A DNA stretch of 48,702 bases from Synechococcales cyanobacterium GL140_1_metabat_312. GTDB taxonomy: Bacteria; Cyanobacteriota; Cyanobacteriia; Leptolyngbyales; Leptolyngbyaceae. Positions 1-48,702 of the stretch are shown piece after piece. Below the pieces are notes generated by a model. The model made no database searches and was not told where the DNA came from. It saw only the letters and a list, made by a program, of their open reading frames with translations. The stretch spans positions 1-48,702 of the forward strand of contig JANXWB010000045.1 of the NCBI GenBank assembly GCA_025351345.1, in the 5' to 3' direction. A program made the position numbers and the translations under genes. Numbering within the stretch: the first letter of the stretch is position 1; each line of letters starts with the position of its first letter.

Positions 1-203
1 GTTCTATACTCCCTTCAATACTCCAATGTCATTAATACTTGGTCTTCAATGCTTAATTTACTCGGTCTGCCGCTCTTTTTTGCCAGCATTTTTTCTGCTG
101 CCACGACCTTTACCATTTGCTCAAATGTTGCTGGAGTCACGCCGTACAATCGTTTGAACTCTACAGGCTCTAAATTCTTAGCTTGGTTATAACTCATTTT
201 CAA
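1..203 (-). pseudogene. IS transposase N-terminal part, interrupted by a stop codon
   Basis: The reading frame starts at 203 and encodes 62 residues with a helix-turn-helix-like N-terminus (motifs RLYGVTPATFEQM and KSGRPSKLSIEDQVLMTLEY). It then meets TGA, after which the same frame continues R-E-Y-R to the window edge. In the IS5-like transposases with an HTH_Tnp_4 plus DDE_Tnp_4 layout this segment normally reads LxYWREYR, so the TGA sits exactly where Trp is expected (TGG to TGA). The rest of the element lies outside the window. I infer a recently inactivated, or possibly read-through, insertion sequence. Its end appears to lie near 235-260, inside an MNT gene remnant. The family assignment is from memory of the motif. 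Confidence 0.7.
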
Positions 204-232
204 TTAGCTCAATTTATATCTATCTTACAACT

Positions 233-385
233 TTATTCGACTTTCGCAGGAGGTCTAATGTCGCTATCGGGTCGATCGTCTCCTCGTGCAACAGACCCGA
301 AGATTCGGACATTGACGGCATCATATTTGGCGGCAAGGCTGATAATTTCTTCCCGCTTTTGAGTGAGGAGGTTTTGAAGTGGCAT
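233..385 (-). pseudogene. MNT-type nucleotidyltransferase (antitoxin-like), truncated
   Basis: A 50-codon frame from ATG 385 to TAA 233 reads REEIISLAAKYDAVNVRIFG, then SVARGDDRPDSDI. This is the GSxARG...DSD active-site signature of minimal nucleotidyltransferases (NTP_transf_2), as in MntA antitoxins that modify HEPN toxins. Family members continue DIDLLV. Here the frame diverges right after DSDI, and the DNA runs into the IS sequence; dropping one A would restore DIDLL for three codons only. The C-terminal half is absent. It starts 18 bp after the CHAT fragment stop codon, on the same strand. I infer that the gene was disrupted by the neighbouring insertion sequence. The remaining half and any HEPN partner would lie left of the window. 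Confidence 0.65.
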
Positions 386-403
386 GAGAGTTGGGGGTCG
401 ATT

Positions 404-1297
404 TTAAACACCATTATAGCTAAAGGCTGCCCAGTGGAAGGGATGAGTAAGGATACGATCGTTGGGTTTGTAGGAGAGTTCGTCATGGAGGAGACGAGAG
501 GTGGTTTCGGAAAGTTGGCGGGTGTTGAATTCTGGAAGAGCGGCTTCAAGGGCTTGAATCATCTCTTCTGTTGAGGTGTCGCGGAGCAAGATTTGGGCTT
601 GGCGGAGGGCTTGATCGGGAGGTAGTTTTTGTTCTCTCCACAGTTCATAGAATTTCGTAAGGAGGAGCATGGTGCTGAGGTCGCTGACAGACCAAAGTGA
701 GCTGATGACTCCGGCTTGGAGAAGACCGATCGGTAAGCTAACGACTTCATCGATGTTATCGAGTCCGGGAAGTCCGGTTTCGCAGGCAGAGAGGATGGCG
801 AGTCGGATGCCGCAGTCTTGGGCGAGGTTGAGGGCGAGGAGGTCTTTTAGGGTGAGGAGTCCGTCGCTCATAAGGAGTCCGCTGTTGAGGGGTTCGGTGA
901 AGTTGGCAGTTCCGTGACAGGAGAAATGGACGATCGCAGCCTTAGCTAATCCTGATTTCACTGCGTCGATCGTAGCGTTGTCATGTCTGAGGACGGTCCG
1001 ATCGCTGAAGCTACTGACTGCATGAGTAGTTTCTTGCTGCGAGCTTTTCAGATCCTTATCGGCAGTGGGATTGTCGATCGCGAGGATGGAATCGGTGAAG
1101 GGGCGATCGGCGATCGTTCTGGCTTCGGTGAGGCTGCGGGCGTTGGGGGTGTAGGTGAAGTGGATGTCGTCGAGGGCGTAGCGTTTGCCTGTGGGACGAT
1201 CGTCATCTTTGGTCCAGGCGGCGTGGAGAGGGAGAAGGCTGAGGTATCCGGTGGGGATTAGGGTGGCCACACGGCGGGTTAAACACTGCGATTGCAA
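404..1297 (-). pseudogene. CHAT-domain (caspase-like) protease, C-terminal fragment
   Basis: The frame has a TTG start at 1297 and a TAG a few codons upstream. It begins in the middle of a CHAT domain (TLIPTGYLSLLPLHAAWT) and then shows both catalytic elements: HFSCHG (His128) and LSACETG (Cys172). It closes with the usual HPFHWAAFSYNG end. CHAT proteins of cyanobacteria normally carry the first part of this domain, and often TPR repeats, upstream. None is present in the 90 bp before the divergent NACHT gene. I therefore read it as an N-terminally truncated remnant, although both catalytic residues are intact and a short functional product cannot be excluded. Its neighbours (MNT remnant, NACHT ATPase) suggest a defence or cell-death context. 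Confidence 0.7.
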
Positions 1298-1387
1298 ACG
1301 TGTCCGCTATTAAAGGATGGATGGGTCTTTCGTTAAATTGACCTACAATGACAGAAAAATATTCTGGTTTAGATAGGCTGTGTTGCG

Positions 1388-3319
1388 ATGCTGAAGAGAC
1401 CGATCGTCATTCTTTTGGGATTCATCGGTTTGCTGGTAGCGTTGATTTGTACGAATATCAATGGCTATTTGATTAATCAGCTTGCGCCGATTGATAAATT
1501 TCCGGCAGTCTATCAGTTTCTTGATGGTCGGAGTGATCTGGAGAAGCTCGGATTGATGGCGGGGTCAATCGTGGTTCTGGCGCTGGTGGCGGCGTTAGTG
1601 AGTTGGCTGGTAGGGAAGTTACCGGAATGGTCTGCACCAAAAGAGTTGCCGATCGCAACGCTGGAGTCTGGGCGGCGGATGCAGTTGATTAAGAGTCAGC
1701 TTAAAGAGGTTAAGAAACGCTTGAAGGATGCGTTGGAGCGATCGGCGATGATTTCGCTGGAGTTTGAGGATGCGTCGCTTCAGGTGGATAAGCCTGCATT
1801 GGATGACTTGAAGAAAGCGGCTCCAATCGTGGCTCCGATGAGGGGAATTTTCGATCGGGCGAAGAAGTTTTTGACCTTTGGGAAAGGGGCGGATGCTGAA
1901 TTGCCGCAGCAGATGAAGATGATCGAGGTGTTTCGGCGGCGGGATGTGAGTGGGCGACTGTTGATTTTGGGGCATCCGGGGGCGGGAAAAACGACGACGT
2001 TGTTGGAGTTGGCGCAGGAGCTTTTGGAGGAGGCACAGAAGGCGGGAACTACGTGGATTCCCCATGTGTTTGAGATGTCGCGGTGGGAGGAAGGGCTGTC
2101 AATCGTTGAGTATTTGGCTTTGGAGTTGAAGCGCGCACCATACAACTTGCCTGTAGAAGTAGGACGAGGAATAGCAAAGTCGGGTAAGCTTTTGCCGCTG
2201 TTGGATGGGTTGGATGAGTTGCGCCACTCATGGACAATTCGGTCTGCGATGAACGCAATCAATACATATTTATCTGAAGATTCAAATCGAGATGCTGTGG
2301 TCTGTTGCCGAAGAGAAGATTATGAGCTTGCACGAAAAAAACTTTCAGAATTGAATGGTGCGATTGAGCTGGAACCATTAAGCGATGAGCTAATTAAACT
2401 CTATTTAGAAAAATCAGGAAAGAACGAATTGTGGAAATCAATTGAGCGTAATCCTCGGTATGAATTACTCCGAACACCATTATTTCTGAATTTATTTCTC
2501 GAAATAGATTCTCCAGAAGACATACCAGAAATAAGTCATTTGTGGGAGGTTTATTTCAATAAGAAGTTGGCGACTCCACTGAGAGAACTATCAGGCAATG
2601 GCTATAAGAGATATAGTTTGAGAAAAGAACCAACCCAAAAACAAACACGATATTACTTAATGTTTTTAGCAAAACATATGAAGGAAGTGAATATATCTGA
2701 ATTTAATCCATATGATATCAAGATAAATATTCTTAGAGATTCTAGAGAGCGATGGGGTTATTTCATTATCTGGGGGTTAACTTACGGATTATTGTCCGGA
2801 TTAACATTATTTCTGCCAGTATTTTTAGTTTTTCCAGGTCAAGACATATATCTAATTTATTCTTTTTATTGTGTATTCTGGGGAATATTCTGGGGAGTTC
2901 TACTTGGGTTATTAGGCTACTCAAGTAAAATGGTTATTGTAGAAGAAGAAGAAGTTGAGACAGAATCACAACTAAAGCAAGTAATTCTAGATGCAAAATT
3001 TCTGATTGGGAGTATGGTTGCTCTAATTATCATCATAATTGTATGGCAGACATCTCCAGAGTATTTAAGAAATGAAATTACAGTGCTAATTTGTGTGCCT
3101 TTATTGGTATCAATATTAGATTTGCGTCTTGATATTTTCAATATTATTCTTTATTTCAACTTCCAAAAGCCCAACGACACCCAAACCCGTTGTATCCCTT
3201 GGAACTACGACCGCTTCCTCTCCTACGCCGCCGATCGAAAGCTCCTTCAGCAGACCGGAGGCGCTTATCGGTTTATTCATCGATCGCTTTTGGAACACTT
3301 TGCGGGGATGGAGAATTGA
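1388..3319 (+). CDS. membrane-anchored NACHT-family NTPase (STAND)
   Basis: This 643-residue protein has two N-terminal membrane helices (about 5-30 and 56-76), a charged helical linker, then a NACHT domain. The Walker A is GHPGAGKTT (Lys201) and the Walker B is LLPLLDGLDEL (268-278). Four hydrophobic segments follow at about 460-590, then a short cytosolic tail with YRFIHRSLLEHFA, an ending familiar from cyanobacterial NACHT proteins. NACHT STAND ATPases act as signal-sensing switches, several of them in anti-phage defence; the trigger here is unknown. It is divergent from the CHAT fragment with 90 bp between them. Base composition changes near 2250: the rest of the gene up to about 3160 is AT-rich and has no GATCG word, unlike both ends, which suggests mosaic origin. 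Confidence 0.85.
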   Translation: MLKRPIVILLGFIGLLVALICTNINGYLINQLAPIDKFPAVYQFLDGRSDLEKLGLMAGSIVVLALVAALVSWLVGKLPEWSAPKELPIATLESGRRMQLIKSQLKEVKKRLKDALERSAMISLEFEDASLQVDKPALDDLKKAAPIVAPMRGIFDRAKKFLTFGKGADAELPQQMKMIEVFRRRDVSGRLLILGHPGAGKTTTLLELAQELLEEAQKAGTTWIPHVFEMSRWEEGLSIVEYLALELKRAPYNLPVEVGRGIAKSGKLLPLLDGLDELRHSWTIRSAMNAINTYLSEDSNRDAVVCCRREDYELARKKLSELNGAIELEPLSDELIKLYLEKSGKNELWKSIERNPRYELLRTPLFLNLFLEIDSPEDIPEISHLWEVYFNKKLATPLRELSGNGYKRYSLRKEPTQKQTRYYLMFLAKHMKEVNISEFNPYDIKINILRDSRERWGYFIIWGLTYGLLSGLTLFLPVFLVFPGQDIYLIYSFYCVFWGIFWGVLLGLLGYSSKMVIVEEEEVETESQLKQVILDAKFLIGSMVALIIIIIVWQTSPEYLRNEITVLICVPLLVSILDLRLDIFNIILYFNFQKPNDTQTRCIPWNYDRFLSYAADRKLLQQTGGAYRFIHRSLLEHFAGMEN

Positions 3320-3325
3320 GAATAT

Positions 3326-3463
3326 TGAATGCAGAATTGAGAAGGGTTATTGGGAAGTGTTCGATCGGCCTTCACGAGCCTTTTATACTCATCAGCGAGA
3401 CTGCGATCGTTCTTCACTACACCCGAAACACCGATCGGCCTGCCATTGAAAAAATGCGATCGG
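3326..3463. repeat. left copy of direct repeats flanking the toxin-antitoxin pair
   Basis: Two short blocks occur here and again to the right of the toxin-antitoxin genes: GAATGCAGAATTG (near 3327) and a 32-bp block at 3432-3463 that starts CGATCGGCC and ends AATGCGATCGG. The 32-bp block matches 4129-4160 except for a few central bases. The order and orientation of the blocks are the same on both sides, so they are direct repeats about 0.7 kb apart. Confidence 0.7.
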
Positions 3464-3471
3464 CTCACCGT

Positions 3472-3762
3472 TTAAGTTGGGCGATCCTCTCGACCGTAAT
3501 AAATTCGGACAATCACGATCGTCTCGTTCTCGATCAAATAATGCATCACATAACCGACCCTCCCACAGGGAATCCTCAGCTTGCGACGATCGCTCCCATC
3601 ATTCAAAGCCACCCCGCGATAAGGAAAATTCACCAACCCAAATCCCGCTTCTCGGATCGCTTGAGCCACTTGTCCCGCCGCCTTAGGATTTACAGGTTTC
3701 AAATAATCAAAATGATGCATCAAATCCGCCAATGCTTCCGGCATCCAAACTATTGAGGGCAT
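3472..3762 (-). CDS. RelE/ParE-superfamily toxin
   Basis: This 96-residue protein has the compact pattern of the ParE/RelE fold: an N-terminal helix hairpin (WMPEALADLMHHFDYL, then AIREAG), followed by strands RKLRIPCGRVGYVMHYLI and ETIVIVRIYYGRED. RelE members cleave mRNA on the ribosome and ParE members poison gyrase; the sequence alone does not say which applies. Its start overlaps the end of the upstream 91-residue antitoxin by 13 bp, the classic coupled arrangement. The pair is bracketed by direct repeats. Confidence 0.8.
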   Translation of the reverse strand: MPSIVWMPEALADLMHHFDYLKPVNPKAAGQVAQAIREAGFGLVNFPYRGVALNDGSDRRKLRIPCGRVGYVMHYLIENETIVIVRIYYGREDRPT

Positions 3763-4025
3763 GGCAATTCAGTCTCAGTTCCAATACTGTCTAGCCACTC
3801 AGCTACCCGATCGTGCGAAATTCCATAACCCGTTGCACGATAGTTAGCAATGCGTTGCTCATCTTCCTGTCGCATTTGCTCAGTCGTCAACCCATCCAAT
3901 AAACCACTAGTCTCATCCTGAAGCTGCGCCACAATTTTTTGCCATAGGTCCGCGTGAACCACCGCCATCGGTTGTCCATCGATCGTCATAAACTGAACAG
4001 CTTCAAGTGCCTCTGCGACTGTCAT
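3750..4025 (-). CDS. antitoxin of the RelE/ParE-type pair
   Basis: This 91-residue acidic protein opens with MTVAEALEAVQFMTIDGQPM and then AVVHADLWQKIVAQLQDE, resembling the short DNA-binding/dimerisation part of antitoxins that precede ParE/RelE toxins. The C-terminal half (QMRQEDEQRIANYRATG) is the likely toxin-wrapping tail. It is the first gene of the two-gene unit and overlaps the toxin by 13 bp, so translation is probably coupled. Such antitoxins usually autoregulate through operators upstream of their start; I did not identify one. The antitoxin subfamily is uncertain. Confidence 0.7.
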   Translation of the reverse strand: MTVAEALEAVQFMTIDGQPMAVVHADLWQKIVAQLQDETSGLLDGLTTEQMRQEDEQRIANYRATGYGISHDRVAEWLDSIGTETELPCPQ

Positions 4026-4337
4026 AGGGATTTTGCGAGTCCATGAAAGTTACTCTATTCTAGCGGAAAAGCCAATCGGCGGTGAATGCAGAATTGTGAA
4101 TGGAGAAAGGGGAAGAAGAACGGAAGCACGATCGGCCCGCCATTAGAGAAATGCGATCGGATTTTGAATTGGCGCGATCGGTCGAGACCGTTACCATTGG
4201 GCGTGAGCTACAATTTTAGAACTTCACATCTATTTTTGCTATGGCGCTTACCTTAACCCGTTTGCCCAATTATTGGTCAGATAGCCGTTTAAATTCGCGT
4301 TAAATTGTTTGTCTTATTGCTCAATTTCTGTTGAAAA
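4026..4337. other. intergenic region between the toxin-antitoxin pair and birA
   Basis: No coding sequence is apparent in these 312 bases. The left part should hold the promoter of the leftward toxin-antitoxin unit. The middle (4083-4160) holds the right copies of the flanking direct repeats. The right part (about 4200-4337) precedes birA and should hold its promoter. No riboswitch or RNA gene was recognised. Confidence 0.5.
4083..4160. repeat. right copy of direct repeats flanking the toxin-antitoxin pair
   Basis: TGAATGCAGAATTG at 4083-4096 and a 32-bp block at 4129-4160 (starting CGATCGGCC, ending AATGCGATCGG) repeat the blocks seen at 3326-3463. The spacing between the two blocks is shorter here (about 30 bp versus about 90 bp), so the copies are related but not identical. 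Confidence 0.7.
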
Positions 4338-5117
4338 ATGACTCTTCCACATTGGCTCCACGAACTAGAAACCTGCCCTAGTACGAATCGTTGGGCGATG
4401 GAGCATCTGCATGTTTTAAATCATGGTGACGTTGCTTTTACGCGTCGTCAAACCGCTGGGCGTGGTCAGTATGGCCGATCGTGGCAATCTCCCCCAGGTG
4501 TACTGACAGCGACTTTTGTGTTGCAAGATTTTCCACTGGCCCGAATCCATTTGCTGAGTTTGGTCGCGGCATTAATAGTAATTGACAGCTTGGAGATGCT
4601 GATGCCAAATTTGGACGGGATCCCAAAGCTCAAGTGGACCAATGATATTTTGATTCAGGGTCGTAAGGTTGCGGGGATTTTGTGCGAAACCCGATCGCCC
4701 TCCTCTAACCATCCTCTTTTAACAACCGCGATCGTGGGGATTGGCCTGAACCGATCGGTTGATTTTGTAAAGGCCGGGATTGAGACCGTGCAGATTGGTA
4801 ACCCTATTAGCTTGCATCAGGTTTCGGAGGAAATCCCGACGGAGTTTCAACTGTTATCGGTGTTGCGCGATCGGTTGATACAGTCCTCCCCGATGAAGTC
4901 CCTGATGCAGCTTGAATATGATCGGAATTCTGAGAATTGGCTGAATCAGGTGCGATCGAGAGATGCACTACTGGGTAAAAAGATTCAATTTGAAACCCCA
5001 AATGGCTTGATTGTAGGGATTTCTGAGGGGATTAACGATCGGGGTGAACTGTTGATCAAAAATGATAATGGTGTTTTAAAAGCCTTCAATTCTGGTCGAA
5101 TCTTGGCGTTTTTTTAG
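4338..5117 (+). CDS. birA: biotin--[acetyl-CoA-carboxylase] ligase
   Basis: This 259-residue protein activates biotin with ATP and attaches it to the biotin carboxyl carrier protein of acetyl-CoA carboxylase. The substrate-recognition segment PSTNRWAMEHL lies near the N-terminus, followed by the biotin/AMP-binding loop GRGQYGRSWQSPPG, then KWTNDILIQGRKVAGILCE with the conserved Lys, and GIGLN. It lacks the N-terminal DNA-binding domain of E. coli BirA, so it is a monofunctional ligase rather than a repressor. The ATG at 4338 gives the expected N-terminus. It ends 5 bp from the convergent glycosyltransferase gene. Confidence 0.93.
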   Translation: MTLPHWLHELETCPSTNRWAMEHLHVLNHGDVAFTRRQTAGRGQYGRSWQSPPGVLTATFVLQDFPLARIHLLSLVAALIVIDSLEMLMPNLDGIPKLKWTNDILIQGRKVAGILCETRSPSSNHPLLTTAIVGIGLNRSVDFVKAGIETVQIGNPISLHQVSEEIPTEFQLLSVLRDRLIQSSPMKSLMQLEYDRNSENWLNQVRSRDALLGKKIQFETPNGLIVGISEGINDRGELLIKNDNGVLKAFNSGRILAFF

Positions 5118-5122
5118 TTGGG

Positions 5123-6142
5123 TCAGGGTTTGCGTTGTACGATCGCCTTCAATTTATGACGCAATGGTCCCATATCGTATACGACCCAACGAATAACTGA
5201 AATTATCAATTTTTCAAGTGAATGTAGAACTTTATAAAAAGGCGATCGGTAGCTGAGTTGAAATCCGGCACCAGTAATTTTAAAGCTTTCAATCTGATTG
5301 CACCATTGAATTGGAAATGGTTGGAAAAGACGTTTTTTGCCGTCATAGAAGTGATAGAAAAGATAGTCTTGATTATTTTCGAGGGCAGTAAGTTTTCCCG
5401 ATCGCCATTCACCCGCACCAAATTCAAATTTCTTACCCAATGAACGATCGTTTGGATATGCCTTTTGGACTTGAGAAATCCACCAACTCGAATCACTATC
5501 TTGAAGATAAAACTGCCGATCGCGATAGACGGAAATTTTACCTTGAGACTCAGCTTGTCGGACCGTCGTCTCGAATCCTTGATGATCAAAATTAATCCCA
5601 ATCTCATCAAAATCCACATTATCTTCGCGCTGAAAGGCTTCTTTGTGGCGATCGTTTTTTTGATAGAGTAAATTGATTTCTGAGCAATTTCGATATAGAC
5701 AAAATGGTCCACCGACATGATTGGGTTCACCGCAAATAATATCCGGTTGGGTCATCAGTGCTGGCCTAAGAACGATCGCCATATCGCCCCAAAAAGTATC
5801 AAGATCAACATGTCCCCAGTAATCATATCCCTTCAATTCAGATTCAAAAATATGTCCAAATGCTGGCCGAAAATCACAGATTTTGTATCCACGTTTCACT
5901 TGAACTAAAAATCCTAATTGCTGAGATGCCAAGGTGCTGAATTCGGCCAATGAAGATTTGATGACTTGAATGTTGCCGCGTGAATAAGTCCGATCGATGG
6001 GTTGATCCGTCACTAACAACAAATTAAATGCAGTATTGCGAGAAAACGTCTCAAGTGTCAGATTAATCCAACTCGGCAGCATCCCAAAATGGACTGCGAT
6101 TAGACAGGCGGTAGAGGTAGCAGGCGAGGTTGAAGAACGCAT
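5123..6142 (-). CDS. DUF6625-like glycosyltransferase
   Basis: This 339-residue protein has the hallmark block YKICDFRPAFGHIF, then YDYWGHVDLDTFWGD. I recognise this as the DUF6625 family, a GT-A-like group in polysaccharide loci; the DLD would be the metal-binding DxD. Later motifs GGPFCLYRN and YLFYHFYDGKK fit a nucleotide-sugar-dependent enzyme. There is no signal peptide, so it is likely cytoplasmic and membrane-associated. It is divergent from the ABC exporter across about 160 bp and probably belongs to the same surface-glycan locus. A start at Met21 is possible. Donor and acceptor are unknown. Confidence 0.75.
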   Translation of the reverse strand: MRSSTSPATSTACLIAVHFGMLPSWINLTLETFSRNTAFNLLLVTDQPIDRTYSRGNIQVIKSSLAEFSTLASQQLGFLVQVKRGYKICDFRPAFGHIFESELKGYDYWGHVDLDTFWGDMAIVLRPALMTQPDIICGEPNHVGGPFCLYRNCSEINLLYQKNDRHKEAFQREDNVDFDEIGINFDHQGFETTVRQAESQGKISVYRDRQFYLQDSDSSWWISQVQKAYPNDRSLGKKFEFGAGEWRSGKLTALENNQDYLFYHFYDGKKRLFQPFPIQWCNQIESFKITGAGFQLSYRSPFYKVLHSLEKLIISVIRWVVYDMGPLRHKLKAIVQRKP

Positions 6143-6303
6143 AAAGGCATCACAAAGGCGAAGATTTCGTATAGCTTACAATGCTCACAGTTCCCCATTA
6201 AATGCGTAAAACTACGATCGAGATCACGATCGGAAGCTCAGTGTTTTCAGATGTTGAATTTCTGTAGAATCTGTCGATACTAAGTATAAGGAAAGATCTC
6301 CTA

Positions 6304-8160
6304 ATGCTTCATCCTTGCTTTTCGCCCCCGAACCCACGTCTTGATTTTATGAAACCCAACCAACTTGTCCTTCAATTTGCGTCGCGCTACCCAAAACTCA
6401 TTGGGCTGACAATGGTTCTTGGGTTTTCTGGAGCCATATTTAATGGAGTCAGCACAGCACTAATTATTCCAGTAATTTTTGGGTTTTTAGGTCAAGAAAT
6501 CGGCATGAAAGGAATGCCACCCGTTCTGCAACAAATCTTGTCCGGCTCGACAAATAGCCTTCCTCCTAATCATCGCTATTTAATAATGATGGGATGGGTA
6601 CTGGGTGCGATCGTCCTGAAAAACCTTGCCAGCTATGCCAGTTCTATTGTCTCTAGCCGTCTTTCCCAGACTCTAACGCGCCAAATTCGCCAAGATGGAA
6701 TGCGATTGTTACTAGATGTGGACTTACAATTCTTTAGTAGAAATAAGCTGGGCGACATAATGAGTCAGCTTGGCGGAGAGACTTCACGGGCTGCCGAAGC
6801 CATTCGGATTACAACAAGTCTTTTTACAACTTGCATCACAATTTTTGTTTTTACTGCCTTTCTATTAGCCATTTCTTGGCAACTAACAATAGCTACAACA
6901 GTTCTATTAGGATTGGCATCATTAAGTAATCAGTTTTTGGTTAAACGAGCTAGACGGAATGGAGAAATACTTTCCGAGCAATCCCGTGCCTATTCGGTGA
7001 TGCAGCAGGAGATTCTCTCGGGAATTCGGCTGGTTAAGGCAACCGGAAATGAAGATATTGAATATAAAAATCTGAGTCAACTCATTGAGGCGAGAGAAAA
7101 TGCTGAACTTCAATCTCAGGCGACCTTTGCAATGGTTCCACCGTTGAATGAGATTGCGGGAATTGTGACGGTGTTGACGATCGTTATTCTTGGTAAAGCT
7201 TGGTTTGAAACTCAACCCGGTTCTCTTTCAACAATTCTACTCACCTATTTATTAGTATTATTTAGACTATTGCCCTTTGTTAGTCAATTAAATTCCCAAC
7301 GCAGTAGCTTTGCCAATGCGGCACCGAGTGTTCAAGTGGTTGAAGACTTTTTGCGCCGCGACAACAAACCCTTCATGGCACGAGGACAAACTCACTATTC
7401 AGGCATCAAAGACGCAATTCGGTTTACAGATCTCGCATTTCGCTATCCCGGCAATGAAGACTGGACATTACAAGATATCAATTTAACCTTACCTAAAGGT
7501 AAAACTCTGGCACTAGTCGGATCTTCTGGCGCTGGGAAATCGACGTTAGCGGATTTATTGCCTCGATTTTACGATTGCGATATGGGCGGAATTTCCATTG
7601 ACGATCGTGACATTCGAGAGTTTGATTTACGATCGTTGCGGCAATCTATGGGAATTGTTAGCCAAGATACATTTTTGTTTAATGATACTGTTGCAAATAA
7701 CATTGCCTATGGAGTCGAAAGTTCCACCAGAGACCGCATCATTGAAGCGGCAAAGCGAGCCAATGCCTATCAATTTATTAGTGAACTTCCTCAAGGGTTT
7801 GATACAACGATCGGCGATCGAGGCGTATTACTTTCCGGTGGTCAACGTCAACGTCTTGCGATCGCTCGTGCGTTGTTGAAGAATCCAGAGATTTTGATTC
7901 TAGATGAAGCCACTAGTGCCCTAGATACTGTATCGGAGCGAATTGTGCAGCAGGCGATCGATGAATTGAGCCGCGATCGGACAGTTTTGGTAATTGCTCA
8001 CCGTTTATCGACGATTCAAAATGCAGATCAAATAGCAGTCTTTGATAAAGGTCGCGTTGTTGAGGTCGGCACTCACGGTGAATTGCTTTCAAAATGTGGT
8101 GTATATGCCAATCTGTATCGAATGCAGTTTGGCGATAATCTAGTAAAAACAGCACGGTAG
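6304..8160 (+). CDS. ABC exporter (ABCB/HepA-like), fused TMD-NBD
   Basis: This 618-residue half-transporter has an N-terminal six-helix exporter domain (about 20-330) and a C-terminal ATPase with Walker A VGSSGAGKST (about 404-413), signature LSGGQRQR (about 510), Walker B ILILDEATSALD (about 531) and an IAHRLST His-switch. It should work as a homodimer exporting a lipid-linked or hydrophobic substrate. In cyanobacteria this type resembles HepA and MsbA-like transporters of envelope polysaccharide or lipid. Its place among glycosyltransferases suggests export of a glycan or glycolipid. AAGGA upstream of ATG 6304 supports this start, although a start at Met16 is possible. Confidence 0.88.
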   Translation: MLHPCFSPPNPRLDFMKPNQLVLQFASRYPKLIGLTMVLGFSGAIFNGVSTALIIPVIFGFLGQEIGMKGMPPVLQQILSGSTNSLPPNHRYLIMMGWVLGAIVLKNLASYASSIVSSRLSQTLTRQIRQDGMRLLLDVDLQFFSRNKLGDIMSQLGGETSRAAEAIRITTSLFTTCITIFVFTAFLLAISWQLTIATTVLLGLASLSNQFLVKRARRNGEILSEQSRAYSVMQQEILSGIRLVKATGNEDIEYKNLSQLIEARENAELQSQATFAMVPPLNEIAGIVTVLTIVILGKAWFETQPGSLSTILLTYLLVLFRLLPFVSQLNSQRSSFANAAPSVQVVEDFLRRDNKPFMARGQTHYSGIKDAIRFTDLAFRYPGNEDWTLQDINLTLPKGKTLALVGSSGAGKSTLADLLPRFYDCDMGGISIDDRDIREFDLRSLRQSMGIVSQDTFLFNDTVANNIAYGVESSTRDRIIEAAKRANAYQFISELPQGFDTTIGDRGVLLSGGQRQRLAIARALLKNPEILILDEATSALDTVSERIVQQAIDELSRDRTVLVIAHRLSTIQNADQIAVFDKGRVVEVGTHGELLSKCGVYANLYRMQFGDNLVKTAR

Positions 8161-8203
8161 ATTTTCAGTTAATTAGATTCATGTCGTTAGATTCATTAAG
8201 TAT

Positions 8204-9301
8204 GTGAGCCTCTATATGCAAGTTAAACCTGCCATTCTCTCCAATTCATTGCCAACATCCCTTGACTCAATTGAGCTTCCTAGAACACTGCCCCCGATCG
8301 TCCTGATTGCATTTACCCGTCCAGAATTTGTCGTTCAAGTTCTAGATGCACTAGGGAATCAAACCTTAAAACCCGATCGGATTATTGCCTATTTGGATGG
8401 GGCACGCAGTGATCGAGATGAGCCAAAGATTCAGGCTTGTGTTGATTTATTGAATAATTTTTCAGGGCAGATTCCAGTAGAAATTCGGCGTAGAAGTCAT
8501 AATTATGGGTGCGATCGAAATAGTATTGAAGCATTAACAGAGGTTTCAACCCAGTACGAGTCATTCATTCATCTTGAAGATGATATCATTCCAAACCGTA
8601 ACTTTTACGACCGGATGGTTCGACTGCTGACAGCCTATAAGCCATACCCACAGGTCTTTTCCATCTCTGCTTATGCCAACTTCCCCGATGAATTAGACGC
8701 ACAGATTCAGTCGGACTTTATGGCTTCAAATCGAGTATTCTCTTGGGGGTTTGCGGTTTGGTCCGATCGATGGCAGTCCCTAGACTTGATTCATGCAGCA
8801 GAAAACCATAATCCCTTTTTATCCTTCGCAAGCATTCCGGCCAATCTTCAAACAAAATATACTATTATCAATCAATTCTTTATTGAAAAGAATCACAAAA
8901 CTGATTGGGTCATCACCATGACTGTCGCGACACTAGCCCGCAACTATGTTCATATCATTCCTAAACGATCGTTCATTAACAATATTGGCTGCGGTCATCC
9001 CGATTCAAAAACTTACCGTGATGGTGTTCCACATTGGGTTAATCCACGCTATTCCCCAAATACTCAACCCAACAGTCTTCCTACGACTCTTGAACCCTTG
9101 TACGGCGCACAACGATCGCTCACAGGTATTGAACTAATTCAGCATTTTCGTAAATCCGGTGGCATGTGGCTGAATTGGCAAGAGGCAACCATGTTATGGA
9201 AATGTCATCGCAATTGGTGCGATCGAGTGGCGATCGGGGCATTTTTAATTGAGCGGTTGCCGACATTGTTGCGGCGCTGGCGATCGGGATTACCGATTTA
9301 A
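8204..9301 (+). CDS. GT2-like glycosyltransferase
   Basis: This 365-residue protein has a GT-A nucleotide-sugar fold: an N-terminal strand PIVLIAFTRPEFVVQVLDAL, the strand IIAYLDGARSD, and the metal-binding motif FIHLEDDIIP (an LEDD motif as in GnT-I-like enzymes). A SWGFAVWSDRW segment in the acceptor region follows. The frame opens with GTG at 8204; an in-frame ATG at 8216 is an equally plausible start. It lies 43 bp downstream of the ABC exporter, so they are probably co-transcribed. The sugar it transfers cannot be read from the sequence. Confidence 0.75.
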   Translation: MSLYMQVKPAILSNSLPTSLDSIELPRTLPPIVLIAFTRPEFVVQVLDALGNQTLKPDRIIAYLDGARSDRDEPKIQACVDLLNNFSGQIPVEIRRRSHNYGCDRNSIEALTEVSTQYESFIHLEDDIIPNRNFYDRMVRLLTAYKPYPQVFSISAYANFPDELDAQIQSDFMASNRVFSWGFAVWSDRWQSLDLIHAAENHNPFLSFASIPANLQTKYTIINQFFIEKNHKTDWVITMTVATLARNYVHIIPKRSFINNIGCGHPDSKTYRDGVPHWVNPRYSPNTQPNSLPTTLEPLYGAQRSLTGIELIQHFRKSGGMWLNWQEATMLWKCHRNWCDRVAIGAFLIERLPTLLRRWRSGLPI

Positions 9302-9372
9302 TGCTTTTAGTAAACCAATTAGTTTTTAACCTGGATTTTTAAAATTGATTTCCGAATTATTGATAGGATTTT

Positions 9373-10341
9373 ATGACTTATACCATTGGAATGATTAGTA
9401 GCTACGTGGGATTAAACCCCTGCCCAATAGATTGGCTATGGCAACAGGCAAAACAACCCTTTGGACATTGGGATAATATTCGTATTCAAGCCAATGCGAA
9501 AAACCCAGACTTTCTATTGATGTATAACTTCCATGATTTTCCAGAGTTACCCGAAAAGCATTGGAACCCATTAAAAAACAAACGCCGGACCGATCGTTAT
9601 CTTCAACAACAAATCAATCTCAAAGATCGCCTACAAAACGTATCTCCCGATCGCACTATTTTCCTGTCGCGTGAACCGCCACTGCCCGAAGTGATTCAAC
9701 AAAATATCACCCATTACAATCAAGCAAAATCTTACGCAACCTACATCTCTGGGCCTGATGATGCCGCACCACAGCCGGAATATATGCCAGCCATTTGGTA
9801 TTTAACCAATTCATTTGAAGAACTTAACCAACTTCCACCGCCCACCAAACAAAAATCGTGCAGTTGGATTACCTCCGGCATCGATCGCACCGCCAACCAT
9901 CGCGATCGGCTTAGCTTTCTTAAGTTAATTCACGAGAGTAAGGTTGAATGTGATTTTTATGGGCGTGGTCTTCCAGCTTGGGCACAGGCAGGGTCCCTTA
10001 ATAATAAATGGTATGGCATGGCTCCCTATTATTACAATCTTGCTATTGAGAATTATGCAGACAATGATTGGTATGTGAGCGAAAAACTTTGGGATTCACT
10101 TTTAAGCTGGTGTTTACCCATTTACTATGGTGGCAGTGCAGCAGATAAATTGTTGCCCCCTGGAAGCTTTTTACGATTGCCGAGTATGGACGAAAAAGGA
10201 TTGCAATATATCCGAGAGATGACGGCCAATCCCGATGCCTGGTATGAAGCTAAAGATGCGATCGCTGAAGCCAGACAAATCATTCTTCATAAGTTGAACT
10301 TGATGAATTGGATGTCTGAATATGTTCAAAAAGTAAGTTAA
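9373..10341 (+). CDS. GT10-like (alpha-1,3-fucosyltransferase family) glycosyltransferase
   Basis: This 322-residue protein contains NLAIENYADNDWYVSEKLWD followed by SLLSWCLPIYYGG. This fits the GT10 alpha-1,3-fucosyltransferase signature (ENS...YVTEKLW.ALL...P...G), which binds GDP-fucose. The N-terminal acceptor-binding half is divergent (ISSYVGLNPCPIDWLWQQA), and no membrane anchor is seen. It is the third gene of the rightward glycan run. The GT10 fold is well supported; fucose as the donor is inference. Confidence 0.75.
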   Translation: MTYTIGMISSYVGLNPCPIDWLWQQAKQPFGHWDNIRIQANAKNPDFLLMYNFHDFPELPEKHWNPLKNKRRTDRYLQQQINLKDRLQNVSPDRTIFLSREPPLPEVIQQNITHYNQAKSYATYISGPDDAAPQPEYMPAIWYLTNSFEELNQLPPPTKQKSCSWITSGIDRTANHRDRLSFLKLIHESKVECDFYGRGLPAWAQAGSLNNKWYGMAPYYYNLAIENYADNDWYVSEKLWDSLLSWCLPIYYGGSAADKLLPPGSFLRLPSMDEKGLQYIREMTANPDAWYEAKDAIAEARQIILHKLNLMNWMSEYVQKVS

Positions 10342-10369
10342 AGCCAATTCATTAATTTAGGAGAATTTC

Positions 10370-11368
10370 ATGAGTGATATGAAGGTCGGAATTTGTACAT
10401 TGGCGAACGATCGGGTTTTAGATCAGGCGATTGCTTTAATCAATAGTATCGGAGAGGTAATGGGGCCAGAGTTTCCCATTTGCATTTTTCCCTATGACGA
10501 TCAATGCACTAGGCTAAGAGCGGCAATTCAGGGTCGCCCCAATGTTCAAATCTTCCAGGATCAAAGCGTTTTGGACTATTGGGAAAATGAATCAAAACGC
10601 CTTTGGGATGCCTGTCCTAATGCAAAAAAACGGTGGTCAACGTTAACGTCTGAACCCTACTATCGCCTCGGAATGCATCGTCGATTTGGAGCATTCTCTG
10701 GCCCATTCGATCGCTTCTTGTATATGGATGCAGATACATTGTTGCTTCAGGACATTTCGCCCATTTTTAAGCAACTAGATTCCCATGACTGGATTACCTA
10801 TGACTTTCAACATCGCGATGTGACTCATGTTTACAATTGTGCGAGTGAGAAGCTTTTACAAGTCTTTACCGCTGAGAAAATCGATCGTGAAATTTTTTGT
10901 GCTGGGTTTTATGCAGCAAAACGGGGAACCTTTAGTCAAGCACAATTAGATACCTGTTTAAATGCGCTCCAAAGTGGAGAACACGAAATTCTCTACGAAA
11001 TGGCCCCAGATCAAACGATTCTTAACTATTGGGCAATGCGATCGAACTTAGCTATTTATAACTATGCGTTGGAGTTACCCAGTTCTAAAAGTACGGGTTG
11101 TTGTGTCACATCCGATCATTTTGAACGGCGTGGCCATCAGCTTTTCGATCGGGGAAATCCGTTGACTTATCTCCATTACATTGGATTATCATCGAGTTTA
11201 TTTACAGATTTATGTGGAGGCGAAAATATCGACTTCCCCTATCGAGATCTATTCTTACATTATCGCTATTTGCATGATCCGAGTCGTCAGCCGTCTTTCT
11301 CCGGCAAGCCTCGCCCGTACAATAGTCGATCGTTGACAGAGCGCATTTTGAGTAAGTTACGTCGTTAA
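10370..11368 (+). CDS. GT8-like glycosyltransferase, Npun_R2821/Npun_R2823-type
   Basis: This 332-residue protein begins MKVGICTLANDRVLDQAIAL and has a metal-binding DAD in FDRFLYMDADTLLLQD, as in GT8-type retaining transferases. Further blocks FCAGFYAAKRG and APDQTILNYWAMRS complete the pattern. It resembles a cyanobacteria-rich family named after Npun_R2821/Npun_R2823. GGAG (GGAGAATTTC before ATG 10370) is a good ribosome-binding site. The next gene is a paralogue, so the pair arose by duplication. Substrate unknown. Confidence 0.75.
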   Translation: MSDMKVGICTLANDRVLDQAIALINSIGEVMGPEFPICIFPYDDQCTRLRAAIQGRPNVQIFQDQSVLDYWENESKRLWDACPNAKKRWSTLTSEPYYRLGMHRRFGAFSGPFDRFLYMDADTLLLQDISPIFKQLDSHDWITYDFQHRDVTHVYNCASEKLLQVFTAEKIDREIFCAGFYAAKRGTFSQAQLDTCLNALQSGEHEILYEMAPDQTILNYWAMRSNLAIYNYALELPSSKSTGCCVTSDHFERRGHQLFDRGNPLTYLHYIGLSSSLFTDLCGGENIDFPYRDLFLHYRYLHDPSRQPSFSGKPRPYNSRSLTERILSKLRR

Positions 11369-11400
11369 TCCTGTTTCTTAAATTTTATGGAGTTTTTCTT

Positions 11401-12309
11401 ATGAGTCGTGGAATTTATATCACTGCAAATGACAAAGTAGCCGATCATGCGATCGCTCTTCTTAACAGTATTCGTGCCTATGATCAAGAAACGCCTGTGG
11501 TTCTGATTCCCTATGATGAAAACTACCACGAAGTTGCAGGCATTCTAAAATCACGCTTTAATGTGACCGTCTATAAGGATTTAGAGTTCATCGACAGGCT
11601 TTCTAAACGACTGCACAGCACCTTTGGCGACGAGTTTTTTGCACGGCCCAATCAATTTAGAAAACAGGCTTGTTGGTTTGGAGAATTTGATGAATTTCTC
11701 TACATTGACACCGATATTGTTGTATTTGAACAAATAATTGATAACCTGAATCATTTCGATAAATATGATTTCCTATCCTGCGATTATCAGCATCGTGGCG
11801 GTATTAAAAATGTATTTTCTCAAACTGTCATCAACGAGAACGTATTTACCCTTGATGAATTAAAAGATATATTTAATGGCGGCTGGTGGGCTTCCAAGAA
11901 AGGTCTGATTAGCGAACAGGATATTTATGCAACCTTCGCTGAATGTGCGGCTCATCCACAATATTTTGATTTCACCCAAAAGACTTCGGACCAGCCAATC
12001 ATCAACTATATGATTTTAAAGCGCATTCAAAAACGGTTTAACTTAGTCAACCTAGATGATAAAGTCCCCGGAAGCTGGGCAGGCAGTACGCACTTCATTC
12101 GTGAAGGCAATGTCTTGTTTGATCCATCCTCCGATCGCCCTCTCCAATATCTTCACTGGGCAGGCATAAGAATTGAACCCGGCTGTGCCTACTGGGACAT
12201 CTGGGCACACTACCGTTACTTCGGTGAAACTATGCCCACTTTTGAACCAGCTGAACCAAAGAAAACGGACAGTAAAATCAAACAATTGATGAACTTAATT
12301 AAGAACTAG
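11401..12309 (+). CDS. GT8-like glycosyltransferase, second tandem paralogue
   Basis: This 302-residue protein is colinear with the preceding one: GIYITANDKVADHAIALLNS at the start, FDEFLYIDTDIVVFEQ with a DTD metal motif in the middle, then NGGWWASKKG, SDQPIINYMILKR and YLHWAGIRIEPG. It is the last gene of the rightward glycan run and is followed by a hairpin with a T-run. It probably adds a different residue of the same glycan, since the two copies have diverged strongly. Confidence 0.75.
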   Translation: MSRGIYITANDKVADHAIALLNSIRAYDQETPVVLIPYDENYHEVAGILKSRFNVTVYKDLEFIDRLSKRLHSTFGDEFFARPNQFRKQACWFGEFDEFLYIDTDIVVFEQIIDNLNHFDKYDFLSCDYQHRGGIKNVFSQTVINENVFTLDELKDIFNGGWWASKKGLISEQDIYATFAECAAHPQYFDFTQKTSDQPIINYMILKRIQKRFNLVNLDDKVPGSWAGSTHFIREGNVLFDPSSDRPLQYLHWAGIRIEPGCAYWDIWAHYRYFGETMPTFEPAEPKKTDSKIKQLMNLIKN

Positions 12310-12325
12310 TACTAGAGTGAATAGT

Positions 12326-12357
12326 GAGTAAGTTACACCCAAATAACTTACTCTTTT
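12326..12357 (+). terminator. Rho-independent-like terminator after the glycan genes
   Basis: GAGTAAGTTA (12326-12335) and TAACTTACTC (12344-12353) form a perfect 10-bp stem with an 8-nt loop, followed by TTTT. It lies 17 bp after the last glycosyltransferase stop codon. The stem is AT-rich, so its strength is uncertain. Confidence 0.6.
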
Positions 12358-12378
12358 AAATAACTTACTCTTTTAAAT
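12343..12378. repeat. tandem 17-bp direct repeat at the 3' end of tyrA
   Basis: The unit ATAACTTACTCTTTTAA occurs twice back to back. The first copy forms the right arm of the terminator stem; the second copy includes the tyrA stop codon and its last codons. Either copy can pair with GAGTAAGTTA at 12326-12335, giving two alternative hairpins. Confidence 0.7.
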
Positions 12379-13225
12379 ATAGAGGCCGATCGCGCTGTGT
12401 TTCCACCAAACGTGCTTCTAAAGCATTCCATTCACCTGCCTCCACCTGATTAATAATTTGATCAATCTGCGATCGGTATTGATACAGCGATGCCAGGAGA
12501 GCATCCGTATTAAACTCCGCCATCAAACGCCCCAATTCAGGATTACCGCCGCCCACCCGACTCGTATCACGAAACCCCGAACTCGCAAGCTGAATTGCTA
12601 ACTCCCGCACCAATGTATCCCGTTCTGCCTGACATACTTGAATCAAACTCGCACTGACCATCACCGGAAGATGGGAAATTAAGGCGACCGCCCGATCGTG
12701 GGTACTCGGATCACACTTATACACCTTAGCCCCGAGCGATCGGACCAAATCTTCGACCACCCTCACCGCCTTATCAGATGTTGTTTCAGTCGGAGTTAGA
12801 ACATAGGGATTACCTCGAAAAAGATTAGGAATCGCCGCCTCAATCCCAACATTCGCTGTCCCGGCCATCGGGTGTCCACCAACAAATGGATTTTCAGCAT
12901 TGGCCTGGATCAACAACTCTTGCATCTGAGACACGATCGGCGCTTTTACAGAACCCACATCGGTCAAAATACTTGTTTTTGGTAGAAAAGGTAGAATATT
13001 CTTAGTTATGGCGAGAATATCCGACAAAGGCGTACACAATACCACCACGTCCACAGTGCTCAAAATGCTAACATCCACACTCGCATCATCCACGGCCCCG
13101 CGATCGATCGCCCGTTGGCAAGTACTAGGTTTGCGGCTCACCCCAACAACAATATGCCCCAGCGCCCGTGCATCTAGTCCCAGCGATCCACCAATCAACC
13201 CCAATCCCACAATTCCTAGCTTCAT
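12365..13225 (-). CDS. tyrA: arogenate/prephenate dehydrogenase (TyrA)
   Basis: This 286-residue protein has an N-terminal Rossmann domain with GLGLIGGSLG (GxGxxG at 7-12). A prephenate/arogenate-binding region follows, with VGGHPMAGT carrying the conserved His, then HDRAVALISHLPVMVSA and SGFRDTSRVGGGNPEL. It oxidatively decarboxylates arogenate (or prephenate) in tyrosine synthesis. Characterised cyanobacterial TyrA enzymes prefer arogenate and NADP, but this was not tested here. There is no ACT domain, so no obvious feedback module. It converges with the glycan genes; its last codons overlap a tandem repeat. Confidence 0.93.
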   Translation of the reverse strand: MKLGIVGLGLIGGSLGLDARALGHIVVGVSRKPSTCQRAIDRGAVDDASVDVSILSTVDVVVLCTPLSDILAITKNILPFLPKTSILTDVGSVKAPIVSQMQELLIQANAENPFVGGHPMAGTANVGIEAAIPNLFRGNPYVLTPTETTSDKAVRVVEDLVRSLGAKVYKCDPSTHDRAVALISHLPVMVSASLIQVCQAERDTLVRELAIQLASSGFRDTSRVGGGNPELGRLMAEFNTDALLASLYQYRSQIDQIINQVEAGEWNALEARLVETQRDRPLYLKE

Positions 13226-13297
13226 CGATCGCCCCGTCTAAACTTGTCTAAGTATGGAACTTGAATGTACTAGTGAGCAACTGAGTTGAGCGATCGA

Positions 13298-14815
13298 ATG
13301 GATGTCATGGAGATGAAGGGTCAAGATTTGATTGCCCGATATAAAACAGGGATGCGGAACTTTGCTGGAGTGAGTCTCACGGAAGAAAATCTTCGCGGCG
13401 CAGATCTTCGGGATATCAATCTCAAAGACTCAGTTTTCAAAGTCGTTAATTTAAGTAATACCAATCTTTCAGGGGCCAATCTTTCGGGCGCAAGACTCAA
13501 CGTCACAAAACTAACCAGCTCACGCCTTAATCATGCAAATCTGACCCGAGCAAACCTCAGTGTCACGGACCTCGTTCAGGCTGATTTGAGTCATGCCGAT
13601 CTGAGCTTTGCCACAATGATTAAGGCTGAACTTAAATTTGCTATTCTTTCCCATGCCAATCTCACGGGCGCCAATCTCACTAATGCGGATTTAAAAGATA
13701 CTATTCTGCGCCAAGCGAATCTCAGCCATGCCAATCTCAGCCGGGCGGACTTGCGTCAAGCAATTTTAACGACCGCAAACCTAGAACAAGCAAATCTCCA
13801 CAGCAGTGATTTGACGGGGGCAGATTTGACGGGCGTGAATCTTAGTCGGGCAGAACTTCGTCAGACTAATTTGAGCCGTGCGACGCTTCAGGGGGCGAAC
13901 CTCCAAGGTGCGAATTTACGCTGGGCCGATTTGAGTGGGGCCGACTTACGCTGGGCCGATTTGAGTGGGGCGGTGCTGAGCGGAGCTAATTTGACGGGGG
14001 CAGATTTGAGTAATGCCACTCTTTTGGGTACGACGTTAGTGCATGTAGAGCTTAGCAATGCCAATTTGTCTGGAGTGGACTGGACTAATGCAGATCTGAC
14101 GGGTGCAACGATCGATGGCATTAAGCTCCATGGGACGAATCGGTATGGGGCAATTATGGATGACGTGATTTGCCGATGGATTGACTTGAGTATGAATGCC
14201 GATCGGGGCCAGACCTATCGGTTTACCTCGAATGATCCCTACGAATTCTTTTACCGATCGGCTCCAAAAGTGGAGGTGACCTTGGATGCGAGCATTGCGC
14301 TTGATGCGGCAAGTTTAATGTCTAATACTTACCGTAAGCTGACCCGGATCACGCCATTACCGACTCCAAACCTAGCCACCTCACGCCACCGAACAACCTT
14401 GAGTTTTGAATTAGGACACGATCGGGATTTGTTTTTAACAGCGGCAGCAGCGATTTTTCCCTTTGCAGATGCAGAACAGACCCAGGGGTTTTTGACAACA
14501 ATGTTGAAATCGGTCCCGTCCGGCCTACGTCAAACTGAGGCATTACAGGAGTCTTTGGAGAAGCTACAGAGTTTGATGCCGATATTGCACCAAATGCGAT
14601 CGCACTTAGATCATCGTTTTTTCCAAGTGCCGACGCAGATGCAGTTGGTGAATTCTGAAGGACAATCCCTGACGGTTTACCGGAATCCTTGGTTTGGAAA
14701 ACGATCGGTGCCCTTGTTTCAGACTCTGAATGATTTGCAGACTAATGAATTACTGGATTTTTCGCCGCCAACTCAGGAGCAGGTGGCGGCATTTGTCGAA
14801 GCCTTTCGGAGTTAA
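13298..14815 (+). CDS. pentapeptide-repeat protein with a C-terminal extra domain
   Basis: About 300 residues consist of A(D/N)Lxx pentapeptide repeats (for example ANLSGADLRW and ADLSGADLRW), predicted to form a right-handed quadrilateral beta-helix. At DNA level a unit around CGCTGGGCCGATTTGAGTGG is repeated exactly near 13920 and 13950. A C-terminal domain of roughly 190 residues follows (from PYEFFYRSAPKVEV to the end) that I do not recognise. It includes LSFELGHDRDLFLTAAAAIF. The frame is open from TTG 13286; ATG 13298 is the first ATG. No signal peptide is present. Function unknown; such proteins are abundant in cyanobacteria. Confidence 0.85.
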   Translation: MDVMEMKGQDLIARYKTGMRNFAGVSLTEENLRGADLRDINLKDSVFKVVNLSNTNLSGANLSGARLNVTKLTSSRLNHANLTRANLSVTDLVQADLSHADLSFATMIKAELKFAILSHANLTGANLTNADLKDTILRQANLSHANLSRADLRQAILTTANLEQANLHSSDLTGADLTGVNLSRAELRQTNLSRATLQGANLQGANLRWADLSGADLRWADLSGAVLSGANLTGADLSNATLLGTTLVHVELSNANLSGVDWTNADLTGATIDGIKLHGTNRYGAIMDDVICRWIDLSMNADRGQTYRFTSNDPYEFFYRSAPKVEVTLDASIALDAASLMSNTYRKLTRITPLPTPNLATSRHRTTLSFELGHDRDLFLTAAAAIFPFADAEQTQGFLTTMLKSVPSGLRQTEALQESLEKLQSLMPILHQMRSHLDHRFFQVPTQMQLVNSEGQSLTVYRNPWFGKRSVPLFQTLNDLQTNELLDFSPPTQEQVAAFVEAFRS

Positions 14816-14875
14816 TTTCTGCTTAAGTTAGTAGCTTAAATTAGTAAAAGTCTGAATTAGTAAAGACAAATCGCC

Positions 14876-15352
14876 TTAGTAAAGATAGACCGCGCCCGTT
14901 TCATTAATATTCAAAGCTCGACTATCTTCGCCATCCGTCCGTATAACCATCACTATCAGCGTATTAGTCTTTTTATCGACGCTGACGGAATATTTCACAG
15001 AATAATTACTTTCCTGAGAGTTGATATTTAAAAAGAGCGGCGTATCGATATCGGAAAGCGTTGCAGATTTACCCGCGTCCAAGGTGCGGAAGTTAGTATG
15101 GGTGGTGATTAAATACTCCAGTATGATGTCCGTTTTGTTGACGATCGTAATGCGTTGTGGCTTGGAGGGATCTAAGCGCGCAGCAGGAACCCAAAATTCG
15201 GATGGATTAGACGGATTATTGGAGACGGATGGAGCGGGTTGGGCATGGCTGGGAAGGACGATCGTATTCAACACACCCATCGTCGTGAGCAGGGCAGCCA
15301 GAGTGGATCGGGTAGAAAACGTAATCAATGCCCTAGACAATACGGCTTTCAT
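14876..15352 (-). CDS. secreted hypothetical protein
   Basis: This 158-residue protein has a clear signal peptide: basic start MKAVLSRALITFSTRS, hydrophobic core TLAALLTTMGVLNTIVL, and a likely cleavage site after SHA-Q near residue 37. The mature part is mostly beta-strand-like (RITIVNKTDIILEYLITTH, then YSVKYSVSVDKKTNTLIVMV). The NKTxxxLxY pattern suggests a small periplasmic beta-sandwich. I recognise no family. It is monocistronic between the pentapeptide gene and the divergent amidohydrolase. Confidence 0.7.
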   Translation of the reverse strand: MKAVLSRALITFSTRSTLAALLTTMGVLNTIVLPSHAQPAPSVSNNPSNPSEFWVPAARLDPSKPQRITIVNKTDIILEYLITTHTNFRTLDAGKSATLSDIDTPLFLNINSQESNYSVKYSVSVDKKTNTLIVMVIRTDGEDSRALNINETGAVYLY

Positions 15353-15465
15353 GGGTAAATCCTGATAAAACTAAAATAGACCTTTTCTATTATGCCTACT
15401 GAATGAATAAGTCGTCCTCATCTTTTTATGAGATCATAGAGACTCGATAAGAAGCTGAATGCTAT

Positions 15466-15493
15466 CTGTCGTAGATGCCCTGTCGTAGATGCC
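15466..15493. repeat. tandem 14-bp duplication abutting a start codon
   Basis: CTGTCGTAGATGCC occurs twice in tandem (15466-15479 and 15480-15493), ending exactly at the ATG of the amidohydrolase gene. No purine-rich ribosome-binding site is visible within it. Confidence 0.8.
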
Positions 15494-16804
15494 ATGCTGT
15501 TTGACTCGAATCATTATTGGTTACGAAATGCCCACGTTCCGCTCTCCTTGATGGTGGGTGGCTCGAAATGGACCCCTCGAAAACCACCAACGGATCATTT
15601 GTTGTGTGTTGATCTAGAGATTCTAGATGGGAAAATTGCAACATTAGCAGCGGCGGGAACATTTATTAGTTCATCGGTGCCGTCGATCGATTTGGAAAAG
15701 GGTATGGTGTTATCGTGTTTTTCAGAGTTGCATACGCACCTCGATAAGGGACACATTTGGGAACGGTCGCCTAATCCTGATGGAAGCTTTGACGCGGCAC
15801 TGTTAGCGGTGAGTCGAGATTCTCGGAAATATTGGAATACAGAAGATGTTTACCGTCGTATGGAGTTTGGGCTGAAATGTAGCTATGCCCACGGAACCAA
15901 AGCAATTCGTACTCATATTGATTCATTCGGTAAGCAAGCCACTATTAGTTGGAATGTTTTTAATGAATTACGATCGCAATGGGCCGATCGAATCACATTA
16001 CAAGCCGTCGCATTGGTATCGTTGGATTATTATATGACTCCAGCGGGGGAGAAGCTTGCGGATTTAGTGGCTGAGATGGGCGGGATTTTGGGGGGTGTGG
16101 CGTTTACAAATCCAGGTTTAGAGGAGCAGATTGAACGAGTTTTTCAATTAGCAAAGGCCCGAAAATTAAATTTAGATTTCCATGTAGATGAAAATAGCGA
16201 GGTAGATTCAATCTGTTTGAAGTTAATTGCGGAAGCAACGATTCGGCACAAATACAAGGGGAAAGTAGTGTGCGGTCACTGTTGTAGTTTGTCAGTACAG
16301 CCAGAAGACGAGGTGCAGGCAACGATCGCATTGGTGAAAAAAGCAGGAATAGCTGTTGTTAGTTTGCCGATGTGTAATTTATATTTACAGGATCGTGAGT
16401 CCTCTAAAACACCGTCATGGCGAGGAGTAACGCAACTTCATGAGTTGAAAAAAGCAGGAGTTCCAGTAACACTTTCAAGCGATAATTGTCGGGATTCATT
16501 CCATTCATTTGGCGATCATGATGGTTTGGAAGTATTTAATATGTCAGTTCGGATTGCCCATCTCGATCGGCCTTATGGGGATTGGATCAATTCAGTTACG
16601 TTGACTCCGGCTGAAATTATGGGATTGGAGTATTGGGGGCAAATTGGGGCAGAAATGCCAGCTGATTTGATTATTTTTAAAGCCCGTACTTATAGTGAAT
16701 TACTGTCGCGAAGTCAACACGATCGGATTGTATTACGATCGGGTAAATCGATCGATCAGACATTGCCGAAGTATTCTGAACTAGATGATTTAGTGATGAG
16801 TTGA
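15494..16804 (+). CDS. cytosine deaminase-like amidohydrolase
   Basis: This 436-residue metal-dependent hydrolase has an amidohydrolase TIM barrel. Its metal ligands are visible: HTHLDKGHIW after strand 1, FHVDENSEVD, VCGHCCSLS, and the C-terminal Asp in TLSSDNCRDSF. The layout matches the CodA/cytosine deaminase branch, which converts cytosine to uracil; other aminated ring substrates are possible. The assigned ATG sits against a tandem duplication without a Shine-Dalgarno, so a later start cannot be excluded. queC follows 12 bp downstream, so the two are probably co-transcribed. Confidence 0.82.
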   Translation: MLFDSNHYWLRNAHVPLSLMVGGSKWTPRKPPTDHLLCVDLEILDGKIATLAAAGTFISSSVPSIDLEKGMVLSCFSELHTHLDKGHIWERSPNPDGSFDAALLAVSRDSRKYWNTEDVYRRMEFGLKCSYAHGTKAIRTHIDSFGKQATISWNVFNELRSQWADRITLQAVALVSLDYYMTPAGEKLADLVAEMGGILGGVAFTNPGLEEQIERVFQLAKARKLNLDFHVDENSEVDSICLKLIAEATIRHKYKGKVVCGHCCSLSVQPEDEVQATIALVKKAGIAVVSLPMCNLYLQDRESSKTPSWRGVTQLHELKKAGVPVTLSSDNCRDSFHSFGDHDGLEVFNMSVRIAHLDRPYGDWINSVTLTPAEIMGLEYWGQIGAEMPADLIIFKARTYSELLSRSQHDRIVLRSGKSIDQTLPKYSELDDLVMS

Positions 16805-16816
16805 GGAGAACTTTAT

Positions 16817-17506
16817 ATGACATTTTCTAATGGTTCTAAAGCAGTTGTACTTCTTTCGGGTGGGTTAGACTCAGCCACTGTTGCAGCCCAAGCGCAGGCG
16901 GATGGTTGTGAGGTTGTGGCGTTATCATTGTTTTATGGTCAACGTCACGATCGGGAATTGGATGCGGCTAGAGCTATTGTGGCAGCGCTCAAGATCAAAA
17001 CGCATCAAATTTTAGATGTGAATCTTTCTCAATGGGGCGGTTCATCTTTGACAGATTCGAGTCAATCAATTCCTACCCAAGAAACAGAAGATGGCGTCAT
17101 TCCCTCAACCTATGTTCCGGGGCGCAATACTGTGTTCATTTCGATCGCGTTGTCATTGGCTGAGGCGATCGGGGCTAGTAGTATTTATCTTGGGATTAAT
17201 GCAGTGGATTATTCGGGTTATCCCGATTGTCGTCCTGACTATCTTGAAGCATTTCAAAAATTGGCTGCACTTTCATCAAAAGCAGGAATTGAAGGATTTG
17301 CACCTAAACTGATTGCGCCGTTAGTTCTGGATTCTAAAGTTGATATTGTTCACCGGGCCTTACGTCTTGGGGTTCCGATCGAACTCACTTGGTCTTGCTA
17401 TCAGGGGGGGACGGTGCCGTGCGGTGTGTGTGATTCTTGCCGGATTCGCGATCGGGCTTTGGTTGAGGCGGGCCGATCGGACTTGGCGACATCGTTTATA
17501 GTGTGA
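16817..17506 (+). CDS. queC: 7-cyano-7-deazaguanine synthase (QueC)
   Basis: This 229-residue protein has the PP-loop SGGLDSAT (14-21) that binds ATP, the block [42 protein letters not shown], and a C-terminal zinc site [15 protein letters not shown]. It converts 7-carboxy-7-deazaguanine to preQ0 on the path to queuosine. Length and all motifs are standard. GAGGAG upstream of ATG 16817 is a good ribosome-binding site. It is the second gene after the deaminase-like amidohydrolase; no other queuosine gene lies in the window. Confidence 0.95.
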
Positions 17507-17616
17507 GTGTAGTTGTTAGAAATACAACGTTTAAGTTTTCCTAGTTCATCATTCTCAATCCGATCGGTTCATCTCCTAAATTCTTGCTTATAGAAACATA
17601 ATTAGAGGCTATTTCC

Positions 17617-18273
17617 ATGGCTCAAGTACTTGAAAATCCGATCGTAACCTTCATCCCAAACCAATGGCAAACAGCAGACTGGGATACCTTTGTCGCGATC
17701 GCCGATGATCCCGCTCATGCCAAATCGAAATGCTATTACTTTGAATCTCAGATGCAGGTAGAAACCATGGGTGTCGGTCCAAATCATGCTATTTACAATG
17801 GACTAATCTATGCGGCGATCGTTCTTTACTGTGCCTTAAAACAAATTAAAAGTCGCGGGCTTATCAATGCCAGTTATCGTAAACCCGATCGGACTGAAGC
17901 CCAGCCAGATATCTCGTATTATTTCAATGAATCTGCAATCAATATTCCAGATAGCAACACGATTATTGATTTAGAAACTTATCCTGCTCCGGGTCTGGCG
18001 ATCGAAATTGCGGCAACATCTTTGAACGAAGATCTTGGAACCAAGCGATTACTTTATGAATCTTTGGGTGTTAAAGAATATTGGGTAATTAATGTAGAGT
18101 TAAACGAGATTTTAGCATTTCAAATCTTGGGCATTAACGGTAGTCAACGTATTTACGAATCAATTGTTCTACCTGGATTAGATCTGAGTGTTTTAGAAGA
18201 AGCATTACGATCGCGTAAAACCTGTGATGATAGTCAAATTATGTTGCAATTGCTGACTCACTTTCAAGGATAG
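17617..18273 (+). CDS. Uma2-family (DUF820) endonuclease-like protein
   Basis: This 218-residue protein carries the Uma2/DUF820 pattern, a PD-(D/E)XK fold expanded in cyanobacteria. It has an acidic residue in RTEAQPDISYYFNE, the core strand APGLAIEIAATSLNEDLGTK, then LYESLGVKEYWVINVELNEI. These genes are often linked to mobile elements, but their role is unclear. It is monocistronic and followed by the convergent ATPase/nuclease pair. CGATCG words occur at normal density. Confidence 0.85.
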   Translation: MAQVLENPIVTFIPNQWQTADWDTFVAIADDPAHAKSKCYYFESQMQVETMGVGPNHAIYNGLIYAAIVLYCALKQIKSRGLINASYRKPDRTEAQPDISYYFNESAINIPDSNTIIDLETYPAPGLAIEIAATSLNEDLGTKRLLYESLGVKEYWVINVELNEILAFQILGINGSQRIYESIVLPGLDLSVLEEALRSRKTCDDSQIMLQLLTHFQG

Positions 18274-18284
18274 AAGTATTAGTA

Positions 18285-18704
18285 TTAGTTCAACATGTGA
18301 GTATACTCGCGATTCTTAATAATGAGTTTGGCTTGATATTTATTGAGCATTCGCTTCTTCATTATTTGAATTTCAGGACCATCTAACGGACATCGCGTAG
18401 AAATAATAAAACAGAATTTAGGCTGCTTGTAAGCATCATCTGAAAGCTTCTGGATACTAGTCTCCAACTGAGAAAAAGCATGTCTCACATCGCGTCCCTT
18501 GAGTTCGATATAGATTTCCTCTTCATTTTCGGTAGCCGTTAAGGCATAGTCACATTTCACCCCTTCTTGAATTGCACAACCATCAACTTCCAGTAGGCAA
18601 ACCTCCCGCCGTTTATGGTTTTTGAAGATCATCTTACTTCGTTCCTCCTCGCAGGTGATAATGGGATTCTTACTAATAGTTTCGCATTTAGGAAATCTTT
18701 TCAT
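18285..18704 (-). CDS. small PD-(D/E)XK nuclease-like protein paired with an ATPase
   Basis: This 139-residue protein has a nuclease-like core: CDYALTATENEEEIYIELKG, giving Asp52 followed by Glu67-x-Lys69, the D...ExK metal-site spacing of PD-(D/E)XK enzymes. The helix RDVRHAFSQLETSIQKL and the strand KFCFIISTRCP follow, as the fold expects. Several Cys residues (36, 43, 51) surround the core. It starts 1 bp after the ATPase stop codon, so translation is coupled and the two proteins very likely act together. I know no named family for it. Composition is AT-rich relative to neighbours, which suggests transfer. I infer a nuclease effector; activity is unproven. Confidence 0.7.
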   Translation of the reverse strand: MKRFPKCETISKNPIITCEEERSKMIFKNHKRREVCLLEVDGCAIQEGVKCDYALTATENEEEIYIELKGRDVRHAFSQLETSIQKLSDDAYKQPKFCFIISTRCPLDGPEIQIMKKRMLNKYQAKLIIKNREYTHMLN

Positions 18705-18705
18705 T

Positions 18706-19962
18706 TTAGTTAACCAAATCTAGCAATTCACCAAATATTATTGATAAGTTATTTGAAACTTCATCAATAATATTTGTGTCAATCAATCCGAGTTCTTCAG
18801 ACAAAATGTTTTCAACGCCTTCCGATGTAATCGAATAAACCACCAAATCTTCGGCATCCAGTGCGATCGTCTTTGGTACCAGTTTTTCCAACTTTCTCAA
18901 ATTCTCTCCTTCCAGCCCATGCTTATAAGCCTCGCCCGCCTGCAAAAGATTATTAATGGCAGTGAGTACGTAAGGGCTATGAGTTGTAATGAAGAATTGC
19001 GTTTTTCCAGGATGAAGATTAAATGCAGCAGCAATAAGCTCAATTAATTTCTTTTGAGCGCTTGGGAAAATATGAGCTTCTGGTTCTTCAATGTAAACTG
19101 TTTTGTGATCATTAAGTCCTGTTAATTTTGGTAACGCCATAAGGATCATTGTCAGTGGTAAGGTTTCCTGCTGACCAGAAGAAGAAGAAGCGAGGTTAAC
19201 AATACGCCCATCTGTCATTTCAATAAAATCTTCATTTCTCATCTCTCTGTATTCTCCACATACAATTTCTTTTGCCAAATTCCCCATATGCTTTGTCGAT
19301 TCATTGAGTGAAGGAGAGGAATGGACTCGCTTAATAAATTGATATAAGGAACCAAATGAGGTTAAAAAAGGGTCTAACTCATCTTTCTGAGCAAGAAAAG
19401 AGAATATACTCCGTTGAACGATCGCAAAAATTGATCGTCCTGCTGGAATAAAAATTTGTGACTTTAATTTAGATTGTCCGATGAGATCTTCAACACATCT
19501 CAATACTTTGATGCGCCATGCCTTGATATCTTTTTCAAAAGTTGGAGCCAATACTTCTTCAGGATCGACAACAATACGCATTTTCTTTAAAGCATTAACT
19601 AGCTTCTTATAGTTCTCAGAATAGTCAAGCTTAATCCCACGATTCTTGTTTTTTAACGGAGTGATTTCGATAAAAGAATCTGAGTTTTCATATCGAATTA
19701 AGAATATTTGATCTCCCCATGAAATTGATGGGAAATATTGCTCAAAGCGTAATTTCTGTTTTGCATCTATCTGTTTTTTACCATAATCAGCTTCATCTAA
19801 AGAATCTAAGACTTCGGGAATAAAGTTTTTAAAATAATATAAAAGCTTTGCACAAACACTTTTACCGCTAGCCTGCGGCCCAATCAAAATATTAAACCGC
19901 TTGATTTCAATATCAATATGCTGAATTCCAGCAAAGTTTTTGATGATTAAGCGTTCAGTCAT
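18706..19962 (-). CDS. ABC/SMC-type AAA ATPase (AAA_15/OLD-like)
   Basis: This 418-residue ATPase starts MTERLIIKNFAGIQHIDIEI, the typical opening of OLD/RecF-like ATPases. Walker A is IGPQASGKS, the ABC signature SSSGQQETLPL, Walker B VYIEEPEAHIFP with the catalytic Glu, and the His switch FFITTHSPYVL. A frame extends upstream to ATG 20010, but the conserved N-terminus begins at ATG 19962, which I prefer. The protein ends without a TOPRIM domain, so any cutting activity must lie in the adjacent small D...ExK protein. Such ATPases sense DNA ends or phage factors in several defence systems. It is separated from chlH by a strong terminator. Confidence 0.82.
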   Translation of the reverse strand: MTERLIIKNFAGIQHIDIEIKRFNILIGPQASGKSVCAKLLYYFKNFIPEVLDSLDEADYGKKQIDAKQKLRFEQYFPSISWGDQIFLIRYENSDSFIEITPLKNKNRGIKLDYSENYKKLVNALKKMRIVVDPEEVLAPTFEKDIKAWRIKVLRCVEDLIGQSKLKSQIFIPAGRSIFAIVQRSIFSFLAQKDELDPFLTSFGSLYQFIKRVHSSPSLNESTKHMGNLAKEIVCGEYREMRNEDFIEMTDGRIVNLASSSSGQQETLPLTMILMALPKLTGLNDHKTVYIEEPEAHIFPSAQKKLIELIAAAFNLHPGKTQFFITTHSPYVLTAINNLLQAGEAYKHGLEGENLRKLEKLVPKTIALDAEDLVVYSITSEGVENILSEELGLIDTNIIDEVSNNLSIIFGELLDLVN

Positions 19963-20018
19963 AGTAGCAGCCCAAAAGTGGTGGGGACAATTCCCAAGAC
20001 ATAGATACATAATGCCAG

Positions 20019-20046
20019 AAAAAAGGGTGGAGAATCTTCTCCACCC
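20019..20046 (-). terminator. Rho-independent terminator of chlH
   Basis: GGGTGGAGAA (20025-20034) and TTCTCCACCC (20037-20046) form a perfect 10-bp stem with a 2-base centre; the centre probably opens to a 4-base loop. On the minus strand it is followed by TTTTTT (20024-20019). It lies about 27 bp after the chlH stop codon and separates chlH from the ATPase gene. Confidence 0.92.
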
Positions 20047-20072
20047 AACAATCAGTGACCTAAAATTAGAAT

Positions 20073-23000
20073 CTACTCAACGCCTTCGATGCGGTCTTCA
20101 ACTTGCTGATACAGTTCGCGGAGCCGATCGAGATTCTCGTCACTGGTTTCCCAATACCCACGACCATTCGCTTCAAGCAACGTTGTCACCATCTTGCGGA
20201 AAGAATTGGGATTCAAGTTCAGCAAACGCTCTTGCATTTCCTTATCTTTCATAAAGGTGCTGTTGGCATCTTCATAAACCCAGTTATCCACCGCATCCGC
20301 CGTCGCCGACCAGCCCATCGTGTTGACCAACCGCTTCGACAATTCGCGCACACCTTCATAGCCATGGGACAACATTCCCTCATACCATTTAGGATTCAGG
20401 AGCTTGGTGCGAGAGTCGAGGCGAACAGTTTCAGATAGGGTCCGAATCTGGGCATTTGCTGTGGTCGTGTCGGCCATGTAAGACGTGGGCGCTTTGCCAT
20501 CATCTCGCAGTCTAGATACGATTTTAGTGGGGTCAGAATCATAGTAGTGGGAGACATCCGTGAGGGAAATCTCCGACGAATCTAGGTTCTGGAAGGTGAC
20601 ATCGGCAGTCTTCAATGAAGCCCGGAAAATGTCTTCCTTTTGTTCCATCACACCAGGATTGTCCGACGAGAAGGCAAAGCCTTTACGGGCTAAATACATG
20701 TCCTGTAGTTCTTTTTCATTCTCCCAAGTTCCATTCTCAACCGCCAAATTAATGTTGGATGAATAAGAACCGGATGCATTTGAGAAGACACGAGTAGCGG
20801 CTTGACGAACACTCACTCCCAGTTCAGCGGCTTGAGCGATCGCATGTTTTCTAACGTAGTTCATCTCCAAAGGTTCATCGGCTTCAGCGGCCATTTTCAC
20901 AGCTTGATCCAAGAGCGCCATTTGGTTCATGAATAAGTCACGGAATACACCCGAACAGTTAACAACGACATCAATCCGAGGACGACCGAGTTCATTTAAT
21001 GGAATCAATTCCAATTTGTTCACCCGACCAAAGGCATCGGCCACAGGCTTAGTTCCGACCATCCAAAGGATTTGGGCCAGAGATTCGCCATAAGTTTTGA
21101 TGTTGTCAGTTCCCCAAAGAACGCAAGCGATCGTCTCTGGATAAGCGCCCTCATTTTCCAAGCGTTGACGATCGATCAACCGATCGACCACCACCTTCGC
21201 GGCATTGACGGCTGCGGTTGTGGGAATCGATTGTGGATCCAGTGCATGGATATTCTTACCCGTCGGAAGAACGTCAGGATTACGAATCGGGTCACCGCCG
21301 GGACCAGGAGCCAAGTATTGACCATTAAGCGCAGTGAGCAAGCCGCCGAGCTCATTATCTGCAACGACTTGTTTTAAGCAGAATTGCAAGAATTCAAACA
21401 ATGGCTTAATCGCATCACCATCGACATTGCCGTAACCCAATTTATGCAGCGCTTCAACCCATGGTTCTTGTTTGCCACCCAATCCATTGAATAGATTGCC
21501 AAACATAGAAGTCTTGGAGACTCGACCCTCTTTATCTTGCTGAGCGCGCACCATGGCCGTCACAGCCTCACGACTCGCCGCATTAATGTCATTCAACAAC
21601 TGAACATCTTTCAAGACACCAAGATCACTATTCTTGAAAATCTCATCAATGTTGCGATAGACACTATTCGCAATCACGCGGGTCAAGCTGAGAATGCCTT
21701 CTTCTTCACGATCGAGGCTCGCAATATTCACCAAAGTGGCGATCGCTTCGTCAGCCGTCGGCGGTTTACCAATGGTGTGCAATCCGCAAGGCAGCAAACG
21801 AGATTCAATCTCCATGATCTTGATATAGATCTTGCCGACGATCGTATCGCGCTCGTCTTGATTCAATTCAGCAGAACTGGTGTCTGGTAACTTGACATCC
21901 CGATCGAGGTTACAAATTCTCGCTTGATCCATTATGGAATCGACAATTTGAACGCCACGTCCGCCGTCCTTCAAAGTTTGGTACGAGGCAATCAATTCGC
22001 CCAATGCTTTCAAACCTTTGTACAAACCCGCATTTTCAGCAGGTGGAGTCAGATAGGAAATGGTCTCAGCGTAAGAACGACGTTTTGCGATCGTGGCTTC
22101 AGATGGATTGTTCGCTGCGTAGTAGTAAAGATTCGGAATAGAACCAATTAGACTATCGGGGAAACAAGTATCCGACATTCCCATTTGCTTACCGGGCATG
22201 AATTCTAGCGATCCATGAGTCCCAAAATGCAATACGGCATCCGCGTCAAATACACGCTCAAGATAGGTGTAATAGGCCGCAAACCCATGGTGTGGGCTAG
22301 CCGATCGGCTGAACAATAACCTCATTGGATCGCCTTCATATCCAAATGTCGGTTGTACACCGATGAATACGTTCCCAAACTGTTTTCCGAAGATCAGCAG
22401 GTTCTGCCCATCCGTGTTGAGATTACCGGGCGCTGGTCCCCAAGAATCATGCAAACGGGTATGGTACGGCGTTAAGCGTTCATACTCTTCCACGGACATG
22501 CGATAAGCAACGTTCAAATCAGGGCTGCTGTACTGGGCTTCGGCATCGTGAAGAATTTCTAGCATCAAAGCTTTGGAATCTTCTGGTAGTTCGCCAATGC
22601 TGTAGCCATCTTCTTTTAAGCCTTCGAGAACTTTGTAGATGGAGCCAAATACATCAAGATAGGCTGCCGTTCCGACGTTTCCTTTGTCGGGTGGGAAACT
22701 GAAAACAGTAATTGCAACTTTTTTCTCAGCTTGCTTTTTACGACGAAGATTTGCCCATTTCAGCGCTCGTTTTGCAATAGTCTCAACCCGATCCTGCAAG
22801 GTAATCGATTTACCCGTGGATCCGTCGCGACCTGACATGACGATCGGTTCGATCGCCCCATCCAGCTCAGGCAGGGCGATTTGTAAGGCGACTTGAATCG
22901 GATGCAGACCTAGATCGCTGTCTAACCATTCTTCAGTCGTTTGAAAGACTAAGGGCAACGCAACCATGTAAGGACGATTCAGCTTTTTAAGGGCATCGAT

Positions 23001-24086
23001 CGCCTTGGGATGGTCTTGTTTTGCAGGGCCGCCAACCAGCGCAAACCCTGTGAGCGAAACGACTGCATCAACGATCGCTTCTTCTTTATTAATCGGCTCG
23101 TAGAAATATTCCGCTACAGGCTTCGAGAAGTCCAAACCGCCTGCAAAGACGGAAATAACCCGCGCTCCCATGGCTTCAAATTCCGACACCATCGACACGT
23201 AATGAGCATCGTCGCCCGTCACAATATGGGTCCGCTGCATGACCAGTCCGATCGTTGGACAATCTCCTCGACGCTGGGCTTCGGGCAAGTCCTTCCGGGA
23301 AGCGTACCAGTTCAGATACTCCTTCGCATCGTCGTACATGGTCGGCGCTAATGGATGCCAGATGCCCGTGTCGAGATAGGTGATGGGTTCGGCATAGCTG
23401 AATGCGGCGGTTTCGTTATTGTCCGATCGCTTGGTATCCTTGCCATTGAAGACATATTTGTCAGCCAGCATCAAGAAGAAGCTTTCCAGATTCTCCTCGT
23501 TACCCCCCAGCCAATACTGAAAACTGAGCATGAAGTTCCGGGCATCTTGTGCTTTCTCTATAGGAAGGAACTTCAGCACAGTAGGCAAGGTCCGCAGCAG
23601 CTTCAACATGGCATCTTGGAAACCCGCGCCGGATTTCTCTTTGCGCTTCTTCATGAAGCTGCCGATGACGCTCTTGGATTGACCAATTTGTGCCAGGGAG
23701 AAGCTGCCCATCTTGTTCAGGCGCATGACCTGAGGCATGGATGGGAAAACTACCGATACATCAAGCTTGTCTTTGATGGGTTCGACAGCAGCGACAATTT
23801 TATCGGCTAAGTCTTCTAGGAAAATTAAGGAGGCGATGAAAATGTTGGCTTCACCCACATCGCGCTTAAAGTCCTCGTAATTGCCATTGTCCCGAAGCTC
23901 TTCGATCAGGTAGCCACTTATCTCGATCGCAATGTCGGGGTGTTTAGCGTTGATGGATCTTACAGCCGCAGAAATGGCGCTCTGGTATTGCGGCTCCAGC
24001 ACTACGTACACCACTTTTACAAGGGAACGCCCGTTGAGGTCGTCTGGCTTAATATGGCGAACGGTCGGCTTAGTGTAAGTGAACAT
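20073..24086 (-). CDS. chlH: magnesium chelatase subunit H (ChlH)
   Basis: This 1337-residue protein is the porphyrin-binding catalytic subunit that, with ChlI and ChlD, inserts Mg2+ into protoporphyrin IX at the start of chlorophyll synthesis. Features are the N-terminal DUF3479-like domain (about 1-165, [20 protein letters not shown]), then the CobN/Mg-chelatase body. Conserved blocks include [60 protein letters not shown] and the closing [20 protein letters not shown]. Length matches ChlH. An AAGGAG ribosome-binding site lies 10 bp before the ATG. The gene stands alone with its own terminator. The products of chlI and chlD are not in the window. Confidence 0.98.
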
Positions 24087-24096
24087 GCGATTAAGA

Positions 24097-24102
24097 CTCC
24101 TT
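24097..24102 (-). promoter_or_regulatory. Shine-Dalgarno of chlH
   Basis: AAGGAG on the minus strand, 10 bp upstream of the chlH ATG at 24086. It fixes this start codon. Confidence 0.85.
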
Positions 24103-24492
24103 CGGGGCTTGTTCTCTTTGATAAAATCAGCGACTATGCGCTTCCTAGCTAGGGCTTCAGGGCAACAAGTCCCTCAAAGCTCAATTTTACCGATGTGTAA
24201 CGAGACGATCCATAACAACACTCAATCCGGAGTCAGCACTCAGTGCGATGGCCAAGGAGCAAAACCCGAAATTTTGAGAATGGATAGCATTCCGAAAACG
24301 GCGTAAAACCTAACTCTCGCAACGTTTATTAAACCATGAAGCTCTGGATGAAGGGCAGATTATGGCGGTAAACCGAAACAAGTTGATATAGAAATAATTT
24401 ATTTTGTAATGGAATTGCAACAATTTAATTCCAAATTATTACCAAACCGTTACGATCGTTCAACTTCACGAGAAAATTTTAATCACCTTCTA

Positions 24493-24538
24493 TCTTTAAC
24501 GCGTATCAAACCTTTATAAATACCATACGCGTTAAAGA
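24493..24538. promoter_or_regulatory. 14-bp perfect inverted repeat upstream of chlH
   Basis: TCTTTAACGCGTAT (24493-24506) is mirrored by ATACGCGTTAAAGA (24525-24538), with an 18-base AT-rich spacer containing TTATAAAT. No T-run follows on either side, so it does not look like a simple terminator. It lies about 400 bp upstream of chlH and 100 bp downstream of the small membrane ORF. It could be an operator for a dimeric regulator or an RNA structure. Confidence 0.6.
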
Positions 24539-24637
24539 ACATGACAAAGGTTATCGGGTTCCGATTATCTCCGAGCCACAATTCACGGAAGCCCGGTCGT
24601 ACAAAGCCTCAAACATGGTGGGTATCAGAGCGGTGAA

Positions 24638-24862
24638 TCAATTACTCTTGGCTGGCTGGTGTTGTGGAATGTCAATAGTTGCTGTCACATTAGGCACAAG
24701 GGTATAGACCGCAAGGCCGACCAGAACAACTACGACGGATTGAACGGTTGGAACAAGGCTGTCGCGGACGAGGCGGGTGAGGGGATGGCTCTGATAGCGT
24801 AACGATCGGGTAGATAAATTTTTGACTAATGGCCCAGCGTAACTGTTACTCGTGGAAAACAT
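24638..24862 (-). CDS. small single-pass membrane protein, hypothetical
   Basis: This 74-residue ORF has a polar, Ser/Arg-rich N-terminal half, one predicted membrane helix (TVQSVVVVLVGLAVYTLVP, about 39-57), and a short tail. I recognise no family. It lies between apcD and chlH on the same strand, so a link to pigment or thylakoid biology is possible but only inferred. No strong ribosome-binding site is visible, and there is no independent evidence beyond the ORF and the hydrophobic segment. Confidence 0.45.
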   Translation of the reverse strand: MFSTSNSYAGPLVKNLSTRSLRYQSHPLTRLVRDSLVPTVQSVVVVLVGLAVYTLVPNVTATIDIPQHQPAKSN

Positions 24863-25035
24863 AAGCGGTGGGTTAAGAAAGAGAAGGGGAACTAACCGAT
24901 GGAACTTTTACTGTGTCCATAGTGGACAGTTTTCTAAAGTTTCAAACGTATTTGCATAACATTTAGCACCATGTCTCTAAGTGTAGAGCTGCTCGAACCC
25001 GATCGCCTAGGGACTTTTCATTAAGAATGAATATG

Positions 25036-25074
25036 AAATAAGCCTCAACCATAAAATATAGTTAAGGCTTATTT
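25036..25074 (-). terminator. hairpin downstream of apcD
   Basis: AAATAAGCCTCAAC (25036-25049) pairs with GTTAAGGCTTATTT (25061-25074) over 14 positions with a single mismatch (a G-U pair in one strand's RNA), around an 11-base loop. It lies about 50 bp after the apcD stop codon. No long T-run follows, so its efficiency is uncertain. Confidence 0.6.
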
Positions 25075-25126
25075 GAGACAAAAAAAGGAGGATAGATACA
25101 AGAGAGACTGTATCCACCCTCAAGGA

Positions 25127-25612
25127 TTAGGACATTGATTGAATAATAAAATCAAAGTAAGGAGCTGTTTTGTCAGCATCCCCTTCGCTAAGCAAACCTA
25201 AAGACGCATCTTTGAGGCATCGGATAGCATCAACCATACCGGGAACCGGGACGCCGAGAGAATTGTACATTTCTCGTACACCCACTAGACCAATACTCTC
25301 GATCGGGTCTTTGTCGCCCGCTAGAACGCCATAGGTTACAAGGCGAAGGTACCACCCATAATCACGAACACAAAGCGCACGTTCTCGTCCTCCAAATGCA
25401 TTTCCGCCGGGGGAGATGTATTCAGGATGAGCTTTCCAGAGATTTTTAACCGATTCGTCAACAATTTTTTTCTCATTCTCGGAGAGAGTGGCAACGATGC
25501 GGGTTCGCTGTGCCCCGGTTTGGAAATACTCTTGCACGCTCTTGAGTTCACCGCTGGTGGGATACCGCAGTTCATCGTCGGCTGTGAGAATAACTTGGCT
25601 GACTACGCTCAT
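25127..25612 (-). CDS. apcD: allophycocyanin alpha-B subunit (ApcD)
   Basis: This 161-residue phycobiliprotein begins [20 protein letters not shown] and contains the chromophore site [18 protein letters not shown], with phycocyanobilin attached to Cys81 and Arg83/Asp84 holding the bilin. The N-terminus and IQSMS end mark ApcD rather than ApcA. ApcD is a minor far-red-shifted core subunit, one of the terminal emitters passing energy from the phycobilisome to the photosystems, particularly photosystem I. As in many cyanobacteria it stands apart from the apcABC operon. The other phycobilisome genes are not in the window. Confidence 0.95.
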
Positions 25613-25763
25613 AGGAGATGTTCTTTTAAAGGGCTGTCTTAACTGAATTGTATCTGTAGTTTATCTACTTTCGGGCGTTTTCAGAAGAGATTTATGGGAA
25701 ATCCGTTACGTAACGTTGTAAAGCCATGACGCAAAGACGCCCATAAACATATAAAAAATAAAA

Positions 25764-25848
25764 CGGAGAGGGTGGGATTCGAACCCACGGTACGTTTCCG
25801 TACATCCGATTTCAAGTCGGACGCATTCGACCACTCTGCCACCTCTCC
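25764..25848 (-). tRNA. tRNA-Ser (anticodon UGA)
   Basis: The minus strand starts GGAGAGGTGGCAGAGTGGTC and ends with the T-arm GGGTTCGAATCCC and acceptor CCTCTCC plus discriminator G. The acceptor pairs GGAGAGG/CCTCTCC. The anticodon arm TCCGA-CTTGAAA-TCGGA gives anticodon TGA. A long variable arm (TACGGAAACGTA) marks a class II serine tRNA. CCA is not encoded. Confidence 0.96.
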
Positions 25849-26001
25849 AAAGACTCGAATCTAAACTAACTAGATTGCCTTATCTATAGTACCGACATTG
25901 ATCACACTTTTCAAATCATTTGAAGATTTTTGAGAATTTTCTATGGGTTTTAAGGCTGGCTTTCAAGGCAACCCGATCGTGTCAGACCTTTCAGAGAGTG
26001 C

Positions 26002-26952
26002 CTAAGAGACCCATAATTCGTCCCGATCGCAGATCTGATGTCGCGCATCCAGCCGCACAATGACCGCACTCGTAATCATCTGACCTTGTAATGTCACCAG
26101 GGAAAATAGGCGCTGAATCCCAGTCTCTGTCTTGAAAACACGGGGAACGCAGGCTGCATTCAAATAAGCAGTTTCTGGGGTGACAGACCACCGCTTACGA
26201 TCGCCAAGACGGTTACGTAAGCGGTGATGCATGTGACCAAAGGTAACGAGAGAGAGAGGTTTACCGATGGAGAAGGTTTGTCCGATCGCAGCTTGTAAGT
26301 CTGGATCGCCGTGATCGCCGCCGATCGGTTCCCAGTCTTTGCCACAGAGATCGTGGGGATTGGGACCTAATCCGGCAGGTCCATTATGGGAAATTAGAAT
26401 TCGTCGATTGCAAGTGGCACTTTCGATCGACTCGACAATTTTTGCAGTAGATTCAGCACTGTTGTGAATGCCGTAACGATCGCGATAAAAGCGTCTATTA
26501 CTCCATTCGGGTCCGCCGGAGCTAAACGGTCGCCCGCCCACAATCGAAAGATCTAACTCAGGAAAATCCAGTTTGCCGTAGCCCACATGAGTCTCGCCTA
26601 GAAGGTCAAGCTGCTGTTGAAGCCGATCTTCTAAGGTTCGATCGTAGGGAGAATTTTCTCGGCCTTTGCGAGTGGAACTGTACCAAGCATCGTGGTTACC
26701 GAGAATTATGGCTTTGGGAATATCGATCGCCGCAACTTGACGAACAATATTTACCGATTCATTGCCGAAGTCTCCGACAAATAGAACTAGATCTACATTC
26801 AGCGCATGGAGAGCATCCCGATCGTTCTCGTCCCATTGATCATGGACATCTCCCACGATCGCAATCTTTAGATCCGGTGGATTAAGCTGAGATTGGGAGT
26901 TAGATTGATTCAGCTCAGCGTTGGTCCGGTTGTGTTCTGATTCAAACATCAT
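26002..26952 (-). CDS. calcineurin-like metallophosphoesterase
   Basis: This 316-residue protein carries the metallophosphoesterase motifs in order: IAIVGDVHDQWD, LVLFVGDFGNE, AIILGNHDAW, ILISHNGPAG and LVTFGHMHHRLR. These supply the dinuclear metal ligands. It resembles a family restricted largely to cyanobacteria and plastids (TIGR04168-type, from memory). Substrate unknown. Its start overlaps the end of the upstream 402-residue gene by 11 bp, so it is the last gene of the rnc-cbiA run. Confidence 0.9.
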   Translation of the reverse strand: MMFESEHNRTNAELNQSNSQSQLNPPDLKIAIVGDVHDQWDENDRDALHALNVDLVLFVGDFGNESVNIVRQVAAIDIPKAIILGNHDAWYSSTRKGRENSPYDRTLEDRLQQQLDLLGETHVGYGKLDFPELDLSIVGGRPFSSGGPEWSNRRFYRDRYGIHNSAESTAKIVESIESATCNRRILISHNGPAGLGPNPHDLCGKDWEPIGGDHGDPDLQAAIGQTFSIGKPLSLVTFGHMHHRLRNRLGDRKRWSVTPETAYLNAACVPRVFKTETGIQRLFSLVTLQGQMITSAVIVRLDARHQICDRDELWVS

Positions 26953-28150
26953 TCAACCAGGTCGATCGCCATGCGACTTGGGCTTCCGCAACCGATCGTT
27001 TACGTTGATATTTTCGATATTCTCGGGTGAGCGATTGCAGTTCTTGGGTGTGTTCCCGTAGATTTCGTCGCCAACGCATCAACAGCGGATCATGAAATTC
27101 AACTTCAGCGAGACGAATTTGCAACGCCGTCACATGGGTCAAGGTCGGAATTCGCTGCCTAGATGCTCGCTGTTTTCGATCGGTAGGGATGTCCGTCGAT
27201 GAGTCGGTTGATCGACTGTTTTTGGATTCCCCCGCAGAATCGTCGTCATCATCAGATGCATTGTCCGACTTGGACTCAACCCGGCCCAGTTCTACCAACA
27301 TCTGGATCACATGAGGAATATCGGTGGCCCCGTCGCCATCCGCTCGGGATGCAGCTTCTAAGGCACGATCGGGAACTTTTGTGGGAATTAGTTGGGCATT
27401 TTTTAAGGCTTGGTTAATTTGATAGGCTGCTTGGCAAAGTTTGTCCTGAATGGTTCGTTCAATGCCATCTTGCCAAGACAAAACACGATCGACCGGAGTT
27501 TTAGGTTCTTTGGACGTAATGGCCGCCGCAACTTGGGCCAAAATGGCTTGCAGTTCACTAGCATCGGCTTCGGTCATCGATCGTCGGCCAGTCGGCTCCT
27601 CATCAGATTCATCGTCATCCGAATCATCTATTTCGTGAGAATCGTCATCAGATTCATCGTCAATTTCATCATCCTCATCTTCAAAAATTTCGCCGATCGC
27701 CTCCACCCGCGAAATAGAAAATCCTGCGGAAAATTGTGACAATACACTCGGATCAAGACCCATCGTGAAAGTCTCTCCATCCGATGCATCGTCATCTGCC
27801 ATAAACCTGTCGGGAGTCATGGAAAAAAAGCTGGACGGTTGAACGGGCGAGGACGGCGGATCGGTTAAAAGTGTTGTGAGAGCAGAACCGCTATCCTTAG
27901 CGATCGTTTTGATGTGCTTTTGAAGGTCATAGCGCTGAGTCATGGAGAGTTTAACAAAATCTTCGGGATAGCCTTCCGTACAAATGTGGTAGCAAGCCAA
28001 CAGCACTTGTTGACGCAGAACTCGCTCTAGTACATGGAGGTAGCTATCATAAGTCAGGTCGAGCTTCGCCTTCAGTTCGTCAGTTTGACGATCGAGGGAG
28101 GCGAGTTTTTGAGTCAGTTGCTCAACCAATCCGGTCATGGGAACGTCCAC
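26942..28150 (-). CDS. conserved acidic protein of unknown function
   Basis: This 402-residue protein has an N-terminal coiled-coil-like helix (LTQKLASLDRQTDELKAKLD), then a helical block RVLRQQVLLACYHICTEGYP. A strongly acidic low-complexity stretch follows at about 155-195 (EDEDDEIDDESDDDSHEIDD), and a second helical domain lies near the end (TALQIRLAEVEFHDPLLMRW, then RRNLREHTQELQSLTREYRK). I do not recognise a functional family. A start at Met5 is possible. It sits 23 bp downstream of cbiA and overlaps the metallophosphoesterase gene, so it is probably co-transcribed with both. Confidence 0.75.
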   Translation of the reverse strand: MDVPMTGLVEQLTQKLASLDRQTDELKAKLDLTYDSYLHVLERVLRQQVLLACYHICTEGYPEDFVKLSMTQRYDLQKHIKTIAKDSGSALTTLLTDPPSSPVQPSSFFSMTPDRFMADDDASDGETFTMGLDPSVLSQFSAGFSISRVEAIGEIFEDEDDEIDDESDDDSHEIDDSDDDESDEEPTGRRSMTEADASELQAILAQVAAAITSKEPKTPVDRVLSWQDGIERTIQDKLCQAAYQINQALKNAQLIPTKVPDRALEAASRADGDGATDIPHVIQMLVELGRVESKSDNASDDDDDSAGESKNSRSTDSSTDIPTDRKQRASRQRIPTLTHVTALQIRLAEVEFHDPLLMRWRRNLREHTQELQSLTREYRKYQRKRSVAEAQVAWRSTWLNDV

Positions 28151-28173
28151 GAAATTGTCTAATTCATCACTTA

Positions 28174-29550
28174 TTAGAATATCCCGATCTTACGCCATCC
28201 TTGACATGCGGATAACCAACGCTTAGGAAGTTCCGGAGTGGATCCCCAATGAAGATGCAAATAGGATGCCTGAAAACTGTCCCGTCCCCAACCTTCTGAA
28301 ATAGCAGCCTCGCGGTTAGATTGCTCTAAACGTCTTAGATGGTAGATCGGCCTGATTGGACAGGTAGTGATTTCCGATCGGTGAAACTCGTGCCCCGTAA
28401 GCCGATCGCCAATTCGCAATATTGGAGTATTGATGTTAGCGACAGCATTTCGATAGCCGAGGGTGAGAGATTTGCCCATGGTAGCTTGGGTCGGCAATGC
28501 GCCCACCATGGGATAGTCTTGGCCCTGAAAATCTCGGATGCTGTTGCCGAGATACATGAGTCCGCCGCATTCCGCATAGGTCGGCAGTTCAGCCGCGATC
28601 GCATGGCGCACCGATCGGGCAACTTTTGCATTATCCGCAAGTTGTTCGGCAAACATTTCAGGAAATCCGCCACCTAAGTAAAGCCCTTGCACTCCATCCG
28701 GCAGTTGGGTATCCCGCAGCGGACTCCACTCGACGAGTTCGGCTCCGAGGGTCTGTAGGAGTTCCAAATTATCCGCGTAGTAAAAATTAAAGGCGGCATC
28801 CCGAGCAACTGCAATCCGGACGGGCGTGGCGACTGGGGTAAGGTCTTGATTCAAGTTAACGACGGGGGTGGGGGTCGTGGTCAACAGCGGCAGCAGTCGA
28901 TCCCAATCAAAACATCGCAATCCCAATTCAGCCAGTTGATCAAAGATCTGAGTAAGCTGGGGCAACTCATCGGTGGGGATCAGTCCTAGGTGCCGATCGG
29001 GTAACTTAATTTCATCTTCTCGACGCAACACGCCAAAAATCGGAATATTCAGCGGTTCGATCGCAGCTTTGAGTAAAGTGAGATGCCGATCGCTGGCTAC
29101 CTTATTTAAAACTACACCCATGACGTTTACTTCTAGGTCAAAGCTACGGTAACCATGGATTAGGGCTGCGATCGATTGAAACGTGCTTTGGCAATTAACG
29201 ACCAACAGGACCGGAATCTTCAATGATTTCGCCATAAAAGCCGTACTGCCAAAGCCCATGGGCATCGCGGCACCATCAAACAGACCCATCACGCCTTCAA
29301 TGAGCGCATGAGTTCGGCCTTGGGTGTGGGCCTGAAAGGTGTGCTGAACGTAATCTTCAGACGTGAGAACGGGATCTAGGTTATAACAAGGTCGTCCGGT
29401 GATGCGAGCGTGGAACATGGGATCGATGTAATCCGGTCCAACCTTAAACGATTGCACCTCAATTTGCTTCTGACGAAGCGCCGCTAAGATGGCAAGAGTA
29501 ATAGTGGTTTTTCCGCTACCGGACCGATCGCCTGCAATAATCAGCGTCAT
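28174..29550 (-). CDS. cbiA: cobyrinate a,c-diamide synthase (CbiA)
   Basis: This 458-residue enzyme amidates the a and c side chains of cobyrinic acid using ATP and glutamine, in cobamide synthesis. The N-terminal dethiobiotin-synthetase-like domain has the P-loop GDRSGSGKTT (Lys14) and FKVGPDYIDP. The C-terminal glutamine amidotransferase domain has GLYLGGGFPEMF, the nucleophile Cys328 in PTYAECGGLMYLG, and a late His in HLHWGSTPEL. Length is standard. The ATG overlaps the rnc stop by 4 bp, implying translational coupling with RNase III. cbiD lies about 5 kb to the right on the other strand. Confidence 0.95.
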   Translation of the reverse strand: MTLIIAGDRSGSGKTTITLAILAALRQKQIEVQSFKVGPDYIDPMFHARITGRPCYNLDPVLTSEDYVQHTFQAHTQGRTHALIEGVMGLFDGAAMPMGFGSTAFMAKSLKIPVLLVVNCQSTFQSIAALIHGYRSFDLEVNVMGVVLNKVASDRHLTLLKAAIEPLNIPIFGVLRREDEIKLPDRHLGLIPTDELPQLTQIFDQLAELGLRCFDWDRLLPLLTTTPTPVVNLNQDLTPVATPVRIAVARDAAFNFYYADNLELLQTLGAELVEWSPLRDTQLPDGVQGLYLGGGFPEMFAEQLADNAKVARSVRHAIAAELPTYAECGGLMYLGNSIRDFQGQDYPMVGALPTQATMGKSLTLGYRNAVANINTPILRIGDRLTGHEFHRSEITTCPIRPIYHLRRLEQSNREAAISEGWGRDSFQASYLHLHWGSTPELPKRWLSACQGWRKIGIF

Positions 29551-30251
29551 AAAACTTTCTTCAGCGCTTGCTGGGCGGCAAGTTTCTCTGCAATTTGTTT
29601 ACTTTGGCCCCTGCCTCTGCCTAGCGGTTGACCAGCGACCGACACGTCTACCGTGAATGTTTTGGAGTGGTCAGGTCCGCTGCTGGCGACTATTTTGTAT
29701 TCGGGGATTTCATGGTGCTGGATCTGTGCCCAGTTTTGGAGTTGGCTTTTGGGATTGATTTGGGTGACGATGTTTTCTAAGGCTGGAACAACGGACTCGA
29801 AAACGGGTTCTAGATAGATGCGAATCGATTCAATGTCTCCGTCGCAGTCCAAGTAATACGCACCAATTAACGCTTCAAAGGTACTGCTCAAAACGCTGGC
29901 CCGATCGCGGGATCGATCCCGTTCGGCTCCAACTCCTAGTTTCAAATATTGCCCCAGTTCGATCGCATTAGCAAAGGCCGCCACCTGAGCTTCATTAACC
30001 AAGGCCGCTCGTAAGGTGGTGAGTTCGCCCTCGGCTTTGTATGGGAAATGCTCATATAAGAAATCACCTGTGACAAAATTCAGTACGCAATCCCCTAAAA
30101 ATTCTAGGCGCTCGTTGTCGCTGCCCGGTTGAATACCCGATTTTGCTTTTTCGTGGGCATAGGAACGATGGGTCATGGCTTGCTCAAAGAGGGCCGAATT
30201 TTTAAAGCTCGGAATCTTGAATTGAGACGATCGGGGCGTTGGGTTTGACAT
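29547..30251 (-). CDS. rnc: ribonuclease III
   Basis: This 234-residue protein has the RNase III signature ERLEFLGDCVL (47-57) with the metal-binding acidic residues, a second acidic set in TFEALIGAYYLDCDGD, and a C-terminal double-stranded RNA-binding domain (about 165-234) ending IAEKLAAQQALKKVL. It processes rRNA precursors and structured RNAs. It appears to be first in a four-gene run with cbiA, the acidic protein and the metallophosphoesterase. Cyanobacteria often hold several rnc-like genes; only this one is visible here. Confidence 0.95.
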   Translation of the reverse strand: MSNPTPRSSQFKIPSFKNSALFEQAMTHRSYAHEKAKSGIQPGSDNERLEFLGDCVLNFVTGDFLYEHFPYKAEGELTTLRAALVNEAQVAAFANAIELGQYLKLGVGAERDRSRDRASVLSSTFEALIGAYYLDCDGDIESIRIYLEPVFESVVPALENIVTQINPKSQLQNWAQIQHHEIPEYKIVASSGPDHSKTFTVDVSVAGQPLGRGRGQSKQIAEKLAAQQALKKVL

Positions 30252-30313
30252 GGAGACTAAATTAAGTGACGTTCTGAGGCAGGGACTAGACTGAAACGAC
30301 GGCTAAACTGAAG

Positions 30314-31510
30314 CTACCACTCAACTTGCGATCGTTCATGAATGACACAGGCATAGACCTGTTCAGTTTGACGAGCAAGTTGGGGCCAAGAAAACCGAAG
30401 ATCAAGATCTTCGTACGCATTTTTTACCAGCATTTGAGCGTATTCAGGATTTCTGAGAATTTCTAAGATTCCCCATGCGATCGAATCAGGATTATTCACT
30501 TTCGTAACAATGCCCGTTTTGCCATGCTGCACTACTTCCGGCATTCCGCCCGTATCTGAGACGACGACCGGGACTTTGGCGGCAAAGCTTTCGAGCGCCA
30601 CGATGCCAAAGGGTTCGTACAGGCTAGGGAATACTGCACAGTCAGCGATCGTTTGGAATTGGTCCAGTTCAATGTCAGGCATAAATCCAGTAAATAGACA
30701 GTAGTTTTGGATGCCGAGTTCTGCCGATCGATGCCGTAGGGAGTCAGTGTTGCCGCCGCCAATCACAACAAATTTTACGTTGCCCTGTAAGCCTTGAATA
30801 ACTTGCGGAGCCGCATCCAAGAGTTGACGAATGCCTTTTTCGTAGGTAATTCGTCCGACGTAGTAAACAATTTGCTCGTGATCTTGGGCAAAACGACGAC
30901 GAAATGAGATGCGATCGATCGTGGGATCAATCCGTTTTTTGGCAGAGTAAATGCCGTTGAAAATCACATCTAACTTATTCGCAGGAGTCTGGAAAGCCTG
31001 CTGGAGTTCCCGCTTCATGTATTCTGTACAGACAATGATGCGCCATGATTCATAGATTAATGTGGTTTCTTTATGATTGACATAGCGCTGGAGATCATTG
31101 TGGATCCCGTTGTTACGGCCATATTCGGTGGCGTGGATGGTAGACACCAGTGGGACTTTAAAGCGATTTTTAAGCGCGATCGCCGCATCTCCCACCAGCC
31201 AATCGTGGGCATGAATCACATCAAAACTCGACGCATTCAATAACGGCACAGGAGCCATTAGATCGCCGCCATAGACTCCGAGTGCCTCATTCATCCGGCC
31301 AATCCACTGGAGGAAGTTTTGACTTTCGCCCACGGAAATGCGATGGATATGGATTCCATCGACGGTCTCTTGAGGCAATGACTCACCAAATTGGACCGTG
31401 AGTAAATGAATTTCGTGATGGTGGAGTTCTGGATATAACTCTGCAACGTGACGAGCGATACCACCAACTATCCGGGGTGGAAATTCCCAGGTCAAAACCA
31501 AAATCTTCAT
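30314..31510 (-). CDS. GT4-family glycosyltransferase
   Basis: This 398-residue GT-B enzyme begins MKILVLTWEFPPRIVGGIAR with the GGIARH donor-site loop. It continues with VIHAHDWLVGDAAIAL, YVGRITYEKGIRQLLDAAPQ and the retaining-GT motif YEPFGIVALESFAAKVPVVV, then SDTGGMPEVV. The pattern resembles the glycogen-synthase-like GT4 proteins of cyanobacteria, but the motif set alone does not prove ADP-glucose use. There is no membrane segment. It stands alone between rnc and the one-TM hypothetical gene. Confidence 0.88.
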   Translation of the reverse strand: MKILVLTWEFPPRIVGGIARHVAELYPELHHHEIHLLTVQFGESLPQETVDGIHIHRISVGESQNFLQWIGRMNEALGVYGGDLMAPVPLLNASSFDVIHAHDWLVGDAAIALKNRFKVPLVSTIHATEYGRNNGIHNDLQRYVNHKETTLIYESWRIIVCTEYMKRELQQAFQTPANKLDVIFNGIYSAKKRIDPTIDRISFRRRFAQDHEQIVYYVGRITYEKGIRQLLDAAPQVIQGLQGNVKFVVIGGGNTDSLRHRSAELGIQNYCLFTGFMPDIELDQFQTIADCAVFPSLYEPFGIVALESFAAKVPVVVSDTGGMPEVVQHGKTGIVTKVNNPDSIAWGILEILRNPEYAQMLVKNAYEDLDLRFSWPQLARQTEQVYACVIHERSQVEW

Positions 31511-31681
31511 ACGTCAGATTTTCGCTCAATTTCACTCAATGTGATGGATTTAGTTAATCACTGTAACGGATGATTGCTTTAGTAAGTGAAAAATTAAAGA
31601 AATGCAACTTAATAATTTAAATCAAATCAAAACTGAACCCAGAAACCGAGCCTCTACGATCGGCAATTCTAAGGGTTAATG

Positions 31682-32308
31682 TTAATATTTTTCACGACAT
31701 TGAATACTTTTCAACAAATCTTGGGCAAGCGATTCGGCATTGGTTCCAGTTGCCAAAATACGAATAGTTTGATCATAACCATCGATCGTTGTGTCAATGC
31801 TGTACTCAATAGCCGGACGAGGTTCTTCCTTACCCGTATCAGACCAACGGCCTCGACTGGTCTCTAGGCTAACCATTTGATGACAATATAGAAAGGGCTG
31901 CGTTTCTTCTTGGACGATTTCCCAATTGCCACGCCAACCCGCACCCAAGGCATATTCGCGAACTAAAAGAGACGATCGTTCCACACCATCAACAGGAGAT
32001 GCCTGAACAAATAGGCGTAGGTTTGGATTGTTGGTCCGATCGGCAATTACCGCAAAGGATTCAGCCCCAATACTAAGGCCAATAAGACCTTGGGCAGAGT
32101 GAGGAAATTGATAGGTAATTAGGCTGTGGGCGATATTTTCTACCCGTTTGGCTTGGTGCATATTGGTTTGGAGTTTGTGACCAAGCCCAACAATGGCCGC
32201 TCCGAGTAACCCAATGCTGCCGAGACTAATGGCGACGATTTCAAGCCAATGGACAGAGATAGTGGGAAGAGTAGATGAAGTCGGAACGGTAGAGGAAGAT
32301 TGAGTCAT
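31682..32308 (-). CDS. one-TM hypothetical protein
   Basis: This 208-residue protein has a Ser/Thr-rich N-terminus, one membrane helix (IVAISLGSIGLLGAAIVGLG, about 25-45), and a soluble domain of about 160 residues rich in strands (LITYQFPHSAQGLIGLSIGA, then PNLRLFVQAS and AIEYSIDTTIDGYDQTIRIL). I recognise no named family. It follows the P-type ATPase on the same strand, 36 bp downstream, so the two are possibly co-transcribed and the protein could be an accessory factor of the pump. Confidence 0.65.
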   Translation of the reverse strand: MTQSSSTVPTSSTLPTISVHWLEIVAISLGSIGLLGAAIVGLGHKLQTNMHQAKRVENIAHSLITYQFPHSAQGLIGLSIGAESFAVIADRTNNPNLRLFVQASPVDGVERSSLLVREYALGAGWRGNWEIVQEETQPFLYCHQMVSLETSRGRWSDTGKEEPRPAIEYSIDTTIDGYDQTIRILATGTNAESLAQDLLKSIQCREKY

Positions 32309-32344
32309 GATTTCATGAAAATAGTAATGGATTAAGAGTTAGCA

Positions 32345-34792
32345 TTAACGCAAATCGACACCCAAGAAATTGTCGAAAAACCGACTCCGCCAAAGTGCCC
32401 GTTGAATGAAAGCCCATTCTAATGCCACTGTAATTAAGAACAAAATATCCATACTGCTTAAGGTCGCCAATTCAAAAAAGTCTCGTAACATTGGCACCAT
32501 TAAGGTTAGTAATGTTACTCCCGCCATGATTAATGCAATACCCGAGTAACGCAGATCTCCGCTCAAGGGTTCTCCGCCCACCCAATGTCGGGTAGGCGGT
32601 TTGAGAAATGGTAAGAGTAACAAATGGCAAAAAATTAATACGGCTACAAGTGCAGTTCGCGGTAGGGCATAGTCTGCATCGGTGAGCAGAAGTCCGGGTT
32701 GTAAATCCAGAATGGCACGCATCAAAAACAATAGGTATACAAACAAGGCCACGATCGTCATGGTAATGGTGGCCGGGACAATGAAATGGAGAAGCGATCG
32801 GAGTACTTTTTGACGTTTTTTCGTGGCTCCCGGTTGCGCCCAAATTGGAAACATCGCGGTGGGTAAACCTGTGCCATATAAGGCTAGTAATGCACTTTGT
32901 TTGTTAAACATTGGGAAACTATCGGTCACCATTGCAATGGAAAAGATCAATATTGTGACAGAAGCAATCCGAATTAGGAAAATCGCTAGAGAATCACGAA
33001 TCCCATTTTGAATGCGTTGGCCTTCAATTAAGGCATGGGGCAAAGACGCGAAGGAATCTTTCAGCAATACAATATCCGCCACCGATCGGGTCGCTTTACT
33101 ACCACTTTCCATCGCAATGCCAAGATTAGCTTGTTTCAACGACAACACATCATTCACCCCATCTCCAATCATTGCAACATAGCGCTGTTGAGTGCGCAGG
33201 GACTTTACAATGGCAGCTTTTTGTTCTGGGGTAATGCGACCAAAAACCGTTGCCGTTTTCGTGACTTGATCAAACTCCGCCGAACTTAATTTGGCCAGGT
33301 CCAGACCCGAGACTACCTTGAGATCTCCGTCTACCGTCAATCCCGCTTGTCGGGCTAGAGCAGCGACAGTTTCAGGATTATCGCCGGAAATCACCTTAAG
33401 CTCGACTCCGGCGGTGCGGAATTGGTGTAAGGTTTCGGCGACATTGGTTCGTAATTGATCGCTAAAGTATAGAACAGCCAAAGGTTTCAACAGCGGCAAC
33501 ACTGTCTCGGCGCTAGTCATCCAGTCGGTTCCAGCCGCCATGGCAAATATCAATACCCTTAGCCCTTGAGAGGTGCCCGCTTGCAACAGCGATCGGATTT
33601 CATCTGTGAAGGTAAGCGTTTCTTCTAGCATTTCAGGTGCGCCCAAAACATAGGCTTGTGCCTCATCAGTGGTGAGAGAGGCGAGGGCAATAGCGCTCCA
33701 TTTTCGGGCACTGGAAAAAGCGATTTCAGCCACAACCCTCTGGGCTTTGCCTTCGCAGCCAGCAGCGAGTGCTTCAGAGGTGCGGTTTGGTGCGGTGGTG
33801 TTATGAGCGTAGTCACCCAGGATTTGACGCAGGGCGGCTTCAGGATAGTCTATTCCATGAATAGATTGCAGATTGATGTGGTTTGCCGTTAGGGTTCCGG
33901 TTTTATCAAGACACAGAACATCTACATGGCTCAAGGATTCCACCGCATTGGCCTGCTGAATCAGCACATCTTCCCCCAACATCCGCAGCGCCCCAGTCCC
34001 ATAGGCCACTGTAATGGCAATCAATAGCCCTGCCGGAACCAACCCCGCGACCACCGCCGCATGTTGTACGATGTCCGCAAAACTATAGGTTCGGCTGAAA
34101 AAACTAATCATGACCAACAGCCACAGGAAGCAGGCCACAAGGAGTAAGGCTCGAATGATTAAATTGATTTCACGTTGAAGTGGAGTGAGAATTTTACGGA
34201 ACGATCGTGCCCCAGAAATCAACTTGTAAGCAACAGTATTCGCGCCCACTTGAGTGGCTTCAAAATAAGCACTGCCGCTAACACAAATGGTTCCAGAGAA
34301 CACCGCATCGCCGCTAGTCTTTAAAATTAAATCCGACTCGCCTGTCAACAGTGATTCATCAATTTCGACCTTGCCATCTCCAAAAATCATGCCATCGACT
34401 AGAATCTGGTCCCCGGCTTTCACCACTAAAATATCGCCCAACACTAACTGATCGGGCGTAATTTCAAACTCGTCCCCTTCTCGAATGACTATGGCCGTCG
34501 GGCGTTGCAATAGGGCAATTTCGTCTAGTTTTCGCTTAGCCCAAATCTCTTGGACAATGCCAATCACCACCCCCATCAGAATAATCACAACCACCAAAAT
34601 CGCATCGCTATATCGCCTTAGGGCAATCATGACGCCGCTAATGGAGAAAAACACCATATTGATGAAGGTGAGGAAATTCTCCTGGAAAATTTCGAGATAC
34701 GATCGGCTAGTTTGGACTTTTACATTATTTCCTTGTCCTGCGGCGCGACGGCGAAGAACATCCTCATGAGTTAGTCCGGTGGGGTAGGGCAT
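32345..34792 (-). CDS. P-type cation-transporting ATPase
   Basis: This 815-residue pump has all P-type catalytic motifs: actuator LLTGES (148-153), phosphorylation site DKTGTLT (Asp296), and hinge MIGDGVNDVLSLKQANLGIA. About ten membrane helices flank these. No N-terminal heavy-metal domain or CPx motif is present, so it is not a P1B metal pump; the layout is like CtpE-type Ca2+/Mg2+ ATPases. The transmembrane motif usually PEGL reads VPAGLL here (codon GCA for Ala254), which removes a typical cation-binding Glu. It is divergent from cbiD. Confidence 0.9.
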   Translation of the reverse strand: MPYPTGLTHEDVLRRRAAGQGNNVKVQTSRSYLEIFQENFLTFINMVFFSISGVMIALRRYSDAILVVVIILMGVVIGIVQEIWAKRKLDEIALLQRPTAIVIREGDEFEITPDQLVLGDILVVKAGDQILVDGMIFGDGKVEIDESLLTGESDLILKTSGDAVFSGTICVSGSAYFEATQVGANTVAYKLISGARSFRKILTPLQREINLIIRALLLVACFLWLLVMISFFSRTYSFADIVQHAAVVAGLVPAGLLIAITVAYGTGALRMLGEDVLIQQANAVESLSHVDVLCLDKTGTLTANHINLQSIHGIDYPEAALRQILGDYAHNTTAPNRTSEALAAGCEGKAQRVVAEIAFSSARKWSAIALASLTTDEAQAYVLGAPEMLEETLTFTDEIRSLLQAGTSQGLRVLIFAMAAGTDWMTSAETVLPLLKPLAVLYFSDQLRTNVAETLHQFRTAGVELKVISGDNPETVAALARQAGLTVDGDLKVVSGLDLAKLSSAEFDQVTKTATVFGRITPEQKAAIVKSLRTQQRYVAMIGDGVNDVLSLKQANLGIAMESGSKATRSVADIVLLKDSFASLPHALIEGQRIQNGIRDSLAIFLIRIASVTILIFSIAMVTDSFPMFNKQSALLALYGTGLPTAMFPIWAQPGATKKRQKVLRSLLHFIVPATITMTIVALFVYLLFLMRAILDLQPGLLLTDADYALPRTALVAVLIFCHLLLLPFLKPPTRHWVGGEPLSGDLRYSGIALIMAGVTLLTLMVPMLRDFFELATLSSMDILFLITVALEWAFIQRALWRSRFFDNFLGVDLR

Positions 34793-34927
34793 AGGGTGAC
34801 GGAAAAATGATTCGGGCAGACAGGTCTTTTAATTTTAAGATGAATTGTGACATTGGGGTAGGAGAACAACGGAATACTCTAAGGTCTATTTTTCTATTTC
34901 TCCTAATTCATAATTTAAGGTTTGTCT

Positions 34928-36037
34928 ATGTCTCGCGGTACTGGATATACGCTCCCGGTTTTTGCTGTGGCAGCCGCAAAGGCAGCGCTTTGTCACCTAC
35001 AATTACGTGTTCAAGATGTCCCCAGAACTTCATCGGTGCAAGTCATTAATTTGGCAGAGGCTGATTCAGTGCAGCTTGATTTGTTAGATGGTGTGGGTAT
35101 GGCGGAGATTCCGATCCAGAGTGTTGCCAAATTGGGGGACGATCGTACCCTAGCGATTACGGTGAGCGATCCGGGAGATAACCTTGATCTAACCCGTCAT
35201 ACACCCATTTGGGCCGAGGTTCAGCTTGTCTCACGACAAAACGAGAGTCTTATTTTAGTCGGAGGCGAGGGCTTGGGAATTTCGGTCACATCGGGAGAAC
35301 CTGCCATTTATCAGTATGCCCGTCGATTGTTTAGAGCAAATCTTCAATCCTTAATTCCCCCAGAAAAATCTGCAATAGTGCGGATAATTTTGCCCGAAGG
35401 CCGATCGTTAGCGATGCGAACTTCAAATGCAGCCTTTGGAATCGTGGAAGGACTGTCACTTCTCGGCACCAGTGGTCTTTCAAAACCATTGTCAGCAGAA
35501 GTTCATTTTGAAGAGTTTCAACACAGTCTTCGGGATAAAGCCCAGCATTCAAACCATTTAGTATTTTGTATCGGTAGCAATGGAATACAGGTGGCATCAC
35601 GGCTGGGAATTTCGTCAGAAACTATTGTGCAAACGGGCAATTGGATTGGAGCATTACTAGTTGAAGCTGGATTACAAGGAGTCCGATCGGTACATCTGCT
35701 GGGCTATCAAGGGAAATTGATTAAGTTGGCAGGCGGCATTTTTAATACCTCAAGTCATTTAGCCGACGCAAAACTGGAAATCATAAGTGCGGCGGTGATT
35801 CGATGTGGTGGCAGTGCGGCGATCGCGGCCTTGGTTTTAGACTGTAAAACTGCCGATGAAGCTTATCGCTTTTTAATTTCGTCGGGGATTTCAGAATTAA
35901 TATTCAATTATTTGGTGACATTAATTAATTATAAGGCTCAGAGTTATGTAAAAAAATATGCAAATGTTGATCTAATTATTAAGACGACACTGTTCGATCG
36001 GTTAGGAAATTTGATCACGGAGTTTGAAGGATCATAG
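34928..36037 (+). CDS. cbiD: cobalt-precorrin-5B C1-methyltransferase (CbiD)
   Basis: This protein of about 369 residues starts SRGTGYTLPVFAVAAAKAAL, the CbiD N-terminal signature. It continues with VSDPGDNLDLT, LVGGEGLGISV, IILPEGRSLAMRTSNAAFGI and a second domain with HLLGYQGKLIKLAGGIFNTS. It methylates C1 of the corrin ring in the anaerobic cobamide pathway. A TTG two codons upstream is in frame, but ATG 34928 is the natural start. It is monocistronic here; no cobalamin riboswitch was recognised in the 135 bp upstream. Confidence 0.92.
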   Translation: MSRGTGYTLPVFAVAAAKAALCHLQLRVQDVPRTSSVQVINLAEADSVQLDLLDGVGMAEIPIQSVAKLGDDRTLAITVSDPGDNLDLTRHTPIWAEVQLVSRQNESLILVGGEGLGISVTSGEPAIYQYARRLFRANLQSLIPPEKSAIVRIILPEGRSLAMRTSNAAFGIVEGLSLLGTSGLSKPLSAEVHFEEFQHSLRDKAQHSNHLVFCIGSNGIQVASRLGISSETIVQTGNWIGALLVEAGLQGVRSVHLLGYQGKLIKLAGGIFNTSSHLADAKLEIISAAVIRCGGSAAIAALVLDCKTADEAYRFLISSGISELIFNYLVTLINYKAQSYVKKYANVDLIIKTTLFDRLGNLITEFEGS

Positions 36038-36092
36038 TAGTTCAATTTAGTAAAACCAATAGGGCTTGAATCTAGTCTAAATTAACTATAGT

Positions 36093-37604
36093 TTAGTCCC
36101 AATCACCTAAGGTCTCGGCAGCTTTTGGCACCCTGGGCCGAGCATTGGGGTAGGTCGATCGCCCTGGCTTCGGCTTTTGTTTTTCGTCTGAGTTCTTCGC
36201 CCCATCTAAAACTGTCAATTGCGTTGGTTCAACCGCTCGATCGCCACCACGCCGTCTAGAAACCCCTTCCTCACTCGTTTCCTCCGCAATCACTTCGTAC
36301 AATTTTGCTACTTTTCCCGGAACTGATCCCCTCCGTAAAATTCGACCCAATCGCTGAATATGTTCCCGCATTGATCCCGTTCCTGAAAGCACTATCGCAA
36401 CACTCGCTTCCGGGACATCAACCCCTTCATTCAAAACCCGCGATGCCACAACAGTTCCATATTCACCCGATCGGAACTTCGCCAAAATTTCATGACGCTC
36501 TTTTACAGGCGTTTGGTGAGTGATGGCAGGAATTAGTAAATCTTGGGAAATTCGATACACCATGGCGTTGTCATCTGTGAAAATCAACGACCTGTCGCCA
36601 TAATGATTGGCCAGCAATGTCTCCAGAACCCTCAATTTCCCTTCCGTCCCAAAGGCAATTCCTCGCGCTTCTCGGTGGGCCAACATCGCCCGTCGTCCAG
36701 CCTTCGATCGGGCACTAGAACGAACAAATTGTTGCCAACCTTTCAACGTTCCCAAGAAAATTTTGGATTGCTGAAGAAACTCATTTCGTATTTTAACTAA
36801 TTCATCATAGCGATCGCGTTCCGAATCGGATAAGGTCACTCGAATTTGTAATAGCTCATACTCCGCTAGGGTATTGCCCGCTAATTCTTCTGCCGTTTTG
36901 CGATAGACTTCTGGACCAATTAAAAGATTTAAATCCTCATGTTTCCCATCACTGCGCTCAGGGGTGGCAGAAAGCCCTAATCGAAAGGGTGCTATGGAAA
37001 ATTCAGCAATCACTCGGCTAAAGTCCGTTGGCAAATGATGACATTCATCAAACACCAGTAATCCATACAAATTTCCCAATGTTTCCGCATGAATCGCCGC
37101 GCTATCATAGGTTGAGACCAAAATGCGGGTACGATCGCGAGACCCACCGCCCAGTAGACCAATGTCGCCCTCTGGAAATGCTGCCAACAACGTCGCATAC
37201 CATTGATGCATTAAGTCTAACGTCGGCACCAAAATCAAAGTACTGCACCCCGTTGCCTGCATTGCCAATTGGGCCAAATAGGTTTTACCTGCCGCCGTTG
37301 GTAACACCACTACGCCTGTTTTTTCCGCTAATTTCCATGCCACTAATGCCTCAGATTGGTGCGGATAGGGCTGACGTTCGATGACGGGAATCAGCTCAAA
37401 GTCTTGATAGTTTCGAGCTTTATCAACAATTTCTGTGCCCGATCGGTTCAGCGTCACCATTAATTCTCGATACCGCATCGCCGGAATTCTGAATTTTTCA
37501 ATCCGATCGTCCCACGTCGCAAATTCTACCCAAGCATTACCTTTGGGCGGTGGATGTAGGATCAACGTGCCGCGATCGTAAGTTAAAGTGGGAATTCTAG
37601 CCAT
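36093..37604 (-). CDS. SF2 DNA helicase, XPB/Ssl2-like
   Basis: This 503-residue helicase shows motif I LPTAAGKTYLAQL, motif II LLVFDECHHLP (DECH box), motif III RLGLSATPERSDG, and the C-terminal helicase motifs ASRVLNEGVDVPEASVAIVL and QRLGRILRRG. The N-terminal 90 residues form the damage-recognition-like part seen in bacterial XPB proteins. The tail is basic and Pro-rich. It probably translocates on double-stranded DNA in repair or remodelling. It converges with cbiD across about 55 bp and is divergent from the small membrane protein gene. Confidence 0.88.
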   Translation of the reverse strand: MARIPTLTYDRGTLILHPPPKGNAWVEFATWDDRIEKFRIPAMRYRELMVTLNRSGTEIVDKARNYQDFELIPVIERQPYPHQSEALVAWKLAEKTGVVVLPTAAGKTYLAQLAMQATGCSTLILVPTLDLMHQWYATLLAAFPEGDIGLLGGGSRDRTRILVSTYDSAAIHAETLGNLYGLLVFDECHHLPTDFSRVIAEFSIAPFRLGLSATPERSDGKHEDLNLLIGPEVYRKTAEELAGNTLAEYELLQIRVTLSDSERDRYDELVKIRNEFLQQSKIFLGTLKGWQQFVRSSARSKAGRRAMLAHREARGIAFGTEGKLRVLETLLANHYGDRSLIFTDDNAMVYRISQDLLIPAITHQTPVKERHEILAKFRSGEYGTVVASRVLNEGVDVPEASVAIVLSGTGSMREHIQRLGRILRRGSVPGKVAKLYEVIAEETSEEGVSRRRGGDRAVEPTQLTVLDGAKNSDEKQKPKPGRSTYPNARPRVPKAAETLGDWD

Positions 37605-37695
37605 GGAATCTAACTCTAATATCTGGCTCTAGTCTCTAAGTCTAGTTGTATTCTGGATTATACCGGACACTCACCCCCGCACCGTCCTTATTGAG

Positions 37696-38244
37696 ATGCA
37701 TCTAAATCTTCAACTTAACGCGATTGCCTGTCATATTGTGGCGCTATTGTGGATTCCGATCGCCTCTGGTCTTGCGCTGGGCGTTGGGAATTCGCACCTA
37801 GGCCACATCATGTTTATGGGAAGCTTGGCGATCGCTGCCGACTGGGACCATTCTGCAAATTTTACAGGTATGGCATGGCTTATAGCCATTGTTTTGGTCT
37901 CAATTTTGCTGATTATTTGGATGCCACTAACAATAGTCCTCATCAACCTCAACCCCGCTGTCAACGAGGTACGTTATCCCGACAGACTTATTTATCGTAG
38001 CGGCATCAATGCCTTTAATTGGTTGATCTCCTGCATCATTTGGTTGACTATCGCCGTTATTTTAGTCGAATGGCTCGATCGCTTAATTCCCCCACCCGAT
38101 AACCCCGTTTGGATTACTTGGAGCTTAGGAGTATTGATATTAATGCTTGCGATCGGACAGATCATTATGGCCATTCGCGCGTGTTGGGGAATTCTAGAGG
38201 GCAAATCTAATCGTTATTTTTTTGCATTCCCAATCTTACGTTAA
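37696..38244 (+). CDS. multi-pass membrane protein (DUF4870-like)
   Basis: This 182-residue protein has about four hydrophobic segments: IACHIVALLWIPIASGLALG, MAWLIAIVLVSILLIIWMPL, NWLISCIIWLTIAVILVEWL and WSLGVLILMLAIGQIIMAIR. The spacing and the NAFNWLISCIIW block resemble DUF4870 proteins, but I am not certain. Its stop codon overlaps that of the convergent kinase gene by 4 bp. Function unknown. Confidence 0.7.
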   Translation: MHLNLQLNAIACHIVALLWIPIASGLALGVGNSHLGHIMFMGSLAIAADWDHSANFTGMAWLIAIVLVSILLIIWMPLTIVLINLNPAVNEVRYPDRLIYRSGINAFNWLISCIIWLTIAVILVEWLDRLIPPPDNPVWITWSLGVLILMLAIGQIIMAIRACWGILEGKSNRYFFAFPILR

Positions 38245-40205
38245 AGCAGATCTTTCAAGGGTTCAATATTAAATTCCATTAAATTCCCAAGCCCGTTTGA
38301 CCAAGTAGAAATCAATAGAATCCGATCGTCAATCACCGCCGCCGCCGTCGGGTTTTCGGGTAATGCGACCTGAGCTATGGCTTCTCCATCATTAGTCAAT
38401 AGAATTCCCCTGCCTAATTGGTCTATTACCAAATAGCCCTTCGCCATCACCGCAATTACTTTAGGTTCAAAGGGCAGTTCCACACGGCGCACTTGTAAGG
38501 GTTGAAGCGAAATGAATAGCAATGACTGGGACCCATGTTGTTCCGTTACAATCAAATGCCGGGGGCGGGACGTTGGCCAAAAACGTTGAACCAAAATCTG
38601 AAGAGACATCTGTCCGAGAGCAGCGCCGCGACGATTCCAGACTTGAAAACAAAGACTAGGAGGCGCATCTAAAAATGAATCCTGAGAATCGACTTGAGAA
38701 ATCACGACAAAATGCCGAGAATCGATCGCCTGGATTTTTCGGATTTTTTGTCCCACAGGTAAAGTGAGCGATCGGGTCCAGTGGGGTTGACGTTGCTCAG
38801 GAAAAAACAATTGAAGTTGGAATTCAGTCTGCGATTCAGTCTGCGATTTAGGAATCGAACTCAATTCAACAAACCAACGCCCCATCGGATCAATCGACAT
38901 AAAATCGCTATTAATAGCCTCGATCAAACAAGGTCTTAACCATTCTTCATCGCAGTAATACAAATGAGAAGCTGTGGCAACATAACACCCCCGTGAACTT
39001 CCCCAAGCTTGATGAATTTCATCTGAAAATTGATGTGATTTCAACGGATCACCACCGTCGATCGCTAGTGAATTTACTCGGCCAAAATGAACTTTCGTTG
39101 ATTCAACTTGATATAAAATTGTATCAATAGGATGGGAATCACCCTTCGATCGTTGTTGGATTAACAATTGCTTAAGAGGACGGGGTATTGATTGAGTCGT
39201 GGAAGATTTCAACCTTAAAATCGGTAATGTTTTAGGAATAGTAGTTGAAATGACACCCTGAAGTGTTGTAGATTTTCTAATCTCTTCAGCCGCATCTATC
39301 ACCGCCTTTCGCATTTCGGTTGCATTACGATAGCGTTGACCTGGTAATTTTGCGAGCGATCGTAGCAGTATCACCTTCAAGGATTCGGGGAGTGATTCTG
39401 GGAGCCAAACAATATTCTTAAGATGAGCCTGCATCAGCGCTCCGGGAGTTCCTGAAAAAGGCCGATCGCCCATAATCAATTCATACATCAATACCCCCGT
39501 TGCATACAAATCAGCACTCACTGAATGCTGCCCATAGAATCGCTCCGGAGCCATATAAGCTGGAGATCCGCTCATTCCAGTACCAGAGGGTTTCGAGGAT
39601 TGAGTTAGGTCTTGAGCAAGTCGTGCAATGCCAAAATCAGCAATCCGTGGCACCATATTCTGCGATCGAACATCAAGTAAAATATTTTCTGGTTTAATAT
39701 CGCAATGAATAATATTTTGATCGTGAGCATGGGTTAATCCAGACAAAATGCCTTCAATCAGCGACAATGCCGTGAGTAAATGATGCGGCGAGTAATTAAC
39801 TTGACCCAAATTCAGACTGGCACGACTCTCCATTAACTGCCGTAAGGTACCACCCGCACAATAGTCCGTCACCAAATAGCGGTGATTCATCCAATAATCA
39901 CAAGCCCAACAGATCACAATATTTGGGTGCTGCAATGTTAACAAAAATCGTAATTCCCGCAGGAATTGATTGGTGGGGAACCTATCTTGATCTAATTCTT
40001 TTAAAGCAAAAAGTGATCCTGTAGCCCGATGAACCCCAAGAAACACTCTTCCATACTGGCCTCGTCCCACTAATCCTAACAAACGATATTGCGATCGGCG
40101 GACCACCGTGAGACGAGACAGTTTCAAGTTCTGATAAGCATTCACAGCAATTCTCTCAGCACAACGCTCTCTAAGCTCTCTAATTGCATTTTTTAAGAAC
40201 ACCAT
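38241..40205 (-). CDS. serine/threonine protein kinase (SpkG-like)
   Basis: This 654-residue protein has an N-terminal Hanks-type kinase domain (about 40-310). The P-loop is GRGQYG (47-52), the ATP Lys is Lys69, the catalytic loop is HCDIKPEN (Asp169; Cys and Ile replace the usual Arg and Leu), the DFG motif is 190-192, and GSPAYMAPERF is the activation segment. The C-terminal half looks beta-propeller-like (SRGCYVATASHLYYCDEEW; HFVVISQVDSQD) and has no membrane helix. Gene order matches the spkG end of the slr0144-slr0152 group of Synechocystis, reported there in salt response and photosystem II assembly. It is the last gene of a six-gene leftward run. Confidence 0.85.
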   Translation of the reverse strand: MVFLKNAIRELRERCAERIAVNAYQNLKLSRLTVVRRSQYRLLGLVGRGQYGRVFLGVHRATGSLFALKELDQDRFPTNQFLRELRFLLTLQHPNIVICWACDYWMNHRYLVTDYCAGGTLRQLMESRASLNLGQVNYSPHHLLTALSLIEGILSGLTHAHDQNIIHCDIKPENILLDVRSQNMVPRIADFGIARLAQDLTQSSKPSGTGMSGSPAYMAPERFYGQHSVSADLYATGVLMYELIMGDRPFSGTPGALMQAHLKNIVWLPESLPESLKVILLRSLAKLPGQRYRNATEMRKAVIDAAEEIRKSTTLQGVISTTIPKTLPILRLKSSTTQSIPRPLKQLLIQQRSKGDSHPIDTILYQVESTKVHFGRVNSLAIDGGDPLKSHQFSDEIHQAWGSSRGCYVATASHLYYCDEEWLRPCLIEAINSDFMSIDPMGRWFVELSSIPKSQTESQTEFQLQLFFPEQRQPHWTRSLTLPVGQKIRKIQAIDSRHFVVISQVDSQDSFLDAPPSLCFQVWNRRGAALGQMSLQILVQRFWPTSRPRHLIVTEQHGSQSLLFISLQPLQVRRVELPFEPKVIAVMAKGYLVIDQLGRGILLTNDGEAIAQVALPENPTAAAVIDDRILLISTWSNGLGNLMEFNIEPLKDLL

Positions 40206-40249
40206 TATCTAAGCGAAAGATCTAAGCGAAAGAGATCTAAACAAGATAC

Positions 40250-40909
40250 CTAAGCGCAAAGCACTGCCATAATAGAATCATGGGACTCGCGCTTTTCAAT
40301 CATCGACTCTACAGCATCAAGGCGACTACGGGTACCTATAATAAATGTATTACAGGTATCACCTAAGGATTCACAAGTCGTTTGAATAGTGTGTAAATCG
40401 CGTCCGACTAATTGGCTAAAGAATGCCGACAACACCCCCGCCTCAAGAGAGCAGGCTGGAACCTGGTAATCCGCTGGAGCGCTATTTGCAAAGGCTGAAT
40501 TGGTGGTGCGGATAAGGATAAAACCCCGTTGATGGTGCAGTTGATCAAACTCTAGCTTGCCCCAACCATAAGTTGCCCAACAGTCTTTGAGGCAATGTAG
40601 GAAGTCAGCCATGCTCATGTCAACAAGTGGCTTTTCATAATAATCGGTCACTTCATCCCGGAAGCGAATGTAAAAATTCTTACCCCACCAGCGTCCACAG
40701 TTAAACAATACCAGCCCAGCCGCTTGACCTGTTTCCCGCAGCAGACCTGAATAAATCGCCTCAATTAATGGAGATGGAATAGCCAATAGCCGATCGCCGC
40801 GACGATTTTCCAATAGTCCCATTTCCAGATCGCCTTGAACATAGGCTTGACTAGAATAGTAATGGCCAGGTAGACGAGGCTGGACGAGTAAATCAGCAAT
40901 GGAAATCAT
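40250..40909 (-). CDS. V4R-domain protein (Slr0147-like)
   Basis: This 219-residue protein has a C-terminal V4R (4-vinyl reductase, BchJ-related) domain: AAGLVLFNCGRWWGKNFYIR, YGWGKLEFDQL, SLEAGVLSAFFSQLVGRDLH and TTCESLGDTCNTFIIG, with the paired Cys typical of V4R proteins. V4R domains are ligand-sensing modules whose cyanobacterial ligand is unknown. It sits between the globin-like gene and the kinase, as in the slr0144-slr0152 layout. The ATG has a GGAG-containing stretch (TAGGAGCACATC) upstream. Confidence 0.82.
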   Translation of the reverse strand: MISIADLLVQPRLPGHYYSSQAYVQGDLEMGLLENRRGDRLLAIPSPLIEAIYSGLLRETGQAAGLVLFNCGRWWGKNFYIRFRDEVTDYYEKPLVDMSMADFLHCLKDCWATYGWGKLEFDQLHHQRGFILIRTTNSAFANSAPADYQVPACSLEAGVLSAFFSQLVGRDLHTIQTTCESLGDTCNTFIIGTRSRLDAVESMIEKRESHDSIMAVLCA

Positions 40910-40946
40910 GATGTGCTCCTAAGGGAAATTGAGACTTGAAGTAGTT

Positions 40947-41453
40947 TTAAAACAGGCCAGCAACGGTGAGAAGGGAGTCATCATTGATTATGGCTTCGGG
41001 TTTGAACCTAGATTCGACTTCATAGAGGAACGGGCTAATTAACCTCATTTGGGAAGTATTTAAGGCTTGGGAAAGCTGTTGGCGTAGGGCACTGTGGATG
41101 TGGCTGTCGAGGTCAAAGGTGTCATGAATTTCTATGGATTCTTGAAACCAAGTTAGAAAATGAACTTCTAAGTAGGCTAGGTCATCCATCAACATGGCCA
41201 TGGCACAATGACGAAGCGATAGCATTGCATTACGCAAGCTGTTTTCAAGGCGATCGATCTGTTCGGTGGGAAAGCATTGTTCTAAATCGTCAGCAATCGG
41301 TTGCATCCAGGTAATTTCTTGGTCGCGAATGGTGCGATAAAGGCGGGTGCGTTCTTTCAATGACGACATGTATTGGCTGACTTCTACGGTCGCATCAGGC
41401 TTTAAATAATGAGTCGCAGCGTCGTGAAAAAGCGATTCAATAACAGGCTTCAT
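40947..41453 (-). CDS. phycobilisome/globin-fold-like protein without bilin Cys (Slr0146-like)
   Basis: This 168-residue all-helical protein has YMSSLKERTRLYRTIRDQEI and then ENSLRNAMLSLRHCAMAMLM followed by DDLAYLE. This lines up with the phycobiliprotein core helix that normally carries C-x-R-D. Here the position reads S-L-R-N, so no thioether-linked bilin is expected. It fits the Slr0146 position of the Synechocystis group. It is likely a structural or regulatory helper. An AGGAG ribosome-binding site precedes the ATG. Confidence 0.7.
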   Translation of the reverse strand: MKPVIESLFHDAATHYLKPDATVEVSQYMSSLKERTRLYRTIRDQEITWMQPIADDLEQCFPTEQIDRLENSLRNAMLSLRHCAMAMLMDDLAYLEVHFLTWFQESIEIHDTFDLDSHIHSALRQQLSQALNTSQMRLISPFLYEVESRFKPEAIINDDSLLTVAGLF

Positions 41454-41487
41454 AATGCATCTCCTGGGAATTTATTATTCCAGTTTG

Positions 41488-41814
41488 TTATTCAAAAAAA
41501 TCAGAGAAATCACTCAGCGTAAATTCCGGTTCTTGAACCTTAGAACTAACGGTAGGCTGAGATGGGACTTCTATCATGGCGACTCCATCCCAGTTGACCG
41601 CTGTCATAAATTGGCCGATCATTAATGATAATGACAGGGGCGCATTTGGATCAGGACGTTGAAGCTCAGGACTATCAAAATTGATCGTTTTAGTGGACTG
41701 AGAATTTGGCTTTTGGGCAATGCCCTCCCAATTTACACTGCCCAAAAATTGCTGGACAGAAGTCTGAACCCATAGGGACCGATCGGAACGCATGGTGATT
41801 AATTCTGAATTCAT
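41488..41814 (-). CDS. small protein with a duplicated QF...VNWxG motif (Slr0145-like)
   Basis: This 108-residue protein carries VQQFLGSVNWEGIA near residues 20-33 and IGQFMTAVNWDGVA near 66-79, two copies of the same short motif separated by a polar linker. The C-terminus is acidic (FTLSDFSDFFE). I recall similar motifs in small proteins of the slr0144-slr0152 group. It overlaps the upstream V4R gene by 4 bp (ATGA), so translation is coupled. No catalytic residues are apparent; a protein-interaction role is inferred. Confidence 0.7.
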   Translation of the reverse strand: MNSELITMRSDRSLWVQTSVQQFLGSVNWEGIAQKPNSQSTKTINFDSPELQRPDPNAPLSLSLMIGQFMTAVNWDGVAMIEVPSQPTVSSKVQEPEFTLSDFSDFFE

Positions 41815-42530
41815 TTCAATTCTCCTGAACGAAGACGTTTCTCGATGTCTTTAGCGGTCGCCCCTTCATTTAACCAAAAGGACGCGGCATCAATTCGCTC
41901 TTGACCCCCTAGCAAAAATTTACAGTAGGTTTCGCCCATGGAATAGCATTGAATTTCAATACAACCCAACTGCTTTTTAACCATTTCAGTAAAGAATCCA
42001 GAAAACAACCCAGCATATAAATGACAAACAGGCTTGCCGACATCACCCAGGGTTCGCGCTAAAGCAGAATCAAATAAATTAATGAACATGAAACCCTGAC
42101 GACGATCGCCCATGTCTACTTCCCAACGGCCCCAACCTTGCGCGGTAAAAGGCCACCACCACGTTTCAAGCAAAAACATTAAGTTGGTTTGACGGACAGG
42201 ACGATCGAATTCTTTTTCAAACCATTTTTCAAAAAAGAACGCATCCTTCTGGCCCCATTCACACCCAATGGTATACATAATGGCCGCAGAGGCTTCCCCA
42301 ACTTCTTCTTCAAGTCCTTCAACTAACCCAATGATAAAGTCTTCTGTGGCAAAAATATTTTGAGCATCATTCCAATCAACAATAGTGCCCTTATCAGCAT
42401 CAAATTGGAAATAATCTTTGAAACTATAGTGATGATGATTTTTAGGATTATGAATCTTGGCGGGGGTTTGATGGTCGAGAATGAGTTTCATAGGATGTTG
42501 GATCCAGAGTAATTGGGGCACATGCAGCAT
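41811..42530 (-). CDS. V4R-domain protein (Slr0144-like)
   Basis: This 239-residue protein has a V4R-type domain: AAIMYTIGCEWGQKDAFFFE, WWWPFTAQGWGRWEVDMGDR, HLYAGLFSGFFTEMVKKQLG and CIEIQCYSMGETYCKFLLGG, with the paired Cys. Its N-terminus (YSFKDYFQFDADKGTIVDWN) is typical of this subgroup. The frame opens at 42530, but ATG 42491 (MKLILDHQ) is also plausible. It is the second gene of the kinase run and overlaps the next gene by 4 bp. It is a paralogue of the V4R protein at 40250-40909. Confidence 0.82.
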   Translation of the reverse strand: MLHVPQLLWIQHPMKLILDHQTPAKIHNPKNHHHYSFKDYFQFDADKGTIVDWNDAQNIFATEDFIIGLVEGLEEEVGEASAAIMYTIGCEWGQKDAFFFEKWFEKEFDRPVRQTNLMFLLETWWWPFTAQGWGRWEVDMGDRRQGFMFINLFDSALARTLGDVGKPVCHLYAGLFSGFFTEMVKKQLGCIEIQCYSMGETYCKFLLGGQERIDAASFWLNEGATAKDIEKRLRSGELK

Positions 42531-42574
42531 TCATGATAAATAGAATGCCTTCCTAAATCTGCTGCGCTAGGCTA

Positions 42575-43057
42575 TTAGTCATTGCCGAGCAAGCGACGAT
42601 TCAGGTCGAGAATGGGAAGAAATAAACTGGATTGTTGCGGCGTTAAGTACTGTTTTACAACATCTTGCATGGCGGTATAGGTTGCATAACAGACCTTTTG
42701 ACGGTTGATTGCACGGACAATGGTCTGAAACCACAACAAGCAACGTTCTCTCAGGGTATCGGGATCATCCATGAGAAGTGCTGCAACGGAGTAGCGCCAA
42801 ATCATAGTTACATCGCGTTTGCAATTGGCGGAGACATCTATTGTGTCGGTGCGTATAGTGTTAGGAGCTTGAGCCAGTACTTTGTCTAAGACTTGTTGGA
42901 TGACAATTCCCTCGATTTCTTGAAGCTTCTGATAGGTCTGAAGTCTCAATTCGTAGGTCTTGAGGTATTCAGGAATGAACCGCAATTCCTCATCAGTCGC
43001 ATATCGACCTTCTACGTTGAAACTCAGTCGCTGCATTTGACTCAACATGACGCCCAT
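42575..43057 (-). CDS. phycobilisome-fold protein with a possible bilin-attachment Cys
   Basis: This 160-residue helical protein contains YLKTYELRLQTYQKLQEIEG and then SANCKRDVTMIWRYSVAALL followed by MDDPDTLRE. The C-x-R-D (Cys79, Arg81, Asp82) is at the same place and in the same helix context as [12 protein letters not shown] of ApcD (Cys81, Arg83, Asp84), where Cys carries phycocyanobilin and Arg/Asp grip it. Length is that of a phycobiliprotein subunit. It is the first gene of the kinase run. Bilin binding is inferred; the protein could instead be an apo, structural relative. Confidence 0.7.
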   Translation of the reverse strand: MGVMLSQMQRLSFNVEGRYATDEELRFIPEYLKTYELRLQTYQKLQEIEGIVIQQVLDKVLAQAPNTIRTDTIDVSANCKRDVTMIWRYSVAALLMDDPDTLRERCLLWFQTIVRAINRQKVCYATYTAMQDVVKQYLTPQQSSLFLPILDLNRRLLGND

Positions 43058-43160
43058 TCCTCATTTCGCACAGTAACATTCTTCTTCTATGCAGAATGCC
43101 CCATGAAGATGAGTCGCTAACTGCTAGAGCCGACAGTTTTGTTAACTTTCTTCAATGGAG

Positions 43161-43177
43161 CATCATTTTAAATGATG
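43161..43177. promoter_or_regulatory. 17-bp palindrome upstream of the kinase run
   Basis: CATCATTTTAAATGATG is a perfect 8-bp inverted repeat around a single base. It lies about 105 bp upstream of the first gene of the kinase run and just downstream of the GH19-type gene. It could be an operator. Confidence 0.4.
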
Positions 43178-43209
43178 GTTGAAATCAATTCTTACCGAAA
43201 TCATTGGAT

Positions 43210-44154
43210 TCAGGCTCCTAAGACACGTCTAGCAATGTCGAGGTAGTAAAGCCGATCTTCGTAACCGTTGTCGCCACCATTAATCCGATAGGTAATGGTA
43301 TCAAAATCATCCCGATCGGCAAAAGCACTGAGGTTGCGGGTATTCCAGAACCATCCAGCACTGCGACAGGCCAGATCCGGGGCACTCAAGCGCTCAGGAT
43401 TTGCAATTAGGTCCGCCCCCAACGCATCCCCGCAGTCTCCATAATTTGTGCGTCCCGTAATTTGGATTAAGCCCCGGCCTTTAAATCGAACGCCATCGCC
43501 TTCTTCGACATTACCCAGATCATCGCGCCCTTCGTAGTCTTCGCCGGATGCAAGTTCTTCGAGGTAGTTGAATGATCCGGACTCATGGCAAAGCTGGGCA
43601 AGAAAATGTGCTTGACGTAAGGGCGTGGTGAGGTCAAATTCAGCTAGGGTTTCGACAACGTAAGGATAAAGCAATGTCACCTTATCGGGTTCTGCGCTAG
43701 TCACAATGTCGAAAAGCTGATTGATGGTGAAGTTAATGCCACTGCTATCGACTTTGGGAGTTTCGGCATTGGCTTTTTTAGCGTTGGATTCAAATAAATC
43801 TGCATAGGGCGGGGCATCCTTACTACGATCGCTTTTCCCCAAGGCAACCCGCAACACTTCATCTAGCCAGCCGTCTTCCGGACGAACGGTAGCAGGCAGT
43901 GCTGTGATTTTTTGTTGAATTAATCGCGCTGCTTTTTTTCGGGCTTCACCTAGGGCAATTCCCGGATATAGGGACGCATAGGGTGCTTTATCCCCCGGAC
44001 GAGGAGGTTGGCCATTAAGTTTACGAACGACTTCATCGGTTTTATAGTCAGTCGTTTCTAGCGCCCGATCGCCCCAACCCGTAAGGAGTTGAAGCAAACG
44101 ATCGCTGCCTTCTTTGCGCCAAATTTGGAGTTGATCAGGAACGAAAGATGCCAT
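43210..44154 (-). CDS. GH19-type (chitinase class I-like) hydrolase
   Basis: The C-terminal 170 residues of this 314-residue protein have GH19 features: AHFLAQLCHESGSFNYLEEL with the catalytic Glu, VRFKGRGLIQITGRTNYGDC, SAGWFWNTRNLSAFADRDDF and TYRINGGDNGYEDRLYYLD. GH19 enzymes cut chitin or peptidoglycan. The N-terminal 140 residues are unrecognised and hold a repeated segment, DKAPYASLY and KDAPPYADLF. No signal peptide is seen, so how it reaches its substrate is unclear. It is monocistronic. Confidence 0.82.
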   Translation of the reverse strand: MASFVPDQLQIWRKEGSDRLLQLLTGWGDRALETTDYKTDEVVRKLNGQPPRPGDKAPYASLYPGIALGEARKKAARLIQQKITALPATVRPEDGWLDEVLRVALGKSDRSKDAPPYADLFESNAKKANAETPKVDSSGINFTINQLFDIVTSAEPDKVTLLYPYVVETLAEFDLTTPLRQAHFLAQLCHESGSFNYLEELASGEDYEGRDDLGNVEEGDGVRFKGRGLIQITGRTNYGDCGDALGADLIANPERLSAPDLACRSAGWFWNTRNLSAFADRDDFDTITYRINGGDNGYEDRLYYLDIARRVLGA

Positions 44155-44503
44155 TGTTTTACCTCTAGGGTCTGCCCATAAATATTTAGGCGTGCGCTAA
44201 GTCTGCATTAGCTAAATATTCTCTAAAGTGGCCTAAGTTGCCAGAAGATCAACACAAAAATTAGGGATTCTAAGGTTAGGGATCAAACTTTTCGCTCATT
44301 TTCAAGAAGCTGACATACACTAATGAAGCAGGATGCAAATTAGCAATTGGAACTAGATATAGCGTTTTTAGATGTATCCTCTTGTTGGATCTTATAGCGC
44401 TGGAGTCCGGTCACGGTTGTCAGGTTGCGTCTCTGCACCTTATTGCATCGAGGTTCTTCTAAAAATTTCCTGTTCGTTGCCCGTCAACACCCTCAAACCG
44501 ATC

Positions 44504-45889
44504 ATGTATCAAGTTTCTAGTCAAAAGACAATCGTCTCTGCCATGCTCCATCCTAAGGTGAAGTTAGCGCTAGCTTATTTGGATTGTCATTTGGAGGATG
44601 AGTTGTTGCGGTACCGTCGTGCGCGATCGGGTTTTCAGGTGGCGCCATCGTCAGTCGGGACCATGCGATCGTCAGGCAAAGCAAAAACTCCCGCACAGGT
44701 TGAGTTAACACAATTTATTGCGATCGATGCGTTGCCCAAGAAAGCGATCGATTTGGATCTATCCGAGCCAACAAATACTATTCCGGCCCAAGAGATGCTG
44801 TCGAGTTTGGCAGTAAGTCCGGATAATAGTGCGGAATATTCAGAACGCAGCTTTTCTTCAGAAGAGGGGTACTCACTAGATGAATTGATGGCGAACTCGG
44901 ATGTGGAGATTTCAGGCGATGGGACTTTATATATTCCAGACCATTTGCCGAATGACTATCTGGAATCATCAGAAGAATTATTGCGGAGTCTGGCTCAAGA
45001 AGAAGCGGGCGCAGAACAAGAGCGAAGTAGCATTGAAAGTCTACTTACGCCTTTAGGCATTGGATCGATGCTCCTGATGCTGATCGGAAGCGGAATGTTT
45101 GGCTATTTGATTATGAATCCATCGACCTTGACTGCTTTAGGATCGGCGGCATCAGGGCTTGTGAGTGGTATTAAGTTGCCCCAAAGTGCGCCGCCAGCTC
45201 CGGTTGCGGTGACTGTTAACGGAGAAGTGCCAACAGATAGTAATGAGTTTGCTGATTTAAGCTTAAATAACCTAGTCGTGATGGGGACTCAAGGAGAAGG
45301 GTTGGGATTGTTGAAAATACCTGCTCCGATTGCACCTAAAACCGTGAGCAATCCCTCAGGTCTGATGACGGTGATTGTGGGGAATAAAGCTGGCGCACCG
45401 ATCGTAATTCCGGGAAGTCTTAATCAACCCACTGGTCAAAAGGGATCTGCGGCAAACCCAGCTCAGCAAGCGGCTCCTCAACAACGCACGACTCCACCGA
45501 TCGCGGTCCAAACTCCGGCGCGTCCCTCTTTATATCGCCCGGTTCAACCCCAGAAATCTGCTCCGGCATACCGTACACCTGTCAAGACAATCCAGTTGCC
45601 CAAAACAACGCAACTGCCTCCCGCCCCATCCAATCCTACAGCAATTCCTTCAGCCGCATCTGAGGCTCCGATCGCACCAGCACCAAACCAATATCGTGTA
45701 GAAATTCCCTATACGGGCGACACGGCGTTGGAAAAAGCACAGAAGTCTGATCCGGGGGCATATTTTAAAAACGGTGAGAATGGCGCGGTAATTCAAATGG
45801 GCGAGAGCTACTCAAGCCGTGAAGCCGCAGATGCAAAAGCTCAACAACTAAAACAACAGGGATTTGAGGGCGTTGAGGTTCAAAAATAA
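44504..45889 (+). CDS. SPOR-domain membrane protein
   Basis: The open frame begins at 44372, but homology-like sequence starts later (HPKVKLALAYLDCHLEDELL); ATG 44504 or 44543 are better starts. Layout: a short N-terminal helix, an acidic region, one membrane helix (IGSMLLMLIGSGMFGYLIM), a Pro/Ala/Gln-rich linker, and a C-terminal SPOR domain (about the last 65 residues, AVIQMGESYSSREAADAKAQ and QGFEGVEVQK). SPOR domains bind denuded peptidoglycan glycans, often at division sites. In cyanobacteria the role of this family is not established. Confidence 0.75.
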   Translation: MYQVSSQKTIVSAMLHPKVKLALAYLDCHLEDELLRYRRARSGFQVAPSSVGTMRSSGKAKTPAQVELTQFIAIDALPKKAIDLDLSEPTNTIPAQEMLSSLAVSPDNSAEYSERSFSSEEGYSLDELMANSDVEISGDGTLYIPDHLPNDYLESSEELLRSLAQEEAGAEQERSSIESLLTPLGIGSMLLMLIGSGMFGYLIMNPSTLTALGSAASGLVSGIKLPQSAPPAPVAVTVNGEVPTDSNEFADLSLNNLVVMGTQGEGLGLLKIPAPIAPKTVSNPSGLMTVIVGNKAGAPIVIPGSLNQPTGQKGSAANPAQQAAPQQRTTPPIAVQTPARPSLYRPVQPQKSAPAYRTPVKTIQLPKTTQLPPAPSNPTAIPSAASEAPIAPAPNQYRVEIPYTGDTALEKAQKSDPGAYFKNGENGAVIQMGESYSSREAADAKAQQLKQQGFEGVEVQK

Positions 45890-46005
45890 TAAAGAATATG
45901 AAGCTTCGGCAACTTGGACAGAACCTAATAGAACCTAGACGAGTTATAACGCAACATTCAAAACTATCCTCTACTGTAGAGTTAGCAGTTTAATAGGCGT
46001 TTCGT

Positions 46006-46665
46006 ATGGCTTTTTTCGATCGTGTGTCTCGTTTAGTCAAAGCGACAGTCAACGACCAAATTACTAAGCGCCAGGATCCAGAGCAGCAATTAGAACAGAT
46101 TGTGGCTAAGTTGCAGGTGGATTTAGTAAATTTACGACAGGCGGTTGCGGAATCGATTGCATTACAAAAAAGGACCGATCGGCAACGGCATCAAGCTACC
46201 TTACAAGCGGAAAGCTGGTATAAAAAAGCGCAACTTTCCGTTTCTAAAGGAAATGAAGACGTAGGACACGATGCTCTAACCCGCCGTCGCGCATACCAAT
46301 TGACGGCTACCGCTATGGGTGAACAGCAGAAAGAACAATTACAATTAGTGGCAAATCTGAAGCAAAATATGCGTCAGTTAGAAAGTAAAGTCATTGATCT
46401 AAAAAACAAAAAAGATATTTACATTGCCCGTGCTAGATCAGCTCAAGCAACATTAAAATTGAGCGATTTATTAGATAGCAGCGGGACGAGTGAAGTATTA
46501 CAAGCCTTTGAACGCATGGAAGATAAAGTATTGAATCTAGAAGCTCAGGCAGAATTGGCCCAAGATATGAGTGACAATCAATTGGAAAAACGCTTTGAGG
46601 CATTGGGTGAGGCGGAGGAGATTGATGCGGAATTGGCCGAACTAAAACGATCGCTTCAAAAATAA
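46006..46665 (+). CDS. PspA/IM30 (Vipp1-like) family protein
   Basis: This 219-residue protein is almost entirely helical: MAFFDRVSRLVKATVNDQIT with the amphipathic membrane-binding helix, then coiled coils including DPEQQLEQIVAKLQVDLVNL and NLKQNMRQLESKVIDLKNKK, and the closing FEALGEAEEIDAELAELKRS. PspA/IM30 proteins form ESCRT-III-like rings that protect or remodel membranes; in cyanobacteria they support thylakoids. It lacks an obvious C-terminal Vipp1 tail extension, so PspA is the safer name. Confidence 0.9.
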   Translation: MAFFDRVSRLVKATVNDQITKRQDPEQQLEQIVAKLQVDLVNLRQAVAESIALQKRTDRQRHQATLQAESWYKKAQLSVSKGNEDVGHDALTRRRAYQLTATAMGEQQKEQLQLVANLKQNMRQLESKVIDLKNKKDIYIARARSAQATLKLSDLLDSSGTSEVLQAFERMEDKVLNLEAQAELAQDMSDNQLEKRFEALGEAEEIDAELAELKRSLQK

Positions 46666-46733
46666 ATTTAACGAGATTCCCAAGCTCCGTGGCAAGGTAA
46701 AATCAATGTCGCGACGTGCCGAATAGAGTAGCC

Positions 46734-47891
46734 ATGACTGAGTATATTGCTCCCGAGACCCAAGCCATACCGCCCCAAACCATTGTCGTCAAAGTCGGGA
46801 CATCCAGTTTAACGAATCCCGCAACTGGAAATCTAGCCCTATCAACGATCGCAACTTTAGTCGAAGTTTTGAGTGATTTAAGGCGATCGGGACATCGAGT
46901 CGTATTAGTTTCGTCGGGTGCGATCGGCGTAGGGTGTGCGCGGTTAGGCATGACTGAGCGGCCCAAAACGATTGCCACAAAACAAGCCGTAGCCGCCGTT
47001 GGACAGGGACGATTGATGCGGGTTTATGATGATTTATTTACGGAAATGAAGCAACCGATCGCTCAGGTTTTGTTGACTCGGGGCGATTTGATAGAACGCA
47101 ATCGATATGTAAACGTATATCGAACCTTTGACGAATTATTGAATCTGAATGTGATTCCGATCGTGAATGAGAATGATACGGTTGCTGTAGATGAATTGAA
47201 ATTTGGAGATAATGATACCCTTTCGGCGCTGGTGGCGAGTTTAGTCGATGCGGATTGGTTGTTTTTAATGACAGATGTCGATCGGCTTTACACGGCTAAT
47301 CCTAGAACTAATCCTGAGGCAAAACCGATCGATGTAGTACGAAATCTAGATGAACTGAATGTTGATACGGCAACCGGGGGCACCCAATGGGGTACAGGGG
47401 GAATGGAAACAAAAATTACGGCGGCGCGGATTGCCATGGGAGCAGGAGTGCGGACGGTGATTATGAAGAGTGATACTCCCGGAAATATCCTGAAAATTCT
47501 AGCTGGAGAATCTATTGGCACCAGGTTTGAACCCCAAGAAAATCCAATTACAGCGCGGCAACGGTGGATTGCTCATGGAATGGTTCCAGCGGGACAATTG
47601 TATTTGGATGATGGGGCGGTGGATGCGGTGAAAAATAGGGGCCGATCGTTGTTAGCGGCGGGGTTGATTGGATTAGATGGTGAATTTCAGCGTGAGGATA
47701 CTGTGCGACTTTGCAATATTCATGGTCAAGAGATTGCACGGGGTCTGGTGAACTATACCCATACAGAATTACAAAAGATTCGGGGTCGCCGATCGGATAA
47801 GATTAGTCAAATTTTGGGATATGACGGAGATGAAACGGTCGTTCACCGGGATAATTTAGTATTAGTGCGGAAAGGATTGCGGGGAATTTAG
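46734..47891 (+). CDS. proB: glutamate 5-kinase (ProB)
   Basis: This protein of about 385 residues phosphorylates glutamate in the first step of proline synthesis. The amino-acid-kinase domain shows [57 protein letters not shown] and [17 protein letters not shown]-terminal PUA domain (about the last 100 residues) follows, as in bacterial ProB. The frame opens with GTG 46716; ATG 46734 is the likely start. It follows pspA by about 70 bp. Confidence 0.94.
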
Positions 47892-47950
47892 GAGGTGAAA
47901 TTCGGGATATGATAGGAACAACTTTGCAATGAATTTGCCCCAAATCTCCT

Positions 47951-48702
47951 ATGCGATCTTTGACTTTGACGGCTCCAGCGAAGATTAACTTACTTCTGCA
48001 TATTGCGGGCGATCGGCCTGATGGTTTCCATGAATTAGTTATGGTGATGCAGAGTATTGATTTAGCGGATACGGTGACGGTGAAAGAACGCCGAGAACCC
48101 GGAATTGGACTGACTTGCGATCGGCTCAATGTGCCCACGGATAGCAGCAATCTCGCTTGGAAAGCTGCTGATCTGATGCAACGACGATTCCCAGATGTGG
48201 CAAAAAAACAGGGTGGAATTGCGATTGATTTAGTCAAACGAATTCCCATGGGGGCTGGGTTGGCCGGGGGTTCGGCGGACTGTGCAGCGGTATTAGTCGG
48301 GATTGATTTACTCTGGGAATTAGGATTGACGCAATTAGATTTACAAACGTTAGCGGCTGAATTGGGATCCGATATTTCCTTTTGTGTGGCAGGCGGGACG
48401 GCGCTTTGTACTGGACGCGGGGAAATCATTGATCCATTGCCAAACTTAAATAATCTCTACGCTGTTCTGGCGAAATATAAAGATCTCCCGGTTCCGACTC
48501 CCTGGGCTTACAAAACCTATCGCGCAGAATTTGGGTCTACTTATCCAGCAACCCCAACTGAACTCGATCGACGCACAGAACAATTGAAAACGGGTTCAAT
48601 GATAAATGCGATCGTTCAGCGGGATGGAACAGCGATCGCAAAGAGCTTGCATAATGATTTAGAAATGGTGGTATTACCCTATTATCCTAAGATTCAGAAT
48701 TT
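47951..48702 (+). CDS. ispE: 4-diphosphocytidyl-2-C-methyl-D-erythritol kinase (IspE), partial
   Basis: The frame starts MRSLTLTAPAKINLLLHIAG and runs off the window end, so the C-terminus is missing (about 250 residues seen). It has the GHMP-kinase motif PMGAGLAGGSADCAA and the later SDISFCVAGGTALCTGRGE. IspE phosphorylates CDP-methylerythritol in the MEP isoprenoid pathway. It lies 59 bp downstream of proB on the same strand. Confidence 0.95.
   Translation, partial: MRSLTLTAPAKINLLLHIAGDRPDGFHELVMVMQSIDLADTVTVKERREPGIGLTCDRLNVPTDSSNLAWKAADLMQRRFPDVAKKQGGIAIDLVKRIPMGAGLAGGSADCAAVLVGIDLLWELGLTQLDLQTLAAELGSDISFCVAGGTALCTGRGEIIDPLPNLNNLYAVLAKYKDLPVPTPWAYKTYRAEFGSTYPATPTELDRRTEQLKTGSMINAIVQRDGTAIAKSLHNDLEMVVLPYYPKIQN

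Follow-up and report, generated by a model that had tools for sequence, protein, structure and literature searches.

Cys or Trp at the putative bilin attachment site of an Slr0149-type globin in a cyanobacterial gene cluster of the photosystem II assembly kind

The chromophore attachment site of a phycobilisome-domain protein encoded in the window (the whole stretch of 48,702 nucleotides analysed here) is almost strictly two-state among its relatives, being either Cys or Trp. The column holds Trp in 101 of 162 non-identical relatives, Cys in 58, and Phe, Val and Thr once each. Trp is always encoded by TGG, and Cys by TGC (33) or TGT (25). The neighbouring Asp82 is retained in all 101 Trp forms and in 57 of the 58 Cys forms. 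The kind of cluster and the Slr0149-type globin were already known; the new point is the two-state site, which goes beyond the main text of the paper that named the family (PMC10151467). A word search of that main text found no mention of Trp at the site; its supplement shows motifs on a globin tree, where the authors may have seen the Trp. We also found no report of it in the titles or abstract openings of the literature searched, a search with most subscription papers and supplements outside its scope.

Gene set and family membership

The protein, which we call G1, is encoded at 42575-43057 on the minus strand, coordinates that an earlier reading of the sequence alone had given correctly. 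Its gene is the first of six on one strand, in the order G1, V4R a, short protein, G4, V4R b and kinase:

42575..43057, minus strand: G1, phycobilisome-domain globin assigned to the Slr0149 type, 160 aa (PF00502 E 1.4e-18)
42821..42823, minus strand: codon TGC of Cys79, the attachment position; TGG (Trp) in most relatives
41811..42530, minus strand: V4R protein a, Slr0144 position by its matching place in relatives' clusters, 239 aa (PF02830 E 9.3e-21)
41488..41814, minus strand: short protein, Slr0145 position, 108 aa, with two alike stretches, QFLGSVNWE and QFMTAVNWD
40947..41453, minus strand: G4, phycobilisome-domain paralogue, Slr0146 position, 168 aa (PF00502 E 0.001, below cut-off)
40250..40909, minus strand: V4R protein b, Slr0147 position, 219 aa (PF02830 E 2.8e-11)
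38241..40205, minus strand: Ser/Thr protein kinase, SpkG (Slr0152) position, 654 aa (PF00069 E 9.4e-46)
25127..25612, minus strand: ApcD, outside the operon, reference for the chromophore site (PF00502 E 9.1e-60)

The domain matches confirm the V4R and Ser/Thr kinase neighbours that the earlier reading had named, and the gaps calculated from the coordinates (44, -4, 34, 37 and 44 bases) fit its proposal that G1 heads a putative kinase operon. V4R proteins a and b are the only two V4R matches in the genome. A promoter and terminator scan of the operon returned 9 and 5 sites, compared with 9.8 and 4.4 in shuffled sequences, and PADLOC gave no match for G1. Directly upstream of G1, on the same strand and across a 152-base gap, 43210-44154 encodes a class I chitinase-type (GH19) domain (E 2.5e-10).

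The short protein had no Pfam or NCBIfam match above curated cut-offs. Its two alike stretches look like a repeated docking motif. The motif consists of a hydrophobic residue, three residues, one of V, I, L, M or C, one residue, and W. Among the 40 best-scoring rows (copies in two collections counted twice), 37 had at least one such stretch, and L060 had three.

We matched the gene set to the published description of slr0144-slr0152 and to the loci of relatives. By gene order, G1 very probably belongs to the Slr0149-type globins, which were named cyanobacterial bilin biosynthesis-associated globins (BBAGs) by Rockwell, Martin and Lagarias (2023; PMC10151467) and form one lineage with BBAG-1 and BBAG-3. 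BBAG functions are stated there as not yet known. The link of the kinase to SpkG comes from gene order and from related kinases beside the same genes in other loci. The slr0144-slr0152 genes of Synechocystis are called Pap, for photosystem II (PSII) assembly proteins, because their products stabilise PSII intermediates (Wegener, 2008, as cited in PMC4853703 and PMC9145668); the cluster has also been linked to PSI (PMC4853703). An interaction among Slr0144-Slr0149 is also reported, checked by purifying GFP-tagged Slr0149 (PMC9880817). According to PMC10151467, many cyanobacteria have no such cluster, and the neighbouring slr0150-slr0152 may account for the PSII effects. V4R proteins are thought to hold chlorophyll-type ligands (PMC13326532).

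Like the cyanobacterial BBAGs, G1 is a phycobilisome-domain globin near two V4R genes in an slr0144-slr0149-like cluster, and it carries the CXRD motif that is described for some of them (PMC10151467). Here, however, the globin heads the set, the Fe-S gene is on another contig, and most close relatives have Trp. The order V4R, short protein, globin, V4R, kinase is shared with the Synechocystis Pap operon, but the Slr0149-type gene stands at the front and the six genes include no equivalents of slr0148, slr0150 or slr0151. The heterotrophic BBAG-1 and BBAG-3 proteins are likewise CXRD globins with V4R genes, and the tested ones bind bilin in E. coli without lyases (PMC10151467). Their genes lie beside one for a bilin reductase and, often, another for a heme oxygenase; here both are elsewhere in the genome. 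The proteins described as taking up bilin in E. coli are one BBAG-1 (poorly), one BBAG-3 and two BBAG-2, none of them cyanobacterial (PMC10151467).

Fold and chromophore site of G1 and its paralogue G4

PF00502 covers residues 14-152 of G1 with 67.8 bits against a cut-off of 22.2, and at this score and E value the match is not due to chance. The AlphaFold2 prediction (pLDDT 87.6, pTM 0.80) matches phycobilisome-core chains almost end to end (Foldseek TM 0.84) and an allophycocyanin-core chain with a VIA Z of 19.6 (2.7 A across 156 residues). Pairwise BLASTP places C79-K-R81-D82 of G1 on the CVRD of the window's ApcD, the correspondence that the sequence-only reading had proposed, and profile-to-PDB alignments match Cys79 to the attachment Cys of ApcB chains. 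In phycobiliproteins, the Arg and Asp residues of the CXRD motif form hydrogen bonds to the chromophore (PMC10151467). Met4 (43048) is the likelier start, since its column holds Met in 152 of the 162 relatives and a GAGGA lies nine bases upstream. The true start is probably there, which would give a protein of 157 aa with Cys76 as the attachment residue.

G1 thus shares with allophycocyanin (ApcA, ApcB, ApcD) a predicted fold and a Cys-x-Arg-Asp site, but it is a few residues shorter N-terminal to the Cys than the Apc proteins, lies in another gene set and has a Cys that is not conserved among orthologues. The PGGN loop found ahead of the chromophore Cys in four Apc proteins of the same genome is missing. 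The two are also distant in a tree, where a branch with 100% support divides G1 from the ApcA/B/D/F of the same genome; these four were the only antenna rows, and long branches may affect the result. The tree leaves out L180 and L181, which duplicate other rows in it.

G4 is homologous to G1 (BLASTP 4e-9; profile-profile probability 99.7, E 1e-25), and its AlphaFold2 prediction (pLDDT 88.4) matches a phycobilisome-core chain with a Foldseek E of 3.9e-5 and a TM of 0.66. It has Ser72 where G1 has Cys and Asn75 where G1 has Asp. The earlier reading had described a paralogue that "has lost" the Cys. The paralogue and the substitution are real, but the direction has no support, with Cys in 5 of 52 G4 paralogues. 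In the same 52 proteins the Asp82 column holds His (25), Asn (17), Gln (6) and Asp (4). Since 48 of the 52 have a residue other than Asp, the fold seemingly does not require it.

Distribution, direction and context of the Cys/Trp replacements

Relatives of G1 were collected from four sources: a phylum sample, in which 56 of 386 genomes matched at E 1e-5 (part of the weaker paralogue rows being fetched); the family, in which 39 of 42 genomes matched at E 1e-15 and 37 were read; 20 near relatives; and, among 159 related stretches from named genomes, the 80 best. The sample is therefore biased toward the window's side. The two family genomes set aside were G392, whose match is of a solo CKYD kind, and G422, whose match was left out. 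Removal of copies with identical last 130 residues reduced 206 open reading frames to the 162.

Both states occur close to the window. Its genus has four members, two with Cys and two with Trp. The closest relative among the best 80 of the 159 named-genome stretches, Alkalinema sp. CAN_BIN05 (84% identity), has Cys, and Trp is found in the two genus members that follow, at 77% and 71% identity to the window's G1. The 37 family genomes divide, by hand count, into 30 with Trp and 7 with Cys. Conservation of Cys79 in close homologues, which the sequence-only reading had made a point of decision, therefore holds for half of the genus but not for the family. Despite this non-conservation, the site does not look decayed.

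Arg81 is less constant than Asp82, being retained in 42 of 58 Cys forms and 68 of 101 Trp forms and replaced in 16 and 33, respectively. Other residues differ in frequency between the Trp and Cys forms, including Arg85 (93% and 5%), Phe110 (86% and 16%) and Thr126 (100% and 45%). In 40 residue tests for covariation with the site, over seven supported independent pairs, none reached a median p of 0.05; with these few pairs the best p was 0.0625, with nearly one-sided results for Arg85, Phe110 and Thr126. Residue 83 is listed beside 85, 110 and 126 for a Trp-linked trend.

A 164-row tree was built without the site column; it is a quick tree with many weak branches (49 of 161 inner branches starred). 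Two G010 rows (Val and Thr) were excluded from the trees. The parsimony minimum on this tree is 12 changes, 11 between Cys and Trp and one involving Phe. Forbidding a return from Trp to Cys raises the number to 25, and the supported branches alone force 7. Parsimony puts Cys at the family root and Trp at the base of the main clade, the Trp by a margin of a single step. A neutral one-base step would stay within Cys and Trp in at most 2/7 of cases (2/7 for TGG and 1/7 for TGC, counting non-stop amino-acid-changing neighbours), so eleven such steps running would have a chance of about one in a million by rough arithmetic that ignores codon bias and tree uncertainty.

A more careful 56-row tree of the sequences near the window contains 7 Cys rows and 5 changes, compared with a mean of 6.7 in shuffles, of which 16 of 500 were as low. 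A single Cys clade was rejected in this set (AU p 1e-6), a test that presumes a group fixed beforehand, and here the group was all Cys rows, with an earlier tree already seen. The best 56-row tree joins the window's G1 to the G386 Trp form (99/85). A clade of the window and G387 was not rejected (AU p 0.154), and two DNA trees from other genes did not resolve the three genus genomes. The genus may have gained its Cys twice, or gained it once and lost it once.

The gene neighbourhood was then compared between the two states. The order V4R a, short protein, G4, V4R b, (Fe-S), G1, with a kinase nearby, is common among the cyanobacterial loci compared; several members of the window's family (for example L097, L100, L129 and L130) have G1 ahead of V4R a and an Fe-S gene near G1. 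Of the 159 Cys or Trp rows, 111 have a V4R gene no more than 7 kb from G1; the other 48 have none (some stretches being short), so G1 is not tied to the cluster. The window itself contains no match for the Fe-S gene; a relative 65% identical to the query used is on another contig of the same genome (G000:C10:70563-71003). Among the family rows with a V4R gene in the stretch (21, window included), 12 have the Fe-S gene near G1, which is therefore not a constant feature of the cluster. We considered whether its loss drives loss of the Cys and rejected the idea, as the Fe-S gene is near at least 36 of 58 Cys and at least 55 of 101 Trp genes (some stretches being short). Within the genus, the Cys forms (window and L126, the latter a 6 kb contig) and the Trp forms (L127 and L128) all lack it in the stretches read. 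Because Cys and Trp forms share contexts, the neighbourhood is silent on the purpose of the Cys.

Two other arrangements were seen. L059, L063, L064 and L070, all of one family (f18), have tandem Cys-type G1 pairs after a V4R gene and no G4-type or Fe-S match within their 16 kb stretches. L085, L086, L087, L090, L091 and L094 form a separate solo phycobilisome-domain group with CxYD for CxRD and no V4R genes in the stretches read; the window's genome has no such match.

Bilins should be available in this strain, as its genome encodes a heme oxygenase, one intact bilin reductase (Fe_bilin_red) and two lyase-type proteins of PF09367 (CpeS). We did not find cpcA or cpcB in this genome (G000). Comparison of L297 (G000:C12:6000-18255) with L298 (G386:C309) from the same genus places a missing cpcB-cpcA segment of about 1.1 kb at about 5558-6205 of L297; the gap has a truncated remnant of a bilin reductase on one side and two open rod-linker genes on the other, and of cpcB only the first codons remain. 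Phycocyanin seems to have been lost from this genome, unless the assembly is in error. Phycocyanin loss as an explanation for the Cys is unsupported; G000 (Cys) is without cpcA and cpcB and G386 (Trp) has both. G388 (Trp; a draft, 95% complete) showed neither gene among the matches listed.

Possible roles of G1

The repeated switching between Cys and Trp at the attachment site suggests that G1 is a pigment-binding helper protein and not an antenna. By a narrow preference, we read it as a bilin-dependent non-antenna subunit of a Pap-type PSII-assembly complex in which a tetrapyrrole would be covalently bound in the Cys forms only. A ligand is favoured by the retention of Asp82 in every one of the Trp forms and in all but one of the Cys forms, compared with 4 of 52 G4 paralogues. 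G1 would be the phycobiliprotein-fold subunit of an Slr0144-Slr0149-type complex for PSII assembly or repair. It would carry a bilin on Cys79 in this strain, probably self-attached, beside Arg81 and Asp82, and would pair with the chromophore-less G4 much as alpha and beta phycobiliproteins do. The ligands of the two V4R proteins would be hydrophobic and are probably precursors of chlorophyll, and the kinase would tune the complex through its Fe-S protein, which is encoded elsewhere in this genome. The Trp forms would bind a tetrapyrrole non-covalently. Counting against this reading are the poorly kept Arg81, the missing PGGN loop, the Trp in two of three genus relatives, the poor chromophorylation of the tested BBAG-1, the presence of G1 in only 56 of 386 phylum-sample genomes, and the Fe-S gene outside the operon.

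More tentatively, the attachment site may be a two-way evolutionary switch. Cys (TGY) and Trp (TGG) are one base apart and have replaced each other about eleven times with Asp82 fixed; the switch would be between covalent holding of a bilin and non-covalent holding of that bilin or a related tetrapyrrole, with Trp stacking in place of the thioether. Covalent attachment would then have been regained several times independently within a Trp background, once in the window's strain. Natural Cys/Trp pairs, including the same-genus forms at 71-84% identity to the window's G1, are ready-made controls that can show whether the PSII-assembly role needs a covalent bilin, any tetrapyrrole, or none.

The main rival is a structural subunit without pigment, in which G1 and G4 scaffold the assembly complex and the Cys is an incidental TGG to TGC change. 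Such a scaffold would account for the Trp in 30 of 37 family genomes, for Cys rows near the window that are barely more clustered than in shuffles (5 changes versus a mean of 6.7; 16 of 500), for the poorly kept Arg81 and absent PGGN loop, and for a G4 that remains in the cluster mostly without the Cys and Asp. We nevertheless regard it as rather unlikely. Eleven of the 12 changes are between Cys and Trp and little else is tolerated, even though Arg, Gly, Leu and Ser are one base from TGG, and Arg, Ser, Gly, Tyr and Phe one base from TGC. Asp82 is also present in every one of the 101 Trp forms, although, judging from G4, the fold seems not to need it.

The bilin-subunit reading also has to be set against a pigment or light sensor, in which the bilin of G1 would report tetrapyrrole status or light and the kinase encoded by the last gene of the operon would pass on the signal. 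The earlier reading had left the choice between a sensor and an assembly factor, as opposed to an antenna, and the slr0144-slr0152-like gene order and the 100% branch from ApcA/B/D/F agree with that alternative to an antenna. The kinase closes the same tight gene set, and a kinase gene is at most 7 kb away from G1 in 20 of the 58 Cys rows and 61 of the 101 Trp rows. Phosphorylation of ferredoxin 5 (Fd5) is absent in an spkG mutant, SpkG activity being otherwise unverified according to a review (PMC11863333). A sensor is still improbable in our judgement: BBAG-1 and two BBAG-2 proteins are described as photoinactive or photoinert (PMC10151467), G1 is without a signalling domain, 78 of 159 rows have no kinase near G1 (some stretches being short), and nothing here points to contact between kinase and globin.

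An allophycocyanin-like light-harvesting subunit, as the CxRD motif and predicted phycobiliprotein fold might suggest, and as the "apcA" annotation of Slr0149 homologues in Acaryochloris implies (these being unlikely antenna subunits; PMC6002478), is very improbable for G1, given that the genome has its own ApcA/B/D/F/E-type genes, that the 100% branch and the missing PGGN loop set G1 apart from the first four of these, that most orthologues have Trp, and that the three BBAGs measured have quantum yields of 3, 4 and 7% (PMC10151467).
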